NCBI GenBank assembly: GCA_944393415.1
Contig: CALYAD010000036.1
Span: 1-64,000, forward strand
DNA from: an uncultured Clostridia bacterium
Lineage (GTDB): Bacteria; Bacillota; Clostridia; Oscillospirales; CAG-272
Length of the DNA stretch: 64,000 nt
Reading direction: 5' to 3'
The notes below the pieces were generated by a model. That model was given only the letters and a program-made list of their open reading frames with translations, had not been told where the DNA came from and searched no databases. Both the position numbers and the translations under genes were made by a program. Below, in pieces: positions 1 to 64,000 of this stretch. Numbering within the stretch: position 1 is the first letter of the stretch; the number at the start of each line of letters is the position of its first letter.

Positions 1-12
1 CGGAAAACAAAA

Positions 13-57
13 AAGCCGACCTTATTTCCACTTCGTTAGTGGTCATAAAGTCGGCTT
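13..57 (-). terminator. Rho-independent terminator of the 55-aa gene
   Basis: Perfect 8-bp stem, AAGCCGAC (13-20) with GTCGGCTT (50-57), followed on the minus strand by a T-rich run (TTTTTTGTTTT). It lies 19 bp after the stop codon of the small minus-strand gene, so that gene has its own terminator. Confidence 0.8.
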
Positions 58-75
58 CATATTAACCGTATGTAA

Positions 76-243
76 TTAAGCTTCAAGGGCATCGAGCAGG
101 TGGAGTATGAGGTTGGAGGTTGCTCTGTTGTCGATCCCGTTTGCCTTCTGTTTGAGTCTCTTTGCGTTCAGAGCATCGATAGCAACTCGGAGTTCAAAGG
201 GGGTGAGCTTAAGTCTGCGAACCGTGGTATATCCGTATTTCAT
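76..243 (-). CDS. Small uncharacterised protein, 55 aa
   Basis: The minus-strand ORF starts with ATG at 243 and stops with TAA at 76-78. It encodes 55 residues beginning MKYGYTTVRRLKLTPFELR and ending LLDALEA. The start is preceded by AGGA about 10 nt upstream, by a consensus promoter (277-305), and the gene is followed by a strong terminator (13-57), so it is very probably a real monocistronic gene. The sequence is basic in the first half and predicted helical, with a repeated pattern of Leu/Ala and Lys/Arg and no membrane segment or Cys motif. It resembles in style the short LTPxELR proteins seen in Firmicutes, but I do not recognise a named family and assign no function. Confidence 0.72.
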   Translation of the reverse strand: MKYGYTTVRRLKLTPFELRVAIDALNAKRLKQKANGIDNRATSNLILHLLDALEA

Positions 244-276
244 CTGTAAATCCTCGCTTTCCTTCTTTCTGTCTAT

Positions 277-305
277 ATTATATCAGAAAAGCAGAGATTT
301 CTCAA
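277..305 (-). promoter_or_regulatory. SigA promoter of the 55-aa gene
   Basis: On the minus strand TTGAGA (300-305) and TATAAT (277-282) are separated by exactly 17 bp. The start codon follows about 33 bp downstream of the -10 box. Confidence 0.75.
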
Positions 306-403
306 ATGTGCGATTATCCCGTAGGTTCAAGACCTGTATAAACGAAAAATCGAGCATTTTTCAGCAAAAATTTTCGACACTGAAAAAAGCCCTTAAAAAC
401 ACG

Positions 404-430
404 AAAAGTCCTTGAAAATCAAGGACTTTT
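404..430 (-). terminator. Terminator of the tRNA operon
   Basis: A 12-bp perfect stem, AAAAGTCCTTGA (404-415) with TCAAGGACTTTT (419-430), with a 3-nt loop. On the minus strand it is followed by TTTTCGTGTTTTT and lies 30 bp beyond the last tRNA (Cys). Confidence 0.8.
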
Positions 431-460
431 GTGTGTAGTAGTCTTTTCGTACTACATAGA

Positions 461-535
<75 letters not shown>

Positions 536-545
536 GTTTAACAAG

Positions 546-569
546 TTGGCACACCGAGGGGTGTGCCAA
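546..569 (-). other. Perfect hairpin between tRNA-Gly and tRNA-Cys
   Basis: TTGGCACACC (546-555) pairs fully with GGTGTGCCAA (560-569) around a 4-nt loop. No T-run follows on the minus strand, so it looks more like a processing or spacer hairpin in the tRNA precursor than a terminator. Confidence 0.5.
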
Positions 570-580
570 ATGTATTATTA

Positions 581-656
581 TGGAGCGGATTACGGGGCTC
601 GAACCCGCCACCTCGACCTTGGCAAGGTCGCGCTCTACCAAATGAGCTAAATCCGC
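581..656 (-). tRNA. tRNA-Gly (GCC)
   Basis: Cloverleaf on the minus strand from GCGGATT at 656 to CCA at 581-583. The anticodon GCC is at 621-623, the D arm is TAGCTCATTTGG and the T arm GGGTTCGAGCC. It is the fourth gene of the tRNA operon. Confidence 0.95.
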
Positions 657-664
657 GGGAATCA

Positions 665-740
665 TGGTGCCTCCGGTCGGAATTGAACCAACGACACGGG
701 GATTTTCAGTCCCCTGCTCTACCAACTGAGCTACAGAGGC
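665..740 (-). tRNA. tRNA-Phe (GAA)
   Basis: Minus-strand cloverleaf starting GCCTCTG at 740 and ending in encoded CCA at 665-667. The anticodon loop CTGAAAA gives GAA. The anticodon stem GGGGA/TCCCC matches the usual bacterial tRNA-Phe. It is the third gene of the operon. Confidence 0.95.
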
Positions 741-750
741 TTAAAACAAA

Positions 751-827
751 TGGCGACCCGGATGGGACTCGAACCCACGACCTCTAGCGTGACAGGCTAG
801 CGTTCTAACCAACTGAACTACCGGGCC
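751..827 (-). tRNA. tRNA-Asp (GTC)
   Basis: Minus-strand cloverleaf starting GGCCCGG at 827 and ending in encoded CCA at 751-753. The anticodon loop CTGTCAC gives GTC, and the T arm is GTGGGTTCGAGTCCC. It is the second gene of the operon, only 10 bp upstream of tRNA-Phe. Confidence 0.95.
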
Positions 828-831
828 ATTT

Positions 832-907
832 TGGTGGGAACAACAGGGCTCGAACCTGTGACCCCATGCTTGTAAGGCATGTGCTCTCCCAGCTGAGCTA
901 TGCTCCC
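832..907 (-). tRNA. tRNA-Val (TAC)
   Basis: Minus-strand cloverleaf starting GGGAGCA at 907 and ending in encoded CCA at 832-834. The anticodon TAC is at 872-874. It is the first gene of the tRNA operon, about 30 bp downstream of the promoter, and only 4 bp from tRNA-Asp. Confidence 0.95.
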
Positions 908-936
908 ATATTGAACATCGTTCCGCGACGTTGATT

Positions 937-965
937 ATTATACCATATTATATGTGTTTTGTCAA
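937..965 (-). promoter_or_regulatory. Consensus SigA promoter of the tRNA operon
   Basis: A perfect TTGACA (960-965) and a perfect TATAAT (937-942) on the minus strand with a 17-bp spacer. A start near 930 would give a leader of about 23 nt before tRNA-Val. A promoter this strong fits stable RNA synthesis. Confidence 0.88.
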
Positions 966-1025
966 TACCCTTTTGAAAAAAAATTCCCCGATATATAATA
1001 TTTTTTCACACCGTTATATCTCGAA

Positions 1026-1787
1026 TCACTTATCAAACGGGCAGCGGCACACATAAAATTTTTTCTCGGTTCTTTCGTCCGGTCTTTTCATATCAAACCC
1101 TGAGAAAATGTCTACAAGCTCCATTCCGGTCTCTTTTAAAATACTCTCAAGCTCTTCATCCTCCCAGAGCTTTTCCGTCTGCAGTTCCTCGCTTTTTGTA
1201 TAGCGTCCATCCTTATCTTCGGTGAAAAGCGTAAGAAAGAAATCACAAAGCCCGCTTTCAGGGTCAAAGCTGCTTTTCCAACCGAGATAATTACCGTCTC
1301 CCTCAAGAAAATAATCTCGCTGCGCAAATACTTCTCTGAAACGGTACGACGAATTAACATCAAATAAAAACAGTGCGCCGGGATTTAAATAATTTCTCAC
1401 AAGCTTAAAGCATTTCACCACGTCATCCCGTTTTGTCAGATAGTTTACGCCGTCCAGCGCGCACACCACAGCGTCTACGGTACCGTAAAGCTCAAACGAA
1501 CACATATCCTGACATAGATATAAAATATCAAGCCCTTTCTCGGACGCGTTTTCGAGGGCTTGCGAGAGCATGTCAGTCGATATATCGGCTCCTATCATAT
1601 CAAAGCCGTTTTCGGCAAGCTCCTCGGTCAGCTTTCCGGTACCGCACGCAAGATCAAGCAGCAGCTTTTCCTTTCCGCTTCCGTACCTCATAAATACTTT
1701 TTTTATGTAATCGGTATACCCTTTATAATCCGCTCCGTTCAGCGAATCATATACCTTGCTCAGTACCGTAAACTGACCTTGATACAT
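1026..1787 (-). CDS. Class I SAM-dependent methyltransferase
   Basis: This 253-residue protein carries the Rossmann-type SAM-binding motif DLACGTGKL at about residues 45-53, then GADIS (end of strand 2) and an acidic loop before VVCALDGVNYL. This is the usual order for class I methyltransferases of the small-molecule or ubiquinone/UbiE-like type. I chose the ATG at 1787 (MYQGQFTVLS) because GGAG lies about 10 nt upstream. The longer reading frame to 1862 runs back into a terminator-type hairpin (1843-1876) and is unlikely to be translated. The substrate cannot be told from sequence. It lies downstream of the clpE-like gene and is separated from it by that hairpin, so it may be transcribed on its own or by readthrough. 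Confidence 0.85.
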   Translation of the reverse strand: MYQGQFTVLSKVYDSLNGADYKGYTDYIKKVFMRYGSGKEKLLLDLACGTGKLTEELAENGFDMIGADISTDMLSQALENASEKGLDILYLCQDMCSFELYGTVDAVVCALDGVNYLTKRDDVVKCFKLVRNYLNPGALFLFDVNSSYRFREVFAQRDYFLEGDGNYLGWKSSFDPESGLCDFFLTLFTEDKDGRYTKSEELQTEKLWEDEELESILKETGMELVDIFSGFDMKRPDERTEKKFYVCRCPFDK

Positions 1788-1842
1788 AACGTGTCGTTCT
1801 CCTTTGATAAAAAGCTTTTTGTAAGAAAAGTTTTTGGGAAGC

Positions 1843-1876
1843 TTAAGAAACCCTTTTTTCAAAAAGGGTTTCTTAA
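1843..1876 (-). terminator. Terminator hairpin of the dispersed TTAAGAAACCC family
   Basis: A 16-bp perfect stem, TTAAGAAACCCTTTTT (1843-1858) with its complement (1861-1876). It sits 46 bp after the clpE-like stop codon and before the methyltransferase. The trailing sequence AAGCTTCCCAAAA on the minus strand recurs after the similar hairpin at 35242-35271, so this is one of a family. Confidence 0.65.
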
Positions 1877-1922
1877 AATAAATAAGTTGTAATATCTGAC
1901 GCTTAACAACGAGTCCCCGGAC

Positions 1923-4190
1923 TCAGACACAGCTTATTATCGTATCGCTCAGATCGTCCTTCGCGCTCACGGAGATCAGCGATACCTCGCTCTTTGCCGA
2001 TATGACCGCCTCCGCTATGCGGTCCTCGATGTTTGTCTGGATATATCTGCGCATATTTCTGGCGCCGTATTTCTCCGAAAAAGAATTTTCGGAAACAGCT
2101 CCGACCGCCTTATCGTCATACGCCGCCTTATACCCCCTGTCCCTGAGCGCGCCGCAAAGCTCGTCAAGCATTATCACCGCTATCTTCTTAAAGTCCTCCC
2201 TATCAAGCGAACGGAAGGTTATAACCTCGTCCACACGGTTTAAAAACTCCGGACGCAAAAACTCGCTTAACGCCGCCATGGTTTTGCTTTCGCTTTGCTC
2301 CTGCGTGTTCTCTCCAAAACCAAGAACTCCGTTCCCGGTCCGGGAGCCCGCGTTTGTCGTCATTATAATCACGGTATTTTCAAAATTAACGGTACGTCCC
2401 TGAGCGTCGGTAATATGCCCGTCGTCAAGAATCTGCAGAAGAATGTTCATTACGTCGGGATGCGCCTTTTCTATCTCGTCAAAAAGCACGACGGAATATG
2501 GTTTTCTCCTTATTTTTTCCGTTAACTGTCCCGCCTCGTCGTATCCCACATATCCGGGAGGCGCTCCGATTATCCGTGAAACCGCGTGTTTTTCCATAAA
2601 TTCCGACATATCAAGACGTATAAGCGACTCCGGAGCATTGAACAGCTCGTTTGCAAGACGCTTCACAAGCTCGGTTTTACCGACTCCCGTGGGACCCGCG
2701 AAGATAAAGGAAACCGGCTTTCTCTTGGCGCTTACTCCGACGCGGCCGCGTTTGATGGCACGGACTACGGCGTTCACCGCCTTATCCTGTCCTATTATGT
2801 GTGATTTCAGATTTTCTTCAAGCTTCGACAGCTTTTCAAATTCGTGCTCGGTTATACTGCTCGCGGGTATTCCGGTCCATATCTCAATAACGTTTGCGAG
2901 CTCGTTTTCAGTCAGAACCAGGGACTCCATCTGCTCCTTCAGCTTATCCGTCTCCTTGCTCACGCTTATCATTTCCGTTTTAATGTCCGCCATACGCTTG
3001 TAAAGCTCATTCGTCTTCTCAGGCTCGATCTCCCCTACCTTTTCCCCAAGCTTCTTTTCCTCGTCGTTAAGCGCCGAAAGCTTATTTTCAAGCTCCGGAA
3101 GTCTGTCTGTGTCCGGAGAGCTCAGAGAAAGATATGAACATGCCTCGTCAAGGAGATCTATCGCCTTATCAGGCAGGAATCTGTCGGTAATATAACGTTC
3201 CGCCAAAGATACCGTTTTCTCCAGTATGGAATCCGGTACCTTTATATGATGGAAATTCTCGTAATAATGCTTTATCCCCTTCAGTATCTCTACGGTATCC
3301 CCGACCGAGGATTCCTCGACTATTATCGGCTGAAAACGTCGCTCAAGCGCGGAATCCTTTTCTATATACTTTCTGTACTCCGCGAGCGTCGTAGCTCCTA
3401 TAAGCTGTATCTCTCCCCTGGAAAGCGCCGGCTTAAGTATATTCGCCGCGTTCATCGAGCCCTCCGCGTCTCCGGCGCCGACTATGCTGTGTACCTCATC
3501 GATGACAAGAATAATATTTCCCAGCGCCTTTACTTCGCCTATCAGCGCCTTCATTCTGCCTTCAAACTGCCCCCTGAACTGAGTTCCTGCCACGAGAGCG
3601 GTCATATCTACCAATAAAACCTCTTTATCCTTAAGCCTATACGGAACCTTTTTCTCCGTTATACGCTGAGCGAGCGCCTCGGCGATAGCGGTCTTACCGA
3701 CACCAGGCTCTCCGATAAGGCAGGGATTGTTCTTCTGACGCCGACAAAGGATACGTATCAGGCGCTCTATTTCTCTGTCACGCCCGATCACACGGTCGAG
3801 CTTTCCTTCTTTTGCCTTTTGCGTAAGATTTATACAGAACTGCTCTATGGATTTTCTTGAGGGCTCCTGCTTCTGAACGCGCTCCTTTGCCTGCCCCTTT
3901 TTCCCGTCCTTAGGATTTTCCTTCTCCCTGCCTCCGAACAGCATCGAGCTCAGCTGCTCAAGATTTATCATCGGCGCACGACCCTGATCGTCGTCCGTCA
4001 ACGCCTCTCCAAGACCGGATTCCGTCATATTCTGTAAGAAATTATTTATATTCTCGTATTCCGCCGGAAGCTTAAGCCCCAATTCCTTGGCACACTGCAA
4101 ACAATATCCTTCCCTCGGACCGTCCTTATCACCCTGTCTCATTAAATAAACCATAGCCGGATTGCTATGACATCTGGAGCACATTATCAT
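1923..4190 (-). CDS. clpE: ClpE-type AAA+ unfoldase (Clp/Hsp100)
   Basis: This 755-residue protein has two AAA+ modules. An N-terminal zinc finger, C4-x2-C7-x22-C30-x2-C33, matches the spacing described for ClpE, and the Clp_N repeats of ClpC are absent. The first Walker A, GEPGVGKT, is at about 160-167, with Walker B VIDEVHS. A helical middle segment of about 90 residues rich in Glu and Lys follows. The second Walker A, GPTGVGKT, is at about 485, with LFDEIEKAHPD as Walker B and the sensor region LRPEFLNRVDE. It probably feeds unfolded or misfolded substrates to ClpP; no clpP is in view. The ATG at 4190 has GAGGTG upstream. Classic CtsR operators (GGTCAAA repeats) were not seen, but two copies of a hairpin-SD cassette and a 21-codon ORF precede it. 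Confidence 0.88.
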   Translation of the reverse strand: MIMCSRCHSNPAMVYLMRQGDKDGPREGYCLQCAKELGLKLPAEYENINNFLQNMTESGLGEALTDDDQGRAPMINLEQLSSMLFGGREKENPKDGKKGQAKERVQKQEPSRKSIEQFCINLTQKAKEGKLDRVIGRDREIERLIRILCRRQKNNPCLIGEPGVGKTAIAEALAQRITEKKVPYRLKDKEVLLVDMTALVAGTQFRGQFEGRMKALIGEVKALGNIILVIDEVHSIVGAGDAEGSMNAANILKPALSRGEIQLIGATTLAEYRKYIEKDSALERRFQPIIVEESSVGDTVEILKGIKHYYENFHHIKVPDSILEKTVSLAERYITDRFLPDKAIDLLDEACSYLSLSSPDTDRLPELENKLSALNDEEKKLGEKVGEIEPEKTNELYKRMADIKTEMISVSKETDKLKEQMESLVLTENELANVIEIWTGIPASSITEHEFEKLSKLEENLKSHIIGQDKAVNAVVRAIKRGRVGVSAKRKPVSFIFAGPTGVGKTELVKRLANELFNAPESLIRLDMSEFMEKHAVSRIIGAPPGYVGYDEAGQLTEKIRRKPYSVVLFDEIEKAHPDVMNILLQILDDGHITDAQGRTVNFENTVIIMTTNAGSRTGNGVLGFGENTQEQSESKTMAALSEFLRPEFLNRVDEVITFRSLDREDFKKIAVIMLDELCGALRDRGYKAAYDDKAVGAVSENSFSEKYGARNMRRYIQTNIEDRIAEAVISAKSEVSLISVSAKDDLSDTIISCV

Positions 4191-4245
4191 TGTAATCACC
4201 TCATGCCGCAATAGGCGGCTCAAATAGACATGAAAAATTTTCGTG
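4191..4245 (-). repeat. Hairpin plus Shine-Dalgarno cassette, copy 1
   Basis: On the minus strand this stretch reads AAAATTTTTCATGTCTATTT, then a small GCCGC/GCGGC hairpin, then GAGGTGATTACA directly before the clpE ATG. It is alignable over its whole length with 4337-4393 (same strand) and with 38164-38216 (plus strand). All three end at a start codon. Confidence 0.6.
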
Positions 4246-4270
4246 TTTTGCAAAGCAAAACAAAAAGTGT

Positions 4271-4336
4271 TCAGCTTTTTAGAAAATTTATGCGTGAATC
4301 CTGCTGCATTCTGATGCGATGTAATATATTTTTCAC
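4271..4336 (-). CDS. Possible 21-codon upstream ORF before clpE
   Basis: A GTG at 4336 follows an excellent Shine-Dalgarno (GGGAGGATTAGC) and opens a 21-codon frame, MKNILHRIRMQQDSRINFLK plus a final Ser, stopping at 4271-4273, 80 bp before clpE. The peptide is basic and short. It could be a translated leader controlling clpE, or simply a remnant created by duplication of the cassette. No function is claimed. Confidence 0.35.
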   Translation of the reverse strand: MKNILHRIRMQQDSRINFLKS

Positions 4337-4393
4337 GCTAATCCTCCCGTGCCGCCGTAGGCGACTGTAATTGATATGAATAATTTTTGTATT
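4337..4393 (-). repeat. Hairpin plus Shine-Dalgarno cassette, copy 2
   Basis: A diverged direct repeat of 4191-4245, about 145 bp further upstream on the minus strand: AAAATTATTCATATCAATT, hairpin GTCGCC/GGCGGC, GGGAGGATTAGC, GTG. The duplication is also visible in translation (QNTKIFHV versus QNTKIIHI). Confidence 0.6.
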
Positions 4394-4472
4394 CTGCGCG
4401 CTTTCAGAAAATTTGCGGCGATAAACAGTCTGAAATCCGACTTGATTTATCGTAACTTTCACGCAAACAATT

Positions 4473-5324
4473 TCAGTTTATATACCCTTTTTTGACCGCA
4501 TATGAAACTATTTTGTTAAGCCTGTGGTACACACCGGATTTTGATATACCATCTCCGTGAAGCTCTGCCAGTACCTCAAGCGGTTCTATGGGGTTTTCGA
4601 GCCTGAGCAGCGCGGTCTCCCTGAGCGAAGCGGAAAGCTCATTCAGCTCTCCGTGCGCTATAATCGCCTTTATCGCCTCGCTCTGTCTTGCCGCCGCGTC
4701 CACGGCCTTAATAACGTTTTTGGTATCGCAGTTTTTCTGACGGTTTGCCGATCTTCGTATTTCCTTTACTATCGCGTCATTCATTAGCTCAAAGGAAACC
4801 GACACCGCGCCTATATAAGACAGCATATCCTCAACCGTCTCCGCCCGCTTACAGTACAGAAGCTGTTCGCCGCGCCTCGTCGTTTTCTTCATCGCTATTC
4901 CCGCATCCCTCATCGCCGAAAACAGAAATTCCCCGCTTTCCGTGTTGGGAAGGACAAACTCAAGATGAAGCTCCTTTTCCGTTTTACTCGCGCGTCCGCA
5001 AACGAGGAATACCGCCCGTACGAAATTAGGAACACAGTGCGGACATACTCTGCCGCTTGACACGGGACAAAGCACGTCGGCATCGGCCGAAACAAGAATC
5101 CCTTTCGGCTTTCCGTCGTCGAAATAGCCCTTATGCCTTCTTTTTTGCAGCTTTGCGCAATACTCGGAAACCGCATCCGAAAACTGATTCTTTCTTTGCC
5201 TTGAAAAAACTCTGACGCCGGTCAGAAAGGAATTTGCACAGCACTCATTTTTTATCTCAGCCGTCAGAAGCTGTCTTTTTATTTCGGAAGAAAACTCCGA
5301 GCTTCTTTTATTGCCGGACCGCAT
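4473..5324 (-). CDS. whiA: Sporulation/division regulator WhiA
   Basis: This 283-residue protein carries the recognisable WhiA pattern: an N-terminal LAGLIDADG-like region (FVRAVFLVCG at about 105, then ELHLEFVLP), the central stretch SFELMNDAIVKEIRRSANRQ followed by NCDTKNVIKAVDAA, and a C-terminal helix-turn-helix (LAELHGDGISKSGVYHRLNKI). WhiA proteins are DNA-binding regulators found across Gram-positive bacteria. In many Firmicutes whiA follows rapZ and yvcK, but here it is 52 bp downstream of folD and those partners are absent. The start at 5324 follows AAAGGTG. It is slightly shorter than the usual 300-320 residues. Confidence 0.88.
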   Translation of the reverse strand: MRSGNKRSSEFSSEIKRQLLTAEIKNECCANSFLTGVRVFSRQRKNQFSDAVSEYCAKLQKRRHKGYFDDGKPKGILVSADADVLCPVSSGRVCPHCVPNFVRAVFLVCGRASKTEKELHLEFVLPNTESGEFLFSAMRDAGIAMKKTTRRGEQLLYCKRAETVEDMLSYIGAVSVSFELMNDAIVKEIRRSANRQKNCDTKNVIKAVDAAARQSEAIKAIIAHGELNELSASLRETALLRLENPIEPLEVLAELHGDGISKSGVYHRLNKIVSYAVKKGYIN

Positions 5325-5376
5325 CTCAGTCAGACACCTTTCTTAATATGTTTTCAGTCTTGTTTTTCCCCGGACA

Positions 5377-6219
5377 TTATTTTTTGCCGGCTTTTTGCGC
5401 GGCCCTAAGAGTGTTTTTCATAAGCATAGCGATAGTCATCGGACCTACTCCCCCGGGAACCGGGGTTATCGCGCCCGCAGCATCCTTTACGCTCTCAAAG
5501 TCCACATCTCCGCATAGCTTTCCGTTTTCATCCCTGTTCATGCCGACGTCAATGACCGTCGCGCCCGGTTTTATGTAATCCGCGCCGATCAATTTTGCCT
5601 TTCCGATAGCGACGACAAGTATATCCGCGCGTCTGCATTCCTCTACGAGATCCTTTGTTTTTGAATGACACACGGTAACCGTTCCGTTCTTCTGGAGCAG
5701 CAGCATCGCCTGCGGCTTTCCTACTATATTGCTTCTGCCGACCACGACGCAGTTCTTACCCGCAACCTGAATTCCGGTCTCCTCTAAAAGTCTCATTACT
5801 CCGGCGGGGGTACAGGGAAGGAAATCATAATCGCCTATCATTATCTTTCCGACGTTCACAGGATGAAACGCGTCCACATCCTTATCCGGAGAAATCGCGT
5901 TTATAACGGTCTTCTCATCCAGATGCTTAGGCAGAGGAAGCTGTACCAATATACCGTCTATCTTATCGTCTGAGTTAAGCTTATCAACCAGAGTCAAAAG
6001 CTCTTCCGAAGAGGTATTCTCCGGGAGCTCATGCACTTCTGAGTAAAATCCGACCTCACCGCATGCCTTCGCCTTGTTCCTTACATAGACCTTTGACGCC
6101 GGATCCTCCCCGACTATCACGACCGCAAGTCCGGGCTTTACCGTCATTTTCTCCGTTTCCTTGCGGACCTCCTCTCTTACCTTCGCCGAGATCGCCTTAC
6201 CGTCTATTATTACCGCCAT
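5377..6219 (-). CDS. folD: Methylene-THF dehydrogenase/cyclohydrolase FolD
   Basis: This bifunctional enzyme interconverts 5,10-methylene-THF, 5,10-methenyl-THF and 10-formyl-THF. The 280-residue protein shows the FolD catalytic YxxxK (Y45, K49), QLPLPKH, the signature [15 protein letters not shown], the NADP-binding [11 protein letters not shown] and the C-terminal [14 protein letters not shown] chose the ATG at 6219 (MAVIIDG) because AAAGGACGG precedes it at normal spacing; seven more codons upstream would overlap that site. It supplies one-carbon units for purine synthesis and formyl-Met. It lies in the minus-strand block ymfF-ymfH-lgt-folD-whiA, but a hairpin with a T-rich tail (6271-6287) sits just upstream, so it may be partly uncoupled from lgt. 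Confidence 0.95.
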
Positions 6220-6254
6220 AATATTTTTCCGTCCTTTCAAATCCGTGCTTATAA

Positions 6255-6287
6255 CTAAATTAAAATATCCCCCGCCTCTCAGGCGGG
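6255..6287 (-). terminator. Terminator-like hairpin between lgt and folD
   Basis: CCCGCCT (6271-6277) pairs with AGGCGGG (6281-6287), followed on the minus strand by GGATATTTTAATTTAG. A second hairpin, GGGGCTAAGCCCC, lies close to the lgt stop (about 6335-6350). Confidence 0.55.
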
Positions 6288-6362
6288 TACTGCTTAATTT
6301 TTAGTAGGGGAATAATTCCGCCACTGAAAACGCTGAATGACGGGGCTTAGCCCCTTATTGAA

Positions 6363-7256
6363 TCATTCGTCTTCATCATCCGTATTCTGACTGCTTTCTT
6401 CGCCGTCGTCCGTACTTTCAAGAGGCTTCAGAGAGGCGGAGTCATATCTCTTTCCCTTTTTCCAGAACACCGCCATAAGTACCGCCGCGGCTACAAAGGA
6501 GAGAAATCCCACCACCTGAGATATCCGGAACGGTCCTACCCAAAGGCTGTCCTGTCTGAGTCCTTCTATGAGCATACGTCCAAAGCCGTACCAGCCTACA
6601 TACGCGAGAAAGATCTGACCGTCAAACTTTCTTTTTTTATAAAATATATTTATCAGGATAAATCCCACGAGATTCCAAAGAGACTCATAAAGAAAGGTCG
6701 GATGTACTATACCTACAAAAGTCTCCTGACCGCTCGGATATATATGAGTCAGACTCATCCCCCACGGAAGCTCCGTTACGGCTCCGTATGCCTCGCCGTT
6801 GCAGAAATTTCCCCATCTTCCGATAAGCTGTCCGAGCATGACCGCAGGAGCAAGCATATCAAAAAAGCATTGAGGTCTGATCTTTTTTACCCTGCAGACG
6901 ATATACGCCGCGATGCCTCCGGCTATAATACCTCCGTATATGGCGAGTCCGCCCTCCCAAATCTTAAAGACGTCCGCAAACGAATAGTGCTGACCTGAGG
7001 TGATAACATAGTATAGCCTCGCGCCGATTACTCCCGATATAATCACTATAAGAGTAAAATCAATAATATCATCCGGAGTTATACCCTTGTAATCCCTTGT
7101 ACGGTACATAACATATAAAACCGCCATTACCATACCGAACGCAATGATTATTCCGTACCACGCAACATCCTTTCCGAAGACCGTAAACGCGATACGGTCA
7201 ATGGTAAATTCACCGATACCCAGCCCCGGAAACGATATTTCTGATGATGTGTACAT
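6363..7256 (-). CDS. lgt: Prolipoprotein diacylglyceryl transferase Lgt
   Basis: An integral membrane enzyme that moves diacylglycerol from phosphatidylglycerol to the lipobox cysteine of prelipoproteins. The 297-residue protein has about seven hydrophobic segments and the family signature GRWGNFCNGEAYG at about residues 147-159. GGLAIYGGIIAG and HPTFLYESLWNLVGF are also typical. The C-terminal tail is strongly acidic (about 20 Asp/Glu). It would modify the lipoproteins seen elsewhere in the window (35463, 38217, 29189, 54301). It lies 27 bp after ymfH and probably shares its transcript. Confidence 0.95.
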   Translation of the reverse strand: MYTSSEISFPGLGIGEFTIDRIAFTVFGKDVAWYGIIIAFGMVMAVLYVMYRTRDYKGITPDDIIDFTLIVIISGVIGARLYYVITSGQHYSFADVFKIWEGGLAIYGGIIAGGIAAYIVCRVKKIRPQCFFDMLAPAVMLGQLIGRWGNFCNGEAYGAVTELPWGMSLTHIYPSGQETFVGIVHPTFLYESLWNLVGFILINIFYKKRKFDGQIFLAYVGWYGFGRMLIEGLRQDSLWVGPFRISQVVGFLSFVAAAVLMAVFWKKGKRYDSASLKPLESTDDGEESSQNTDDEDE

Positions 7257-7283
7257 TTTATAGCCAACCTGCCTTACCTTGAA

Positions 7284-8570
7284 TTAGATTTTTTTGACCG
7301 ATTTTTTATTTTCTGCCGCTTTGGGGTACACAACGCTCATAGCAAACCGCTCAGGCGACAGTACACGTCCGGCTAAAGCGTTAACGTCCTCAATGGTCAC
7401 GGCAAGAAACTCTTCGGCTCGTCCGAGCGGCTCCATACCGAGAATCGCGCTGTCAAATATGCTTTCCGCCGCCTCGGCGCTGTCCAAGCTTTTTAAAGCG
7501 TCCGCATACATTACCCTTCTTGCTCTTTCAAGAGCCTCCGCCGACACACCTCTTTCACGCAGCCTTCCGGCATACTCGCAAAACGCCTCAAACACCGCCT
7601 CCGGATCGTCGGAATCGCCGCCAGCGGCAAAATACGGCGCTGTCCGTCTGCACGCGTAACCGTAAGAATAATTTTCTGACAGCAGACCTTTTTCGTATAG
7701 GCTGCAGTAAAGCTCTTCACATTCCCCGAAAAGTATTTCCGAAAGCACCTGACACGCGGCGGGAAAATCCCCCTCCGGATATTTGATCCCTATTCTGAAC
7801 ACAGGGATGGAAACCTCCATCTCACGCTCCGCGCGTTTTCGAGCACATTCAATTGTATCCTTATGTCTGTCAAATATTACCTTTGGCGTCTCCTTACCCG
7901 GAAGCGCTCTGTCGACTACCCGCTCGACCTCGTCGGGATCTATCCTTCCGCATACCGACATAACCATGTTGGACGACCTGTAATATGAGTTATAGCAGGC
8001 ATACAGGAGAGAGGGGGTGATTTTTGAAATTGAATCCACGGTCCCGGCAATCGGAACCGCCGCAGGATGCTCTCCGTACATTGCGCCCATAAGTAAATAA
8101 TGCAGAGCATCAGACACACTGTCCCGGCACATCCGTATCTCCTCCGAAATAATTCCCTTTTCTTTTTTTACGTTTTCAGGAGTAAAATACGGTGTCGTTA
8201 CCATTTTAATAAGAAGCTCGAGCGCCTCGTAAAAACGTTCGGTGCATGTGAATAAATAAACCGTAGTATCTGCCGAGGTATACGCGTTCGCGTCCGCGCC
8301 CAGCGCCGCAAATCCCGCGGAAACATCCTCTCCGTCAGGAGACTCGAACATTTTATGTTCAAGAAAATGCGCGATCCCCGCGGGAACAGTCGATGTATGC
8401 CCATTGCTATCCGTCAGGGTACTGTCGCAGGAGCCGTAGCGTGTTCCGAAAAACGCTGTGTACTCAGTAAATTCCTTATTCAACACATATATATCGAGAC
8501 CGCTGCGGTGTCGTATCCTGACCAATTTCTCACCGAGCAGCTTGTTTTCAATAATTTCTCTTTTATTCAT
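7284..8570 (-). CDS. M16 family zinc peptidase, YmfH-like (catalytic partner)
   Basis: This 428-residue protein has the inverted zinc motif HFLEH (H68, E71, H72) with the distal acidic ligand in SEEIRM (E143/E144), so it should be an active pitrilysin-family protease. No signal peptide is visible, so it is probably cytoplasmic. Its start overlaps the stop of the upstream M16 gene by 8 bp, implying translational coupling. The family is typical of two-gene Firmicutes M16 pairs (ymfF/ymfH), in which one subunit keeps the zinc site. Related pairs process peptides in some RiPP clusters, but no RiPP genes are present here. The substrate is unknown. Confidence 0.85.
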   Translation of the reverse strand: MNKREIIENKLLGEKLVRIRHRSGLDIYVLNKEFTEYTAFFGTRYGSCDSTLTDSNGHTSTVPAGIAHFLEHKMFESPDGEDVSAGFAALGADANAYTSADTTVYLFTCTERFYEALELLIKMVTTPYFTPENVKKEKGIISEEIRMCRDSVSDALHYLLMGAMYGEHPAAVPIAGTVDSISKITPSLLYACYNSYYRSSNMVMSVCGRIDPDEVERVVDRALPGKETPKVIFDRHKDTIECARKRAEREMEVSIPVFRIGIKYPEGDFPAACQVLSEILFGECEELYCSLYEKGLLSENYSYGYACRRTAPYFAAGGDSDDPEAVFEAFCEYAGRLRERGVSAEALERARRVMYADALKSLDSAEAAESIFDSAILGMEPLGRAEEFLAVTIEDVNALAGRVLSPERFAMSVVYPKAAENKKSVKKI

Positions 8571-9864
8571 CCGGTCCCCTTTCGGCGACGCCGTTCAGAA
8601 AATAATTTATTTTCAGCCTTGCTTTTTTGGCAACCCCGGCCACGTCTTTTTTTGTGACCGCCTTAATTTCCGAGACATATTTGTCAGTATCGGTGCTTCG
8701 ACCGCTTATCTCGCGACTGATAACCCATTCAGTATAGCTTATCGGGCTATCCGACAGCGTTCTGTAAGCGCTGAGCAAGCTTTCGACAGCGTTTTTCATA
8801 TCTTCCTCAGTTATATTGTCCGGATCACATAATTCCTTAAGCTGAAGCTCGGTCTCTTTGATTACCCTTTCTCGGTTTTCCGCGGATATTCCGCTGACCA
8901 CATACATGATCCCAAGCGCGCTCTGCTGTACCGACGAACAGTAATAACAAAGATTGAGCCTCTCTCTTACGTTCATGAAAAGACGGCTTACAGGAGATGC
9001 CCCGAATATTTCATTGAATATCTGAAGCGGGGCCGTATTTTCAGGAGCTTTGCCCATACTGTACGCAAGCACAAGCCGACTTTGAAATGCATCGATACAC
9101 TCTGCCTCATCCCTTACCGACTCCGCGTCAACAGGTAAGACAAGCTTCGGGATCGGTATGATATCCTCTTCGTTTCTCTCCGCCGTCAGAAGCTTGGCAA
9201 AGCGCGTTATTTTTTCTCTGTAGCCTTCCTTATAGCTACCGGAATAAACTATATGAAGTCTGCTTTTTTCCAGTATAGCGCGCAGCAGCTTATAAAGCGA
9301 CTCAGGCGTCGCCTTCTCAAGCTCCTCCGGAGTACCCAGCGCGTCGCACGCATACGGAATGTCTCCGAGCGCAAGACGTTCACATCGATACAACGCGTAT
9401 GAATTCTTATTGTTTATCCTTGATCTGATCCTGTCAAGCTGGTTTTTCTTTTCTATCGCCAAATAGGAAGGCTTAAGCCCTCCGTTTTCAAGCAGCGGGA
9501 AGACAAGCAGCTCGGAAAGCAGCGACAGTATGTCTTCAAATATATCCTCGCCCGCTTTTTCCGGAATAAAACGGTTATCCAAAAAATACGCGTTCACTCT
9601 GAAGATCAGCGTATACGGCGTCTTTACTGTTCTGACAGAAATATCCGGATCATACAGCATCGCGATATGGCGGCCAAGCTCAGCGCTTGTCGGATATTTT
9701 CCACAGCCTCTTATAAGCACTGCGGAAAGCAGATTACAGCGAGTAATATTTTCCTCGCTGAGCGGAAGCAAAAAATTCAGTGAAAAATAATTGCTTTTGA
9801 ATTTTTCCGACGGTATCACAGACAGATCGACCCCGGGAGCAACTAAAACACTTTTTATTTCCAT
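8563..9864 (-). CDS. M16-like protein lacking the zinc motif, YmfF-like
   Basis: This 433-residue protein has the overall M16 layout (N-terminal domain, then SRLFMNVRERLNLCYYC near residue 310), but the place of HxxEH reads CGKYPTSAELGRHIA. The zinc site is missing, so it is predicted to be the non-catalytic half of a heterodimer with the next gene. The start ATG at 9864 follows a textbook GGAGGTG. It is first in the ymfF-ymfH-lgt transcript, about 105 bp from the promoter at 9972-10001. Confidence 0.82.
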   Translation of the reverse strand: MEIKSVLVAPGVDLSVIPSEKFKSNYFSLNFLLPLSEENITRCNLLSAVLIRGCGKYPTSAELGRHIAMLYDPDISVRTVKTPYTLIFRVNAYFLDNRFIPEKAGEDIFEDILSLLSELLVFPLLENGGLKPSYLAIEKKNQLDRIRSRINNKNSYALYRCERLALGDIPYACDALGTPEELEKATPESLYKLLRAILEKSRLHIVYSGSYKEGYREKITRFAKLLTAERNEEDIIPIPKLVLPVDAESVRDEAECIDAFQSRLVLAYSMGKAPENTAPLQIFNEIFGASPVSRLFMNVRERLNLCYYCSSVQQSALGIMYVVSGISAENRERVIKETELQLKELCDPDNITEEDMKNAVESLLSAYRTLSDSPISYTEWVISREISGRSTDTDKYVSEIKAVTKKDVAGVAKKARLKINYFLNGVAERGPDE

Positions 9865-9971
9865 TACGCCGCACCTCCGGATCAGAATAAAACGATAATT
9901 GCGCCGTATAACGATCTCATCGCGGATTTAAATAAATAATTTTGATCGCCATACATTCGTTAATCAAAACA

Positions 9972-10001
9972 AGTATACCATATAATAATGTGTAATTTCA
10001 A
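9972..10001 (-). promoter_or_regulatory. Promoter of the M16-lgt operon
   Basis: On the minus strand TTGAAA (9996-10001) and TATACT (9972-9977) are spaced by 18 bp, close to the SigA consensus, upstream of the YmfF-like gene. Confidence 0.6.
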
Positions 10002-10052
10002 GAACTTTTGAAAACTTTTTACGAATGAATATTATTTCACTATACTTTATTT

Positions 10053-10089
10053 ATTAAAAATAGCAGTAAATCCTTTTATCCGTACTGCT
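10053..10089 (-). terminator. Terminator of the 628-aa gene
   Basis: AGCAGTA (10062-10068) pairs with TACTGCT (10083-10089). On the minus strand the stem is followed by ATTTTTAATAAAT. It lies 28 bp beyond the stop codon at 10117. Confidence 0.65.
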
Positions 10090-10116
10090 TCCGACCGGAT
10101 AGCTCGGCAATGACGA

Positions 10117-12003
10117 TTACACCGAGCGCATAAGCTCGCTCAAGGTCGTAAAAGGAGTGATCTGCCGGAAATAAAAAGCTTTTTCCCGCGCCTGACGGCA
10201 TAGCTCCTTTTCATCCTTTGTCACCGTCGTGACTTCCCCGTTTGCACTCCTTAGCTTTTTATGACTGTATCTGTCCTTTGTTATCACAGTAAGTTTTATA
10301 CCGTTAACGCTCCTTGCCGCTCTTAAAATATTCAAGAGCAGTGTGTACGGCTCGTCCGCACTGAAGCAAATGAGCTTTTTATCTTTGTTTACACAGTCTT
10401 TTGTAGCCTTCTTCTTACTTCCGTCCGGAGAGCCGCACGCGCACCTGTCGAGGTAAGCTGCGTATTGAAGCAGCTCCGTGTCACAGCCTGACAGCATGAA
10501 TCTTTCCCTTACCGGTCTAAGTCCGCTTTTGGTTTCCACGGCTGTTACCAGCCTTTCAGTAACACTGCTTTTCCTATACGAACGTGATGTTTTCATCGTA
10601 TACAGCTTACCCAGATTGGATGATTTCGCCCTGTAGATTTCGGACATACGTAAAAATCCGGAAAACGGCGCGTCGAAGTACAGCTGTGCAGCTCGGATCA
10701 TTATACATGAATTTGTATAAACGTCTTTACTTCCGATTTTTCCTTTTATAAAGCTCCAAAAAGCATTCTCACTATCTCCGAATAATATTATCTTAAGCAT
10801 TTCCGGCAGTTTATCAAAAACTCCCGCGACCACATTAAGTTCCTTGTAGCAAAGAGCTCCCGCGATACCTGCCGCCGTATTACCGGCCATGCAGGAGTAC
10901 ATTGTTCTGGGCAAAAGAAGCTCAACAAGCTTTGACGCGTCCTTGTTTAAAAAATAAAACTCCGGAAGCTCCTTTGCCAAATTCAAGTACGCTCCTGCAA
11001 GCGCGGTAAGACAGACAGCGCTCTGCCCGTCCGAGCCCTCCAGCTCTTCGGTACTCGTAATAAACCTGAATCTTTCCAAAAGAGTATTGCTGAGCGTCAG
11101 TGTCTCCTCCGGACCAAAAAAACCGAAAAGGCGCATCGCTACCGCGCCGCAAAGCGCGTACACTATTTCATCCGCGCTGAAAAGCCCCGTGCTTTCCCGT
11201 CTGTATAGCTCCAGAAAACAATCCGCCGCGCATCTCGCCGCGCGTTTTATCGCCGCTCTGTTCACCCTTGCGTTTTGAGTGCCCGGATTTACAAAATAGC
11301 TTTCTTTACAGCATTCGAGTTTAACCTCACGACAGGCTATATTGTCTTCTCTGTTATTAAAATCATCTGCGTCGGCGGGATACATACCGTCCCGTGACTG
11401 AGCTCCGTTTTCTTTTTCGCAAATAGGCAAAACAGCTCTTCGAGCTCCATTTTCAATAAATTGACGCCTCAGTATATCTATACCTCCCGGCGGCGGAAGC
11501 ATCACCATATGAGGCGTTATGTGTTTTTTATTTTTGAAAAACAGATAATTATCCAGCGTTCCATGTCCGGTCAATACTCCGTACGCGGTCAAATATATCA
11601 TGCCGCAGTCTCCGAAATTTTCATTCCCGTAATACGAGGAAAACACTTCCTTATTACCCGAAATAAATGATTTTACATCGTTTAAAGCTCCCGTTTCTCC
11701 GTCATCGCAGGAAAAATAAGCGTACGGAAATTTTTTACTTCCCACATGATATCGCCGAGGTCTTATTGCGCAAAAAAAAGAACGGCCGTAACGTTTTGTA
11801 TATGTGCTTACATATCTTTCGGATTTTTCCGCTATCTCTCCGTCTCCGGCGGTGTTATAGCAAACCGAAGGGGGAAGATCGAGCACCACTCCATATACAT
11901 TACCGCTCCTGTAATTGGACAGGTACAGCATCAAAAGATATTCAAAGGCCTTATCAACCTCTCCATTACCGCAGTACATTATCACAATAACATTATCCTT
12001 CAC
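10117..12003 (-). CDS. Uncharacterised 628-aa protein, N-terminus distantly GT84-like
   Basis: I do not recognise the whole protein. Residues about 1-125 follow the pattern of the glycosyltransferase (GT84) region of cyclic beta-1,2-glucan synthases: a strand, then LLMLYLSNYRSGNVYGVVLD, then YTKRYGRSFF and RPRRY followed by a Gly-Ala-Leu (compare LEVYYLAN, YGERFF and RPRRW in that family). This is from memory of the family pattern and needs a profile search. Residues about 240-470 look all-helical, with many Ala/Leu/Cys, and the rest is Lys-rich. No signal peptide or membrane segment is evident, and no GH94 phosphorylase domain is obvious. The GTG start at 12003 has AGGA about 15 nt upstream. 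It is monocistronic, with its own terminator. Confidence 0.55.
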   Translation of the reverse strand: MKDNVIVIMYCGNGEVDKAFEYLLMLYLSNYRSGNVYGVVLDLPPSVCYNTAGDGEIAEKSERYVSTYTKRYGRSFFCAIRPRRYHVGSKKFPYAYFSCDDGETGALNDVKSFISGNKEVFSSYYGNENFGDCGMIYLTAYGVLTGHGTLDNYLFFKNKKHITPHMVMLPPPGGIDILRRQFIENGARRAVLPICEKENGAQSRDGMYPADADDFNNREDNIACREVKLECCKESYFVNPGTQNARVNRAAIKRAARCAADCFLELYRRESTGLFSADEIVYALCGAVAMRLFGFFGPEETLTLSNTLLERFRFITSTEELEGSDGQSAVCLTALAGAYLNLAKELPEFYFLNKDASKLVELLLPRTMYSCMAGNTAAGIAGALCYKELNVVAGVFDKLPEMLKIILFGDSENAFWSFIKGKIGSKDVYTNSCIMIRAAQLYFDAPFSGFLRMSEIYRAKSSNLGKLYTMKTSRSYRKSSVTERLVTAVETKSGLRPVRERFMLSGCDTELLQYAAYLDRCACGSPDGSKKKATKDCVNKDKKLICFSADEPYTLLLNILRAARSVNGIKLTVITKDRYSHKKLRSANGEVTTVTKDEKELCRQAREKAFYFRQITPFTTLSELMRSV

Positions 12004-12236
12004 GTCTACGACCGTTCCTTTCGCTTCTGCGAAGCGTGAAATTTTTACTCTTTTGCCGCCCGCGGCATTTGTCCTTCTCCGTGAAAAATAAACCGACGGT
12101 CTGCTGTTTTTGGTAGCGCTCGATCATATTTCAGCCGTCCCGCGTTTTCCCGCAAGAAACCGCCTCGCCGAAGCGCGGCGTTTTTCGGTTTTGGCCGATA
12201 TATATAATCACAATCTATTTTGATTATACAAACAAC

Positions 12237-12335
12237 TCAGCGTTCACCGCTCTTTCCTACGATGCAAAGGGCTAAGGTTATAAAAGCGACCGAACCGCCA
12301 AGCATCATCCCGGCGATAAACGAAACTATAGTCAT
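12237..12335 (-). CDS. DUF3789-like small membrane protein, 32 aa
   Basis: The ATG at 12335 follows AAAGGAAG and opens a 33-codon frame to TGA at 12237-12239. The peptide starts MTIVSFIAGMMLGGSVAFIT and is a single hydrophobic helix with a short basic/polar tail (GKSGER). This matches the short (30-45 residue) one-helix proteins often annotated DUF3789 in Firmicutes; the family assignment is from memory of the pattern xFIxGxxLGGxxxxxxxALxxVxGR. Function is unknown. It sits alone between the 628-aa gene and the end of the importer operon. Confidence 0.6.
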   Translation of the reverse strand: MTIVSFIAGMMLGGSVAFITLALCIVGKSGER

Positions 12336-12530
12336 ACTACCACTTCCTTTTAATGAGTTCAGTTTACGTTTACTCCCCTACCGTCAGCGATCACTTATCA
12401 TCTCCAGGCTTTTTCGAATATACAAGAGTAAGCCGTTTACATATATTTTTCACGCCGTTCCAGATTTTATACTAAAAATAAATATCGCTTTATATTCACG
12501 ATAGACGCTCTTGGCGGTTATAAAAATAAA

Positions 12531-12574
12531 AAGGGAGCCGCGCAAACGCTTAAAGCGTCTGCCGCGCCCCCTTT
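12531..12574 (-). terminator. Terminator of the importer operon
   Basis: A long hairpin. AAGGGAGCCGCGCAAACGC (12531-12549) pairs, with small mismatches, with GCGTCTGCCGCGCCCCCTT (12555-12573). It is followed by TTTTTATTTTTATAA on the minus strand and lies 22 bp after the stop of the last permease. Confidence 0.8.
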
Positions 12575-12596
12575 TAGCGGCTATTATCTCAACAAA

Positions 12597-13664
12597 TTAA
12601 CCGACGATACCGGAACGCTCTATACCCTCAACCAGATATCTCTGACAGAAAAGGTATACGATAAGAAGCGGAGCGATGATCATCAAGCCTATAGTATTCT
12701 GTATAGCCGCCTCATAGATCGACTGCGCCGCGTATTCCGTATCAAGCGAACGCGGTATCTCACCTACTAAGTGCGGTAACAGATATGTCTGTGTCCGGTT
12801 ATAGAACAATCCTGTATAGAACTGATCGGTCCACTGCCATGAAAACGCAAACAGGAAAACAGTTATCATCATAGGAACGGACAGCGGCAGAACTATACGG
12901 AAAAATGTTCTGAAAACACCTGAACCATCGATATAAGCCGATTCCTCAAGCTCATCCGGAACTCCACGGAAGAACTGACGCATCATAAATATATAAAGTC
13001 CGTTCTTGAATCCGATTCCGCCTAATGATAGTATAACCAAAGGCCATGGTGAGTTTGTGAAATCAATATACGTGGCATTCCCGGGTATGATATCAAGTCC
13101 GCTGAAAACTCCTCCGCCAAGTAAATTCAAAATTCCATAAATATCAAAATTTTTGAATTTCATAAACAGCGCAAGCTGTAAGGTGGAGTGAGGCACTATC
13201 ATCGTAAACAGCACCAGGGCAAACAGGATCTTCGAGCCCGGAAATTTGAACTTCGCGAAACCGTAACCGATCAGACAGCAGATAAAGGTCTGTATAAGCG
13301 CTGATATAAGCGAAAGAATAAACGTGTTTCTCAGCGCCGTAAAATATTTCAGATCCGTTATGATCGCGGCATACGTGTCAAGCGTGGGATATTTTGGTAT
13401 AAGCTTTACCGTAACGTCCACAAAGTCCTCCGCGCTCATAAACGACGCGGTTATCTTTGAGAAGAATGGGTAAAGTATAACATAAGATACTCCAAGCAGC
13501 AGTATAAAGCGGAATATCCTCCAAATAAGAGTGCCGACATAGGAAACGTTGAGGTATTTAAGCTTCAAGCGCTCCACTCTTGAGGTTCTCTCAAAATCGA
13601 CTACTATCTTATTTTTTGACTCCTTAAGTATCTTTGGAGCCTCATTGGTCGTCTGATTATCCAT
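12597..13664 (-). CDS. Sugar ABC transporter permease, MalG-like (second pair)
   Basis: A CUT1-type inner-membrane permease of 355 residues with six predicted membrane segments. The EAA loop, EESAYIDGSGVFRTFFRIVLP, sits at about residue 255 and would contact the transport ATPase. An N-terminal cytoplasmic tail of about 55 charged residues precedes the first helix, longer than usual. I chose the ATG at 13664 (MDNQTTNEAP) because a perfect AGGAGG lies 11 nt upstream; the open frame further back overlaps the upstream gene. It pairs with the MalF-like gene 20 bp upstream. No ATP-binding subunit is encoded in the operon, so a shared MsmX-type ATPase is likely. Confidence 0.88.
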   Translation of the reverse strand: MDNQTTNEAPKILKESKNKIVVDFERTSRVERLKLKYLNVSYVGTLIWRIFRFILLLGVSYVILYPFFSKITASFMSAEDFVDVTVKLIPKYPTLDTYAAIITDLKYFTALRNTFILSLISALIQTFICCLIGYGFAKFKFPGSKILFALVLFTMIVPHSTLQLALFMKFKNFDIYGILNLLGGGVFSGLDIIPGNATYIDFTNSPWPLVILSLGGIGFKNGLYIFMMRQFFRGVPDELEESAYIDGSGVFRTFFRIVLPLSVPMMITVFLFAFSWQWTDQFYTGLFYNRTQTYLLPHLVGEIPRSLDTEYAAQSIYEAAIQNTIGLMIIAPLLIVYLFCQRYLVEGIERSGIVG

Positions 13665-13684
13665 TTTCAAGAAAACCTCCTTTC

Positions 13685-14716
13685 TCAGTCTCTTCTCTGA
13701 TAGAAGATATACGCCTTCATTATCAGAAATACTACAAGTACTATCAGAATTATAACTCCGAAATACATCCATGCCATAGCAGCGGATACCGTCTGTCCGC
13801 CTTCCCCGCCGCCTGTGTTATAAGTATTGGTGATGTACCGCATAACAACGTTGGATTCGGATGTAAATGAGTCGATAATTGTGTATATCGCGTTAACAAG
13901 TATCATAGGGCTTATCATCGGGAAAGTTATCTTCCAGAATGTCTCCCATGTGGTAGCTCCGTCTATAGCGCAGGATTCATATATCGCCGGAGAGATAGAC
14001 TGCAGCGCCGCAAGGAATATAAGCATCTGAACGCCGCTTCTCTCAATTATCGAAGATATTCCGTTAACCGCACTTATAACAACGTCCGAAATCTCAGTTC
14101 CTATTTTCATGTTTTCGAACAGCATAGTGATCATGTCGGCGTTTATCGAAAACGACTCAAGCTGACCGTTGTTAATCGACTGCGACTGGTCTCCTATGTA
14201 ATCATTATATTGAGACGTAACCGATGCTATCGTTCCCATGATACCCGTAGCACATATAACCGGTATAAAGAATATAGTTCTGAAAACCGCTCTGCCGAGA
14301 ACCTTCTGATTCAGTATTACCGCTATAAACAGCGAAAATATAACTATCGCAGGTATGTCAATGAGCAGTCCTTTGATACCGCTTAAAAGCGTTTGAACAA
14401 AGTCAGGGTCCACGAAAAGAGCTTCCTGATAGTTTTCAAGTCCGATAAACTCTATAACAAAACCGGCGCTTGAATCGAATGTCATAGACGATAACGAGTA
14501 TCTGAAGGATTCGGCTATGACCGGAAGGTATACCAGCAGAAGTCCGAGTACAAACGGCAACACGAACAACCATCCGCTCCTCGCCTTGCGTTTATCCAAA
14601 GAAACGGCTTTACGACGTTTCTTTGGCGCAGAAACCATGGGAGTTGAGACTCTCGGCGTCATTGGCGCTCTCGGAGGTACCGGATTCTGTGGCTGAAGTT
14701 TAGCTCCATTATCCAT
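13685..14716 (-). CDS. Sugar ABC transporter permease, MalF-like (second pair)
   Basis: This 343-residue permease has the binding-protein-dependent transport domain. The EAA motif, YESCAIDGATTWETFWKITFP, is at about residue 262. The N-terminus has about 40 Pro/Arg/Lys-rich residues. Between the third and fourth helices is a loop of about 60 residues (YNDYIGDQSQSINNGQLES...) that is probably extracytoplasmic and longer than in ordinary sugar permeases; it could be a docking site for the large binding proteins of this operon. It is 20 bp from the MalG-like partner and 20 bp after the DUF5696-like gene. Confidence 0.88.
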   Translation of the reverse strand: MDNGAKLQPQNPVPPRAPMTPRVSTPMVSAPKKRRKAVSLDKRKARSGWLFVLPFVLGLLLVYLPVIAESFRYSLSSMTFDSSAGFVIEFIGLENYQEALFVDPDFVQTLLSGIKGLLIDIPAIVIFSLFIAVILNQKVLGRAVFRTIFFIPVICATGIMGTIASVTSQYNDYIGDQSQSINNGQLESFSINADMITMLFENMKIGTEISDVVISAVNGISSIIERSGVQMLIFLAALQSISPAIYESCAIDGATTWETFWKITFPMISPMILVNAIYTIIDSFTSESNVVMRYITNTYNTGGGEGGQTVSAAMAWMYFGVIILIVLVVFLIMKAYIFYQRRD

Positions 14717-14736
14717 TAAATGCTTACCTCTCTTTC

Positions 14737-17700
14737 TTATGAGTTAGCCTTGGAATCGTAGAAATCCTTGGCTCCGATCGTTATTGTCTGACCGTTATCC
14801 TCTATCTCTACCACATAGTTGTTATAGTTAAGATAGAAGTAATGACCGTTGTCGTACTCAACATAGACCACGCTTCCGTCGTCTATTACAAGATTTGACG
14901 CCATCTCCCGGATCATTCTGTCAATTATATCCTGAAGACCGCTTTCCTCATGGTAGGCGATCAGGGATTCGTACAAATCGCGTCCCTCTTCAAGCTCTGT
15001 CTTATTCAGACCATAAAGATTAAGATACAGCTGCGCGTCCTCACCGTAGGTCGCAACTATTCTCTCATAGTCCGAAAGTCTTGCCACATAGTAGTCATAC
15101 TCTTTCTGATATTCAAGAAGCGTCTCATCGTACTCGTGCTGAGCGTCAACGTTTATATCATTGCGCTCATCATCCGTTAGCTGACGGTTACAGGTTATAA
15201 ACCGGTGATCGTTTATCAGCGAGGTCTGAACATCAGCCAGCGCGTTATTAAGTCTGTCATAGATTCCTTCGGATATCAGGTTGCCGGCCTCGTCATACTG
15301 ACTGAGCAGGCTTTCCTTCCAGATCTCATATGATATGGCGTAATACTGAGAAAGATTTTCATCCTCTTTAAGAAGCTCTATGTTCTGATACGAGAGCATC
15401 ATATAAAGAGTAGCTCCGTTCTCGATTATCTTGAGCATCTCATACTGCAGATCTCCCGCCATATTCGTGGGAGTACCCGCAATAACCACATATCCGTGGT
15501 AAGCCATTCCGAAGAAAGGTATAGATTCGCTTGACGACAGGAAGCGGCTGGAATCAAGAGGCGCGTTAAGTATCACGGAGGCGTACGGAAGCGTATAAGC
15601 GTTTCCGGAATCCAGCATCACCTTTCCGTAATTAGAAGTCAGCTGTCCAAGCATTTCCTCTGTATGAGACTTGGCGTCCTCGCGGTTGTACGGTTCATCC
15701 TCATCAAAGTCTGAGTTAAGGTCTGAGCCGAGAGTTCCGACAGATATCGTCGTCGTCTGACCCTTGAGCAGCTTTGTCATGGATTTATTGAACTTATCAA
15801 AGAAATCCCTGTATACGCTTGTGGAGATACAGATCTTTCCGCTTGTCGTAAATGACTGCAGAACCGGATCGTACACCCTCTTTGTTATATAACGGTTATC
15901 GATCGTCTTCACGGCGTGCTTACTGTAGACAAAGCCGTCGAACAGACCGTTCTGCTGCATATAAGCGAAATCAAAATCCGGATATACACCGATACCTCGT
16001 TCGGAAGCGTATGTGAGGAAATCTCTGAAGCCGCTGTTTCCGCCCGTTACGCTTTCAAACTTAACCTTTGTAGGCACAGTCGGCACCATGCCGTCGTTTG
16101 TAAATCCTGTAAGTCTGAAGCTTATATTGGTTATCGGAGATGTTGCGGTGGTAAGCTCTTCCACCATCATCTCCAAATCCTCAAAAGAGGTCAGAGCTTT
16201 TTTGACTCTTACCGGAATGCTGAGTACAGACTCATCAGTCTCTGTTAATCCGAACACCTCGATATACAGAGGGATATCCTCATCGGCTTCCGTTATACGG
16301 GATATATCGCCCTGCGCCTCAAGATATTCGCGGTATGCCTTTGCCATACCTACATATGAGGTATCATAGTAGGATCTGCCGGTAGCGGCTCCTGCCGCGA
16401 TCGCTTCGGCGTTTTCGGGATCGTTTACAAGCTCACTGTCTGTAAGCATAATATAATTGATCCTGAACGAGCCTGTATACTTACGCTTTGAAACGACAGT
16501 GTATTCCGAGTTAGACGCTATAGATATAGCCTCGGCTAGGTTATATGAGTCCTTAGGTCTCGGATTGAAGGAACAGTATACCGAACCGTAGCAGTATGTT
16601 CTTCCTCCGTGTACGGACGTGATGGTAGTCAGAGCGTCTCCTTCCGTAACTATCGCCACATATCCTGTGGAATGAGTTCTTGCTTCCGCCCAGTTCGGCA
16701 AAGTCAATCCCGTCTGGACTTCGTCAGAGGTAACCACTCCAAATACCGGCATTCGGAACACCTGCTGATTCTGGTTTCCTATCTCCTGATAAGCATAATC
16801 CTGTCCGTATACTTTTCCGCTCTGAGTCGTCATTGACTCAATATCCTCAAACCTTGTAATGCTGCCGGATCCGTCAGGTATAAAGGTATAACCGTTATAA
16901 TACGAGTTGCCCGCGCCCATGTACTGGAGTATTTCTATTGAGGTAAGCTGATAGTTGGTTTCGTCAAAGGTAAGACCGTTGGCGGGGAAACGAACCTCTA
17001 CGCCGTTATCGGTAAGGTAATACTCAAGCGCCATCTTGAAGTTTGCCGGGGGAATATTTCTTTCCGTATAACCGGTCTCCCTATGGTCCTTCTCAAGCTC
17101 CTCGTAAGTATATTTCGGACAATATTGCTTTATCCAGCTTTCAATGAGCTTAATTTCACGCGCAACCGCGGTCTCCGAAAATACATATACCGCCGTACCG
17201 TTCTGTGTTATCGGATAATCCTGATACATCTTATTCAGGAGGTCCGGGTAGTTTGCCACAGCAACCGGATCCTTTAATTCATAGAAAGCTGATATTCTTT
17301 CATCTATCATACTCTCAAGCGGAAGGTTCTGCTCCAGCTGAGCGACAATCATCTCATCAAATCTCGTCTTGGTTATAAGCCTTGGGACAAGCGTTCTGGA
17401 TTCTTCCTCGCCTATGGAATATTCAATACGAACTCCTCCGTTGAGTCTTTTTACCTTTATCTGCTCAAGCAGCGCGGCGTCCTTAAAGGAGTTATAGTTC
17501 TTTGAAACACCGTTCTCTACATAATATATGTAAACCTGGCTGAGCAGCTGACGCTTATACGTCTGAGAGATTATCTTATCTTCCGGATTTTCCGAATTGG
17601 GGTCTCTTACAATCGGATATTCGGCCACATCAAACGGATTTGTAAAGAGAATGTCTCCCGTATGCTTATCCTTTATCGCGACCTCTCCCGTTATGCTGTC

Positions 17701-17976
17701 GATGTAAAGCTCGAAATTATCGTTTTCCGTATAAGGCTCACCCATTGCGGCAAGTCTTTTTTCCTCTGTTGTGAAATCCGCCTCGCCGTTCTCGGGGTCT
17801 GTATAATACTGATCATAATAATCGGAGAAGTTGAGAGTCTCAACCTCGGTATCTTCCTTCTCCTCCGCCGCAAAAACAGGAAGCAGCGACAGCGAGGACA
17901 GGATTCCGAAAACTGTCAGAAATGCAAGGAAGCCGGATAAAGATCTGTTCAAAAAGCTTTTTATAGTGTTTTTCAT
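14737..17976 (-). CDS. Secreted DUF5696-like protein, 1079 aa
   Basis: It begins with a signal peptide (basic start, hydrophobic core SGFLAFLTVFGILSSLSLLP, cleavage after PVFAA); there is no lipobox cysteine and no C-terminal anchor. The middle contains NSYYNGYTFIPDGSGSITRF and later a TIM-barrel-like stretch (GVYPDFDFAYMQ, FFGMAYHGYVVIAGTP), the pattern I associate with DUF5696 proteins encoded beside Firmicutes sugar ABC transporters. The C-terminal 150 residues are rich in Tyr and acidic residues and predicted helical. The barrel-like segment makes a carbohydrate-active or carbohydrate-binding role plausible, but no catalytic residues can be assigned. It is the fifth gene of the importer operon. 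Confidence 0.7.
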   Translation of the reverse strand: MKNTIKSFLNRSLSGFLAFLTVFGILSSLSLLPVFAAEEKEDTEVETLNFSDYYDQYYTDPENGEADFTTEEKRLAAMGEPYTENDNFELYIDSITGEVAIKDKHTGDILFTNPFDVAEYPIVRDPNSENPEDKIISQTYKRQLLSQVYIYYVENGVSKNYNSFKDAALLEQIKVKRLNGGVRIEYSIGEEESRTLVPRLITKTRFDEMIVAQLEQNLPLESMIDERISAFYELKDPVAVANYPDLLNKMYQDYPITQNGTAVYVFSETAVAREIKLIESWIKQYCPKYTYEELEKDHRETGYTERNIPPANFKMALEYYLTDNGVEVRFPANGLTFDETNYQLTSIEILQYMGAGNSYYNGYTFIPDGSGSITRFEDIESMTTQSGKVYGQDYAYQEIGNQNQQVFRMPVFGVVTSDEVQTGLTLPNWAEARTHSTGYVAIVTEGDALTTITSVHGGRTYCYGSVYCSFNPRPKDSYNLAEAISIASNSEYTVVSKRKYTGSFRINYIMLTDSELVNDPENAEAIAAGAATGRSYYDTSYVGMAKAYREYLEAQGDISRITEADEDIPLYIEVFGLTETDESVLSIPVRVKKALTSFEDLEMMVEELTTATSPITNISFRLTGFTNDGMVPTVPTKVKFESVTGGNSGFRDFLTYASERGIGVYPDFDFAYMQQNGLFDGFVYSKHAVKTIDNRYITKRVYDPVLQSFTTSGKICISTSVYRDFFDKFNKSMTKLLKGQTTTISVGTLGSDLNSDFDEDEPYNREDAKSHTEEMLGQLTSNYGKVMLDSGNAYTLPYASVILNAPLDSSRFLSSSESIPFFGMAYHGYVVIAGTPTNMAGDLQYEMLKIIENGATLYMMLSYQNIELLKEDENLSQYYAISYEIWKESLLSQYDEAGNLISEGIYDRLNNALADVQTSLINDHRFITCNRQLTDDERNDINVDAQHEYDETLLEYQKEYDYYVARLSDYERIVATYGEDAQLYLNLYGLNKTELEEGRDLYESLIAYHEESGLQDIIDRMIREMASNLVIDDGSVVYVEYDNGHYFYLNYNNYVVEIEDNGQTITIGAKDFYDSKANS

Positions 17977-17999
17977 CTTATCATATCACCCTTCCTTAG

Positions 18000-20240
18000 T
18001 TACATTCTGTACGTGATTTCGGTTATAATGTTGCTCACGAGTCCGACCATATCCGAGACAAGTGTCGCGAACAAAATACACAGGAACATTATAAACGCCA
18101 TTCCTACTATCGTTCCGATACATGTACAGACATTCTTCAGTATGGAGTAATCATGTGTTATCATTACTCCGAAGAATATCAGAAGTCCTACCCAAACCCA
18201 CGCGAACGTATTGAGAAGGGTAATAATACCGGATTCCGACGAGGAAAGTATATGTGTGAGAAGTGTGGAAGGTATTATCAGAAGCGGAAGCGGGGACAAT
18301 GCGTAGCCTGTCGCTATAAAGATATCCTTTACGCTGCCTTCTCCGTCAAACAGGGTCGTCAGACACCAGTTTGCCACCACCCACAGTAAGACAGGTATAC
18401 ATACAGCAAGAAGCTGGACGCCTATGTTTGAATAAGTACCTCTCGGATTATACATGTAGGAACGTCCGATGCTCTGATACGTGAATACCAAAACCGCGAG
18501 TCCTATGTAGAACAGCGCGCCACGCAGTGAACCTCGTTTTTCATGCTTAAGATCCCAGAATCCGTCGAACGGATGGAACATAAGGTGGAACGCGAACAAC
18601 AGCTCCTGGACGAATGTTCGTTTACCCGAGGTAACGGCAGTTTTTGCGTTGACCCTTGCAGCAAACTTGAAAAAGAACACCAACGCAAGGCAGACCACGA
18701 CTATTACAATCGGCACTACGATTATGTATCGCGACACCCAGTCCTTTCTGAACATTCTGAATGCCTGCGAATAACCGCTGGTATCATAAGCATAAGAATA
18801 ATACTCCATAGCTCCGTTATAGTCGCCGCTGCGGTAAAGAGCCTTTCCTATTCCTATATACGCAGTATCAAAATTGATATTACGCTGCAGAATAGCCTGA
18901 TAGTCCTCGACCGCCTTATCGTAAAGACGATTGTTGTCATTCTCAAGAGCTCTTATAAGCAGGTCGCCGTACTCGGTTCTCGAATAAACCGTTATAGCGT
19001 CGCTCTCCTTATCAAGGATGATCATATTACTGTCCTGATAAGCGATCGCCTCTATACTCTTAAGGTTTCCGATCTGGTCTCCCTTATCTCCGAACGCGAA
19101 CAGAAGGTTTCCGTTTTTGTCATACGTAAACACTCTCTGGCGCTTTTCGTCTATGATCGACCAGGTTTCGGCAGGACCGATAGCAACATCTATTATTGTA
19201 GAAGCGCCCGTAGGTCCTCCGTCATAAGATGTTGTGCTTACCTGAACCTCTCCTGACGGCGGGAAAAATCCTGTACGGTTCATTATGTCGTCGCCGTTGG
19301 TGTTCAGCTTCTTTACCGGGGCATAAGCCGAATCCGTAGATCTGTCCTCTATCGCCTGCTGCTGCTGACCGGCATCAAGAGAGGATGTTGTAACATATAT
19401 AAATCCTCTTGAGTCTATTGTAATATTATTGTACTCAGTCGAAACACGGCGTCTGCGCTGAGCGCGCTGCTCAGGCGTCTGGAAAATATCCCATATTATA
19501 TCCCAGATGCTCGGCTCCGACACCTTCTGCGCTCCGATAAAGCCTCTGAACTCTCCGTATATATCCATAGCTATAACACCCATCGTAGTGGTGGATGATA
19601 CTACGTATACGCTTGAGCCGTCAGAAGCGACCGCTACCGGAGTATATATATGTCCGGACGGGAAAACATCCGCGCTCGGTTCAGGAAGTATTCTGAAAAA
19701 GCCGGCTTCCGTAAGCGACGGGTCTGTGCGTCCGCCGTCAAGAAGATTCAAAATAACTATTCTCTTATTACCGGTGTCGGCTATGTATATCTTGTCTCCG
19801 TTGACACACATGCCTCCCGGATTATTAAGCGTATCTCTCGCCCCCATTTCGTTTATAAACGAGGTTATCTCATAACGAAAGTTAAAATACCGGTCCAAAA
19901 CTATAATTCTGTTACGCTTTTGAGTAACATCGACAAGCTGTCCCGTTTCCTGGTTATACTGCTTACCTGTAACATCACATATGTAGATATTCCCATATGA
20001 GTCGACCACAAGGTCCGACGGGTTATCTATCGAATATCCGGTAGCCGCGATGATTCCGGTATTTATGGAATCATAAACCTTTTGGGGAGTATAAGCATCG
20101 GGGGACGACAGCCGCGTACCGTCTATGGAATACGTATACGTCGAATACGCTGCCGCATATGTCGGAAGAATAGTTATCATCAAAGTGATCAGGCACATCG
20201 CTATACCAAATGTGACCTTTAATTTTCTTTTGATCATCAT
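18000..20240 (-). CDS. NHL-repeat/TPR/Yip1 membrane protein, 746 aa
   Basis: It has a signal peptide (residues 1-30, cleavage near TYAAA), then an extracytoplasmic NHL-type beta-propeller at about 60-430, recognisable from repeats such as NPSDLVVDSYGNIYICD and NPGGMCVNGDKIYIADTGNKR. A TPR-like pair follows (DTAYIGIGKALYRSGDYNGAMEYYS, about 455-490), then one membrane helix (IIVVPIVIVVVCLALVFFF) and a Yip1 domain with about five helices (FHPFDGFWDLKHEKRG onward). The ATG follows AGGAGG. It is the only operon product besides the permeases that is clearly anchored in the membrane, so it may hold or position the soluble partners. Its specific role is unknown. Confidence 0.75.
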   Translation of the reverse strand: MMIKRKLKVTFGIAMCLITLMITILPTYAAAYSTYTYSIDGTRLSSPDAYTPQKVYDSINTGIIAATGYSIDNPSDLVVDSYGNIYICDVTGKQYNQETGQLVDVTQKRNRIIVLDRYFNFRYEITSFINEMGARDTLNNPGGMCVNGDKIYIADTGNKRIVILNLLDGGRTDPSLTEAGFFRILPEPSADVFPSGHIYTPVAVASDGSSVYVVSSTTTMGVIAMDIYGEFRGFIGAQKVSEPSIWDIIWDIFQTPEQRAQRRRRVSTEYNNITIDSRGFIYVTTSSLDAGQQQQAIEDRSTDSAYAPVKKLNTNGDDIMNRTGFFPPSGEVQVSTTSYDGGPTGASTIIDVAIGPAETWSIIDEKRQRVFTYDKNGNLLFAFGDKGDQIGNLKSIEAIAYQDSNMIILDKESDAITVYSRTEYGDLLIRALENDNNRLYDKAVEDYQAILQRNINFDTAYIGIGKALYRSGDYNGAMEYYSYAYDTSGYSQAFRMFRKDWVSRYIIVVPIVIVVVCLALVFFFKFAARVNAKTAVTSGKRTFVQELLFAFHLMFHPFDGFWDLKHEKRGSLRGALFYIGLAVLVFTYQSIGRSYMYNPRGTYSNIGVQLLAVCIPVLLWVVANWCLTTLFDGEGSVKDIFIATGYALSPLPLLIIPSTLLTHILSSSESGIITLLNTFAWVWVGLLIFFGVMITHDYSILKNVCTCIGTIVGMAFIMFLCILFATLVSDMVGLVSNIITEITYRM

Positions 20241-20250
20241 TCTATCCTCC

Positions 20251-21120
20251 TTAATCCTTCATTCCCGAAGATCCGTACGTCTCGATGATCTTACTCTGCG
20301 ATATGACGAACACCGTTATCGGAACGGACATCATCAGGACTGTCGCCGCGGCGCCGGCTCCCTGGGTTCCGCTCGCCGAAATTATAGAGTTGATAGCATC
20401 ATCAAAGGTCTTCAGGTTATCGCTGTAAACATAATTTGACGCACCGGCACCCCATACCTGCTGGAAAACGGTTATCATCAGTGTCAGCCACGCCGGTTTA
20501 ACAAGCGGCATGACTATGGTAAGGTATATTCTGAACTCGGAGCATCCGTCAATACGCGCAGCCTCAATCATGTCGTCGGCGATATTTGCGTCTATAAAGT
20601 TCTTCATCAGGTAAAGACCGAGTGTGGACGCCCATACCGGAACGATAGAAATAGTGTACGTATTCAGCCAGTTGAGTCCAACGAAAATAATAAAATGCGC
20701 TATACCTGTAACTGTAGACGAAATCATCAGCGAGTATACTATCAGCTGGAACACCGTGTTGGCGCCCGGGAATCTGACCTTTGAAATTGAATACGCCGCA
20801 AGAGATCCGATCACAAGGCATCCTATCGTGGCTCCGAGCGAGATAAATATTGTGTTGAATATGTATCTCGAGATCGGAACCCAAGTAGAGGTCATAGAGG
20901 CAAACAGGTCAATAAAGTTCTGAAACGTCGGCTTGATAATATAAAAGTTAGGCGGCGTCAGGAACATTTCACCTATTGGCTTAAACGCTGTGATTATAAG
21001 GTAATAGACCGGAAGGAACATAAAGCAACCGAAAATGATAAGCGCGATCGTAATCGCAGTATCTCCGCCGACGCTTCGGTTTAGAACGACGGCGTGTTTC
21101 TTTGTTCTCAGTCTTTTCAT
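20251..21120 (-). CDS. Sugar ABC transporter permease, MalG-like (first pair)
   Basis: A CUT1 permease of 289 residues with six predicted helices. The EAA loop, IEAARIDGCSEFRIYLTIVMP, is at about residue 190. FLPVYYLIITAFKP near the N-terminus is the typical MalG-like start. It begins 2 bp after the stop of the MalF-like partner, so the two are translationally coupled. The length is standard, unlike the enlarged second pair encoded downstream. Confidence 0.9.
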   Translation of the reverse strand: MKRLRTKKHAVVLNRSVGGDTAITIALIIFGCFMFLPVYYLIITAFKPIGEMFLTPPNFYIIKPTFQNFIDLFASMTSTWVPISRYIFNTIFISLGATIGCLVIGSLAAYSISKVRFPGANTVFQLIVYSLMISSTVTGIAHFIIFVGLNWLNTYTISIVPVWASTLGLYLMKNFIDANIADDMIEAARIDGCSEFRIYLTIVMPLVKPAWLTLMITVFQQVWGAGASNYVYSDNLKTFDDAINSIISASGTQGAGAAATVLMMSVPITVFVISQSKIIETYGSSGMKD

Positions 21121-21122
21121 AG

Positions 21123-22094
21123 TTACTTACCTACCTTAGACAGCGCATTCTTTATCAGTATGTTCGATCCGAACATAAGCACGAACAGAACTATCGATAT
21201 ACATGAAGCGTAGCCTACCTCAAAACGTGTGTTCATGTAGTCCGCCATATGGTGCTGGAGCGTCCACGCGACATAGTCCGTGGAGGGGTTTCCGCAGAGA
21301 GCGTCAACTATGCCTCCGAAGCCGAAAGCCGCTGTTATGGAAAGCACGGCGCCGAACATAAGTATGTTCTTCATCTGGGGAAGCGTTATATACCAAAGCT
21401 CCTGCCAGCGGTTCTTTATGCCGTCAACGGCGCCCGCCTCATAAAGTTCTTTTCTTACTCCCTGAAGACCCGCTATAAACGACAGAAACGCCGTACCGAG
21501 CGAGGTCCAAATCGAGACTATAATACAGATAGGCATAATGTAATCGACATGCTGAAGGAAGACTGTCGGCTGAGAGGCGATACCCAGCTTCATAAGCCAG
21601 CCGTTTGCCAGACCGTATATATCTCCCTGGAAAATAAGCTTCCAGACCAGGTACGCCGAGCTCGAGATCGAGGGACCGTAAAATATAAGCGTGACCACTG
21701 ACCTTATCTTCGGAGAAAGCTCGTTAATGAACCACGCCAGAAGGAAGGAAAGTATATAGGACAACGGTCCCGTGGTAAGCGCGAATATAAGTGTGTTCTG
21801 GAAAGCTGTCAGGAAAAGATCGTCCTCAAGGAAAAGACGTATATAGTTATCCATTAAACAGAATTCCGGCCACTCAAGCATATTAAAGTGGGTAAAACTC
21901 AGTAAAAACGACAACACTACCGGAAGTATAGTAAACGCCGCGAACATCAGAAGGAAAGGCGCCACCATTACATATCCCGGCCACTTGCGCTTCATCTCAC
22001 GTTTAGTATACTGCCATCTGCTGATAGTTTTATTGGAGCCAGACTCCGGCTCGGTCGTCTGAGTATCCTGTATTGCTGCTGTGTTATCAGACAT
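21123..22094 (-). CDS. Sugar ABC transporter permease, MalF-like (first pair)
   Basis: This 323-residue permease has an N-terminal polar tail of about 35 residues, six helices (first: VMVAPFLLMFAAFTILPVVL) and the EAA motif YEAGAVDGIKNRWQELWYITLP at about residue 230. I preferred the ATG at 22094 over the in-frame GTG at 22100, because AGGAG lies 9 nt upstream of the ATG. It follows the binding-protein gene after a 128-bp spacer containing a 13-bp hairpin. Confidence 0.9.
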   Translation of the reverse strand: MSDNTAAIQDTQTTEPESGSNKTISRWQYTKREMKRKWPGYVMVAPFLLMFAAFTILPVVLSFLLSFTHFNMLEWPEFCLMDNYIRLFLEDDLFLTAFQNTLIFALTTGPLSYILSFLLAWFINELSPKIRSVVTLIFYGPSISSSAYLVWKLIFQGDIYGLANGWLMKLGIASQPTVFLQHVDYIMPICIIVSIWTSLGTAFLSFIAGLQGVRKELYEAGAVDGIKNRWQELWYITLPQMKNILMFGAVLSITAAFGFGGIVDALCGNPSTDYVAWTLQHHMADYMNTRFEVGYASCISIVLFVLMFGSNILIKNALSKVGK

Positions 22095-22143
22095 ATCCAC
22101 TATCTCCTATTCTTTTAAATTAATACCGAAATTGCCTTTCCGC

Positions 22144-22172
22144 CGCCCGACGCCGTTACACGGCGCCGGGCG
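22144..22172 (-). other. Strong hairpin between binding protein and permease genes
   Basis: CGCCCGACGCCGT (22144-22156) pairs over 13 bp (one G-T) with 22160-22172, with a 3-nt loop. No T-run follows, so it is more likely an mRNA-stabilising or processing structure that raises the level of the upstream binding protein relative to the permeases. Confidence 0.55.
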
Positions 22173-22222
22173 ATGGGGAGGCTCCTGCGGCAAATGTTTT
22201 GTCGGAAAGCTATATCCGTCTT

Positions 22223-25200
22223 TTACTCTTCAGCGTTCTCCGAAGCGTTATCGTTTCGGTTGTAGTAATCGATGAAGGGAAGGTGATACTCCTCACGCTT
22301 ACGGGAAAGCTCCCTGTCAATGTCGACAACATAATTAAGCAGAGAATCGACCGCATTCGCGTTTGAATTATATACCGCAAGGAAAGCAAAGTTTACATAA
22401 CGGCTGATGTTGTAATCGCCGGGGTTATACGGGATACCCTTCAGATAAGGTATCTGCTCAATCATCGCGTCCTTTTCGTCGGCGGTCCACGCCTGATTCA
22501 GAAGCGCGTTGAGGTTTGCAGTGTTGTATTTTACCGTGGTGTTGGAGGACGCGGCAAGCTGCTGTCTGGCAAGTCTAGACTGAGCCTCATCTCCCGCGTA
22601 CCATTTCATGTATTCCCACACGTGCTGGGGGTTGTCGCTTCCTCTCGGAATAACGATACCGCTGACATTGAGTATAGAGGAACGGTCCACCGAAGCAACA
22701 TTTCCGTTTTCGTCATATGTGGCGTAACCGATAAGAGATTCCATTGTCCACAGTCCACGAAGCTCGTAATAGCCCATAAACGTATTATATGTATTCCAGT
22801 TCGCGACGACTATCGGTATCTCTCCGGTACGGAAACGCGTAAGGTCGTAGTTTATCGGAAGCGAGTAGCTTGTAAACAGATCGCAGAGAACGTCAAACGC
22901 TTCGCGCGCGGTGACAGACTGATTGAAGGACTGGTAGTCATTGGCGTACATTTCCTCGCCCATTTGGTAAAGTATCATCTGATATCCGGCGAGCGAGGTC
23001 TGCATTCCCATCGTCATACCTTTACCGCTGAGCTCCTGGAGCACATCGTACAGCTCCTGCCAGGTTCTCGGAGGCTTGATATTCTCTCTGGCAAAAATAT
23101 CCACACGGTAGAACACCATCTCAAAGTCCATGGTAGTCGGGAGGAGATAGGTTTTTCCGTCCAGCGAAACGGATTCAAGCGCCGCGTTCGAGAACTGGAC
23201 GTCAAATCTTCCGGTGCTTTCATCGTACGTCGGTATTACGAACTCGCCGTCCTCTCCTCTCGGACAGAGCGCGTCAAAGCCCTCGTAAATCTCGTCTCCG
23301 ACGTTTTTGCCGTCAGGTATCAGTCCCGCGTCGGCGTCCTCCTGGGTATAGTTCGCGCTCAGCTCTTCAACAGCGTTCCGCAGTCCCCAGTTGACCGCGG
23401 TGCCCGCCGCCATCAGCGAAACGTCCGGACCGACGCCCGCAAGTATCGATTCCTGCAGTCCCTGAGCGACGTATCTGATATTAACCGCTATATTATGCAC
23501 CGGGGTAAAGTCGGAGTCTATCATTGTACGGAGAATAAGCGCGTCCTCACGGCTGGTCGTGTTCCACATGAGGATTGTACCCTCGTACTCTCTTTCCTCG
23601 TTATCCGACTTAAAGCCTATTACATTGTAATCCTTGAAAAAGCTCGCAAAGAAGGCTCTTGCCTCGTATCCGATAGCATAGAAGAAGTTAGCTCTCGCCT
23701 TCGGAACCTCTTTTTCCGGCGACTGTATAAGCAGATAATCAAGCTTCAGCGGCTGCGAAAGAGAAGTGTAAAGCCAGTTAGTCAGAGAAGTAAGGTAGTT
23801 TTTAAATGAAAGGAAGTTCGGAGCTATTTCATATTCATCTCTTGCCATTCTCTCGACAAGGTCACGCACCGTATCAAGAGTGGAGATATGCTGACCGGTA
23901 GCTCCGGTGATCTCTACAAGCGAGTTATATATGTCATCGAGCTCCAGCGCGCAGGAAGCCAGATCCGCCATGACATCAGGTATAAGTCTTGAAAAGCCGT
24001 AATCACGGTACGCGTCCGGTACAACGCCTGTTATGGTAAGTATCTTCTGGTACGCGTCGTTAAGTATCGATATTATGTTGTTGACCCGGTAGATATATTC
24101 ACTCATATCTCCGAGCACGACCTCCAGCTCTATGGTATTCCAGCCCTCCTCAAGGAAGAACAGGTAGTCCACATGCTCGCCGGTCTCAGGATCGATACCG
24201 CCGAGCAGCTCGTTCTGGAAGGAGGTATCATAATTGAACCTTAAATAGCTCGCTTCTCTGAAGGGAATTTCCCCATTTATACGTATTCTTCGGGAAACAA
24301 ACATACCCGCCATCGTATTCTGTCGGAAGCGCGCCATGATATTGTACAGTCCGGCCTCTTTTACATAGACCCTGTACTGCATGTACTGTCCCACAACATT
24401 CGAGTTAGATATATTGTAAAGAAGATCGGAAGGATGTGAGGGAGAGTTGATGCTTGATGTACGGTCCGTACCCGGGAAAAGCACCTGGTCGGATACCAGC
24501 GTGGGGCTTTCCGCCTCTACGATATATACGTCGTCACCGCTGTATACATCGTAGGCGGCGAGGTTTCTGTTGAGATAATATGAGTAAGAGTTTTCACCGG
24601 TATAACCGTATATGGTTATACTGGATATGACCAAAGGCTCTCTTGTAGCCTCCAGTGTAAAGTAGTGTTCTCCTTCCTCGAGATAGAACTGGAACGGCTC
24701 CACTGTATAACCGAGCCAGTCACGGAGGAAGTATGTACGCCACTTCGGAGCCTCTACACGGTCCGGACGGATATCGTTATCCTGGATATCCTTGTCCCAG
24801 ACAAAGTTGCCCGAGCCGCCGAGGGTCTCCTCAGCGATCAGCCATTGATTGTAGGCCTCCTCGTATGCGCTGTCACTGTCATAATCGGAACGCTTCGGCT
24901 CGCCTTCCCTGAAAAGCTCTGACACGCCGTCGGTTCCCACATACTCCCAGCTTCTGGGGATGTAAAGGTAACGGCATTCGTTGAAGGGAAGCTGCCCGTC
25001 GATGTAAAACATACGCTCGATCGTGGTCTTGCTGCTCACGACCTCGGCGACACCGTCCTTATCGGCGTCAAAGTTCACCACCGGATAACACAGCAGGTCT
25101 ATAGCGTACATGCCTGTCTCCGGGACCGTGATCCTGAACGTCGTTTTTCCGGTACTGGGCATATAGAGACCCGTGATCTCAACTCCGTTCTCGTCTACCG

Positions 25201-25549
25201 CCGTAAAGCTTGTGTCATAATCGGATGTCGTCAGCACTTCTCCGGTCACGCTGTCGATCTCTCCGCGCGGAACAAGCACCGCCGGATCAATAGCGCTGAA
25301 CGTTACTTCAGAGCTTGCCGGATTCTCCATAGTGTACCTGCTGGTATACACGTCATATGATACTCCCTGTGTGAGCTCATATATTTCCTCGAGCGTACGA
25401 CCGCCGTATGTATCCTCCGTTGTACCGCTGTCCGTTGACGAACCGGCGGAATCGTCGGCGTACACCGCGGGAGCAAGCGGAACAAGCCCCACGAGGGTCG
25501 CGACCAACAGAAACATAGCGACAATCCTGTGTTTTTGCCAATGCTTCAT
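22223..25549 (-). CDS. Giant extracellular solute-binding protein, 1108 aa
   Basis: This is the first gene of the importer operon. A signal peptide (VAMFLLVATLVGLVPLAPAVYA) is followed by Asp-Asp; there is no lipobox Cys, which is unusual for a Gram-positive binding protein. Residues about 60-340 and 345-480 look like two beta-sandwich, carbohydrate-binding-like modules (repeated FYIDGQLPFNECRYLYIPR versus RIRINGEIPFREASYLRF). A helical linker follows, and residues about 660-1070 form a family 1-type binding fold (ILAGVGPDVSLMAAG, YLLPTTMDFEMVFYRVDIF, IPIVVANWNTYNTF, VIPRGSDNPQHVWEYMKWYAGDEAQSRLA), similar in layout to YtcQ/LplA-type proteins. The normal fold is about 450 residues, so over half the protein is extra. 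The start follows AGGAGG. Confidence 0.85.
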   Translation of the reverse strand: MKHWQKHRIVAMFLLVATLVGLVPLAPAVYADDSAGSSTDSGTTEDTYGGRTLEEIYELTQGVSYDVYTSRYTMENPASSEVTFSAIDPAVLVPRGEIDSVTGEVLTTSDYDTSFTAVDENGVEITGLYMPSTGKTTFRITVPETGMYAIDLLCYPVVNFDADKDGVAEVVSSKTTIERMFYIDGQLPFNECRYLYIPRSWEYVGTDGVSELFREGEPKRSDYDSDSAYEEAYNQWLIAEETLGGSGNFVWDKDIQDNDIRPDRVEAPKWRTYFLRDWLGYTVEPFQFYLEEGEHYFTLEATREPLVISSITIYGYTGENSYSYYLNRNLAAYDVYSGDDVYIVEAESPTLVSDQVLFPGTDRTSSINSPSHPSDLLYNISNSNVVGQYMQYRVYVKEAGLYNIMARFRQNTMAGMFVSRRIRINGEIPFREASYLRFNYDTSFQNELLGGIDPETGEHVDYLFFLEEGWNTIELEVVLGDMSEYIYRVNNIISILNDAYQKILTITGVVPDAYRDYGFSRLIPDVMADLASCALELDDIYNSLVEITGATGQHISTLDTVRDLVERMARDEYEIAPNFLSFKNYLTSLTNWLYTSLSQPLKLDYLLIQSPEKEVPKARANFFYAIGYEARAFFASFFKDYNVIGFKSDNEEREYEGTILMWNTTSREDALILRTMIDSDFTPVHNIAVNIRYVAQGLQESILAGVGPDVSLMAAGTAVNWGLRNAVEELSANYTQEDADAGLIPDGKNVGDEIYEGFDALCPRGEDGEFVIPTYDESTGRFDVQFSNAALESVSLDGKTYLLPTTMDFEMVFYRVDIFARENIKPPRTWQELYDVLQELSGKGMTMGMQTSLAGYQMILYQMGEEMYANDYQSFNQSVTAREAFDVLCDLFTSYSLPINYDLTRFRTGEIPIVVANWNTYNTFMGYYELRGLWTMESLIGYATYDENGNVASVDRSSILNVSGIVIPRGSDNPQHVWEYMKWYAGDEAQSRLARQQLAASSNTTVKYNTANLNALLNQAWTADEKDAMIEQIPYLKGIPYNPGDYNISRYVNFAFLAVYNSNANAVDSLLNYVVDIDRELSRKREEYHLPFIDYYNRNDNASENAEE

Positions 25550-25746
25550 TTAGGAATCCTCCTGCTAAAATGTGGATTTTATTGTTTTCCGCGCTCCTGC
25601 ACAGCGCGGTGGGATATGGCTACTATTCGCTCCTCTGAGCCGGTGTGCCTGGACCGCTTCCCAAAACAAGCGGATCTCGTCTCGCCACGGGCTTTTACAA
25701 GCCGGCGGACGTGTTCTCCGCAAAGTATCAGAAGTTTTCTTTGTAC
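25550..25746 (-). promoter_or_regulatory. Long structured 5' leader of the importer operon
   Basis: About 195 nt lie between the expected transcription start (near 25746) and the ATG. The RNA contains at least four strong local hairpins: GCGGA...TCCGC, GGCTTGTAAAAGCC, CCGCTTGTTTTGGGAAGCGG and CCGCGCTGTGCAGGAGCGCGG, the last ending about 45 nt before the SD. I could not match it to a known riboswitch or T-box (no B12, FMN, SAM, T-box or c-di-GMP signature seen). Confidence 0.45.
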
Positions 25747-25752
25747 CTTAGA

Positions 25753-25781
25753 ATTATATCATATCTATTACAAATTGTCAA
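25753..25781 (-). promoter_or_regulatory. Consensus SigA promoter of the importer operon
   Basis: A perfect TTGACA (25776-25781) and a perfect TATAAT (25753-25758) with a 17-bp spacer on the minus strand. This is the only clear promoter for the seven-gene operon. Confidence 0.88.
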
Positions 25782-26177
25782 GCAAATTTTAATCTTCGAA
25801 AAGCCTCGTTTTCTTTTTTTCCTCGTTGTTATCCGCCGTATTTTCTTCCGTTGCCTGTTTTTTATTTTTAAGTGTTTATGTATTATTTAACAAAAATTTG
25901 TAGATATTATACACTTCCGACGACTATATTTTACACTTTTTTAACAGATTGCAAAACGCCGGCATTCATAATTTAGCAGAATAGCACTACGGCGTTTTTG
26001 GTTTGTTGTACCAACAACAAGGGATCATAATTGTACATATTGCACAAATTTTGCCGTGAAAATTCTACTTTTGCGCAATTTGCACAAAAGCTCGTTAATT
26101 CATAATAATTTTACAGTTTTATAGAATATTTATTTACAATAAAAGCGATGACAAATGAATAAGATTATTGTTTACGT
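25782..26177. other. AT-rich non-coding region upstream of the importer promoter
   Basis: No credible gene. It holds a 9-bp dyad AAAACGCCG/CGGCGTTTT (25953-25998, with a T-run on the plus strand), a compact palindrome TTGTTG-TAC-CAACAA (26003-26017) that looks like a regulator site, and two direct copies of TTGCACAAA (26049-26100). These are 170-340 bp from the importer promoter. Confidence 0.4.
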
Positions 26178-26220
26178 CAAAAAGTCCGCATATAGAAACC
26201 GTTTCCATAATGCGGGCTTT
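26178..26220 (-). terminator. Terminator of the Gfo/Idh gene
   Basis: On the minus strand AAAGCCCGCATTATGGAAA pairs, with small bulges, with TTTCTATATGCGGACTTT around a CGG loop and ends in a T-run. It is about 40 bp beyond the oxidoreductase stop codon. Confidence 0.75.
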
Positions 26221-26260
26221 ATCAGACATCCGAATAATTGCATCGCTATCGCGATGTTTT

Positions 26261-27310
26261 TTACTCAAAAAACACTGTTTTTCCGGTTCTGGCCGATCTG
26301 TACACCGCTTCTATCAACCTGACCGCTTTTATTGCCTCGCTCGGTGTGATCTGAGGATCCCTGTCCTCAAGCACCGCGTCAACCATATCCTCGATCTGTG
26401 TTATATGTCCGTATTTCAGTCCCGGCTCATACGCGCAAGCGACCCGATTTCCTCTTCCGTAACGGTCCAGCATATCCTCCTCGTCGCATTCATCCTCACC
26501 CTTTATCTTCCATCTCTTAAGAACGTCAGCGTCAAGCTCTACAGAGCCGTTCGTACCGTATATCTGTATATCGGTAGAAAGTCCCGGATATGCGCAGGTG
26601 GTTGAAAGAAAGGTCGCCGTGGCGCCGTTTCTGAAGCGGAAAACAGATGCCGTAAGATCCTCGCTCTCAATATTATGATTATTGACAGACATCGTAGAGC
26701 TTACGCTCTCCGGCTCCCCCATCAGCCATTGCATTATATCCACTGTATGTATCGCCTGATTCATAAGAGAGCCCCCGCCATCCATTGCCCATGTACCGTG
26801 CCAGGAATGCTTTCCCTCGTAGTAGCTCTGTTCACGGTACCATTTGACAGCAAACGTACCTAGAAAAATACGCCCGAGTCTCCCGGAGTCAATGGCTTCC
26901 TTAAGCGGTCTCATAACCGCGTTATTTCGGTTCTGATAAATACATCCGACCTTTTTACCTGTACGGATCCTCGCCTCCTCTATCCTTTCCGCGGCGCTTA
27001 CCGTTATATCTATCGGCTTCTCGATCAGAACATGCTTTCCCGCCTCAAGCGACTTCACCGCAAAATCCGCGTGGATGCCGCTCGGAAGACAGATACTTAT
27101 TATATCTATTTCCTCGTCTCTCAGCATCTCATCAAAATCAGTATACGCCTTAACCTCCGGATTTTTTTCCGTTACCGCTTTCAGCTTTTCGGTCAGCAGA
27201 TCGCAGACCGCTACAAGCTCACATTTATCATATTTAAGAGCGGATTCAACGTGTATCTTTCCAACGCCAAGGCCCGCCACAGCGTATCCGAGCTTATTGT
27301 TTTTTGTCAT
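26261..27310 (-). CDS. Gfo/Idh/MocA family oxidoreductase
   Basis: This 349-residue NAD(P)-dependent sugar or inositol-type dehydrogenase has an N-terminal Rossmann fold with GLGVGKIHVES at about 13-23, then HVLIEKPIDIT at about 94-104, where the Lys of EKP is the family catalytic lysine. SLMNQAIHTVDIMQWLMGEP is the typical C-terminal-domain helix with the conserved HxxD-type His and Asp. The substrate cannot be predicted; proximity to a sugar importer suggests carbohydrate metabolism. The start follows AAAGGAA. It lies 23 bp downstream of yfbR and is probably cotranscribed from the promoter at 27976-28004. Confidence 0.9.
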   Translation of the reverse strand: MTKNNKLGYAVAGLGVGKIHVESALKYDKCELVAVCDLLTEKLKAVTEKNPEVKAYTDFDEMLRDEEIDIISICLPSGIHADFAVKSLEAGKHVLIEKPIDITVSAAERIEEARIRTGKKVGCIYQNRNNAVMRPLKEAIDSGRLGRIFLGTFAVKWYREQSYYEGKHSWHGTWAMDGGGSLMNQAIHTVDIMQWLMGEPESVSSTMSVNNHNIESEDLTASVFRFRNGATATFLSTTCAYPGLSTDIQIYGTNGSVELDADVLKRWKIKGEDECDEEDMLDRYGRGNRVACAYEPGLKYGHITQIEDMVDAVLEDRDPQITPSEAIKAVRLIEAVYRSARTGKTVFFE

Positions 27311-27333
27311 TTCAGGTAAATTCCTTTCGGATA

Positions 27334-27942
27334 TTATTTATTCTCCGCGCCCATATTCTGCTGCTCGTCAAGCGTCAGATCAAAAGCCGGAAGAAAATAT
27401 TTCATAAAGTAGTCAAGCTCCTCAAGACCGTAATCGTCAAGCTTGCGTTTTATCCCTTTCTTTGCGCTTGAAAACTCCATATTATTCAGCTTCTCTTCCT
27501 CGGCGCACTTTATATACGCGCAAAGATTGTCCGCGGCTTTTACAAGGCGGTGTATCTCACTGTCTCCTATGTTGAAGAGAGATTCATATGAGGGCCGCAG
27601 CTCCGACGGAAGCTTTTTAAGCAGATTTTCCGCGCTTTGCTCCTCTATACGGCCGAATTCCCCGCGTATCTCCGGGGTAGCGTATTTGACAGGCGTTGGC
27701 ATATCCCCGGTAAAAACCTCCGGCACATCGTGAAACAGCGCCGTTATTACCGCCTTTCCAACATCGTAATTCTTGCCATACAGCTGATTCCCCACCGTCG
27801 CCAGGGCATGTGTGATTATCGCGCATTCCGATGAATGCTGCGCAAGGTTCTCGGGAACCGTATTGTACATTAGTCCCCAGCGCTTTATATATTTTTGTCT
27901 GAAAACCAGCGCATAGAAGGGGCTGATCTTTTCATTCTCCAT
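27334..27942 (-). CDS. yfbR: 5'-deoxynucleotidase, YfbR-like HD protein
   Basis: This 202-residue HD-domain phosphohydrolase follows E. coli YfbR along its length: RWGLMYNTVPENLAQHSSECA, ALFHDVPEVFTGDMPTPVKY (the HD pair), then ADNLCAYIKCAEE and YFMKYFLPAF. YfbR removes the 5' phosphate from deoxynucleoside monophosphates using a divalent metal. The divergent neighbour is thymidylate synthase thyX, so this site combines dNMP breakdown and dTMP synthesis. The start follows GGAG. Confidence 0.9.
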   Translation of the reverse strand: MENEKISPFYALVFRQKYIKRWGLMYNTVPENLAQHSSECAIITHALATVGNQLYGKNYDVGKAVITALFHDVPEVFTGDMPTPVKYATPEIRGEFGRIEEQSAENLLKKLPSELRPSYESLFNIGDSEIHRLVKAADNLCAYIKCAEEEKLNNMEFSSAKKGIKRKLDDYGLEELDYFMKYFLPAFDLTLDEQQNMGAENK

Positions 27943-27975
27943 TATATTTTAAGTCTCCATACTCAACTTTTTTTA

Positions 27976-28004
27976 ATTATAGCACTAAATCCGCGGTCTG
28001 TCAA
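27976..28004 (-). promoter_or_regulatory. Consensus promoter of yfbR-oxidoreductase
   Basis: A perfect TTGACA (27999-28004) and TATAAT (27976-27981) on the minus strand, 17-bp spacer. It is divergent from the thyX promoter about 120 bp away. Confidence 0.85.
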
Positions 28005-28122
28005 CCTCAAATTTGACTTGATGAGCTATTTTTTTAATAGCATATTTTTTAAAGCGGCTTCGCTTATTTAATTCAAGCGGCAGCGCCGGTTGGGTCAAGC
28101 TGAAATTTGAATCGCTTAAATA

Positions 28123-28151
28123 TTGACATGACAATTAAAATGTGATAATAT
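28123..28151 (+). promoter_or_regulatory. Promoter of thyX
   Basis: TTGACA (28123-28128) and TAATAT (28146-28151) with a 17-bp spacer, about 43 bp before the thyX start. Confidence 0.72.
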
Positions 28152-28193
28152 ATTATATGAAATAAAGGATTAATTCAGAAAGGTTTAAAACAT

Positions 28194-28952
28194 ATGAAAG
28201 TCGAGCTTATCGCCTACACACCCGACGCCGATAAAATAGTGGCTGCCGCCGCAAAGCTTTGCTACGCTAAAAGCGATATAAATTCACTTATGGACAAGCT
28301 TACCCCCGACAAGGTAGAGAGCTTTCTTAATATGCTTGACGGTCTCGGACACGAAAGTCCGGTCGAGCACGCGGTCTTCACATTCGGGATCGAGGGAGTG
28401 TCAAGAGCGCTTCTCGCTCAGATCACCCGGCATCGTATCGCCTCATTTTCCGTTCAGAGTCAGAGATATGTTGATAAAAGCGGTTTCGATTATATTACTC
28501 CTCCGGAAATAGCTGAAATCCCCGAGGCTTTGGAGGAGTTCAAGGCGGCGATGGAGGAGGACTCACGCCATTACGCAAGGCTCAAGGAGATTTTGTCGAG
28601 GGAGCGCTGCAAGCGCCTGATCGCAAGCGGAATGGACGCCGCGGAAGCCCGCAAAGCCGCTGATAAGTCCGCGAACGAGGACGCCCGCTTCGTTCTTCCA
28701 AACGCCTGCGACACCCGAATGATAGTGACAATGAACGTGCGGTCACTGCGCAACTTTTTCCGACTGCGCTGCTGCAGCCGCGCTCAATGGGAGATACGCG
28801 AGGTCGCTACCGAGATGCTCCGATTGTGCCGCAGTGTCGCGCCGCTTCTCTTTTCAAAGGCCGGGCCCTCCTGCTTAAACGGAAAATGTTCGGAAGGCGC
28901 ATTTTCATGCGGAAGGATGGCCGAGGTAAGAAAAAAATTCTCGGAGCTTTGA
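28194..28952 (+). CDS. thyX: Flavin-dependent thymidylate synthase ThyX
   Basis: It makes dTMP from dUMP using methylene-THF and FAD/NADPH. The 252-residue protein has the ThyX motif RHR-x7-S (RHRIASFSVQS at about 83-93) followed by QRYV, and the C-terminal EDARFVLPNACDT and NVRSLRNFFRLRCCSRAQWEIR typical of the family. The C-terminal tail adds extra cysteines (SCLNGKCSEGAFSC). The start follows AAAGG at 10-nt spacing. It is monocistronic, with a hairpin terminator at 29050. FolD encoded at 5377 makes the same folate pool. Confidence 0.95.
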   Translation: MKVELIAYTPDADKIVAAAAKLCYAKSDINSLMDKLTPDKVESFLNMLDGLGHESPVEHAVFTFGIEGVSRALLAQITRHRIASFSVQSQRYVDKSGFDYITPPEIAEIPEALEEFKAAMEEDSRHYARLKEILSRERCKRLIASGMDAAEARKAADKSANEDARFVLPNACDTRMIVTMNVRSLRNFFRLRCCSRAQWEIREVATEMLRLCRSVAPLLFSKAGPSCLNGKCSEGAFSCGRMAEVRKKFSEL

Positions 28953-29049
28953 TCGATTAATATTTTTTATATTCCTAAAACTTCTGCGTATGCTTGATTT
29001 CATCAGGCGGAGACGATATCCCCCGCTTAATTCAAAGTTTTTAAAGGAT

Positions 29050-29090
29050 TTAAGGGAAACCTTTTTCAAAAGGTTTCCCTTAATTATTTT
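29050..29090 (+). terminator. Terminator of thyX (dispersed hairpin family)
   Basis: TTAAGGGAAACCTTTT (29050-29065) pairs perfectly with AAAAGGTTTCCCTTAA (29068-29083), followed by TTATTTTC. It is closely related to the hairpin at 1843-1876. Confidence 0.7.
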
Positions 29091-29130
29091 CAGTGGATGT
29101 GTAAAGCTTTTTACTCGGATACATTCTACT

Positions 29131-29164
29131 AAAAAAACAGAAGCCCCTTAAGTCAAGACTTCTG
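29131..29164 (-). terminator. Terminator of the 1752-aa lipoprotein gene
   Basis: On the minus strand CAGAAGTC (29157-29164) pairs with GGCTTCTG (29138-29145), and the stem is followed by TTTTTTT. It is 24 bp beyond the stop codon. Confidence 0.7.
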
Positions 29165-29188
29165 CAAAACAGAGAAATAAAAAAAGAA

Positions 29189-32100
29189 TTATTTTACCCA
29201 TTCAGCGTCGAAAAAGGTTCCGTTATTTACAGCGGAATAATCACCTGCGTAATCAGCCGTAGGTTTATCGCCGCTATAATAAACCGTCTTTATCGCATTG
29301 CAACCCATGAAAGCCGCGACTTCAACCGAGATCAGCTTTCCGTTGATAGTTATCGTCTCAAGAGAAGTGCATCCTCTGAAAGCATTCACCGGAATATAAG
29401 CATCTCCTTCAAACACCACGCTCTTCAGGGAGGTACAGTTTTCAAAAGAATACGGCGCGATATCAACGTCTTCTCCTATTGTCACGGACGTTATTCTTTT
29501 ATTGCCGTTAAACGCGTCCTTGCCTACAACGATAGTGTTTCCGGCATAATTTTCCGGGATAACTATATCTGTGTCATTACCGGAATAATTATTTATCACG
29601 ACCTCATTTTCCTTATCGGACTCTATAAAAGTCAGCCCGGCAGTACCGTCGTAAAGCGCCGGTATGGTGCTTATAGTTTCTTCCGTTCCGCAATTTCCGC
29701 ACACGCGATAAATTTTCCCCTCCGAAAGATAGGTAGGCTCGATGCGCATTTCCCCGCTCCAGGCATGCTCAAGCGCAGGTATTTCAACAGTTTCGCTGTA
29801 GTCACAGTTTGTGCAGGAAATAAGCTTTTCACCCGCAGCGCCGCAGCTCGCCTCTCTTATGATGTTTTCTACCGTATTATGAGGAAGAGGAGGAATCACT
29901 TCCTCCTCTTTGTAGCTGCAACCTATATCCTGACAGGTGGCTACCTGCCTACCTGCTGAGTAGCAGGTAGGTTCGGTAACAACCTGAAAAGCACTTAGAT
30001 TATGCGTGGTAACCTCGGGAGTCTGTATTTCCCGGAGCACCTGTCCTCTTGTACAGCCATCGCGAGTACACTCAACTGTCTCGTATCCTTCCTCGTTTTC
30101 GGCACCCTCGACTACCGCCCAGTCATGACCAAGTCTCGGAATGATCTCTCTGTATGTGGTAGTACCGCATATCGGACATTCAAGCTTGTAATAGTTTTCG
30201 CCGTCGGCCTCGCAGGTAGGAGCCTTATAGTTTGCTTCGTCTCTTACATACATGCTGTCGTCATGATTGATAGCTGTTCCAACATCCTGCTTTATCTCAA
30301 TATAATCACATTTTGTACATGAGTACAGGGTATATCCGTCTACATGAAGAGAAGGAGCAACCGATGTACCGCCATCAAGAGAATGTTCGCCGTCGCTGCA
30401 GAGAGTATCATCCAAAAGATAGGAGCCAACCGTTGTTTTGTTGATCTCCCCTTCGTCGCTGTCTATAAGATCAATCGAAGCTATATAAACTACCGTTCCG
30501 TCCTTCGCGTTGCCTTTGCCATCGCCGTTATTCCAACCGGTAACCGTCAAGCTGATATTCGCGATCAGATTCCAGTTCGGATTATAATTCGAAGTATCCA
30601 GATCTTCTGTAAGATCAAATTCAAATGTCTTCCATCCCGTCTCATTGAACGTCAGATAGTATCCAAAATAACCGGTCTTATTACTGTTACTCGGATCAGG
30701 ATCGGACGCAATCTGAATCATCGCCGGATAGTCATTGGCCTTTTCCACATAAAATGTTAGCTTTATTTTATCATAAGCGCTGAGATCATAATATCCGCTT
30801 CCGACATACGGAACTCCACTCAGATATCTGAACGCGCTCGGCGCTCCGTTGGTCGCCCAATCGCCAGTCCTGAGCGCCCACACTGCATCCTCGCCGGCGG
30901 CATCGCCCATGTTACCTTCGGAATCGATCTTTACGAGATCAAGACCCGCGGTCCCGCTGTTATTGTTCGAGATAGACAGATAACTCTTTCCGTCGCTCTC
31001 TGTAAATATCTCCTTGCCTACCCAGTCGGCGCTTGAGGAATATAGATACGTATAATTGTAGTCTTCATAGAAACTGAGTACGTTGGTTGTTCCCACAGAA
31101 GGAATAGGTGTTTCAACGTATACGGTTTCATACTTACCGAGATTAAGAGTCGGAACCTGAGCAGATCCCTGGAAATTAATTTCTTTAACGGAAAGATCAA
31201 CATCGGACGCCGAGAGATTCATGAATTTATACGCGACGCCAGCTGAATAGTTTCCGGTATAATTTGCCGCCGTAAATGGGAGCGCTTCTCTGTACATATA
31301 ACCGTCAATGTAGACATCATAGCATTCTCTCGCCTCACTGACAACCACGGCAACCGTATACCATTTGCCCTGTTCCACTTCCAAAAGCTTATCACCGTTG
31401 CCGGCTACAAACCAACCGTTTTCGTATGTCAGGAAGGTCTGTGAGGCACTGGCCTCTCCCACCTGACGCCTTCCCGAGAAGATGGTAAACCAGCCGGTCA
31501 TATCAGTACCTTCATTTAAACGTATGTCGGCCTCAAGGAGAGTAGAACTGAATATCTGATAACCCCATGAGGTAATATGACTGTCGTTTCCTGTCTCGGG
31601 ATACACATTCGGAACAGACTCGTTCTTTACGATACTCAAACCTGTCTCACCGTCGAAATCATCGATATAGAACAGCGTATGATCTTTTCCGTTGAAATCA
31701 ACACCGACCCCAAGAGCGTTCTTTTCAAGATAGCTGTAGGTAACACCTTCTATCTCCGTAGTCGTATTTGAGGAAACATCGGCAAAATTCATCAAAGAGC
31801 CGTTTCTCATCGAGATATCTCTTACATAAACCGGTAAATCGGCATAGTAAACATATATCTCATCAATATCAACCCTTCGTGTGGAAACGTTTACGTTCTG
31901 GTCAGCGACATTGAATGCCACAAACGTTGTCTGGTCAAAGCCTTTTCTATTAGGTTCACCGGACAGAGCAAGCATCTGACTGCCGACGAGCACGCCGTCG
32001 ATATAGAGATCATATGTAGCTGCCGCATCGACATTCGGATGGACAACTATAGATATTCTGGTCCATACTTCTTCTTTAAGCGTGGCTACCGGGGGACGCG

Positions 32101-34447
32101 TTGAAGCGGAATTACCCAGCGTAATGGTTCCGTCTGCATTAATGTTAACAAAATTTGAGCCCAGATTTCCGGAATGATGCTTTTTGGTTCTGTCTTCTAT
32201 ACCGACATTGAACGGCAACACCTCTTCCTCTCCCTCAGTACGTCTGAGAGAAAAGTCTATAACGTATGTTCTGCCTTCTTCGGACTTACCGCCGGGAGGA
32301 TTAAGTCTCCAGTATGTATGCAGATTTTTCCCGTTCGGACTGTTTGCGGGAGAATATATCCATTCCGCATAGGAGCCGGTGCGCATACGCTTTATTTCAA
32401 GAGCGCCGTATCTGGAAACAAACTGCTCTATACCGGATGACTTATCGTAATCGTCAAGCGTTCCGTAAACCCCGGGCGTAAGATTCTCAAAGTTATACGA
32501 CGTTTCCTGGATCATACTGTTATCGCCTATAGCGGCCAGCATCTCGTCCGGTGTCGGAGGAATTTCCCCTGAAACAGGCTTGTAAGTCTCAACCGATTCG
32601 TCATGACATCTTGAGCAGTACGAATGTATTTCCGCAACGCCCTCACTGTTGGTTGTTATCTCGGACACCATGCTGTGACCGAGAGCCGGTATCTCTTTAT
32701 CTTTATATTGTGTTCCGCATACGTCGCAAACGCAGTCATTATAGCCTGCAGTCGTGCAACTTACCGGCACTACAGTGGGGTTGGCGCATGTGTGACCGAG
32801 CGCGGGCTTGACATCTACCGTCATATCAATCTGGCAGCGGATACATTTTCCTGTAGTCGAGCCTTCAGCGGTACATGTCGGATCTGTCGTCTCTGCGGTA
32901 GCCGGATCTATTTCGTGACCGAGAGCCGCGGTATTCGCACCCGTGGTCTCAACGCCGCATCTTACGCAGGGACCGGTTGTATACCCCGCCTCCGTACATG
33001 TCGGAGCGGTTACGACGCAGTCCGGACTGGTTTCGTCAAGCGTATGCCCAAGCGCCGGAGTAACCTCCTTGGCGTCTCTCGCGCCGCAAACGGTACAGAC
33101 AGAGCTTTCAAGACCGGGAGTAATACAGGTAGCCTCGGTTACATGGTCAAGCTCAAAGGTATGACCGGTAGGAGCGACCTCGTTTGAAATAGCCTGACCG
33201 CCGCATACCGAGCAGGTTTCGATCGTATAGCCGGTGGTAACGCAGGTAGGAGCAACCACGGCAGAGCTGTAGCTGTGCTCGCATCCCTCTACGGGAACCT
33301 TATATACGATCTTATCGCCGTTAGTAGTTACATATACCGCATATCCGGGCTCAGCGGTTCCGATCTCTCCGTTGGGAATCCTGCCAAGATAAAGCGTAAT
33401 ATTATCCACATCCACAGAAGAAGCGGTTTCATCGGGTACCATGGCTATGGTAAGATTATCGAGATCATAGCCCATATAATATCCGTCTGCGGCGCTGTAA
33501 TCAAGCCCTGTGGCGTAAAGATTGTTATTGACATAAATATCGTACTTCTTTGTACCGTCGTTAAGAACCGCGGCTATTCTGAGCCAGACTCCGTAGTCCT
33601 CGTCCTCAAGCTCATAGACGGTGCCCAGATTGGACTCTATGGTACCGTTCCCGCTGTTATATTTAATGAAGGTTTCCGTAATATTCTGTTTTGTTCCGGA
33701 AAGAAGCACGAGATCTCCGGTGTTGTCTCTGTCGATTCTTACATCAAACTCAACAACATAAGAAGGAGTCGTGATCTCATTGCCGCCCTTGAGTATATCC
33801 GCTCTGGGGGTAAGGATAACTCCGAAAGCGCCTCCGCCTACTATCGTGCCTGCAGGTCTGGAAATGCTGAGATATGTATTGTCGCCCTCAGTTGCGTACT
33901 CATACGCATCCTCAAGCTCGCCTGTGTAGACCTCAAACGCGCTGTAGCTGAGGTGGCTTCTGTCGCCTTCGAAATCTATGGTAAGACCGAGAAGCCTTGT
34001 ATCAGTCGCGGCATTGCACTTGATGCACATCGCGGTTTCGGTGAACCCATCCTCAGACGGTTTGTAAAGTATAAAGGTATGTCCGAGAGCCGAGCCGGGA
34101 TCCGCTTCCGTCTCACGGTAAGAGCAGAGCAGGCATCTCTTGGATCTTGTGCCGTCTTCGGTACAGGTGGCGTTATTATCGGAAACAAATCCCGCGTTTT
34201 CGTCGAAAGAGTGGCCGTACGCCTCTCTTCTCTCCTCCTCCTGTACGCCGCATTTTTCACAAAGTCTTATTCTGATACTGTCAGTAGTACAGCTTCTTTC
34301 CTGCACACGTATCCAGCTTCCCCACGAGTGATTCCCGTCAGCACAGGCTTCGCTATCGCCGGGGGTCGTATTGTCACACCCGACGAGCAGTGATATGGGA
34401 AGCATGAGTACAGCCAGGATCACGGCAAGTACCCGAAATCTTTTCAT
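29189..34447 (-). CDS. Giant Cys-repeat/LamG-like/LRR surface lipoprotein, 1752 aa
   Basis: A lipobox (LLVGC, Cys 24) follows a hydrophobic signal. The layout, from my reading, is: Cys-rich repeats at about 35-165; a laminin-G/concanavalin-like sandwich at about 170-370; five repeats of about 45 residues, each with CxxC-type pairs and a GHT/GHS end, at about 385-640 (for example APTCTEAGYTTGPCVRCG); two more LamG-like domains at about 650-1110; another beta-sandwich to about 1330; further Cys repeats to about 1590; and a C-terminal BspA-type leucine-rich stretch (NCTSLKSVVFEGDAYIPVNA). It is probably an adhesin or glycan-binding surface protein; no catalytic domain is recognised. The start follows AAAGGAG, and its promoter is at 34487-34515. 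Confidence 0.8.
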   Translation of the reverse strand: MKRFRVLAVILAVLMLPISLLVGCDNTTPGDSEACADGNHSWGSWIRVQERSCTTDSIRIRLCEKCGVQEEERREAYGHSFDENAGFVSDNNATCTEDGTRSKRCLLCSYRETEADPGSALGHTFILYKPSEDGFTETAMCIKCNAATDTRLLGLTIDFEGDRSHLSYSAFEVYTGELEDAYEYATEGDNTYLSISRPAGTIVGGGAFGVILTPRADILKGGNEITTPSYVVEFDVRIDRDNTGDLVLLSGTKQNITETFIKYNSGNGTIESNLGTVYELEDEDYGVWLRIAAVLNDGTKKYDIYVNNNLYATGLDYSAADGYYMGYDLDNLTIAMVPDETASSVDVDNITLYLGRIPNGEIGTAEPGYAVYVTTNGDKIVYKVPVEGCEHSYSSAVVAPTCVTTGYTIETCSVCGGQAISNEVAPTGHTFELDHVTEATCITPGLESSVCTVCGARDAKEVTPALGHTLDETSPDCVVTAPTCTEAGYTTGPCVRCGVETTGANTAALGHEIDPATAETTDPTCTAEGSTTGKCIRCQIDMTVDVKPALGHTCANPTVVPVSCTTAGYNDCVCDVCGTQYKDKEIPALGHSMVSEITTNSEGVAEIHSYCSRCHDESVETYKPVSGEIPPTPDEMLAAIGDNSMIQETSYNFENLTPGVYGTLDDYDKSSGIEQFVSRYGALEIKRMRTGSYAEWIYSPANSPNGKNLHTYWRLNPPGGKSEEGRTYVIDFSLRRTEGEEEVLPFNVGIEDRTKKHHSGNLGSNFVNINADGTITLGNSASTRPPVATLKEEVWTRISIVVHPNVDAAATYDLYIDGVLVGSQMLALSGEPNRKGFDQTTFVAFNVADQNVNVSTRRVDIDEIYVYYADLPVYVRDISMRNGSLMNFADVSSNTTTEIEGVTYSYLEKNALGVGVDFNGKDHTLFYIDDFDGETGLSIVKNESVPNVYPETGNDSHITSWGYQIFSSTLLEADIRLNEGTDMTGWFTIFSGRRQVGEASASQTFLTYENGWFVAGNGDKLLEVEQGKWYTVAVVVSEARECYDVYIDGYMYREALPFTAANYTGNYSAGVAYKFMNLSASDVDLSVKEINFQGSAQVPTLNLGKYETVYVETPIPSVGTTNVLSFYEDYNYTYLYSSSADWVGKEIFTESDGKSYLSISNNNSGTAGLDLVKIDSEGNMGDAAGEDAVWALRTGDWATNGAPSAFRYLSGVPYVGSGYYDLSAYDKIKLTFYVEKANDYPAMIQIASDPDPSNSNKTGYFGYYLTFNETGWKTFEFDLTEDLDTSNYNPNWNLIANISLTVTGWNNGDGKGNAKDGTVVYIASIDLIDSDEGEINKTTVGSYLLDDTLCSDGEHSLDGGTSVAPSLHVDGYTLYSCTKCDYIEIKQDVGTAINHDDSMYVRDEANYKAPTCEADGENYYKLECPICGTTTYREIIPRLGHDWAVVEGAENEEGYETVECTRDGCTRGQVLREIQTPEVTTHNLSAFQVVTEPTCYSAGRQVATCQDIGCSYKEEEVIPPLPHNTVENIIREASCGAAGEKLISCTNCDYSETVEIPALEHAWSGEMRIEPTYLSEGKIYRVCGNCGTEETISTIPALYDGTAGLTFIESDKENEVVINNYSGNDTDIVIPENYAGNTIVVGKDAFNGNKRITSVTIGEDVDIAPYSFENCTSLKSVVFEGDAYIPVNAFRGCTSLETITINGKLISVEVAAFMGCNAIKTVYYSGDKPTADYAGDYSAVNNGTFFDAEWVK

Positions 34448-34486
34448 AATTTGCTCTCCTTTGCAAATAGTATTTAGGTATGTACC

Positions 34487-34515
34487 ATTATATCATTGGG
34501 CTTCGGTTTTATCAA
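34487..34515 (-). promoter_or_regulatory. Promoter of the 1752-aa lipoprotein gene
   Basis: On the minus strand TTGATA (34510-34515) and a perfect TATAAT (34487-34492), 17-bp spacer, about 40 bp before the start codon. Confidence 0.75.
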
Positions 34516-34718
34516 TGTATTTTTTCAATTTAATCATGTATATATTAAACATCGGTGTTTATTTCATGCAGTATAACCAAATCAGCCAATCGTATTTGTA
34601 GCAATATCAACAAAAGCCTTTTTCTTTCCTTACATATTCTCCCGCATAAGATTTCGCGACGCAAAAAAATTCACAATATTTTAACGTTATTTTCCTTTTT
34701 AATCCGACAGCGATGTGA

Positions 34719-34750
34719 TAAAATTAGGTTCAATTTGAAACTGAGTTTCA
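34719..34750 (+). promoter_or_regulatory. zur promoter with operator-like dyad
   Basis: An extended -10 (TGA-TAAAAT, 34716-34724) is followed at the expected start by a perfect 6-3-6 palindrome, TGAAACTGAGTTTCA (34736-34750), overlapped by a second dyad, TTCAA-T-TTGAA (34729-34739). Fur-family repressors bind inverted repeats of this size, so autoregulation by the downstream gene is likely. Confidence 0.55.
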
Positions 34751-34799
34751 TTTTCGTTACTGACTCAAATAAAAATATTCAGAAAGGAATAAAAAAACA

Positions 34800-35219
34800 A
34801 TGAACAGGAACGTCCATTATCAGACCCGTCAGCGCGAACTGATTTTATCATATTTAAAAAGACATCCGCTGTGTATGACGGCTGAACAGATAATAAAGGG
34901 ACTGGCGGACGAGGGAAACACGGTCTCAAAAACCACCGTATACCGCAGCCTCGAGTTTTTTTGTCTTGACGGAAGCGTAATGCGCTTTACAAACGACTCC
35001 GGAGAAAGCGCGACCTACAGATACGCAGGCGGGCACTGCTCCCATTTCCATATAAAATGTACCGAATGCGGCAGCACCGCCTGTGTAGACTGCTCGTTTG
35101 CCGACAGTATGCAGGAGCATTTACTTTCTCACCACGGATTCACCGTAAACCAGGGAATGAGCATCTTTTACGGCGTCTGCGCTCCGTGCCGGAGCAAAAG
35201 TATACGCACCGGTCCGTGA
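34800..35219 (+). CDS. zur: Fur-family regulator, probably the zinc sensor Zur
   Basis: This 139-residue protein has an N-terminal winged helix (TAEQIIKGLADEGNTVSKTTVYRSLEFF at about 28-55) and a metal-binding C-terminal half with a His-rich HCSHFHIKC segment and the two structural zinc pairs C87-x2-C90 and C127-x2-C130. The family also includes Fur, PerR and Mur. The gene order zur-znuA-znuC-znuB makes Zur the best call. When zinc is plentiful it would repress the import genes. The start follows AGAAAGG, and a perfect dyad lies at the likely transcription start. Confidence 0.82.
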   Translation: MNRNVHYQTRQRELILSYLKRHPLCMTAEQIIKGLADEGNTVSKTTVYRSLEFFCLDGSVMRFTNDSGESATYRYAGGHCSHFHIKCTECGSTACVDCSFADSMQEHLLSHHGFTVNQGMSIFYGVCAPCRSKSIRTGP

Positions 35220-35241
35220 GCCGAGGGCGTAATTTATTATT

Positions 35242-35271
35242 CAGAAACCTTTTTTGAAAAAAGCGTTTCTG
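35242..35271 (+). terminator. Terminator-like hairpin after zur
   Basis: CAGAAACCTTTTTT pairs with AAAAAAGCGTTTCTG (one mismatch). It is followed by AAGCTTCCCAAAAGCTTT, the same tail seen beside the hairpin at 1843-1876. It suggests zur is terminated before znuA. Confidence 0.55.
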
Positions 35272-35342
35272 AAGCTTCCCAAAAGCTTTACTTAAAGAAA
35301 TATACGATTGTATTGGTGGGATAACGTGAATTATAAGTCATA

Positions 35343-35438
35343 GCAAATCAGCGTATTCATGTATCAATAAGTCGGAGACGGATATGCTTCATCCCGTCGG
35401 ATGAAACCGGTCACACCGACGCCGTAACGCTGATTTGC
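35343..35438 (+). promoter_or_regulatory. Structured leader directly upstream of znuA
   Basis: GCAAATCAGCGT (35343-35354) pairs over 12 bp with ACGCTGATTTGC (35427-35438). This closes a 72-nt interior with its own stems (GTCGG with CCGAC, GACGG with CCGTC). The 3' arm ends a few bases before the znuA Shine-Dalgarno (AGAAAGGA). It is either a cis-acting RNA or a large operator-like dyad; no known riboswitch consensus was recognised. Confidence 0.45.
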
Positions 35439-35462
35439 CATAAGAAAGGAATCGTCATAATC

Positions 35463-36440
35463 ATGAAAAAAATCGTTTCAATATTACTATTATTAATAGC
35501 GGCGTTTATCGGCGCGTTGTCGCTTTCCGCCTGCTCGGGAGACAGACTTTACCGCGAGGGCAGCGGCGAGCTCAACGTGGTATGCACCATCTTCCCGCCG
35601 TTCGACTTCGCGCGCAACGTCGGCAAGGATAATATAACGCTGACACTGCTGCAGGACAACGGTGCGGACCTTCACAACTACGTCCCTACAGCGGCTACTC
35701 TCGACGCGCTGAGCGCCGCCGATGTGTTCATCTGTGTCGGGGGCGAATCGGACGGTTGGGTGGAGGATGCCGTTTCCGCGGCAAACAACCCGGATATGAC
35801 GGTAGTTAAGCTGACCTCTCTGGTCACGCTTACGCACGCCGGACTAAGCGGCGGAGAGTATTACGCCGATACCGATATTACCGTTGACCACGATGACCAC
35901 GAGCATGAACATGAAGGCGACGAGCACGTCTGGACATCACTCAGGAACGCGATCAATATAGTGAACGCAATAGCCGACGTCTTTTCCGAAGCCGATGCGG
36001 AAAACGGCGATTATTATCGCGCAAACGCAGCTGATTACGCGGCTAAGCTTGAGGAATTGGATAACGAATATACGGAAGCCTTCTCCTCCGCCGCCCGAAA
36101 AAACGTTGTTTTCGCGGACAGGTTTCCCTTCATTTATTTATTGAATGATTACGGTATCTCTTATCTCGCCGCCTTCAGCGGCTGTTCGACAGAGGCGGAC
36201 GCAAGCTTCGAGACTCAAGCTACACTGACCGAAGCAGTAAAGACAGACTCGCTGCCCGCCGTTATCACGATAGAAGGAAACGACAAGCCTCTTGCAGAAT
36301 CAATAAGCAGAGAGACGGGCTGCGAAATACTTCAAATGAACTCCATGCAATCCGTCGTGCGCGCGGAAATTACCGACGGTGCGGATTATATAGAGATAAT
36401 GCGGAATAATCTGACTGTTCTGAGCCAGGCGCTTTCATAA
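35463..36440 (+). CDS. znuA: Zinc ABC transporter substrate-binding lipoprotein ZnuA
   Basis: This 325-residue cluster A-I (metal) binding protein has a lipobox LSAC (Cys 24) after a signal peptide. The mature protein starts with CTIFPPFDFARNV, and NGADLHNYVPT supplies the first metal His (H71). A His/Asp/Glu loop, DHDDHEHEHEGDEH (about 143-155), is the mark of zinc-specific members; HVWTSL follows. EGNDKPLAESIS and the C-terminal MRNNLTVLSQAL fit the family. It captures Zn(II) outside the cell and delivers it to ZnuB. It is preceded by the structured leader at 35343-35438. Confidence 0.92.
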   Translation: MKKIVSILLLLIAAFIGALSLSACSGDRLYREGSGELNVVCTIFPPFDFARNVGKDNITLTLLQDNGADLHNYVPTAATLDALSAADVFICVGGESDGWVEDAVSAANNPDMTVVKLTSLVTLTHAGLSGGEYYADTDITVDHDDHEHEHEGDEHVWTSLRNAINIVNAIADVFSEADAENGDYYRANAADYAAKLEELDNEYTEAFSSAARKNVVFADRFPFIYLLNDYGISYLAAFSGCSTEADASFETQATLTEAVKTDSLPAVITIEGNDKPLAESISRETGCEILQMNSMQSVVRAEITDGADYIEIMRNNLTVLSQALS

Positions 36441-36461
36441 AAACGGATCGGAGATAAAAAA

Positions 36462-37223
36462 ATGTCACTTATTAAATGCGAAAAGCTGACCCTTGGATAT
36501 GACGGCAGGGCTATAGTGGAAAACCTGAATTTTGTGGTAAACGCCGGGAATTACCTATGCATAGTCGGCGAAAACGGCTCCGGAAAAAGCACCCTGATGA
36601 AAGCGCTGCTCGGGCTTTGCAAACCGATTTCCGGAAGTATTACCTTCGGCGACGGTCTGAAAAAAAACGGGATAGGCTATCTGCCGCAGCAGACAGTGGT
36701 ACAGCGGGATTTTCCCGCCTCAGTCTATGAGGTCGTACTGTCCGGATGCTTGAACAGCTGTGGGTTTTCGCCGTTTTTTGCTCAAAAACACCGAGCTATG
36801 GCCAGAAAAAATATGGAGCTTCTGGGAATAACGAAGCTTGCCGGACGCTGTTACCGTGAGCTGTCCGGAGGGCAGCAGCAGCGTGTGCTGCTTGCCCGCG
36901 CGCTATGCGCCTCCTCCAGGCTGCTTCTGCTTGACGAGCCGGTAACGGGTCTTGACCCAAAAATAACGCACGATATGTACAGCCTTATCTCAAAACTTAA
37001 CAAGAGCGGCATAACGGTGATCATGATCTCCCACGACATTTCCGCCGCGGCAGGCAACGCCAGTCATATACTCCATATAAGCCATACGCCGCTTTTCTTC
37101 GGCACCTCCTCCGATTATCTTCAAAGCGATATTGGTAAAAAATTCGCGGCCGCAGATGTAAACGGCGTCGCCGGCGTAAACGGCGTCGGCGCAGAAACCG
37201 CAAACCGAGGTACAAGAAAATGA
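36462..37223 (+). CDS. znuC: Zinc ABC transporter ATPase ZnuC
   Basis: This 253-residue ATP-binding subunit has Walker A GENGSGKST at about 38-46, Q-loop YLPQQ, signature LSGGQQQRVLLARAL at about 136, Walker B LLLLDEP and the switch His in MISHD. The C-terminal tail carries a short repeat (VNGVAGVNGVG) not needed for catalysis. It lies 21 bp after znuA and overlaps znuB by 4 bp (ATGA), so the three subunits are coupled. Confidence 0.93.
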   Translation: MSLIKCEKLTLGYDGRAIVENLNFVVNAGNYLCIVGENGSGKSTLMKALLGLCKPISGSITFGDGLKKNGIGYLPQQTVVQRDFPASVYEVVLSGCLNSCGFSPFFAQKHRAMARKNMELLGITKLAGRCYRELSGGQQQRVLLARALCASSRLLLLDEPVTGLDPKITHDMYSLISKLNKSGITVIMISHDISAAAGNASHILHISHTPLFFGTSSDYLQSDIGKKFAAADVNGVAGVNGVGAETANRGTRK

Positions 37224-38083
37224 TCGACAAGCTTATTTATTATTACTCAAACTATCCTACGATAAGATATTCAACGGTGGTCCTCGCGCTCGTTTCGCTG
37301 TGCGCGGCGCTGCTAGGCGTTACACTGGTGCTCAAGCGTTTTTCAATGATAGGCGACGGGCTTTCTCATGTCGCCTTCGGCGCAACCTCCATCGCCACAG
37401 CCGCAAGCTTTACCCCGATGTATATAGCGCTCCCGTTCACCACGGTCGCCGCGGTTCTTCTTCTCCGCCGCCGTGTGGGAGCCAAAATACAGGGAGACTC
37501 CGCGATAGCGATGCTTTCCGCGGGCTCGCTTGCCTTTGGTTATATCGTACTTAATCTCTTCCCGTCGTCTTCGTCAAATGTAAGCGGAGACGCCTGCTCC
37601 TCTCTTTTCGGCTCGGCAAGCATACTCGGTATAAAAAGATCCGACGTTATTATCTGCGCTATACTGGCAATATCGGTGCTCGCCGTGTTCATATTTTTTT
37701 ATAACAGAATATTCGCCGTCACCTTTGACGAGAGCTTCGCCTCCGCGACCGGGACAAACGCGGGCTTTTACAACACGCTTATCGCCGTAATAACCGGTAT
37801 CGTGATAGTCACAGCGATGAACATGGTCGGCGCGCTTCTGATATCCGCGCTTATAACCTTCCCGGCTCTTTCGGCAATGCGCGTGTTCAGAACCTTTAAA
37901 GGAGTCATGATCTGTTCCGCCTGCATTTCCGTAGCCTGCTCGCTTATCGGAACGATCGTCTGTCTGCTGGCTTCGACGCCTGTCGGACCGACTATCGCGA
38001 TCGCCAACATCCTTGCCTTCGGTATATTCAGCCTTACCGGATGGATAACTCGCGGCCGTACGGCGAAGAATACGAATCAGTAA
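37220..38083 (+). CDS. znuB: Zinc ABC transporter permease ZnuB
   Basis: This 287-residue ABC-3 family permease has about eight membrane segments. The start YPTIRYSTVVLALVSLCAALLG and the motif RFSMIGDGLSHVAFG (about 47-61) are typical of metal permeases; LISALITFPALSAMRVFRTFKG is the conserved C-terminal helix pair. The first ATG lies inside the znuC stop region (ATGA overlap). Confidence 0.92.
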   Translation: MIDKLIYYYSNYPTIRYSTVVLALVSLCAALLGVTLVLKRFSMIGDGLSHVAFGATSIATAASFTPMYIALPFTTVAAVLLLRRRVGAKIQGDSAIAMLSAGSLAFGYIVLNLFPSSSSNVSGDACSSLFGSASILGIKRSDVIICAILAISVLAVFIFFYNRIFAVTFDESFASATGTNAGFYNTLIAVITGIVIVTAMNMVGALLISALITFPALSAMRVFRTFKGVMICSACISVACSLIGTIVCLLASTPVGPTIAIANILAFGIFSLTGWITRGRTAKNTNQ

Positions 38084-38163
38084 AAAAATTCCAAATAACT
38101 TTTCTTGAGGGACTGTATAATCGGATTCCAACCATACGCCGTTTCTAAGAGAAGTTTTAGGGA

Positions 38164-38216
38164 GACAAAAATTTTTCATATCTATTTGATCCGCATAGCG
38201 GTTTTGGAGGATTACA
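38164..38216 (+). repeat. Hairpin plus Shine-Dalgarno cassette, copy 3
   Basis: AAAATTTTTCATATCTATTT, hairpin CCGC-ATA-GCGG, then TGGAGGATTACA directly before the ATG at 38217. It is nearly the same as 4191-4245 in front of clpE, 34 kb away on the other strand. Confidence 0.6.
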
Positions 38217-38960
38217 ATGAAAAAAATTATCGCATTATTTCTTACGGCTCTGCTGCTCGCTCTTACGCTTATTTCCTGTGACGACAGCGGCAAGCTCGAC
38301 TTTACCGGACTTAACAACGACGAGCTTTTCGGAACTCTGTCAGCTATTTCCGTAAACCCTGAAGACTACATCGGCAGAGAGGTAAAAATATCGGCTAACG
38401 TCTCTGTTATATACAGCTTCGGACAGAACAGGGTTTTGTCAAACGTACTTATCGCGCTGGATCCCACAAACTGCTGCGACGCCTATTATGAAATAAGGAC
38501 TCAGGACGGAAAATATCCGGGTATCGGCGCTGAGGCTACCGTAAACGGCGTTTTTGCCGACGGTTACATTGACGTCTCTGAGCTGATAACAGACAATGAG
38601 ACACCGGCGCCGGATATCGATACGCTCTCGATGTCCCCTGATGAAGTCACCTCCTTTATAACGGATTACGCAGACCACCACCTGACAAGCGACGAAAGAA
38701 ATAAAACTATCTGCATAGTAGGTCACTATACCATGGTGGAGGGCTACAGATATCTGCTGGGTCTTACAAACGAGGGCAAGCCCACGTGGGAGATCGAGCT
38801 TGGAGAAATAGCCGACGGCATCGCTCTTCCCGTACAAAACGGAAACTACATCAATCCGGTTTATATCTACGGCACCCTGTCCTATTACACAGAGGGTACC
38901 AATACCTATGCCTGCATTAACGTCTCGTCGGCGCAAAAGGTAGTAGCGGTAATGGATTAA
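38217..38960 (+). CDS. znu-linked lipoprotein with adjacent cysteines, 247 aa
   Basis: Signal peptide and lipobox (ALTLISC, Cys 21). The first half reads like an OB-type small beta-barrel (YIGREVKISANVSVIY, then IGAEATVNGVFADGYIDV) with an adjacent Cys pair in DPTNCCDAYYEIR. The second half, about residues 140-245, has a similar strand order (KTICIVGHYTMVEGYRYLLG, INPVYIYGTLSYY). The position 133 bp after znuB suggests a role in zinc handling, for example as an accessory metal-binding lipoprotein, but the family is not named here and the role is an inference. Confidence 0.6.
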   Translation: MKKIIALFLTALLLALTLISCDDSGKLDFTGLNNDELFGTLSAISVNPEDYIGREVKISANVSVIYSFGQNRVLSNVLIALDPTNCCDAYYEIRTQDGKYPGIGAEATVNGVFADGYIDVSELITDNETPAPDIDTLSMSPDEVTSFITDYADHHLTSDERNKTICIVGHYTMVEGYRYLLGLTNEGKPTWEIELGEIADGIALPVQNGNYINPVYIYGTLSYYTEGTNTYACINVSSAQKVVAVMD

Positions 38961-39044
38961 TATTATTCCGTTACGGCTTCACTCAAACTGCCGAGTGAAC
39001 GTAATATTAAAAAGGCTGTCAAAAAGCGGCCGCCGCAACAAGAG

Positions 39045-39080
39045 AAAACCGGCTTGATTTTTCCGTCAGACCGGTTTTTT
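39045..39080 (+). terminator. Terminator after the znu-linked lipoprotein
   Basis: AAAACCGG (39045-39052) pairs with CCGGTTTT (39071-39078) and is followed by TTATAT. It lies between convergent genes and could also serve the minus-strand beta-helix gene. Confidence 0.65.
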
Positions 39081-39219
39081 ATATAATTTGCTTTTTTGTT
39101 ATTTACTTTTGCGCAGAGGGTCTTTAGCTTCACGTAAAAGCCCTTTGATTTACGGAAAACTTTCTTTCTGTAAACATATCGCCGTTTCCCTGAATAACGG
39201 GCTGCGCTCAGCCTTTAAA

Positions 39220-40437
39220 TTATTCGTCCGGAAGCGAGGTTATACTGTATTCATAATCCCGTACATTGAAATCACCGTGTCTGCGCGGCTCGGACGCGTC
39301 GCCCTCAATAAAATCTCTTCCTAAATGAAAGATCGGTATAAATATTCCTTCCACACGCTGAGGCTTTATAATATTGCCGGACACATGATTGCTCTTTGTA
39401 TAAAGCATGGCTATTCCGTAATCCTTTACCTCGGTGATCTGATTATCCTTTATTATGCATTCCGCCACAGGTCTGCCTATTTGCCCCTCCATGAAAATGC
39501 CGCAGCCGCTTATCGCGGTTATAAGACAATGGATAAAGTTATTTGTCACTATATTACGGCTTGCCTTTATCTCTACAATATGAGCGTTGCGGGAGGTGCT
39601 GGTGATAATGTTCGAGGTCAGTATATTCTTCTGTCCTCCGATAATCACCGATCTTCCACATATCGTATGGGTGGACAATATTTTGTTACCGGTTATCGAG
39701 CAAAGCTCCGCGTCGCAGTACAGTCCAACGCATTTCCCGCCCCATTCACCCACGCAGTTGTTTCCGTGAAACAACATGTAAAGCCCGGTATTGTAAACTC
39801 CGCAGGTATGGGCAGCCTCGGTTTTCCTGCCCTTGTTATGGCTTCCGTTGGCTTTAATGTTGTTATTCTCTATCCGGGCAAAGCGGCCGCTGTTTATAAC
39901 GCCGTACGCTATCTGCTCCGGTCCGCTGCCGCTTACCTGTACATATATATAGTTATCGCTCATAACAACGGAATTGGCCAATGTGTTGATTATACCGCAT
40001 ACCTTGTTTGCATACGGATATTCCGACGGACATACTCTTATGTCGAAACGGCAGCCTTTTATATCCAGCGCATCCGCCGGAGTTTCAAGATGCGTATCCA
40101 CTCCTCCGAAGTTTTTCACGCCGTTGAAGTTCACCTGACTCTCCGATCGGAAGCTGAGCCTGCAATTTCTCAGCGTTACATATTTCGCTTCATTATAAAG
40201 AAACGTTATAGTACTCATGGTATGTCCGCCTTTATATACTATTTCTATTTCGCTGTTTTCAATGGTGATACCCTGCGCGCCGCTATTTATAACGATAATA
40301 TCCACGTCATCAGTCAAAGTTTCGTTTATTTCTATTTTCATTTTATCAGGAAAAGCGCAGCTTTTGCCGTCAATTATTTTATAGCTCAACGCGCTGCCGC
40401 CGCGTATAGGCTTCAGATCCTTGTCTGTTATTGTCAT
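39220..40437 (-). CDS. Right-handed parallel beta-helix protein
   Basis: A 405-residue protein built of repeated short strands with Asn/Gly turns (SVVMSDNYIYV, FARIENNNIKA, SITGNKILS, IIKDNQITEV, NHVSGNIIK), the PbH1 pattern of pectate-lyase-like solenoids. No signal peptide is visible, and no catalytic Asp triad can be assigned. It may be a polysaccharide-modifying or epimerase-like enzyme or a structural solenoid. The ATG at 40437 is 13 nt from AGAAAGG, a spacing this genome uses often (zur, znuA). The ATG at 40449 lies directly on the SD and is less likely. It is monocistronic. Confidence 0.65.
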   Translation of the reverse strand: MTITDKDLKPIRGGSALSYKIIDGKSCAFPDKMKIEINETLTDDVDIIVINSGAQGITIENSEIEIVYKGGHTMSTITFLYNEAKYVTLRNCRLSFRSESQVNFNGVKNFGGVDTHLETPADALDIKGCRFDIRVCPSEYPYANKVCGIINTLANSVVMSDNYIYVQVSGSGPEQIAYGVINSGRFARIENNNIKANGSHNKGRKTEAAHTCGVYNTGLYMLFHGNNCVGEWGGKCVGLYCDAELCSITGNKILSTHTICGRSVIIGGQKNILTSNIITSTSRNAHIVEIKASRNIVTNNFIHCLITAISGCGIFMEGQIGRPVAECIIKDNQITEVKDYGIAMLYTKSNHVSGNIIKPQRVEGIFIPIFHLGRDFIEGDASEPRRHGDFNVRDYEYSITSLPDE

Positions 40438-40548
40438 ATTCGTTATCATTCCTTTCTTATCTTAAAATATAAATAATCGCATTGCGCGGTTGACTCTGCG
40501 GACACCCTCTCCCGCGCGTACAGTATATTGCTATAATAGCATTCAAAC

Positions 40549-40565
40549 ACGACATTTCATGTCGT
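40549..40565. promoter_or_regulatory. Perfect 17-bp palindrome upstream of the beta-helix gene
   Basis: ACGACAT-TTC-ATGTCGT is a perfect 7-3-7 dyad about 110 bp upstream of the beta-helix start. A second dyad, TGCTAT-A-ATAGCA (40529-40541), is next to it. It looks like a regulator binding site, but no regulator is assigned. Confidence 0.3.
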
Positions 40566-40654
40566 ATTTATAAAAATAATAATTAAGTATTTATAAATCC
40601 AAACCCAACCGTTCCATTGAATAATAACTATAAAAAGCGTAAATGCTTTTTATA

Positions 40655-40800
40655 CAGGCTGTCGAAAAATCAGCAAGCACATGCACAAACGTAGAATTCT
40701 TACGCGGCGCGGTACGCCGCAAAGTACGACAGGGGCTTTGCCCTTTGACCAAAAACTTTTTGTGTATTATTTTTGGCGAATTGACTTTTTCTACAGGCTG
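40655..40800 (+). mobile_element. MITE-like element, copy A (146 bp)
   Basis: Imperfect terminal inverted repeats: the left end reads CAGGCTGTCGAAAAAT and the right end, reversed, CAGCCTGTAGAAAAAG (13 of 16 the same). The interior shares GGGGCTTTGCCC, AAAACTTTTTGTGTATTAT and GAATTGACTTTTTCTAC with the elements at 48557 and 60474, but the CCGCC/GGCGG hairpin is deleted. It encodes no protein. No clear target duplication remains. It lies 34 bp upstream of the amidohydrolase start. Confidence 0.55.
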
Positions 40801-40834
40801 AAAATATAAATTATATGAAAACGGAGAGAAGCCC

Positions 40835-42436
40835 TTGAAAAAATTATTTTTTGGCGGGAAAATACTGACACTCGAAAGTGAGCGTCCTTATACCGAAGCG
40901 ATACTGACGGATAACGGTCGTATATTAATGACCGGTACTTTAAACGGCATGTCCGCCGCGGCCGGAGAATGCGAGCGCGTCGATCTGAACGGCAGTACCC
41001 TTATACCGGCTTTTATAGACTCGCACAGTCATTTCACTCAGGTCGCGTACTCTTTTCTGCAGGTCTCTCTTGACGGAGCCGACTCGGTAGAAAAAATGGG
41101 AAAAAAGATCGCTGATTTCATAGCGGAAAGAGGGATAAAGCCGGGTGAATGGATAAACGCCGGAGACTATGACAACAATCTCCTCCCCGACGCCGAAAAT
41201 CCCGATATCTCAGAGATAGACGCTCTCGCGCCGCATAACAAGCTGGTCGTCCGTCACAAATCCGGACATATGGGACTTCTTAATACAGCGGCGCTTACAG
41301 CGGTGGGGATAAATCCGGATACTCCGGACCCGGAGGGCGGAAAAATCGGACGCAAAGGCAATAAGCTGACCGGGTATATGGAGGAAAACGCTTTTTTCAA
41401 TTGCCTCAGAAAAATCCCGGCGTACGATCCGAACGACCTGCTGAGGGCTTGTATAAAGGCCCAGGATATGTACGCTTCATACGGAATAACGACCGTTCAG
41501 GACGGTATGGTCGTGGATGAAATGCTGCCGCTTTACGGAATGGCGCTTGACAATGACATTCTGTATCTGGACCTTGTGCTGTACGCCGCGCCGGAAAGCT
41601 ATGACAAAACCGTATCGCTTATCGGCTCTTACCCCGAAGGACGTTGTCGTGTCGGTGGTATCAAAATATTTCTTGACGGTTCTCCGCAGGGAAGAACAGC
41701 CTGGATGAAGACGCCTTACCTCGGAGAACCGAAAGGATATTGCGGGTACGCAACTCTTACCGACGCTGAGGTTACGGAGGCAATGGAGCTTGCCGCAGGC
41801 AAAAACACACAGCTTATAGCTCATTGCAACGGAGATGCCGCCGCCGAGCAGTTTTTGCGCTGTCTTGAAACAGCAGAAGCAAAATATCCCCGTCTGCGCG
41901 ATCTGAATCCGGTTATTATCCACGGACAGCTTATCGGAAAGGATCAGCTTGAGAGAGCGGCAAGGCTTGGGGCGACCGTTTCCTTTTTTGCCGCCCACGT
42001 CTTCCACTGGGGAGACGTCCATATAAAAAACTTCGGGCTTGAGCGGGCATCAGAAATAAGTCCGGCATTCTCGGCGAAAAGAGCGGGAGTACCTTTCACC
42101 TTCCACCAGGATGCTCCCGTTATACGCCCGGACATGCTTGAGACCATATGGTGCGCGGTAAACCGCGTGACGCGCGGAGGGATTAAGCTTGGCACCGAAG
42201 AGGCTGTCGGAGTATACGACGCGCTTTCGGCGGTAACGATAAACGGAGCTGTTCAATACGGAGAGGGAAATTCAAAAGGAAGCGTCCGCCGAGGTAAATT
42301 TGCCGATTTTGCCGTACTGAGTAATGATCCGCTTAACTGTTCTCCGGAAAGCATCCGCGATATAAAAGTACTGAAAACCTATAAAGCAGGAAAAGAGATC
42401 TTCGGGGCAAAAGAACGTAATTTTGATCCCGTATAA
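40835..42436 (+). CDS. Amidohydrolase family protein, YtcJ-like
   Basis: This 533-residue metal-dependent hydrolase has the amidohydrolase-3/YtcJ layout: N-terminal beta-sandwich (KKLFFGGKILTLESE), metal motif DSHSHF at about 65, then the barrel with FLDGSPQGRTAWM (about 282), LIAHCNGDAA (about 330), IHGQLIG and the late HQDAPV; the sandwich closes with GKFADFAVLSNDPL. Members deacylate or hydrolyse amides or formamides of many kinds; the substrate is unknown. The start is TTG at 40835 with GGAGAG 8-9 nt upstream. A MITE-like element lies directly upstream and may have replaced or moved its promoter. Confidence 0.85.
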   Translation: MKKLFFGGKILTLESERPYTEAILTDNGRILMTGTLNGMSAAAGECERVDLNGSTLIPAFIDSHSHFTQVAYSFLQVSLDGADSVEKMGKKIADFIAERGIKPGEWINAGDYDNNLLPDAENPDISEIDALAPHNKLVVRHKSGHMGLLNTAALTAVGINPDTPDPEGGKIGRKGNKLTGYMEENAFFNCLRKIPAYDPNDLLRACIKAQDMYASYGITTVQDGMVVDEMLPLYGMALDNDILYLDLVLYAAPESYDKTVSLIGSYPEGRCRVGGIKIFLDGSPQGRTAWMKTPYLGEPKGYCGYATLTDAEVTEAMELAAGKNTQLIAHCNGDAAAEQFLRCLETAEAKYPRLRDLNPVIIHGQLIGKDQLERAARLGATVSFFAAHVFHWGDVHIKNFGLERASEISPAFSAKRAGVPFTFHQDAPVIRPDMLETIWCAVNRVTRGGIKLGTEEAVGVYDALSAVTINGAVQYGEGNSKGSVRRGKFADFAVLSNDPLNCSPESIRDIKVLKTYKAGKEIFGAKERNFDPV

Positions 42437-42461
42437 ACAGTAAAGTTTTTTATAGTCGCGC

Positions 42462-42492
42462 AGCGTCTGTACACAAACACGTTACAGACGCT
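42462..42492 (+). terminator. Terminator-like hairpin after the amidohydrolase
   Basis: AGCGTCTGTA (42462-42471) pairs with TACAGACGCT (42483-42492), a 10-bp perfect stem followed by ATGCTTATTTAAT. The T-tract is weak. Confidence 0.5.
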
Positions 42493-42609
42493 ATGCTTAT
42501 TTAATGTCGACGGAGCAGCGAAAAACCCGCTTAAAAAGTATAAATATACAAAAACTTTGCATAAAGCTCGGGTTAAATGTATATTTTTCATAATTATTTG
42601 TATTAGGGC

Positions 42610-42638
42610 TTGACAAATATAAAAAAAACATGTATAAT
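42610..42638 (+). promoter_or_regulatory. Consensus SigA promoter of argCJBD
   Basis: A perfect TTGACA (42610-42615) and a perfect TATAAT (42633-42638) with a 17-bp spacer. The expected leader to argC is about 83 nt. No obvious ArgR box or T-box was seen. Confidence 0.88.
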
Positions 42639-42727
42639 AGCTGCATAATATTTCTATAAATATCCGGCAAAAGCGTTCGCTCAGCCTTAACGGTATTTTA
42701 AAGAGCAAAGAAAGAAGGGGCGGTTAA

Positions 42728-43654
42728 ATGGCGAAAATATTTATTGACGGAAGCTCGGGTACTACAGGACTCAGAATATACGAAAGACTTTCGCTCCGTG
42801 ACGACATAGAGCTGATCTCTCTTTCGGAAGAAACGCGCAGGAACACCGAGGCGCGTCTGGACGCTATACGGAGAGCTGATATAGCTTTTCTCTGTCTTCC
42901 GGACGAGGCTGCGGCGGAAACAGTCAGACTTGCCTCCGACCTTGACACCGTTATAATCGATACATCCACCGCACACAGAACGCACGAAGAGTGGGAATAC
43001 GGTTTTCCGGAGCTGAGCGGCAGACGCCAAAGGATCGCAAACTCCAAGCGTATAGCAAATCCGGGATGCCATGCCAGCGGCTTTATAGCGCTCGTCACCC
43101 CGCTTACCGAGACCGGAGTGCTGAGGGACGGCGCGCCGCTCTCCTGCTTTTCTCTTACCGGATATTCCGGCGGAGGAAAAAAGATGATCGCCGAATACGA
43201 GGCCGAAGAAAGAGCCGCCCTGCTTGACGCCCCGAGACAATACGGTCTGACACAGCATCACAAGCATTTAAAAGAGATGGTTAAGATATCGGGAATAGAC
43301 AAAGCTCCCGTATTCTGTCCGATAGTCGCTCCGTATTACAGCGGCATGGAGGTCACGGTCACACTGTTCGCCGACTATCTCAGGTGCGGTATCGAAGAGC
43401 TTAAAAGCATATACCGTGACTATTACAAAAACGGACTTGTCAGCTACCGTGACGGAGACGAGGACGGATTTTTATCCGCCGGCGCGCTCGCCGGAAGAGA
43501 CGATATGTACATAACGGTATCCGGAAACGACGAAAGGATACTTCTTATCTCCCGTTTTGACAACCTTGGAAAGGGAGCGTCCGGATCCGCTATACAAAAT
43601 ATGAATATCCTGCTCGGGCTGGACGAAACGACCGGCCTTAACATTGAAAACTAA
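42728..43654 (+). CDS. argC: N-acetyl-gamma-glutamyl-phosphate reductase ArgC
   Basis: Third step of arginine synthesis, the NADPH-dependent reduction of N-acetylglutamyl phosphate. At 308 residues it is the short (type 2) form. GSSGTTGLRIYERL at about 8-21 binds NADPH; the catalytic Cys is C114 in ANPGCHASG, and the His of QHHKHLKEM completes the site. It is first in the operon, with an 83-nt leader. Confidence 0.94.
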   Translation: MAKIFIDGSSGTTGLRIYERLSLRDDIELISLSEETRRNTEARLDAIRRADIAFLCLPDEAAAETVRLASDLDTVIIDTSTAHRTHEEWEYGFPELSGRRQRIANSKRIANPGCHASGFIALVTPLTETGVLRDGAPLSCFSLTGYSGGGKKMIAEYEAEERAALLDAPRQYGLTQHHKHLKEMVKISGIDKAPVFCPIVAPYYSGMEVTVTLFADYLRCGIEELKSIYRDYYKNGLVSYRDGDEDGFLSAGALAGRDDMYITVSGNDERILLISRFDNLGKGASGSAIQNMNILLGLDETTGLNIEN

Positions 43655-43680
43655 AACCAGGCAAAGGAATGGACATAAAT

Positions 43681-44895
43681 ATGAAACTGATAGAGGGCGG
43701 CGTTTGCGCCGCTAAAGGCTTTAAAGCAAACGGAATACACTGCGGTATTCGCAAAAACCGCACAAAAAAAGATCTTTCCCTTATATTAAGCGAGCTGCCG
43801 GCAAGCGCCGCCGCGGTATACACCACGAATCTCGTTAAGGGAGCGCCGATAGAAGTAACTAAAAAACATATATCAAACGGATACGCAAGAGCCATTATCT
43901 GCAACAGCGGCAACGCAAACACCTGCAACGCCGACGGAATAGAAATAGCGGAAAAAATGAGCGAATGCGCGGCGGTCGCGCTTGGCATCTCTTCCGACGA
44001 CATTGTGATAGCGTCAACGGGGGTTATCGGTCAGCCGCTTGATCTTACGCCCATATCCGCCGGTATCCCGTCCCTGGCTGAGGGACTTTCCGAAAACGGC
44101 AGCGCCGCCGCCGCGGAGGGAATAATGACTACCGACACAGTCAAAAAGGAGATAGCGCTTGAGTTCAGCATAGGCGGCAGGCTCTGCCGTATCGGAGGGA
44201 TAGCAAAGGGCAGCGGAATGATACATCCGAACATGGCGACTATGCTCGTTTTCATTACGACCGACGTTTCAATCTCACCCGCAATGCTTCAAAAAGCGCT
44301 TTCATCGGATATCGCGGACACCTTCAACATGATCAGCATCGACGGGGACACCTCCACAAACGACATGGTAGCCGTGCTTGCAAACGGTATGGCGGGCAAC
44401 AGCGAAATAGTAAGTGAAGGAAGCGATTTCGAAGCCTTTATGGAGGCACTCAACACCGTAAACATTCATCTGTGCCGCATGATCGCCGGAGACGGAGAGG
44501 GCGCTACCAAGCTCCTTGAATGCAGGGCTACCGGAGCAAAGGATATAAAGACCGCCAAAGCCGTCGCGAAAAGCGTTATCTGTTCAAGTCTTGTAAAGGC
44601 GGCGATGTTCGGCTCCGACGCAAACTGGGGGCGCGTTCTCTGCGCCATAGGTTACAGCGGCGCGGATGTGGACGTCAGAAAAATAGGAGTTTCCTTTAAG
44701 AGCTCAAAAGGCCTGATAACCGTTTGTGAAAACGGCGCCGGGATACCGTTTTCCGAGGAAAAAGCAAAGGAGATCCTGCTTGAAAAGGAGATCGAGATAC
44801 TGATTTCTCTCGGACAGGGAAATTACTGCTCCACCGCCTGGGGCTGCGATCTTACATACGACTATGTTAAGATAAACGGAGATTACCGCACCTGA
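43681..44895 (+). CDS. argJ: Ornithine acetyltransferase/NAGS ArgJ
   Basis: This enzyme recycles the acetyl group from N-acetylornithine to glutamate and often also makes N-acetylglutamate from acetyl-CoA. The 404-residue proenzyme is cut by itself at T187 in MIHPNMATMLV to give alpha and beta chains. NSGNANTCNADG, ASTGVIGQP and TDTVKKE are family motifs. The ATG at 43681 is at better distance from AAAGG than the ATG at 43669, which touches the SD. With argJ present, an argE deacetylase is not needed. Confidence 0.94.
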   Translation: MKLIEGGVCAAKGFKANGIHCGIRKNRTKKDLSLILSELPASAAAVYTTNLVKGAPIEVTKKHISNGYARAIICNSGNANTCNADGIEIAEKMSECAAVALGISSDDIVIASTGVIGQPLDLTPISAGIPSLAEGLSENGSAAAAEGIMTTDTVKKEIALEFSIGGRLCRIGGIAKGSGMIHPNMATMLVFITTDVSISPAMLQKALSSDIADTFNMISIDGDTSTNDMVAVLANGMAGNSEIVSEGSDFEAFMEALNTVNIHLCRMIAGDGEGATKLLECRATGAKDIKTAKAVAKSVICSSLVKAAMFGSDANWGRVLCAIGYSGADVDVRKIGVSFKSSKGLITVCENGAGIPFSEEKAKEILLEKEIEILISLGQGNYCSTAWGCDLTYDYVKINGDYRT

Positions 44896-45012
44896 AAAGC
44901 GATAGTATTATAGCATAATTTACTGTGATCCGGGCGTCTTAATTAAGCAGTAAGGCAGCCGGCAAATTTGTTTTCGGAGGAAAAGATACCTAACGGTTTC
45001 GTAAAAAATATA

Positions 45013-45882
45013 ATGGACATTAATTTTTCCAACTCCCAGCGCGCGGAGGTGCTTACACAGGCTCTTCCGTATATAAAGCGCTATACGGGTAAAATAGTCG
45101 TTATAAAGTACGGCGGAAACGCCATGACCAGCCCTCAGCTCAAAAAACAGGTAATGGAAGATATCGTTCTGCTCTGGCTGATAGGTGTTAAGGTGGTGCT
45201 TGTTCACGGAGGCGGTCCGGAAATAAACGAGCTTATGGAGCGTCTCGGCAAAAAAGCCGAATTTATCGACGGACTGCGCGTGACAGACAGGGAGACAATG
45301 GATATCGTACAGATGGTGCTCGCCGGTAAGGTCAACAAATCACTTGTCAGTATGCTTGAAGCAAAGGGCGGCAAGGCAATGGGAATATCCGGTATGGACG
45401 GAAATCTTATAGAAGCGCGGATAAAGGACGCAAAGCTCGGCTTTGTTGGGGAGATCTGCAACATCAATATCGCTCCCGTTTCCGATCTGCTCGAAAAAGG
45501 ATATATACCCGTTGTCTCTACAATAGGCTGCGATAAGGAAGGAAACGCATACAATATAAACGGCGATACCGCGGCGGCGCATATAGCCGGCGCGATAGGA
45601 GCCGAAAGACTTATTATGATGACTGATATCGCCGGGATCCTGACAGACAAAAACGATCCCTCAACACTCATCCCGGAAGTTACCGTGCGCGAGGCGGAAA
45701 AGCTCTACGGTCAGGGCATAATATCCGGAGGAATGATACCTAAAGTAAACTGCTGTATAGAAGCGATACGAAGAGGCGTCAAGGACGTAACTATTATGGA
45801 CGGGCGTATACCTCATTCCATTCTTATGGAGCTGCTTACCGACGAGGGCGCCGGCACCATGTTCGTCGGCGACAGAAACTGA
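45013..45882 (+). CDS. argB: N-acetylglutamate kinase ArgB
   Basis: It phosphorylates N-acetylglutamate, the second step of the pathway. The 289-residue amino-acid kinase has VIKYGGNAM at about 30, VLVHGGGPEINELM, NINGDTAAAHIAGA and GGMIPKVNCCIEAI, all typical of ArgB. The start MDINFSNSQRAEVL fits the family length, but the only good SD (GGAGG, 44976-44980) lies 32 nt upstream and points to an in-frame ATA at 44986. Either a non-standard start or an SD-independent start is used. Confidence 0.93.
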   Translation: MDINFSNSQRAEVLTQALPYIKRYTGKIVVIKYGGNAMTSPQLKKQVMEDIVLLWLIGVKVVLVHGGGPEINELMERLGKKAEFIDGLRVTDRETMDIVQMVLAGKVNKSLVSMLEAKGGKAMGISGMDGNLIEARIKDAKLGFVGEICNINIAPVSDLLEKGYIPVVSTIGCDKEGNAYNINGDTAAAHIAGAIGAERLIMMTDIAGILTDKNDPSTLIPEVTVREAEKLYGQGIISGGMIPKVNCCIEAIRRGVKDVTIMDGRIPHSILMELLTDEGAGTMFVGDRN

Positions 45883-45911
45883 AGACGCTAACATTTTTGA
45901 GAGGTAACGAT

Positions 45912-47081
45912 ATGAGCGAATTACAATCAAAAGACAAAGAATATATTGCGGGAACGTACGCCCGCTTTCCTGTGGAGATAGCGTACGGCAAAGGCTCGGA
46001 GGTCTTCGGTACCGACGGCAGACGTTACATAGATCTCGGCTCGGGTATAGGCGTGACCAGCTTCGGAATAGCGGACGACAGCTGGATAAACGCGGTAACA
46101 TCACAGCTTTCCAAGGTTCAGCACATGTCAAATCTCTACTACACCGAGCCCTGTGTAAGACTCGCCGAGCTTCTCTGCGAAAAGACAGAAATGAAAAAGG
46201 TCTTTTTCTCCAACTCCGGCGCCGAGGCAAACGAATGCGCTATAAAGGCCGCAAGAAAATACGCCTCGGAGAAAAAAGGTAAGGATTATTTTACTATAGT
46301 AACCCTTTACAACAGCTTTCACGGCAGGACGCTGACTACCCTCGCGGCAACCGGTCAGGAGCATTACCATGAGCTTTTTCAGCCGCTCACTCCGGGATTC
46401 GTTCACACTCCTGCAAACGATCTCGAGTCACTGAAAAATACCGTGAGGGAAAACAGGACCGCCGCTATAATGCTGGAATGTATCCAGGGCGAGGGCGGTG
46501 TAATCCCGCTTGACGCCGAATTTGTAAAAGGAGCCGCGGAGCTTGCGCAAAGCGAGGACATACTTTTGATCATCGACGAGGTACAGACCGGAAACGGAAG
46601 GACCGGCGCGCTCTACGCGTATATGAATTACGGAATAAATCCGGATATAGTTACCACGGCTAAAGGACTCGGCGGCGGACTTCCGCTCGGAGCCACTCTG
46701 CTTGGGGAAAAGGTGCAGAATGTTTTCGGCCCCGGCGATCACGGCTCGACCTTCGGAGGAAACCCGATCGCCTGCGCCGGCGCGGTGAACATTATTTCCC
46801 GTATCGACGACAGCCTGCTCGCTGACGTAAAGAAAAAAAGCGATTTTCTCTTCTCCTCATTTGAGGGCGCGGACGGCATCGAATCGGTAAGCGGAATGGG
46901 ACTGATGATCGGCATAAAGCCGAATAAGCCTGCCGCTGATATAGTAAGAAAATGCATAGACAAAGGCGTTCTCTGTCTCACCGCAAAAAATAAGGTCAGA
47001 CTCCTGCCCGCGCTTAATATAAAACCGGAATTAATCGCCGAAGCGGCGGAGATAATAAAAAGCGTGTGCTCTGAGAAATAA
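45912..47081 (+). CDS. argD: Acetylornithine aminotransferase ArgD
   Basis: A PLP-dependent class III aminotransferase that makes N-acetylornithine. The 389-residue protein has SNSGAEANECAIK at about 100, IDEVQTGNGRTG at about 221 and the PLP lysine K251 in TTAKGLGGG. The ATG at 45912 follows GAGAGG at 7 nt; an upstream in-frame TTG at 45897 overlaps that SD. It is the last gene of argCJBD. argF, argG and argH are not in this window. Confidence 0.94.
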   Translation: MSELQSKDKEYIAGTYARFPVEIAYGKGSEVFGTDGRRYIDLGSGIGVTSFGIADDSWINAVTSQLSKVQHMSNLYYTEPCVRLAELLCEKTEMKKVFFSNSGAEANECAIKAARKYASEKKGKDYFTIVTLYNSFHGRTLTTLAATGQEHYHELFQPLTPGFVHTPANDLESLKNTVRENRTAAIMLECIQGEGGVIPLDAEFVKGAAELAQSEDILLIIDEVQTGNGRTGALYAYMNYGINPDIVTTAKGLGGGLPLGATLLGEKVQNVFGPGDHGSTFGGNPIACAGAVNIISRIDDSLLADVKKKSDFLFSSFEGADGIESVSGMGLMIGIKPNKPAADIVRKCIDKGVLCLTAKNKVRLLPALNIKPELIAEAAEIIKSVCSEK

Positions 47082-47145
47082 GCGCATAGGTATACCACAA
47101 GTGAGGCTCTGCATCACTCATCCCGCGAAAAAAGGAATTATTTAA

Positions 47146-47634
47146 ATGAATAAAGCGCAGAAAGCAAAAAGAAACTGGCTGATAGTATTAATACTAACGG
47201 CGGTCCTGGGCGTTGCCGGAATACCCGGCACAGTGATCACGGCCTCCGCCGGGATATACCCGCTTATGGCTGTATGTATCGCACTTATAGTTCACGCGTT
47301 CTATGGTACTGTATTTTACGCGTTTGCCTTTATTGCCGCCTCAAATACGGTAAAGGTTCTGAAGGTATGGGAAAGCGCAGGTATTACGGATATAGACGAA
47401 ATGTCCGCGGCGGTGATGCTGCGTAAAAACGATACCCGCGCAGCTATGAAAAGATGTATCGAGCGCGGTTATATCGCCGGATATACTCTTACCGAAAAGG
47501 GCTTTGAGCCAATAAATGACCACAGAGATAAAAACGCCGAACGCTTTTGTCGGTACTGCGGCAGGAAGCTATCCGACGGGCAAGAGGTTTGCCCATCGTG
47601 CGGAGCGCCGGCAAAAAGCAAAAATCAACCTTAA
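47146..47634 (+). CDS. Two-helix membrane protein with zinc ribbon, 162 aa
   Basis: Two hydrophobic segments (LIVLILTAVLGVAGIPGTVI and MAVCIALIVHAFYGTVFYAFAFIA), then a cytoplasmic part with a small winged-helix-like stretch (MSAAVMLRKNDTRAAMKRCIERGYI), and a C-terminal zinc ribbon CRYCGRKLSDGQEVCPSCG. Such C-terminal ribbons are common on Firmicutes membrane proteins of unknown role. The start lies after GGAATTATTTAA. Function not assigned. Confidence 0.7.
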   Translation: MNKAQKAKRNWLIVLILTAVLGVAGIPGTVITASAGIYPLMAVCIALIVHAFYGTVFYAFAFIAASNTVKVLKVWESAGITDIDEMSAAVMLRKNDTRAAMKRCIERGYIAGYTLTEKGFEPINDHRDKNAERFCRYCGRKLSDGQEVCPSCGAPAKSKNQP

Positions 47635-47678
47635 ACGAACAAAGAAATACAATTATTTTCTGATTCCGGTAGTAAAAG

Positions 47679-48386
47679 ATGATAAAAAAAGTATTATTCG
47701 ATCTTGACGGAACCCTGCTTCCCATGGATCAGGAAGTCTTCACCAAAACTTATTTCAGTATGCTCGCAAGTAAGCTCGCGCCTTACGGATATGATAGCAA
47801 GGAGCTTATAGACGGGATCTGGAAGGGCACCAAGGCAATGGTAAAAAACAACGGCGCCGGAAGCAACGAAACAGTGTTTTGGGACACCGTTTCCGCAATT
47901 TTTGGCGATAAGATAAAAAAGGATATACCGATCTTCGACGAATTCTATAGCATCGACTTTGACAAAGCAGCTAAAAGCTGTGGCTATAATCCCGCCGCAA
48001 AACGTTCAGTCGATAAGGTGAAAGCTCTCGGGTACGGAGTGATACTCGCCACAAACCCTCTGTTTCCTTCGATAGCTACCGAAAAAAGAATACGCTGGGC
48101 AGGACTTGAACCGGACGACTTTGAGTTTTTCACATCCTACGAAAACACCTGCTTCTGCAAGCCGAATCCGAATTATTATCGGTACGTGATTGATAAAGCC
48201 GGCTGCAGCGCCGAAGAGTGCGTTATGGTCGGAAACGATGTAAAAGAGGATATGGTCGCCGCCGAGCTCGGAATGAAAGTGTTTTTACTCAGCGATTGTC
48301 TGATAAACCCTGAGGGACGCGGCATCTCCGCCTTTCCCTCGGGAGGCTTTGAGGAATTTGACAGCTACATATCCCGGCAAGCGTGA
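47679..48386 (+). CDS. HAD-superfamily hydrolase
   Basis: A 235-residue haloacid dehalogenase-like phosphatase. Motif I FDLDGTLLP has the nucleophile Asp 8 and acid Asp 10; motif II is the Thr in LATNP; motif III is the Lys in CFCKPNPNYY; motif IV is VGNDVKEDM. The cap domain sits between motifs I and II. The substrate is unknown. It starts 44 bp after the zinc-ribbon gene and may share a transcript with it. A hairpin terminator follows. Confidence 0.88.
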   Translation: MIKKVLFDLDGTLLPMDQEVFTKTYFSMLASKLAPYGYDSKELIDGIWKGTKAMVKNNGAGSNETVFWDTVSAIFGDKIKKDIPIFDEFYSIDFDKAAKSCGYNPAAKRSVDKVKALGYGVILATNPLFPSIATEKRIRWAGLEPDDFEFFTSYENTCFCKPNPNYYRYVIDKAGCSAEECVMVGNDVKEDMVAAELGMKVFLLSDCLINPEGRGISAFPSGGFEEFDSYISRQA

Positions 48387-48399
48387 ATTAGTCTTTTCC

Positions 48400-48431
48400 G
48401 TAAGAAATTCTTTTTCAAAAGGGTTTCTTAC
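48400..48431 (+). terminator. Terminator after the HAD gene (dispersed hairpin family)
   Basis: GTAAGAAATTCTTTT (48400-48414) pairs with AAAAGGGTTTCTTAC (48417-48431), with G-T pairs in the middle. It is related to the hairpins at 1843, 29050 and 35242. Confidence 0.6.
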
Positions 48432-48556
48432 AATTTTCCTAAAGCTTTTCTGGAAAATTTCATTAGGCGGGGATTTATTCTACATTCATTTCAGGAAAAG
48501 TTTTTGGAAAACTTCAGCCCCACTTTTTTAAAAAAATTTTTTCCTCCATAGAGAAT

Positions 48557-48656
48557 GTCAGGGGCTTTGCCCCTTAACCCCACCGCCTTTTGAAAAAGGC
48601 GGGCGAAAACTTTTAGTGTATTATTTTTGGTGAATTGACTTTTTCTACACGCTGAG
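48557..48656 (+). repeat. MITE-like element, partial copy B
   Basis: It shares with copy C (60474-60649) GGGGCTTTGCCCCTTAACCC, the CCGCC-TTTTGAAAAA-GGCGG hairpin, GTGTATTATTT and the right end TTTTTCTACACGCTG. The left terminal repeat is not found; instead the region is embedded in other inverted A/T and G/C runs (48520-48690), so this copy is decayed or nested. Confidence 0.5.
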
Positions 48657-48731
48657 CCCCCTTTTTTCAAAAAAAGGAGGGCTGAAGAAAGAAATTGAGG
48701 AGATGTTCAAAGACTAAGAAACAGATATAAA

Positions 48732-49910
48732 ATGATAGAAATAACAGGTAAAAGGAATACCGCGGTTGTATATGCGGACAAAATAGACAAGGAAACCAAA
48801 ACTCAAATAGCCATGCTTCTCCGCGAGGAAGCTTTTTCAGACTCAAAAATCAGAATAATGCCGGATACTCACTGCGGGAAGGGATGCGTAGTCGGCACGA
48901 CCATGACACTGCACGGCAGGGTAATCCCCTCGCTCATCGGCGTTGATATCGGCTGCGGCATGGAGGTAGTGCAGATAGAAGAAAAGGAAATCGACCTTCC
49001 AAAGCTTGACAGCCTAATACATTCATCCATCCCCTGCGGGTCGAATATTCGTCGACAACCTCTTCATCCGGAACCGCCAGCTCTTTCCGGGCTTTTCTGC
49101 TATGACAAAACAGATATAAAACGCGCTTTACTGAGCATCGGTACGCTTGGCGGCGGCAATCATTTTATCGAGGCAGACATAGACGAATCCGGAAACATAT
49201 ATATCGTTATTCATTGCGGTTCAAGACAGCTCGGCGGCGACGTCGCACAGTTTTATCAGGACGCGGCATACAAATATCAGTGCAAAAAACAACGAAAGAC
49301 CGCCTCTGTAAGAGCCGGTCAGAGCGACGAATATTATACAAAAGCATCACGCAGAGAATACCAAAGTGCCATTAAAGTAAGCCGTGACAGAGCGCTGCTT
49401 GAGGGGGAGCTGTTTGAAAGGTATATGCATGATATATCTATAGCGCAAAGCTTTGCCGAGCTCAACAGACGTTCTATAGCGGAAATCATTTGCGACGGAA
49501 TGGGTCTGCATATCGCCGACCGATTTTCCTGCGTGCATAATTATATTGAGCGTGAGCACATGATCCTTCGCAAAGGCGCCGTTTCCGCAAGACAGGGCGA
49601 AAGAGTAATAATACCGCTGAACATGCGGGACGGAGCGATCATCGGCACGGGACTCGGAAACCCGGAGTGGAACTTTTCGGCGCCGCACGGCGCCGGCAGA
49701 TCGTGCAGCCGCAGCGACGCAAGGCATGCTTACAGCGTACAGGAGTTTCAGGAGCAGATGTCCGGAATCTATACTACCACGGCTAACGCCGGCTCGCTCG
49801 ACGAATGCCCTATGGCGTATAAATCCCCGGACAGGATACTCGGGTTTCTTTCCGAGACGATTCGGATCGATAAGCTGATTCGCCCTATCTATAATTTTAA
49901 GGCCTGTTAA
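48732..49910 (+). CDS. rtcB: RtcB-family RNA ligase
   Basis: It joins 2',3'-cyclic phosphate or 3'-phosphate RNA ends to 5'-OH ends using GTP and Mn(II). The 392-residue protein has the metal Cys C75 in LIGVDIGCGMEV, LGGGNHFIE, VIHCGSRQLG and the His that accepts GMP in SAPHGAGR at about residue 320. It is near the short end of the family. No archease or RtcA is nearby; RNA repair after damage is the usual bacterial role. Only a weak SD is seen before the ATG. Confidence 0.92.
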   Translation: MIEITGKRNTAVVYADKIDKETKTQIAMLLREEAFSDSKIRIMPDTHCGKGCVVGTTMTLHGRVIPSLIGVDIGCGMEVVQIEEKEIDLPKLDSLIHSSIPCGSNIRRQPLHPEPPALSGLFCYDKTDIKRALLSIGTLGGGNHFIEADIDESGNIYIVIHCGSRQLGGDVAQFYQDAAYKYQCKKQRKTASVRAGQSDEYYTKASRREYQSAIKVSRDRALLEGELFERYMHDISIAQSFAELNRRSIAEIICDGMGLHIADRFSCVHNYIEREHMILRKGAVSARQGERVIIPLNMRDGAIIGTGLGNPEWNFSAPHGAGRSCSRSDARHAYSVQEFQEQMSGIYTTTANAGSLDECPMAYKSPDRILGFLSETIRIDKLIRPIYNFKAC

Positions 49911-50018
49911 GCCGGCTCGAGTCAGGCAGTCAAAACATCAAAAATTATTATGTACTTATAAAAGCCTCCACAAAGGCAATCGCGGGAATTGAAAATATTA
50001 CGAAAGGAACGCAGTAAA

Positions 50019-50702
50019 ATGGAAAGTCAAGATATCTTAAGCATGTTTGAAAAATATTTTCCTTTTTGGAACTTGCTCTCTGACTCAGACCGCGCGCTTA
50101 TGCTCGATAACACAAGGTCGGTTTCATTTGCCAAAGGAACTAACGTTCATAACGGCAACGAGTGCAGCGGCGTGATCCTCGTTAAACAAGGGTGTCTCCG
50201 ACTCTATCTGCTCTCTGACGACGGTAAGGACATTACTCTTTATCGTCTCTTTCCCGGAGATATCTGCATGCTTTCGGCTTCCTGCGTAATAAGGGCTATA
50301 ACTTTTGACGTTTTCGTAGACACTGAGGAAAACAGTGAATGCGTAATAATCAACGGTCCGGCCTTTTCCTCGTTGTCGGAAAAGTACGCTGAGGTCAAAA
50401 TATACGCGCTTGAGGTAGCCGTCAGCCGTTTTTCGGATGTAATGTGGGTAATGCAGCAGATACTGTTTATGAGCTTTGACCGCAGACTCGCTGTTTTCCT
50501 GCTTGACGAAACCGCAAAAAACGGCTCGGATACCGTTAAGCTTACACATGAGCAGATCGCCAAATATATGGGGTCCGCACGCGAAGTAGTGTCACGTATG
50601 CTGAAATATTTTGTTTCCGAGGGTATTGTGGAGACATCACGGGGAACAGGCATAAAAATTCTTGATAAAAAAAGACTCCGCTCGCTCGCTTCAGAGCATT
50701 AA
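50019..50702 (+). CDS. Crp/Fnr-family transcription regulator
   Basis: This 227-residue protein has an N-terminal cupin-type sensor domain (about 20-130; LVKQGCLRLYLLSDDGKDITLY, FPGDIC) and a C-terminal winged helix (LTHEQIAKYMGSAREVVSRMLKYF at about 165-190). There is no Fnr-type N-terminal cysteine cluster, so oxygen sensing by an iron-sulfur cluster is unlikely. The start ATG at 50019 has AAAGG 10 nt upstream; an in-frame TTG further up is not needed. It ends 10 bp from the convergent SbcC-like gene. Confidence 0.88.
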   Translation: MESQDILSMFEKYFPFWNLLSDSDRALMLDNTRSVSFAKGTNVHNGNECSGVILVKQGCLRLYLLSDDGKDITLYRLFPGDICMLSASCVIRAITFDVFVDTEENSECVIINGPAFSSLSEKYAEVKIYALEVAVSRFSDVMWVMQQILFMSFDRRLAVFLLDETAKNGSDTVKLTHEQIAKYMGSAREVVSRMLKYFVSEGIVETSRGTGIKILDKKRLRSLASEH

Positions 50703-50712
50703 TAAAGATGCC

Positions 50713-52929
50713 CTATTCAAGCTCAATTACATTTGCCTTTTTATTGATAAGCTCTCTTTCCCGATTTGAGGCTGAGAGCAGAACTATCTGCACCCCGTTG
50801 TCAGCTACTGAACGCAGCTCTTGCAATATCAGCTCGAGACGCCTGTCGTCAAAATATACCAGACATTCGTCAAGGATTACCGGCAGCGTCTCCCTTTCCG
50901 AAAGCTTACGGTGCAGGGCAAGTCTCAGACACAGCCATGCAAGCTCCGCGCTTCCTCCGCTGAGATAACGACTGTCCATAGGATATTCGTTTCCGTTACC
51001 GAGATAGCGCAGATTCATTTCACTATCAAGTGAAAGAGACGTATATCGACCTTCCGTCAGCCTTCCGAAATAGTCTCCGGCGTATCTGGCGAGATACGGG
51101 GAGACCGTCTGCCTTATGCTTGTTTCCGCCTCTGACATCATTTCAAGCGCAAGCGCCGCGGCGTCATGCCTGAGATTGCATTCCTTTAACCACGCCTTTG
51201 TCTCCTCTATTTCGGCCGACAGCCTGGAAAGATCCTTATCGCTGTTTCCGATGAGCTCCGCTCGTCTCAGCTTCGCGTTTGAGTACGAGTCCTCCGCAAG
51301 CTTTACCTTACGCTCCGATTTCGCCACATCCTCCTCTGTGACGGGAGAGGCCTCCGCCTCCCTGAGTTCGGTCTCGGTATACCCCGCTGCGCCCATGCGC
51401 TCCTTTTCGGGATACGCTTCAAGCCTTATATCGCACTCAGACGATCGCTTTTCAAGCTCCTCGTATTCCCTGTCGATATTTCCTGTCAACTCTTTAAACT
51501 CGTTATATGCCTCCTTAAGCTCGGAAACACTTTTTTTCCCGGCTTTTTCAAGCAGTCCGCTCAGGACCGCTTTTTTTTCATCAAGTCTTTTTCTGGCGTC
51601 GGAAAGCGCCTGACGCGCGCCGCTGCCAAGCCGGTTACGGTAATCCTCGCATTCCCTGCAGACTACATCCGGAGTTCTTGTATCGGATGCGCCTATCGAC
51701 TCCATAAACTCGCTTACATAAGCCTCATAACGCTTTTTTATATATATAACCGCACCGGCAGCGGCAAGAAAAATCAGAAAAACCGTCACGGTAGCCGCCC
51801 TTGACGCCGGAAACCCGGCAAAAGTCGAAATAAACGCGATAAATCCGGCTCCGGAAACCGTCAAAGCTATGATCAACGCGAATCTGAGTACATTCAGTAT
51901 TTTGCGTTGTTTTTCATACTCCGAAACTATTTTAACCGTCCCAAGCTCACGGAATTTATCGTACCCCTTCGGCTCATTTTCGCTGTCCTGAGCACCCATA
52001 CTCTTTTCTAACTCCGCGTAGCTATCCCGCGCGATATTGATCTCCTTTTCAAGCTCGGTTACCCGATGAACATAACCGTCGTCCGGGACAAAACCGTTTC
52101 CCGCCTGCTTGCGGATAACCTCCGCCTTTCTGCTTCTGTTAAGCTCAATTCCTGCCTCCGCGAGCTTTTTTTCCTCCTGAAGCCTCCGGATCGCCGACGC
52201 GCGTTTTTTCTGAAGCACCGCCTTTTTGGCGTTGAGCTCTCTTAAGCATTCCTCTTTTTCCCGCGCGTAACGCTTGATCTCCACACTGAGTCCTTCCGCG
52301 CTTCCCTTTGCAGTCTGAGCACGCCTGAATTCCTCCGTGAGGGCCTCAAGCCTGTCCTCCGTTTCCGGGATAAGTCCTCCTCTTCCGCGCTTCAGACGAA
52401 ATTCGCGTCTGAAACCGTCAAGCGTGCTTTTGGCTCGGCGCAGATTCGTCGCTTCATCTCCCGATATAAGCAGGTTGCTTACCGCCTCCGCGCTGCCGCC
52501 GTCCAGAGCGGCGCCGCTTTCCTGACTGACGTATACCGATCTTCCGTAAAGCTTCTCCGGAACTCCGAGAAAGTAATCGCCCGGCGAGACGGAGCCTGTC
52601 CGCCAATCCTCGAATACACTGCCGTCATACTCATTATAAACCGTTACACGACTGCGTACGGAGGGCGAGTCCCGCCTTTCGATACGGTATACGTAATTCT
52701 CTTCGGATTCTATTACCACATATCCCGCACTGGTTTTTGTAACGAAATTGCTGTATTTTTCTCTTTCGTGAGCATCCTGAAAACCGTAGAAAACAAACTT
52801 GATGAAAGCGCACAGCGTACTCTTTCCGGATTCATTTTCCCCGATTATAAGATTCAGCCCCGGCAGAAGCGATATACTCTTATCTTTTATCGCGCCGAAT
52901 TCCTCAATATATATGTCACAGATACGCAT
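50713..52929 (-). CDS. SbcC/Rad50-like (YhaN-type) ATPase with membrane hairpin
   Basis: This 738-residue SMC-type ATPase has Walker A GENESGKST at about 30-38. The C-terminal half-site has the signature LSGGSAELAWLCLRLAL and Walker B LPVILDECLVYFDD. Between them are two coiled coils rich in Glu/Lys/Arg. Residues about 345-400 form two hydrophobic helices (ALIIALTVSGAGFIAFIST and AATVTVFLIFLAAAGAVIYI), so the protein may be tethered to the membrane. At 738 residues it is smaller than SbcC or YhaN. It lies 107 bp downstream of the nuclease gene, its likely partner in DNA-end processing. Confidence 0.85.
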   Translation of the reverse strand: MRICDIYIEEFGAIKDKSISLLPGLNLIIGENESGKSTLCAFIKFVFYGFQDAHEREKYSNFVTKTSAGYVVIESEENYVYRIERRDSPSVRSRVTVYNEYDGSVFEDWRTGSVSPGDYFLGVPEKLYGRSVYVSQESGAALDGGSAEAVSNLLISGDEATNLRRAKSTLDGFRREFRLKRGRGGLIPETEDRLEALTEEFRRAQTAKGSAEGLSVEIKRYAREKEECLRELNAKKAVLQKKRASAIRRLQEEKKLAEAGIELNRSRKAEVIRKQAGNGFVPDDGYVHRVTELEKEINIARDSYAELEKSMGAQDSENEPKGYDKFRELGTVKIVSEYEKQRKILNVLRFALIIALTVSGAGFIAFISTFAGFPASRAATVTVFLIFLAAAGAVIYIKKRYEAYVSEFMESIGASDTRTPDVVCRECEDYRNRLGSGARQALSDARKRLDEKKAVLSGLLEKAGKKSVSELKEAYNEFKELTGNIDREYEELEKRSSECDIRLEAYPEKERMGAAGYTETELREAEASPVTEEDVAKSERKVKLAEDSYSNAKLRRAELIGNSDKDLSRLSAEIEETKAWLKECNLRHDAAALALEMMSEAETSIRQTVSPYLARYAGDYFGRLTEGRYTSLSLDSEMNLRYLGNGNEYPMDSRYLSGGSAELAWLCLRLALHRKLSERETLPVILDECLVYFDDRRLELILQELRSVADNGVQIVLLSASNRERELINKKANVIELE

Positions 52930-53036
52930 TTACCCGAAGCTCCGTCCTTTCCTCCGCGTTTTCAAGCGGTGTTTTTTAGACCTATCAGATCAAATAATCG
53001 GCTTAAAGCCCGTCTCGTGAGCGAAAGTCATCTTTA

Positions 53037-54170
53037 CTAAGTTATATCCGTAAGCTCGCTGCCGTCCAAAGCGGCAAGCCCGTATTTAAGCGCCAGCGCC
53101 GCGACCCTTCTCATATCCGGGCTGTCCGCGCAAAGATGAGATTTAAGTCTGCGGTAAAACTCTCCCTTTACGGAAATATCATTTTCCAGACTGAGATAAT
53201 CGACCGATACCGTCGTCTGATCGTCAATCTGCCTCACCCCTAACGGAGAAAGCCGCCTTTTAAGATAAGAGGCGTCGATATCAAAGGAAGCTTCGCCGGT
53301 CAGCCGAAGCTTAAGGATATATTCCGTTACGCTTCCGCGGGAGACCGCATCCTCAATTTTATTTGTTACCGTATTTACCGCATCCTCAAGCTCCGCGCAT
53401 TCCGAGATATCCACGCCCAGCGTTTCATAACACCACGGACAAAACCTTACCCGTTCTGCCCTGACGCTTTTCTGACCGTCCTTTATATCAAGCGTTACAA
53501 GTATGCCTCCCTTTTCTCCGTACTCGGTAAAATCCCTGCCGGCTATACAGCCGCTGTAAGCGTATACCGTTTTACCGGCTCGCATTATCTCAGGCTTTGT
53601 ATGGATATGCCCAAGGGCCGCATAATCAAGACCGGAGCGGAGAAGGTCGCTTTCCGTTATCGGGGCATACTGGGAAAGCGGGTTCTCGGTATCCGCGTGC
53701 GCGCAGAGCAGCGCAAAGCCGTCGCATGCCGCCGTAAAGCCCTCCAGAGGTCTCCTTTGATACGAGTTCGAAGTAAAAGCATAGCCGTATACCGTGACCC
53801 CAAGCTCGGGATATTCAAACGCTTCTATTTCCTCATGAGTGAAAACACTTACGTTATCCGGAAAATCACAGTTCTTGTAAGCGCTGCCGTATTTATAGGT
53901 ATCGTGATTTCCGGGCGCGATCACAAATCTGCAGTCAGGCATGGAGCCGAAGGATTCCGTAAGAAAATCAAGCGTCTGCTGACTGTAATATTCGCCGTCG
54001 AAAAGATCGCCGCTCAGCAGTACCATATCCGCTCCGACGTTCACGGCGTAATTCAGCGCGTCCGAGAAAACGTTCCTCAGCGCTGTCCTTCGCTGTGAGG
54101 ATTCGCTGTACGGTATTCCCCTGAACGGACTGTCAAGATGCAGATCCGCCAAATGAAGTATCCTTACCAA
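53037..54170 (-). CDS. SbcD/YhaO-like DNA-repair nuclease
   Basis: A 377-residue calcineurin-type metallophosphoesterase with all metal motifs in order: DLHLDSP at about 9, GDLFDG at about 50, GNHD at about 87, HADTEN and GHIHTKP at about 195. A capping domain of about 150 residues follows. It is the likely Mre11-type nuclease subunit for the ATPase encoded next to it, acting on DNA ends or hairpins. The promoter is at 54217-54245. Confidence 0.88.
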   Translation of the reverse strand: MVRILHLADLHLDSPFRGIPYSESSQRRTALRNVFSDALNYAVNVGADMVLLSGDLFDGEYYSQQTLDFLTESFGSMPDCRFVIAPGNHDTYKYGSAYKNCDFPDNVSVFTHEEIEAFEYPELGVTVYGYAFTSNSYQRRPLEGFTAACDGFALLCAHADTENPLSQYAPITESDLLRSGLDYAALGHIHTKPEIMRAGKTVYAYSGCIAGRDFTEYGEKGGILVTLDIKDGQKSVRAERVRFCPWCYETLGVDISECAELEDAVNTVTNKIEDAVSRGSVTEYILKLRLTGEASFDIDASYLKRRLSPLGVRQIDDQTTVSVDYLSLENDISVKGEFYRRLKSHLCADSPDMRRVAALALKYGLAALDGSELTDIT

Positions 54171-54216
54171 ATTCCAAGTCCCTCCTTTATAAATGTACGT
54201 CTCCCATATTTATTAT

Positions 54217-54245
54217 ATTGTATAACAAATGCCTTAACATTGCAA
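54217..54245 (-). promoter_or_regulatory. Promoter of the SbcDC-like operon
   Basis: On the minus strand TTGCAA (54240-54245) and TACAAT (54217-54222), 17-bp spacer, about 47 bp before the nuclease start. Confidence 0.6.
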
Positions 54246-54300
54246 GAGCGTAAGATAAATTTTAGGAAAACTTTTTGAAAAGCTTCTACAAAGAGCCGTC

Positions 54301-57300
54301 TCAGCCCTTATGTACTTTTCCGTTAGCGCAGTACACCGTGTAAGAGGTACATCCGTTGTCAAAGCCGGGAGCTTTTTCTATGGCGTTCCACTGTGCCACA
54401 GTACCCCCGAAATGAATAATTTTAAGCCCGGAGCCGGCGAAAGCGTTAATACCGATCCTTTCTATGCTTTCCGGAAGAGTAACGCTTTCGAGCATATAAA
54501 AGCCCTCAAAGCATCCGTCGGCTATTTCCCTGCCGCCAAGTATCGTCACTGTCCGCAGCACGGGGGTCTCAGAATCATAAAAATACCTCAGAGGCTTCGG
54601 CATATCGGGCGCGGAGCCGGCATACGGAAGCGTCAGCTCCTCTATACCGTCGCAGCCTTCAAAGACATCGCTTACAAGGAAACACTCTCCTGTTATTTTA
54701 ACCGTTCGGAGCGTTTGGGGAACGACTGAGAAAAAGTACTCAAGACCATAGCTGCTTGATTCCACCCTGCGCTCTCCGACGAAAGGAACCGAGAGGCTTT
54801 CGAGGCTGTCGCAGCCTTTAAATACGTTTATTCCGATTTTATTGCAGTCATTTCCTATTACGATACTCTTTATATAGCCGCAATTCTCAAAAGCCCGATC
54901 CGAAATAACCACCTGCGCGTATACCGTAACGCTTTCAACGCTTTCCGGCACATACTGCGGATTCTGAGTACTGTCTTCCGCGCCGAAGAGATATCCGAAA
55001 TATGATGGGGCGGTTAAGCCAATGGATCTGTCCATGCGCGGTATAACCACCTCCGACAAAGAATCGCAGCCCTGAAGTATTCCCAGCCCCATGTACGCAA
55101 GCTCCGGTCCTATGTATACGCTTTTCAGAGACGCGCATCCACAGAAGGCGCCTGTTTCAAGCTCCTTAACGGAAATGTCTATTTTCATAAGAGACTCGCA
55201 ATAGCCAAACGCATATTCTCCTACTCTATTAATACTCCCTTCAAAAACGACGCTACGCAGCGCCCGACAGTTGAAAAAGGCGTTTTCCTCTATATTAATC
55301 ACCGATCCCGGCAGCTTAATTCCGGTAAGCGAGATACAGTACGCAAAGCAATACGGGCTGATATTACCGATATTATCCGAAAGCGTGACGCTTGTCAGAG
55401 CGCCGCATCTGTAAAAAGCCTCCTCACCCAGCTCCTCCACTGTCGTCGGAAGCTCTATTTCCTTCAGGGAAGCACAGTATCTGAACGCGTTCGCGCCTAT
55501 CTTTTTAACCCCGATTGGCAGCTTTATTCCGGTAAGTGAGGAGCAATGCGCAAAGCAGTAATCATTGACAGCCGCGATATTATCAGGCAGCCGGATAGTC
55601 TCCAAAGCTCCGCAGTTATAAAACGCATAAGCGCCCAGCTCCTCCATATCCGAAGGAAGATACACCGCCTTAAGCCCCATACAATAGCCGAAAGCGTTGC
55701 CGCCTATTTTTTTCAGCGCATCGTTAAACTCAACGCTCTCCAGCATAACGCAGTTATAAAATGAATACTCCCCTATCTCCTCGGTTCCGCCCGGAAGCGC
55801 TACTGCGGTAAGCGAGCTGCAGTACGCAAAGCTATAATCTCCGATAAGTATGATATTTTCGGAAAAACCGATATCGCTTAAAGTTCTGCACGCCTCAAAC
55901 GCCCTGCTTCCGACAGTAATTATCGTTGACGGAAGCTCTATCCGCTCGAGCCTTGAGCAGTTCATAAACAAAGACGGCGCTATCTCAGTCAGGCCCGATG
56001 GAAGCGAGACGGCTTTTATTCCGGTATTCATAAACGCTCCCTCTCCTATAGAAGCAACGCTGTCCGGCAAATCAAGTCTCTCAATATTATCGCAGTAACC
56101 GAACGCGTATTCGCCTATGGCGGAAACGCCATTTGGTATTTCAACGCTTACAAGAGCGGTACAGTTATAAAACGCTCTTGCTCCTATGGTTTCAAGAGCT
56201 TCAGGCAGCGATATTTTTTTAATATTCGTACCCTCGAAAGCCCCCGCCCCTATCTCCCTGACGTTCCCCGGTATCACGATCTCATACAGCGAGCCGCAAT
56301 CCGTGAAAAAATTCTCATGGATAACGCTGATGCTTTCCGGAAGACGGATATAGCTTAAACTTACGCATCCGTCAAGCATTCCCTTTCCCAATTGCTCCGC
56401 ACTGTCAGGTAAATAGAGGCTGACAAGCTCTTTACAGCCCTTAAAACAGTTTTCGCCTATGAAAATCACGCCTTCGGGCAGCTCGGCTTCCCGAAGCTTC
56501 GCACAATTCTCGAAAGCGTAATCTCCTACAGACGTCACACTTGAAGGAATAACAAAGCTCACAAGTTTCGCGCAGCCGGAAAACGCCCTGTCGCCAATAC
56601 CGGTAACGCCCTCGGGTATCTCTATTTTTTCAAGAGACGCGCACCCCATGAAGGCCCGCGCGCCTATTTCTTTTATTCCGGCAGGAAGCTCGACAGCCTC
56701 AAGCTTACCGCAATTGTAAAACATCTCCGGCGCAACGGCTGTCAGAGCGTCAGGAAGCCTTATACTGACCAGAGACAGACCGTTGAAAATTCCCTCCCCA
56801 AGCTCGGTGACGCCGTCAGGTATGACAAGCTCCGACAGCGCCTCACAATCCTTAAAAAATCCTGCGGGAATTGACGTTATATTGTCCGGCAGACGTATTT
56901 CCCGAAGCTTTACACAGCCGTCTATCATTCCCGCGCTCAGTCGCGTTACTCCGTCAGGCAGATACAGAGCGGTGAGAGACGAACAGTCCTTGAAGACATT
57001 TCGGCCTAAAGTCGTAACCCCATCCGGTATATTTACGGATAAAAGCGACCTGCAGCCCGCAAATACGCCGTTTCCTATTTCCTGTACGCTGTCCGGGATC
57101 AGAACGCTTTTCAGACCTGAGCACCCCGAAAAGGTATATTCGCCTATCGTGCGCCATGAACCGGAAAAAACAGCGCTTTCCATATGAGTGCAATTTTCGA
57201 ACACCGCGTTTCCAAGCCGTGTTATACTGTCCGGCAGCTCCACGCTTTTTATATTGCTGCACCAAATAAAAGCCCTTTCTCCGATATCCGTTACCCCGTC

Positions 57301-58197
57301 CGGTATTTTAAGAGATTTAAGGCTGGTACAACAGTAAAAGGCATAGCCTCCGATTTCCTCAAGACTATCGGGCAAACTGAGCTCCCGCAGTTGACTTAAG
57401 CCTGAAAAGGCATATGTTCCTATTTTCCTTATTCCTTCCGGTATATTCAGCGTCTCAATACCGGAGCACCCCTCCATTAACCCGGTTTTTATTTCCGAAA
57501 GACCGGCAGGAAGCGTTATGCTTTTGAGCGAGGTGCAGCCGGAGAAGGCTCTTTCTCCGATCTCCGCCACGCTATCCGGTATTATGATTTGGTTAAGAGA
57601 GCCGCAGTCCGCGAAAGCGTACTCGCCTATACTAAGCACCCCATCCGGTATCTCGATGCTCTCGATTCCGCTTCCTTTAAAGACATTGTCGGCAATGGCC
57701 GTTATCAGGATACCGTTATGCTTTTTAGGCATCCTGACCACCGTGTCCTCGCCGTTGTAGGAAACCAGCGTCAAGCCCCCGAGGTCGTTCTCAACAAACG
57801 CAAAGCCCTCGCTCATCATATATTTCCCGCATACGCAGATACCGTTATCATCTGCCGTGTGAGTGGACGGGTCGTCGCAGGGAAGCCCGCACAGAGCGCA
57901 TACTCTGTAATGCAGGATTCCCGTTATCCCCCACTCGCCTGACGGAACGTGGGAAAGCCTTTCGGTCTCGAGAGAAGATCTGTTATTTACCCTGTTTTTT
58001 CCCTCTCCGTCAGTAAAGCATTCGCCGCATTCAGTACAGTACCAGTACTCGATATTGCCCTTTGAAGTGCAGGTAGAGGCGACCGCCTCACGGTGCGCAA
58101 GGGTATGCGCATGTCCGTCGCCCTTGCAGGAAAGCAGCGTAAAAATAAACGTACTTAATATTAAAACAATTAAGGCGCCCTTAATTAACTTCTTCAC
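54301..58197 (-). CDS. BspA-type leucine-rich repeat lipoprotein, 1298 aa
   Basis: The GTG at 58197 follows AAAGGGG and starts a signal peptide ending in lipobox LLSC (Cys 24). Residues about 25-115 form a Cys/His-rich head (CTSKGNIEYWYCTECG, CALCGLPC, CVCGKY) like the repeats of the 1752-aa lipoprotein. From about 140 to the end there are some 45 LRR_5/BspA repeats of 23-24 residues (pattern AFxxCxxLxxIxLPDxVxxIGxx), giving a long solenoid. BspA-type proteins bind host or bacterial surface partners; the ligand here is unknown. The last repeats end in WNAIEKAPGFDNGC, a common cap. Confidence 0.88.
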   Translation of the reverse strand: MKKLIKGALIVLILSTFIFTLLSCKGDGHAHTLAHREAVASTCTSKGNIEYWYCTECGECFTDGEGKNRVNNRSSLETERLSHVPSGEWGITGILHYRVCALCGLPCDDPSTHTADDNGICVCGKYMMSEGFAFVENDLGGLTLVSYNGEDTVVRMPKKHNGILITAIADNVFKGSGIESIEIPDGVLSIGEYAFADCGSLNQIIIPDSVAEIGERAFSGCTSLKSITLPAGLSEIKTGLMEGCSGIETLNIPEGIRKIGTYAFSGLSQLRELSLPDSLEEIGGYAFYCCTSLKSLKIPDGVTDIGERAFIWCSNIKSVELPDSITRLGNAVFENCTHMESAVFSGSWRTIGEYTFSGCSGLKSVLIPDSVQEIGNGVFAGCRSLLSVNIPDGVTTLGRNVFKDCSSLTALYLPDGVTRLSAGMIDGCVKLREIRLPDNITSIPAGFFKDCEALSELVIPDGVTELGEGIFNGLSLVSIRLPDALTAVAPEMFYNCGKLEAVELPAGIKEIGARAFMGCASLEKIEIPEGVTGIGDRAFSGCAKLVSFVIPSSVTSVGDYAFENCAKLREAELPEGVIFIGENCFKGCKELVSLYLPDSAEQLGKGMLDGCVSLSYIRLPESISVIHENFFTDCGSLYEIVIPGNVREIGAGAFEGTNIKKISLPEALETIGARAFYNCTALVSVEIPNGVSAIGEYAFGYCDNIERLDLPDSVASIGEGAFMNTGIKAVSLPSGLTEIAPSLFMNCSRLERIELPSTIITVGSRAFEACRTLSDIGFSENIILIGDYSFAYCSSLTAVALPGGTEEIGEYSFYNCVMLESVEFNDALKKIGGNAFGYCMGLKAVYLPSDMEELGAYAFYNCGALETIRLPDNIAAVNDYCFAHCSSLTGIKLPIGVKKIGANAFRYCASLKEIELPTTVEELGEEAFYRCGALTSVTLSDNIGNISPYCFAYCISLTGIKLPGSVINIEENAFFNCRALRSVVFEGSINRVGEYAFGYCESLMKIDISVKELETGAFCGCASLKSVYIGPELAYMGLGILQGCDSLSEVVIPRMDRSIGLTAPSYFGYLFGAEDSTQNPQYVPESVESVTVYAQVVISDRAFENCGYIKSIVIGNDCNKIGINVFKGCDSLESLSVPFVGERRVESSSYGLEYFFSVVPQTLRTVKITGECFLVSDVFEGCDGIEELTLPYAGSAPDMPKPLRYFYDSETPVLRTVTILGGREIADGCFEGFYMLESVTLPESIERIGINAFAGSGLKIIHFGGTVAQWNAIEKAPGFDNGCTSYTVYCANGKVHKG

Positions 58198-58247
58198 TGT
58201 GTTTCCCCTTTCCGTATAATTTATTAATCCTCTTTCGCTTTTGTACA

Positions 58248-58315
58248 ATTTGCGCAGCAAATTTATTTGCGCGGCGGATTTGTACGCGCAGCGGATTTGT
58301 ACGCGCAGCGGATTT
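58248..58315 (-). repeat. Four tandem 17-bp repeats upstream of the LRR gene
   Basis: On the minus strand AAATCCGCTGCGCGTAC occurs twice exactly (58299-58315, 58282-58298), followed by two diverged units (58265-58281 and 58248-58264). The array ends about 50 bp before the GTG start, so it lies in the likely promoter or leader of the leucine-rich lipoprotein gene. Confidence 0.75.
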
Positions 58316-58351
58316 GTGCCCAAGCCAATACCGTTTATGCTGATCGTGTTA

Positions 58352-59119
58352 TCATAGTCTATCTGCGCATACTCTGTAAAAATCCAGCATTTCCTTAACT
58401 CCGGAAAAATCCTTCGTAAGCTCACCCTCAAAGCTTACTCCGCCGTTATAGCCTATTTTGTTCAGTACGCCTATCCGCTCCCTTACATATTCCCGGTCTG
58501 CGTCACCCGTCATTTTACGCTCACGATTCGCTATATGAACATGCGCCAGTCTATCCGCGTATTTTTCCAGTACCGACAGGCTCTCATTGTTCTGATCCAT
58601 ATGGTAAAAATCCGCAAGTATCCTGAAATTAGCTCTGTTAACGGTTTCCGCGTAATACGCAGCCTCCTCCACGGTGTTGACAATATTTACTTCCTTTCTC
58701 CTGAGCGCTTCCACCGCTATCGTCTGACCGTATCCGGAAGCGGTTTCGGAGAATATGACTCCGACCTCAAACAGCTGCTCCCACGCCTTTTCCATTGGGA
58801 ACCCGTCAGGAACGCGCTTTGCCGCCCCGGAGCCGAACACCAGCATGGTCACTCCAAGCTCGGCCAGAAGATAAAACAGCTTTTCCGAATATTCCCTTAC
58901 CCTTTTGTAATCCACATCTCCGGTCAGCCTGACCTCCGGCGCTACAAGCCCGTTACAGCTGTATGTAATTATTCTTCCCGTTTTTACATATTCTTTATAT
59001 CGCGAAAACTCGTCGCCGCCCATACCAAGCAGCTTCGCGGCGTTTATTTCGGTGTAATCCGCGCCACATTCCGATCCTTTTAAAGCGTCTTCGCCCGATA
59101 AGCATAAACCAAACCTCAT
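58352..59119 (-). CDS. Sugar phosphate isomerase/epimerase (xylose isomerase-like)
   Basis: A 255-residue TIM-barrel protein of the AP endonuclease 2/xylose isomerase-like group. MRFGLCLSG opens the barrel; LVFGSGAAKRVPDGF is the third strand; TIAVEALRRKEVNIVN carries the first metal Glu, RILADFYHMDQN the Asp/His, AHVHIANRE the next His, and GGVSFEGEL the final Glu. A divalent metal site is therefore predicted. The substrate is unknown. The ATG at 59119 follows AGAAAGGA; the longer frame to 59197 is unlikely. Confidence 0.85.
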   Translation of the reverse strand: MRFGLCLSGEDALKGSECGADYTEINAAKLLGMGGDEFSRYKEYVKTGRIITYSCNGLVAPEVRLTGDVDYKRVREYSEKLFYLLAELGVTMLVFGSGAAKRVPDGFPMEKAWEQLFEVGVIFSETASGYGQTIAVEALRRKEVNIVNTVEEAAYYAETVNRANFRILADFYHMDQNNESLSVLEKYADRLAHVHIANRERKMTGDADREYVRERIGVLNKIGYNGGVSFEGELTKDFSGVKEMLDFYRVCADRL

Positions 59120-59292
59120 TATATTGCTCCCATCCTTTCTGAAACGGCGCTTTACAGAAGATATGCCTTGCTCCCAAGCCCGGGGAAGCAAACACACATC
59201 ATACCCAAAAAGCCTGAAAATCGGTTATTATTACAAAAATTTTTATACAAAACAAATAAATTATTTACCATAATAACGGGTTATCTGTTTAA

Positions 59293-59321
59293 AGTATACC
59301 ACACGGTTCCGGGAAAATCAA
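59293..59321 (-). promoter_or_regulatory. Promoter of the sugar isomerase gene
   Basis: On the minus strand TTGATT (59316-59321) and TATACT (59293-59298), 17-bp spacer. The leader would be about 167 nt. It is divergent from the promoter at 59402. Confidence 0.6.
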
Positions 59322-59401
59322 GTATATTTTACCGTAATATAAAAATTTATGAAAATTTATATCTCAATTAAATATAAAGATTAAATTTTCACACGAACCA
59401 C

Positions 59402-59430
59402 TTGATTTAACACGATGTTTATGATAAAAT
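59402..59430 (+). promoter_or_regulatory. Promoter of the cytidylate-kinase-like gene
   Basis: TTGATT (59402-59407) and TAAAAT (59425-59430) with a 17-bp spacer and an extended TGA before the -10. Confidence 0.65.
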
Positions 59431-59498
59431 ATAACGGTGGTATAAATAACCCCAAAAAGCCTAGTGTTATTAATCTGCACAGAAAGGAACGGCAATAA

Positions 59499-60146
59499 AT
59501 GGATAATTATGTAATTACAATAGGAAGATACTGCGGAAGCGGAGGCTCTGCTGTTGCCGCTCTGTTGGCTAAACGCCTCGGCATTGAAGTTTACGACCGC
59601 AATATTTTCAAGCTGGCCTCGGATAACAGCGGAATAAACGAAAACGTTTTTGCAATGGCGGACGACGATCTTAAAAATTCACTTCTTTTCCGCGTTTCGC
59701 GCAGCGCCTTTGACGGAAAGCCAATAGGCCCCGAAAGCGGCAATTATACCGCCGACCGCAATCTGTTCGACTATCAGGCCAAGGTTATAAAAGGTTTGGC
59801 TGACGCCACGTCCTGTGTCATCATAGGCAGATGCGCCGATTGGGTGCTTCGCGACAGATACAACACTTTAAGAGTGTTTATAACTGCCACCAGAGACAGC
59901 TGTGTGGACAGAGAAAGCAAACGCAAGCTTATAACCGAATCCGAAGCCCGAAAGCAGGTTGAGGCTACTGACCGCAGGCGCGGGGATTACTACCGCTTTT
60001 ATACAAATCAGGTCTGGTCTGACCCAAGACAGTATGATCTGTGTCTGAACACAGACGTTTATACGCACGAGCAGTGCGTCGACCTGATTATAGATGCCTT
60101 AAATATCAAGCTCGGGCTTGACGTGGAAAAACAGAACATAAATTAA
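59499..60146 (+). CDS. Cytidylate kinase-like family protein
   Basis: This 215-residue P-loop protein begins YVITIGRYCGSGGSAVAALLAKRLGIEVYD, the pattern of the cytidylate kinase-like family. The P-loop reads GRYCGSGGS rather than the usual GxSGSGKS, and the Lys of Walker A is replaced, so normal kinase activity is uncertain. CVIIGRCADWVL and the Arg-rich RESKRKLITESEARKQVEATDRRR match the LID and adenine regions. The start follows AGAAAGG, and a terminator is at 60290-60336. Confidence 0.82.
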   Translation: MDNYVITIGRYCGSGGSAVAALLAKRLGIEVYDRNIFKLASDNSGINENVFAMADDDLKNSLLFRVSRSAFDGKPIGPESGNYTADRNLFDYQAKVIKGLADATSCVIIGRCADWVLRDRYNTLRVFITATRDSCVDRESKRKLITESEARKQVEATDRRRGDYYRFYTNQVWSDPRQYDLCLNTDVYTHEQCVDLIIDALNIKLGLDVEKQNIN

Positions 60147-60289
60147 AATCCGAAGTATCGATTGATTTCTTCGTGAACATAATATCAGCTATGCAAGAAA
60201 ATAAATAAAAGAAAATCTGAGCGTGAAACCATATGAATTCCGACCCGATTAAATACATCCTTTCACGTTTTTTTGCAAGCTCTAACAAA

Positions 60290-60336
60290 CTGCCGCAAAT
60301 GCCGATATCCGAAATCCGCATTGCGGCAGCTATTTT
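60290..60336 (+). terminator. Terminator of the cytidylate-kinase-like gene
   Basis: CTGCCGCAAATGC (60290-60302) pairs with GCATTGCGGCAG (60318-60329) with one bulged A, and is followed by CTATTTTTATC. Confidence 0.75.
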
Positions 60337-60436
60337 TATCCGCTTTATCCACACATAATCACATTCTTTAATGAACGGGATTTAATACATATCCTTTATC
60401 CTCATAAAAAACACAATACAGTGAGTAAATAAACGG

Positions 60437-60465
60437 TTGACAACCATTACTAAATATGATATAAA
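60437..60465 (+). promoter_or_regulatory. SigA promoter split from its gene by an element insertion
   Basis: A perfect TTGACA (60437-60442) and TATAAA (60460-60465) with a 17-bp spacer. The 11-bp target duplication AAATATACTTG begins inside the -10 box (60463-60473), and the MITE-like element starts at 60474. The DUF4375 gene that it probably drove is now 308 bp away. Confidence 0.65.
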
Positions 60466-60473
60466 TATACTTG

Positions 60474-60649
60474 CAGTCTGTCTAAAAACCAGTAAGCCCG
60501 CACCAATATTCACAAACGCTGAAGTCTTATGATTTCGTCCTCCGCATAGGACGACAAGGGCGTTGCCCCTTGACCCCACCGCCTTTTGAAAAAGGCGGGC
60601 GAAAACTTTTTGTGTATTATTTGGGGCGTATTGGCTTTTCTACACGCTG
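60474..60649 (+). mobile_element. MITE-like element, copy C (176 bp) with 11-bp target duplication
   Basis: The ends are imperfect inverted repeats (left CAGTCTGTCTAAAAACC; right, reversed, CAGCGTGTAGAAAAGCC). The exact 11-bp sequence AAATATACTTG flanks both sides (60463-60473 and 60650-60660), as expected of a target-site duplication. Inside are the hairpins GACAAGGGCGTTGCCCCTTG and CCGCC-TTTTGAAAAA-GGCGG. There is no ORF. It is related to 40655-40800 and 48557-48656. Confidence 0.75.
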
Positions 60650-60772
60650 AAATATACTTGATAACATTTTGTATATCTTCATTATCTGAAAACCCGCCGC
60701 GAAAATGAACTGAAAATATATCTGTGAACTAAAACCATATATTATTGAATTAGAAAAGGAGACTATACCCGC

Positions 60773-61267
60773 ATGTTTAATAACTCTTCGCGCTATCTAT
60801 CGCTAAGCACCAAGGAACTCAGCGCTCTCCCCGATAAGGAGCTTATTAACGCGGCGCTGCTCCGTACAGAAAACAGGGTCTCACGCTTCGGGAGTCTGAG
60901 AGATGGAATAAATACGCTTTCCGACTCACAGAAAATCTTTTATGTCTTAGTTTGTTTTCAGACTGAAGTCGATAACGGCGGGCTTTGTCAGTTCTTTGTC
61001 AACTCCACTCGCGCCCTCGCGCCGTTTATCAGTGATTATCTGGATATTATCGGCGCAGACAGACACAAAACGCTCTTTGATGAATTCACAGGCAAATACG
61101 GTATAGACCTAAGAGACCTTTCATCCTTCGCCGCTGAAGACAAAACCGAATACAAAAAGCAAACCGGGCGCTGCCCCTTCGACGAATTCGACAAGGCTTT
61201 TTACAGTCTCGAGCCTCTCTATATATCGCTTACCGGTTTTGTCAGAAAACATATATCAGAATTTTAA
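60773..61267 (+). CDS. DUF4375 (DMP19-like) protein
   Basis: This 164-residue protein has the DUF4375 core: LSDSQKIFYVLVCFQTEVDNGGLCQFFVNSTRALAPFI (about 47-84), where EVxNGGxxQxFxNS is the family signature, then FDEFDKAFYSLE. The fold is helical and the function not established; DMP19 proteins have been described as DNA mimics in Neisseria, but that does not transfer automatically. The start lies 308 bp after a promoter that has been interrupted by the MITE-like element. It is 38 bp upstream of the glycosidase-like gene and probably cotranscribed. Confidence 0.78.
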   Translation: MFNNSSRYLSLSTKELSALPDKELINAALLRTENRVSRFGSLRDGINTLSDSQKIFYVLVCFQTEVDNGGLCQFFVNSTRALAPFISDYLDIIGADRHKTLFDEFTGKYGIDLRDLSSFAAEDKTEYKKQTGRCPFDEFDKAFYSLEPLYISLTGFVRKHISEF

Positions 61268-61305
61268 GCCACCGGTCAACAAAAACGAAAGGAAACGTTT
61301 TACAT

Positions 61306-63327
61306 ATGGCTTTATCGGAAAAATGGTACACAAATTGCTATCGCCGCAATCTCGTCGATATGCACATCGAGGACTGGAATAAGGAATTTTTATCAAAATT
61401 TTCACCCGAGGACTATCTTGACAATCTGAGACGCGCGCATATACAGGCTACGATGATATATCTGCAATCGCACGCGGGACACTGTTATTTCCCGACAAAG
61501 GTCGGACATATGCACTCAGCGTTGAACGGTCGTGAGGACATGATAAAGCGGCTGATAGATCTCTGCCGCGCCGACGGCATAAAAGTCGTCGGATATTACA
61601 GCCTGATATATAACACCTATGAAGAGGACCGGCACCCTGAGTGGCGTATTATAACCGGAAGCGACGGCAGTTCGGCGCGTCAGAGAGGCGGACGTTACGG
61701 GCACTGCTGCCCGAACAACCCGGAATACCGTGACTTTATTGTCGCACAGATCAGGGAAATCGCGGATTACTTCACGCTTGACGGTATGTTTTACGACATG
61801 ACCTTCTGGCCGGGGATCTGCCGATGTACTCACTGTATGGAAATTTACAAAAAATCCGGTCTTAACGGGCTCCCGGATGAAAACTGGAACGACCCGGACT
61901 GGAGGAAGCTCGTGGACCTGAGAATAAAGGCAATGGGCGAATTTGCAAAATTCGTCACCGACGCCACCCGCCGGATAATGCCGCGCGTTTCCGTAGAACA
62001 CAACTACGCAAACGGAGTAGCCGGCGACACCTTTGAGAACGGGGCCACCGAACTGATAAACGAGCAGTGCGACTACACCGGCGGCGACCTGTATGGGGAT
62101 CTCTACAACCACTCTTTTACCGCGAAATATTATTACGGGGTTACAAAGAACCAGCCATTTGAGTATATGACCTGCCGCTGCGACCGCACATTAAACGCCC
62201 ACACCGTGACCAAAACCGAGGAATACCTGTCCACCGAGGTCATGCTTACCGCGGCTCATCACGGCGCGTCATTCATCATTGACGCTATAGACCCTGCGGG
62301 AACTCTTGACAAACGGGTCTACGACAGAATAGGCAAGGTGTTTGAGCGTCAGCTACCTTATGAAAAATACTTTTCCGGAGACATGATACAGGACGCTGCG
62401 GTGTATTACTCCACCGCAGGCAGATACAACAGCCGTAAACTGGGCTACACCAGTAAAACCTGCTCTATAAATGCGGTACGCGCGCTTATAGAACGTCATG
62501 TGCCGGTAGGAGTGCTGTCAAACGCTTCCACCGCCAAGGCATCCGCCTACCGCGCTGTTATCGCTCCGGGTATCGCCGGTATCTCGGATACCAATCGCTC
62601 CGACCTTGTCGGATACGTCGAAAACGGCGGTCTTCTCTACATATCCGGCGTTGAAGACATGGAGCTTCTCCGCGTTTTGCTCGGAGCGCGCTTTTCCGGG
62701 TACACAGAGGAAACTGCCGTTTATCTCGCGCCTACTGAGGCAGGTCAGAAATTTTTCGGAGAATTTAACCCCGATTACCCGCTTCCGACGGAAATAAGCC
62801 TGCCGAAGCTTGAGACTGACGGCTGCGAGACGCTCGCGGTAATGAAGCTTCCGTATACAAAGCAACATGAACGGCGCTTTGCTTCAATACACTCGGATCC
62901 TCCGGGTATTTTAACCGATATTCCGGCGCTGGTAACAAAATGCTTCGGAAAGGGTCGGGTTATCTGGTCGGCGGCTCCTATCGAAAACGATGGGCGGATT
63001 TCTCACAAAAAGCTGTTCGTTTCGCTGATACTCGGTTATATGGGAGAGCCTGTTCTGCAAACCGACGCTCCGAGGCAGATCGAGCTCGTATCTTTCAGAA
63101 GGAGTAATGATCTGCTTATCGGCGCGATCGACCTGCTCTGCACAGACGAGCTTATCCCGGTACGCAGCTTCAGCATATCAATAGTAAGCCCAAAGCCCGT
63201 TAAAGTTATAAGGCTCGGCGGCAAGGACAGACCGGACGCGGAAACAGCGTTCAGTTACAAAGACGGGAAAACAATTTTTGCCACAGACGAGCTTGTAATG
63301 TTTGATATGTACAGAATCGAGCTCTGA
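61306..63327 (+). CDS. Glycosidase-like protein with fucosidase/galactosidase-type barrel
   Basis: This 673-residue protein has no signal peptide. The first 360 residues form a TIM barrel: VDMHIEDWNKEF, IKVVGYYSLIYN, DGMFYDMTFWPGICRCTHC (about 161-179, a likely acid pair), VSVEHNYANG and FEYMTCRC. This is the pattern of the hypothetical glycosyl hydrolase 6/alpha-L-fucosidase-like group. Residues about 365-560 look like a beta-galactosidase trimerisation (class I amidotransferase-like) domain (AVIAPGIAGISDTNRSDLVGYVENGGLLYISG), followed by a C-terminal sandwich. The substrate is unknown. The start follows AAAGGAAA. Confidence 0.78.
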   Translation: MALSEKWYTNCYRRNLVDMHIEDWNKEFLSKFSPEDYLDNLRRAHIQATMIYLQSHAGHCYFPTKVGHMHSALNGREDMIKRLIDLCRADGIKVVGYYSLIYNTYEEDRHPEWRIITGSDGSSARQRGGRYGHCCPNNPEYRDFIVAQIREIADYFTLDGMFYDMTFWPGICRCTHCMEIYKKSGLNGLPDENWNDPDWRKLVDLRIKAMGEFAKFVTDATRRIMPRVSVEHNYANGVAGDTFENGATELINEQCDYTGGDLYGDLYNHSFTAKYYYGVTKNQPFEYMTCRCDRTLNAHTVTKTEEYLSTEVMLTAAHHGASFIIDAIDPAGTLDKRVYDRIGKVFERQLPYEKYFSGDMIQDAAVYYSTAGRYNSRKLGYTSKTCSINAVRALIERHVPVGVLSNASTAKASAYRAVIAPGIAGISDTNRSDLVGYVENGGLLYISGVEDMELLRVLLGARFSGYTEETAVYLAPTEAGQKFFGEFNPDYPLPTEISLPKLETDGCETLAVMKLPYTKQHERRFASIHSDPPGILTDIPALVTKCFGKGRVIWSAAPIENDGRISHKKLFVSLILGYMGEPVLQTDAPRQIELVSFRRSNDLLIGAIDLLCTDELIPVRSFSISIVSPKPVKVIRLGGKDRPDAETAFSYKDGKTIFATDELVMFDMYRIEL

Positions 63328-63373
63328 AATATATTTTTACGCCTGCTTCCCCGCATAAAGTTATTATATTTTC

Positions 63374-63402
63374 TTGACATATGACGTAAAAAGTGGTAAA
63401 AT
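63374..63402 (+). promoter_or_regulatory. Promoter of the MntR/DtxR-like gene
   Basis: A perfect TTGACA (63374-63379) and TAAAAT (63397-63402), 17-bp spacer, about 40 bp before the start. Confidence 0.75.
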
Positions 63403-63442
63403 AATGTATACTCAATATTTTATATAGAATAGGAAATAAAAA

Positions 63443-63817
63443 ATGTTACTACAGGAATCCGGTGAAATGTACCTTGAGACCATTCTCTTGCTTTCAAAAA
63501 AGCTCGCGGTCGTAAGGTCGATAGACGTAAGCGAGCAAATGGGATACTCAAAGCCGAGCGTCAGCCGCGCGGTAGGTCTGCTTAAGGACGGCGGCTACCT
63601 TGAGGTAGGAGCTGACGGAGCGCTGAAGCTGACAAAAAAAGGCTACGAGACGGCAAGCAAGGTCTATTCCCGCCACACAGCACTGAAAGCCTTTCTCGAA
63701 GAAATAGGAGTAAGCCCGGATACCGCTGAGGCTGACGCGTGTAAAATAGAGCATGTGATAAGCGACGAGACATATTTAAGGGTACAGGAGTATATAAAAA
63801 AGCTGTCCGAGCAATAA
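63443..63817 (+). CDS. DtxR/MntR-family metal-dependent repressor
   Basis: This 124-residue protein has an N-terminal winged helix (ESGEMYLETILLLSKKLAVVRSIDVSEQMGYSKPSVSRAVGLLKD) and a short helical dimerisation part with the metal ligands of the family (Glu and His in YSRHTALKAFLEEIG and DACKIEHVIS). It lacks the SH3-like C-terminal domain of DtxR and is near MntR in length, so manganese or iron sensing is likely. The start follows AATAGGAAA. It is monocistronic here. Confidence 0.85.
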   Translation: MLLQESGEMYLETILLLSKKLAVVRSIDVSEQMGYSKPSVSRAVGLLKDGGYLEVGADGALKLTKKGYETASKVYSRHTALKAFLEEIGVSPDTAEADACKIEHVISDETYLRVQEYIKKLSEQ

Positions 63818-63866
63818 ACATTAACGTCGCTTTGACGGCTAATCCAACAAAATTTAAACAATCAAG

Positions 63867-63892
63867 TGAAACCTTTTCTCTTTTATTGCGAC
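63867..63892 (+). promoter_or_regulatory. ECF sigma-type promoter
   Basis: TGAAAC (63867-63872), a 16-bp spacer, then CGAC (63889-63892). This is the layout of extracytoplasmic-function sigma promoters (SigW/SigX-like) and no SigA boxes are seen. It precedes the probable sigma gene at 63972, consistent with self-activation. Confidence 0.5.
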
Positions 63893-63971
63893 CTTATGAG
63901 TGAAAGACCTGATAATTCCGATAAGTTTAAGGCATGAAGGCTGATACGGCAAAGCCGCGTGGGTGATCTAT

Positions 63972-64000
63972 ATGGAAGACTTTCAAATAGTGGAGCTGTA
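63972..64000 (+). CDS. Start of a probable ECF sigma factor (cut by window end)
   Basis: Only nine full codons are visible: MEDFQIVEL, then TA. GGGTG lies 8-10 nt upstream. Short acidic starts such as M(D/E)Dxx(I)VELY are common in small sigma-70 family factors of Clostridia, and an ECF-type promoter precedes it. The identity rests on these two weak signs only. Confidence 0.4.

Follow-up and report, generated by a model that had tools for sequence, protein, structure and literature searches.

A probable IS1182-derived MITE inserted at a candidate promoter in an uncultured Clostridia bacterium, and its hairpin-associated family

The DNA analysed here, called the window throughout, is a 64-kb stretch in which a DMP19-like gene is followed by a GHL6-type glycosidase-like gene. 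Both lie where a sequence-only reading of the same DNA had placed them, downstream of a short non-coding element. The features of the locus are as follows.

60437..60465, + strand: candidate promoter TTGACA-17-TATAAA, read directly, with TTGACA at 60437-60442 and TATAAA at 60460-60465
60453..60462, + strand: left arm AATATGATAT of a weak stem inferred for the empty site, 8/10 pairs with 60661-60670
60463..60473, + strand: left target-site duplication AAATATACTTG, exact, overlapping the -10 box
60474..60649, + strand: MITE-like element, 176 bp, non-coding, recognised by its genome-wide family, aligned ends and end-to-end fold
60474..60515, + strand: left inverted end CAGTCTGTCTAAAAACCAGTAAGCCC..., 28/42 match to the right end, family consensus CAGGCTGTCGAAAAACCAGTAAGCAC
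60532..60608, + strand: three-hairpin core, with hairpins at 60536-60553, 60555-60572 and 60579-60598
60608..60649, - strand: right inverted end, CAGCGTGTAGAAAAGCCAATACGCC... on the - strand, placed by the family alignment and the match to the left end
60631..60658, + strand: candidate hybrid promoter TTGGCT (from the element)-16-TATACT (from the duplication), found by scan, 9/12 matches
60650..60660, + strand: right target-site duplication AAATATACTTG, exact, 11/11 bp
60661..60670, + strand: right arm ATAACATTTT of the weak stem inferred for the empty site, pairing with the left arm
60773..61267, + strand: DMP19-like gene (PF14300, DUF4375), downstream of the element
61306..63327, + strand: GHL6-type glycosidase-like gene, downstream of the DMP19 gene

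The sequence-only reading had described a 176-bp MITE-like element with imperfect inverted ends, and this description is borne out both by the ends themselves, which match at 28 of 42 positions without gaps by our count, and by the family copies described below. The predicted fold of the 176 nt runs from end to end (-61.9 kcal/mol, z = -5.2). Instead of the two hairpins claimed earlier, the core holds three small ones. The element carries no transposase gene; a 65-aa chance ORF, the only one, covers most of the 176 bp. Rfam returned no match for the element and phage records contained nothing resembling it, while one plasmid record has 36 bp of a core hairpin in common with it and no more. The three-hairpin core (CCTCCGCAGAGG / GGGGCTTTGCCCC / CCGCCTTTTGAAAAAGGCGG-GCGAAAACTTTT) also occurs without MITE ends in genomes of the same genus and the same family (L064, L066, L067, L072 and L074), at times directly 3' of a stop codon. 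No Rfam family matches this core.

The element is one member of a multi-copy family. When the element and its flanks were compared with the own genome (2.33 Mb in 76 contigs), 29 matching places were found, the best of them 80-90% identical, and a later search added further partial copies. The own-genome loci that we read comprise about two dozen whole or partial copies. An alignment of seven copies, including the focal one, gives the family ends as 5' CAGrCTGTCGAAAAACCAGTAAGCAC... / ...GGCGAATTGACTTTTTCTACAsGCTG 3'. The termini are thus CAG..CTG, and they lie flush with the edges of the focal 11-bp duplication. A 24-mer of the left arm occurs at seven places in the own genome and at none in six genomes of the same genus. 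Some copies have a 25-26-bp hairpin module, CCCACCGCCTTTTGAAAAAGGCGGG, that others lack; the middle can be longer, at ~120 bp, and a second repeat can be nested inside. Weak matches to the left-arm pattern in three other genomes (G054, G104 and G253) were rejected as element copies, as their ends do not match.

Two other family copies lie in the window. The copy near 40655-40808 has TATAAAAAGCGTAAATGCTTTTTATA at its left junction, and the one near 48536-48655 is a right half with a GCCCCCTTTTTTC..AAAAGGAGGGC palindrome after it. The second interspersed repeat, GCGTGAAACCgtccgcATTCTGACGCGATgtAATATaacTTTCACGCT, is more abundant than the MITE, with at least ~30 matching places in the own genome. 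It nests in long MITE copies, for example L023, L029 and L031, and what seems to be a degenerate copy of it precedes the focal element, near 60219-60268 of the window. At another locus (L106; G000:C32:32900-36000) a MITE copy is apparently interrupted by an IS3-type element together with other DNA, so that its outer ends are ~2.5 kb apart; a second MITE left end lies inside.

Bacterial MITEs such as Correia, RUP, BOX and MITEAba12 are short and non-coding, have inverted ends, fold into hairpins and occur in many intergenic copies, and some carry parts of promoters (PMC10969869). The present element shares these traits and belongs to this known kind of mobile element. It differs from bacterial MITEs in general in that its family usually targets a hairpin and not a short sequence.

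This preference is visible at the junctions. In the own genome a strong palindrome, defined by a score ≥8 and a start within 4 bp, adjoins the right junction in 17 of 24 copies, compared with 1.2% of 3000 control positions drawn at random from the window's intergenic DNA, the copy flanks being partly curated by eye. By the same criterion, 6 of 15 left junctions have a palindrome. Among distinct TIR ends from relatives and the own genome, 18 of 28 abut a palindrome with a score ≥8 (control, 44 of 3480 positions), and several of the ten that do not look like chance pattern matches inside genes. At least five own copies (L009, L019, L106, L103 and L105) carry a hairpin on both sides. It is exact over 27 bp in L009, ~20 bp with few mismatches in L019, AAGAAACCCTTTT..AAAAGGGTTTCTT on both outer sides in L106/L012, and only in part two-sided in L105. 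In these siblings the duplication spans the whole hairpin, ~20-30 bp, and only a few bases separate the junction from the foot of the hairpin. Several copies have unlike palindromes on their two sides, so duplication is not universal. Many of the junction hairpins are followed by T runs and, in our reading, look like terminators. Normally the family goes in at the foot of palindromic DNA, mostly hairpins that resemble terminators, and in several copies the insertion duplicated the entire hairpin.

Duplications that are variable in length and span palindromes led us to suspect the IS1182 family, and transposases of this family were sought with NCBIfam NF033551. An order-level relative (G036) contains an IS with an intact 484-aa transposase above the NF033551 cut-off, with DDE_Tnp_1, DDE_Tnp_1_6 and DUF772 domains (L049). 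It extends from CAGACTGTCGAAAAACTTCC to an inverted CAGACTGTCGAAGAACCCC and has the palindrome GTGTGGGGCGGGAAGATTCCCGCCCCACAC on both flanks. In a genome of the same family (G077), a degenerate IS with a broken transposase frame retains both ends, CAGTCTGTCGAAAAACGCCC and CAGACTGTCGAAAAAGTCAC (L095); the latter also resembles the usual right end of the MITE, GAAAAAGTCA. One such end lies beside a transposase remnant in the same genus (L057), and a further IS1182-family locus bears the end CAGnCTGTCGAAAAA (L052). Measured against the L049 transposase, those of L052, L057 and L095 show 46-64% identity. Those of L048, L075 and L076 are 45-53% identical to it and accompany related ends (CAGnCTGAAGACAAA in L048 and L075, CAGyCCGTCAAA in L076), with duplicated palindromes visible beside L048 and L076. 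IS1182 members ended by GGGGCTGTTGCA are distant: one (L113) is 22% identical to the L049 transposase over the aligned part, and another (L083) gave no match to it at the cut-off used. The pattern CAGNCTGTMGAAAAA occurs at 43 places in 13 genomes, the own genome included, compared with 9 places for a reversed control.

Because the end CAGnCTGTCGAAAAA also bounds IS1182-family ISs in the same genus, family and order, the focal element is best read as a non-autonomous MITE derived from such an IS. The ends give this derivation good support. The full-length L049 and the degenerate L095 resemble the MITE in their CAGnCTGTCGAAAAA ends and junction palindromes. They differ from it in carrying a transposase frame, intact in L049 and broken in L095, and the likeness seen lies in the ends and at the junctions. 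We infer that a transposase acted on the MITE in trans; an IS1182-family DDE transposase would have moved it. In the own 76-contig draft no intact transposase with MITE-type ends was found. The three NF033551 matches there are fragments, and the only one whose upstream flank was read, on contig C62, sits behind a different end. An intact IS could be absent from the draft assembly or could have been lost since. A MITE needs a matching transposase only while it is moving.

Two further kinds of element were seen. In two other genomes, 59-bp elements with CAGTCTGTCGAAAAA at both ends are set between palindromes (L153 in G013 and L167 in G314); these are minimal MITEs of the same end type. Another hairpin-associated type, with ends GGGGCTGTCGCAAAA / GGGGCTGTCGCAATAAGAGCCCC, directly adjoins several MITE copies (loci L010, L028, L109, L107 and L111), and on C62 it precedes the IS1182-family transposase fragment.

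Two staphylococcal elements of the IS1182 family, IS1272 and TnSha1, use inverted repeats as targets, among them terminators that RNA-seq has confirmed, and these targets have no consensus in primary sequence (PMC5678879, PMC4923244). They delete or replace the hairpin without a duplication (PMC4923244, PMC5678879). A model of structure-dependent transposition provides for three outcomes, in which the hairpin is replaced, the hairpin is duplicated, or the loop is duplicated (PMC5678879). The present family resembles IS1272 and TnSha1 in the IS1182-family transposase and in the hairpin or inverted-repeat target. In contrast to them, it usually keeps the hairpin beside the junction, in several copies on both sides. 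It shows the hairpin-duplicated outcome and, if our reading of the focal site below is right, the loop-duplicated one too. The literature searched names no IS1182-derived MITE, and a review of MITEs within it has no mention of IS1182 (PMC10969869); one may still have been described.

At the focal site, AAATATACTTG stands at 60463-60473 and again at 60650-60660 and flanks exactly 176 bp, as the sequence-only reading had it. These two copies are the only ones on the + strand of the 64-kb window; the - strand has a third, at 59319. At an offset of 187, AAATATACTTG is the sole exact 11-mer repeat in the 64 kb. A repeat of 11 bp is short, however, and the window holds 44 exact 11-mer pairs spaced 60-400 bp apart, so that the repeat alone is weak evidence; it might be a direct repeat that arose by chance on either side of an unrelated structured leader, with no transposition involved. 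What decides against this is that the family ends, drawn independently from the other genome copies, fall exactly on 60474 and 60649. The duplication is real because element ends set by other copies meet its inner edges to the base, a coincidence whose chance we estimate from base composition at ~1e-6. We therefore consider a chance repeat extremely improbable; the family evidence would already refute it unless the family ends were wrongly drawn.

Unlike its siblings, the focal copy has a strong palindrome on neither side. When the element and one duplication are removed, the site reads AATATGATAT-[AAATATACTTG]-ATAACATTTT, with 8 of 10 arm positions paired and a loop of exactly the 11 bp. Comparable arms around an 11-nt loop occur at 0.2% of intergenic and 0.4% of AT-rich positions, in a test that was framed after seeing both the sequence and the published model. 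An alternative hairpin drawn from the right junction, AAATATAC-13 nt-GTATATCT, carries little weight, being met by 4% of AT-rich controls. The arms are suggestive, post hoc, of an AT-rich stem-loop target whose 11-nt loop was duplicated. By analogy, and again post hoc, the focal copy would fit the loop-duplicated outcome of the IS1272 model and differs from IS1272 itself, where the hairpin is replaced and nothing duplicated, in its 11-bp duplication. At the head of the DMP19-glycosidase transcription unit it would have gone into this weak, AT-rich stem-loop, the 11-nt loop being duplicated in the process.

The element may have been an ordinary MITE inserting with a fixed ~11-bp stagger in AT-rich DNA, the stem-loop being a coincidence and the hairpin association reflecting selection, not recognition of structure, with insertions at terminators harmless and hence retained. 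The missing strong hairpin at the focal target, the ease with which weak stems arise in AT-rich DNA and the left junctions of several copies that have no palindrome speak for this account. It would not give the sibling duplications of ~20-30 bp that span hairpins. Moreover, the hairpin pattern is also seen with intact IS1182-type elements that share these ends, and transposition of IS1272 into hairpins is documented (PMC5678879, PMC4923244). On balance we find a fixed stagger unlikely. A second account holds that the transposase recognises the secondary structure of DNA and not its sequence, and that it can join the element either at the base of a stem-loop or at the loop edges, with duplication of either the hairpin or the loop as the result. 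A preference for terminators would follow because, once such a hairpin is doubled, the genes on both sides are still properly terminated; the focal copy would represent the loop-type outcome, at a weak stem in a promoter. In this specific form the account is a tentative one, to which we give a modest chance.

The left duplication overlaps the -10 box of the TTGACA-17-TATAAA promoter, and direct reading confirms this earlier observation. Our promoter scan did not list this site, as it required a T at the sixth base of the -10 box. The site matches the consensus at 11 of 12 positions and was kept whole by the duplication. The claim that the flanks, joined without the element, form one continuous promoter-leader is likewise supported. 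The start expected 6-9 nt past the left -10 box falls at 60471-60474, on the left junction. The insertion has not disturbed the ribosome-binding site AAAGGAG or the ATG at 60773, both of which follow the element. Transcription of the genes could now begin at the left promoter, which would put 176 nt of structured leader ahead of them, or at the right junction, where the hybrid promoter is weaker. Judged from sequence, reduced, raised and unchanged expression of the downstream genes are all compatible with this arrangement. The insertion might have lowered expression if transcripts starting at the junction were attenuated or destabilised by the hairpin leader. The position of the predicted start and the stable end-to-end RNA fold are in line with this; against it, a canonical intrinsic terminator inside the element was considered and dropped, the scan finding none, and the ribosome-binding site and start codon are well outside the hairpin. 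We regard lowered expression as possible but doubtful. Conversely, the insertion might have raised or restored expression, with the element's TTGGCT and the duplicated TATACT forming a hybrid promoter that drives both genes. Such a promoter, TTGGCT-16-TATACT, is present at 60631-60658, most family copies have TTGACT or TTGGCT at the same -35 place, and promoters borne by MITEs are known (PMC10969869). The hybrid is weak by itself, however, since the scanned region holds three promoter-like sites where shuffles give 2.3; it matches the consensus at only 9 of 12 positions, and the left promoter is intact and, by consensus, stronger. Raised expression thus seems somewhat improbable.

An empty site was sought in relatives. 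It would carry a single AAATATACTTG within GATATAAATATACTTGATAACATTTTG; a 27-mer of the predicted sequence has no exact match in genome_contigs, a collection that possibly lacks close relatives. The cytidylate-kinase-like gene upstream is conserved in five genomes of the same genus and the glycosidase in many relatives. The search of genome_contigs for an ortholog of the DMP19 gene found no relative, and a DMP19 gene stands beside the kinase or the glycosidase in none of the relatives' stretches examined. The best DMP19 relatives elsewhere are distant (26-37% identical).

Taken together, we consider it highly probable that 60474-60649 is an IS1182-derived MITE with CAGnCTGTCGAAAAA-type ends, moved in trans by an IS1182-family DDE transposase, and that this MITE belongs to a family that inserts at hairpin feet and here duplicated a loop at the start of the DMP19-glycosidase unit. 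Counting against this explanation, the focal target lacks the strong palindrome of the siblings, and the stem was read post hoc in AT-rich DNA. The sequence-only reading of the element as a MITE holds and can be made more precise: a MITE derived from IS1182 that targets hairpins. Several findings go beyond that reading, namely the existence of many copies, ends of the IS1182 type, hairpins as the customary target and the promoter candidate at the right junction. A seemingly isolated promoter insertion is now tied to a mobile family that targets DNA hairpins. Since one genome offers many natural insertion sites and intact IS relatives exist in others, the structure-dependent transposition proposed for IS1182 elements becomes testable, and so do two branches of the IS1272 model, duplication of the hairpin and duplication of the loop. 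For the DMP19-glycosidase unit, the insertion offers a concrete hypothesis of altered transcription.
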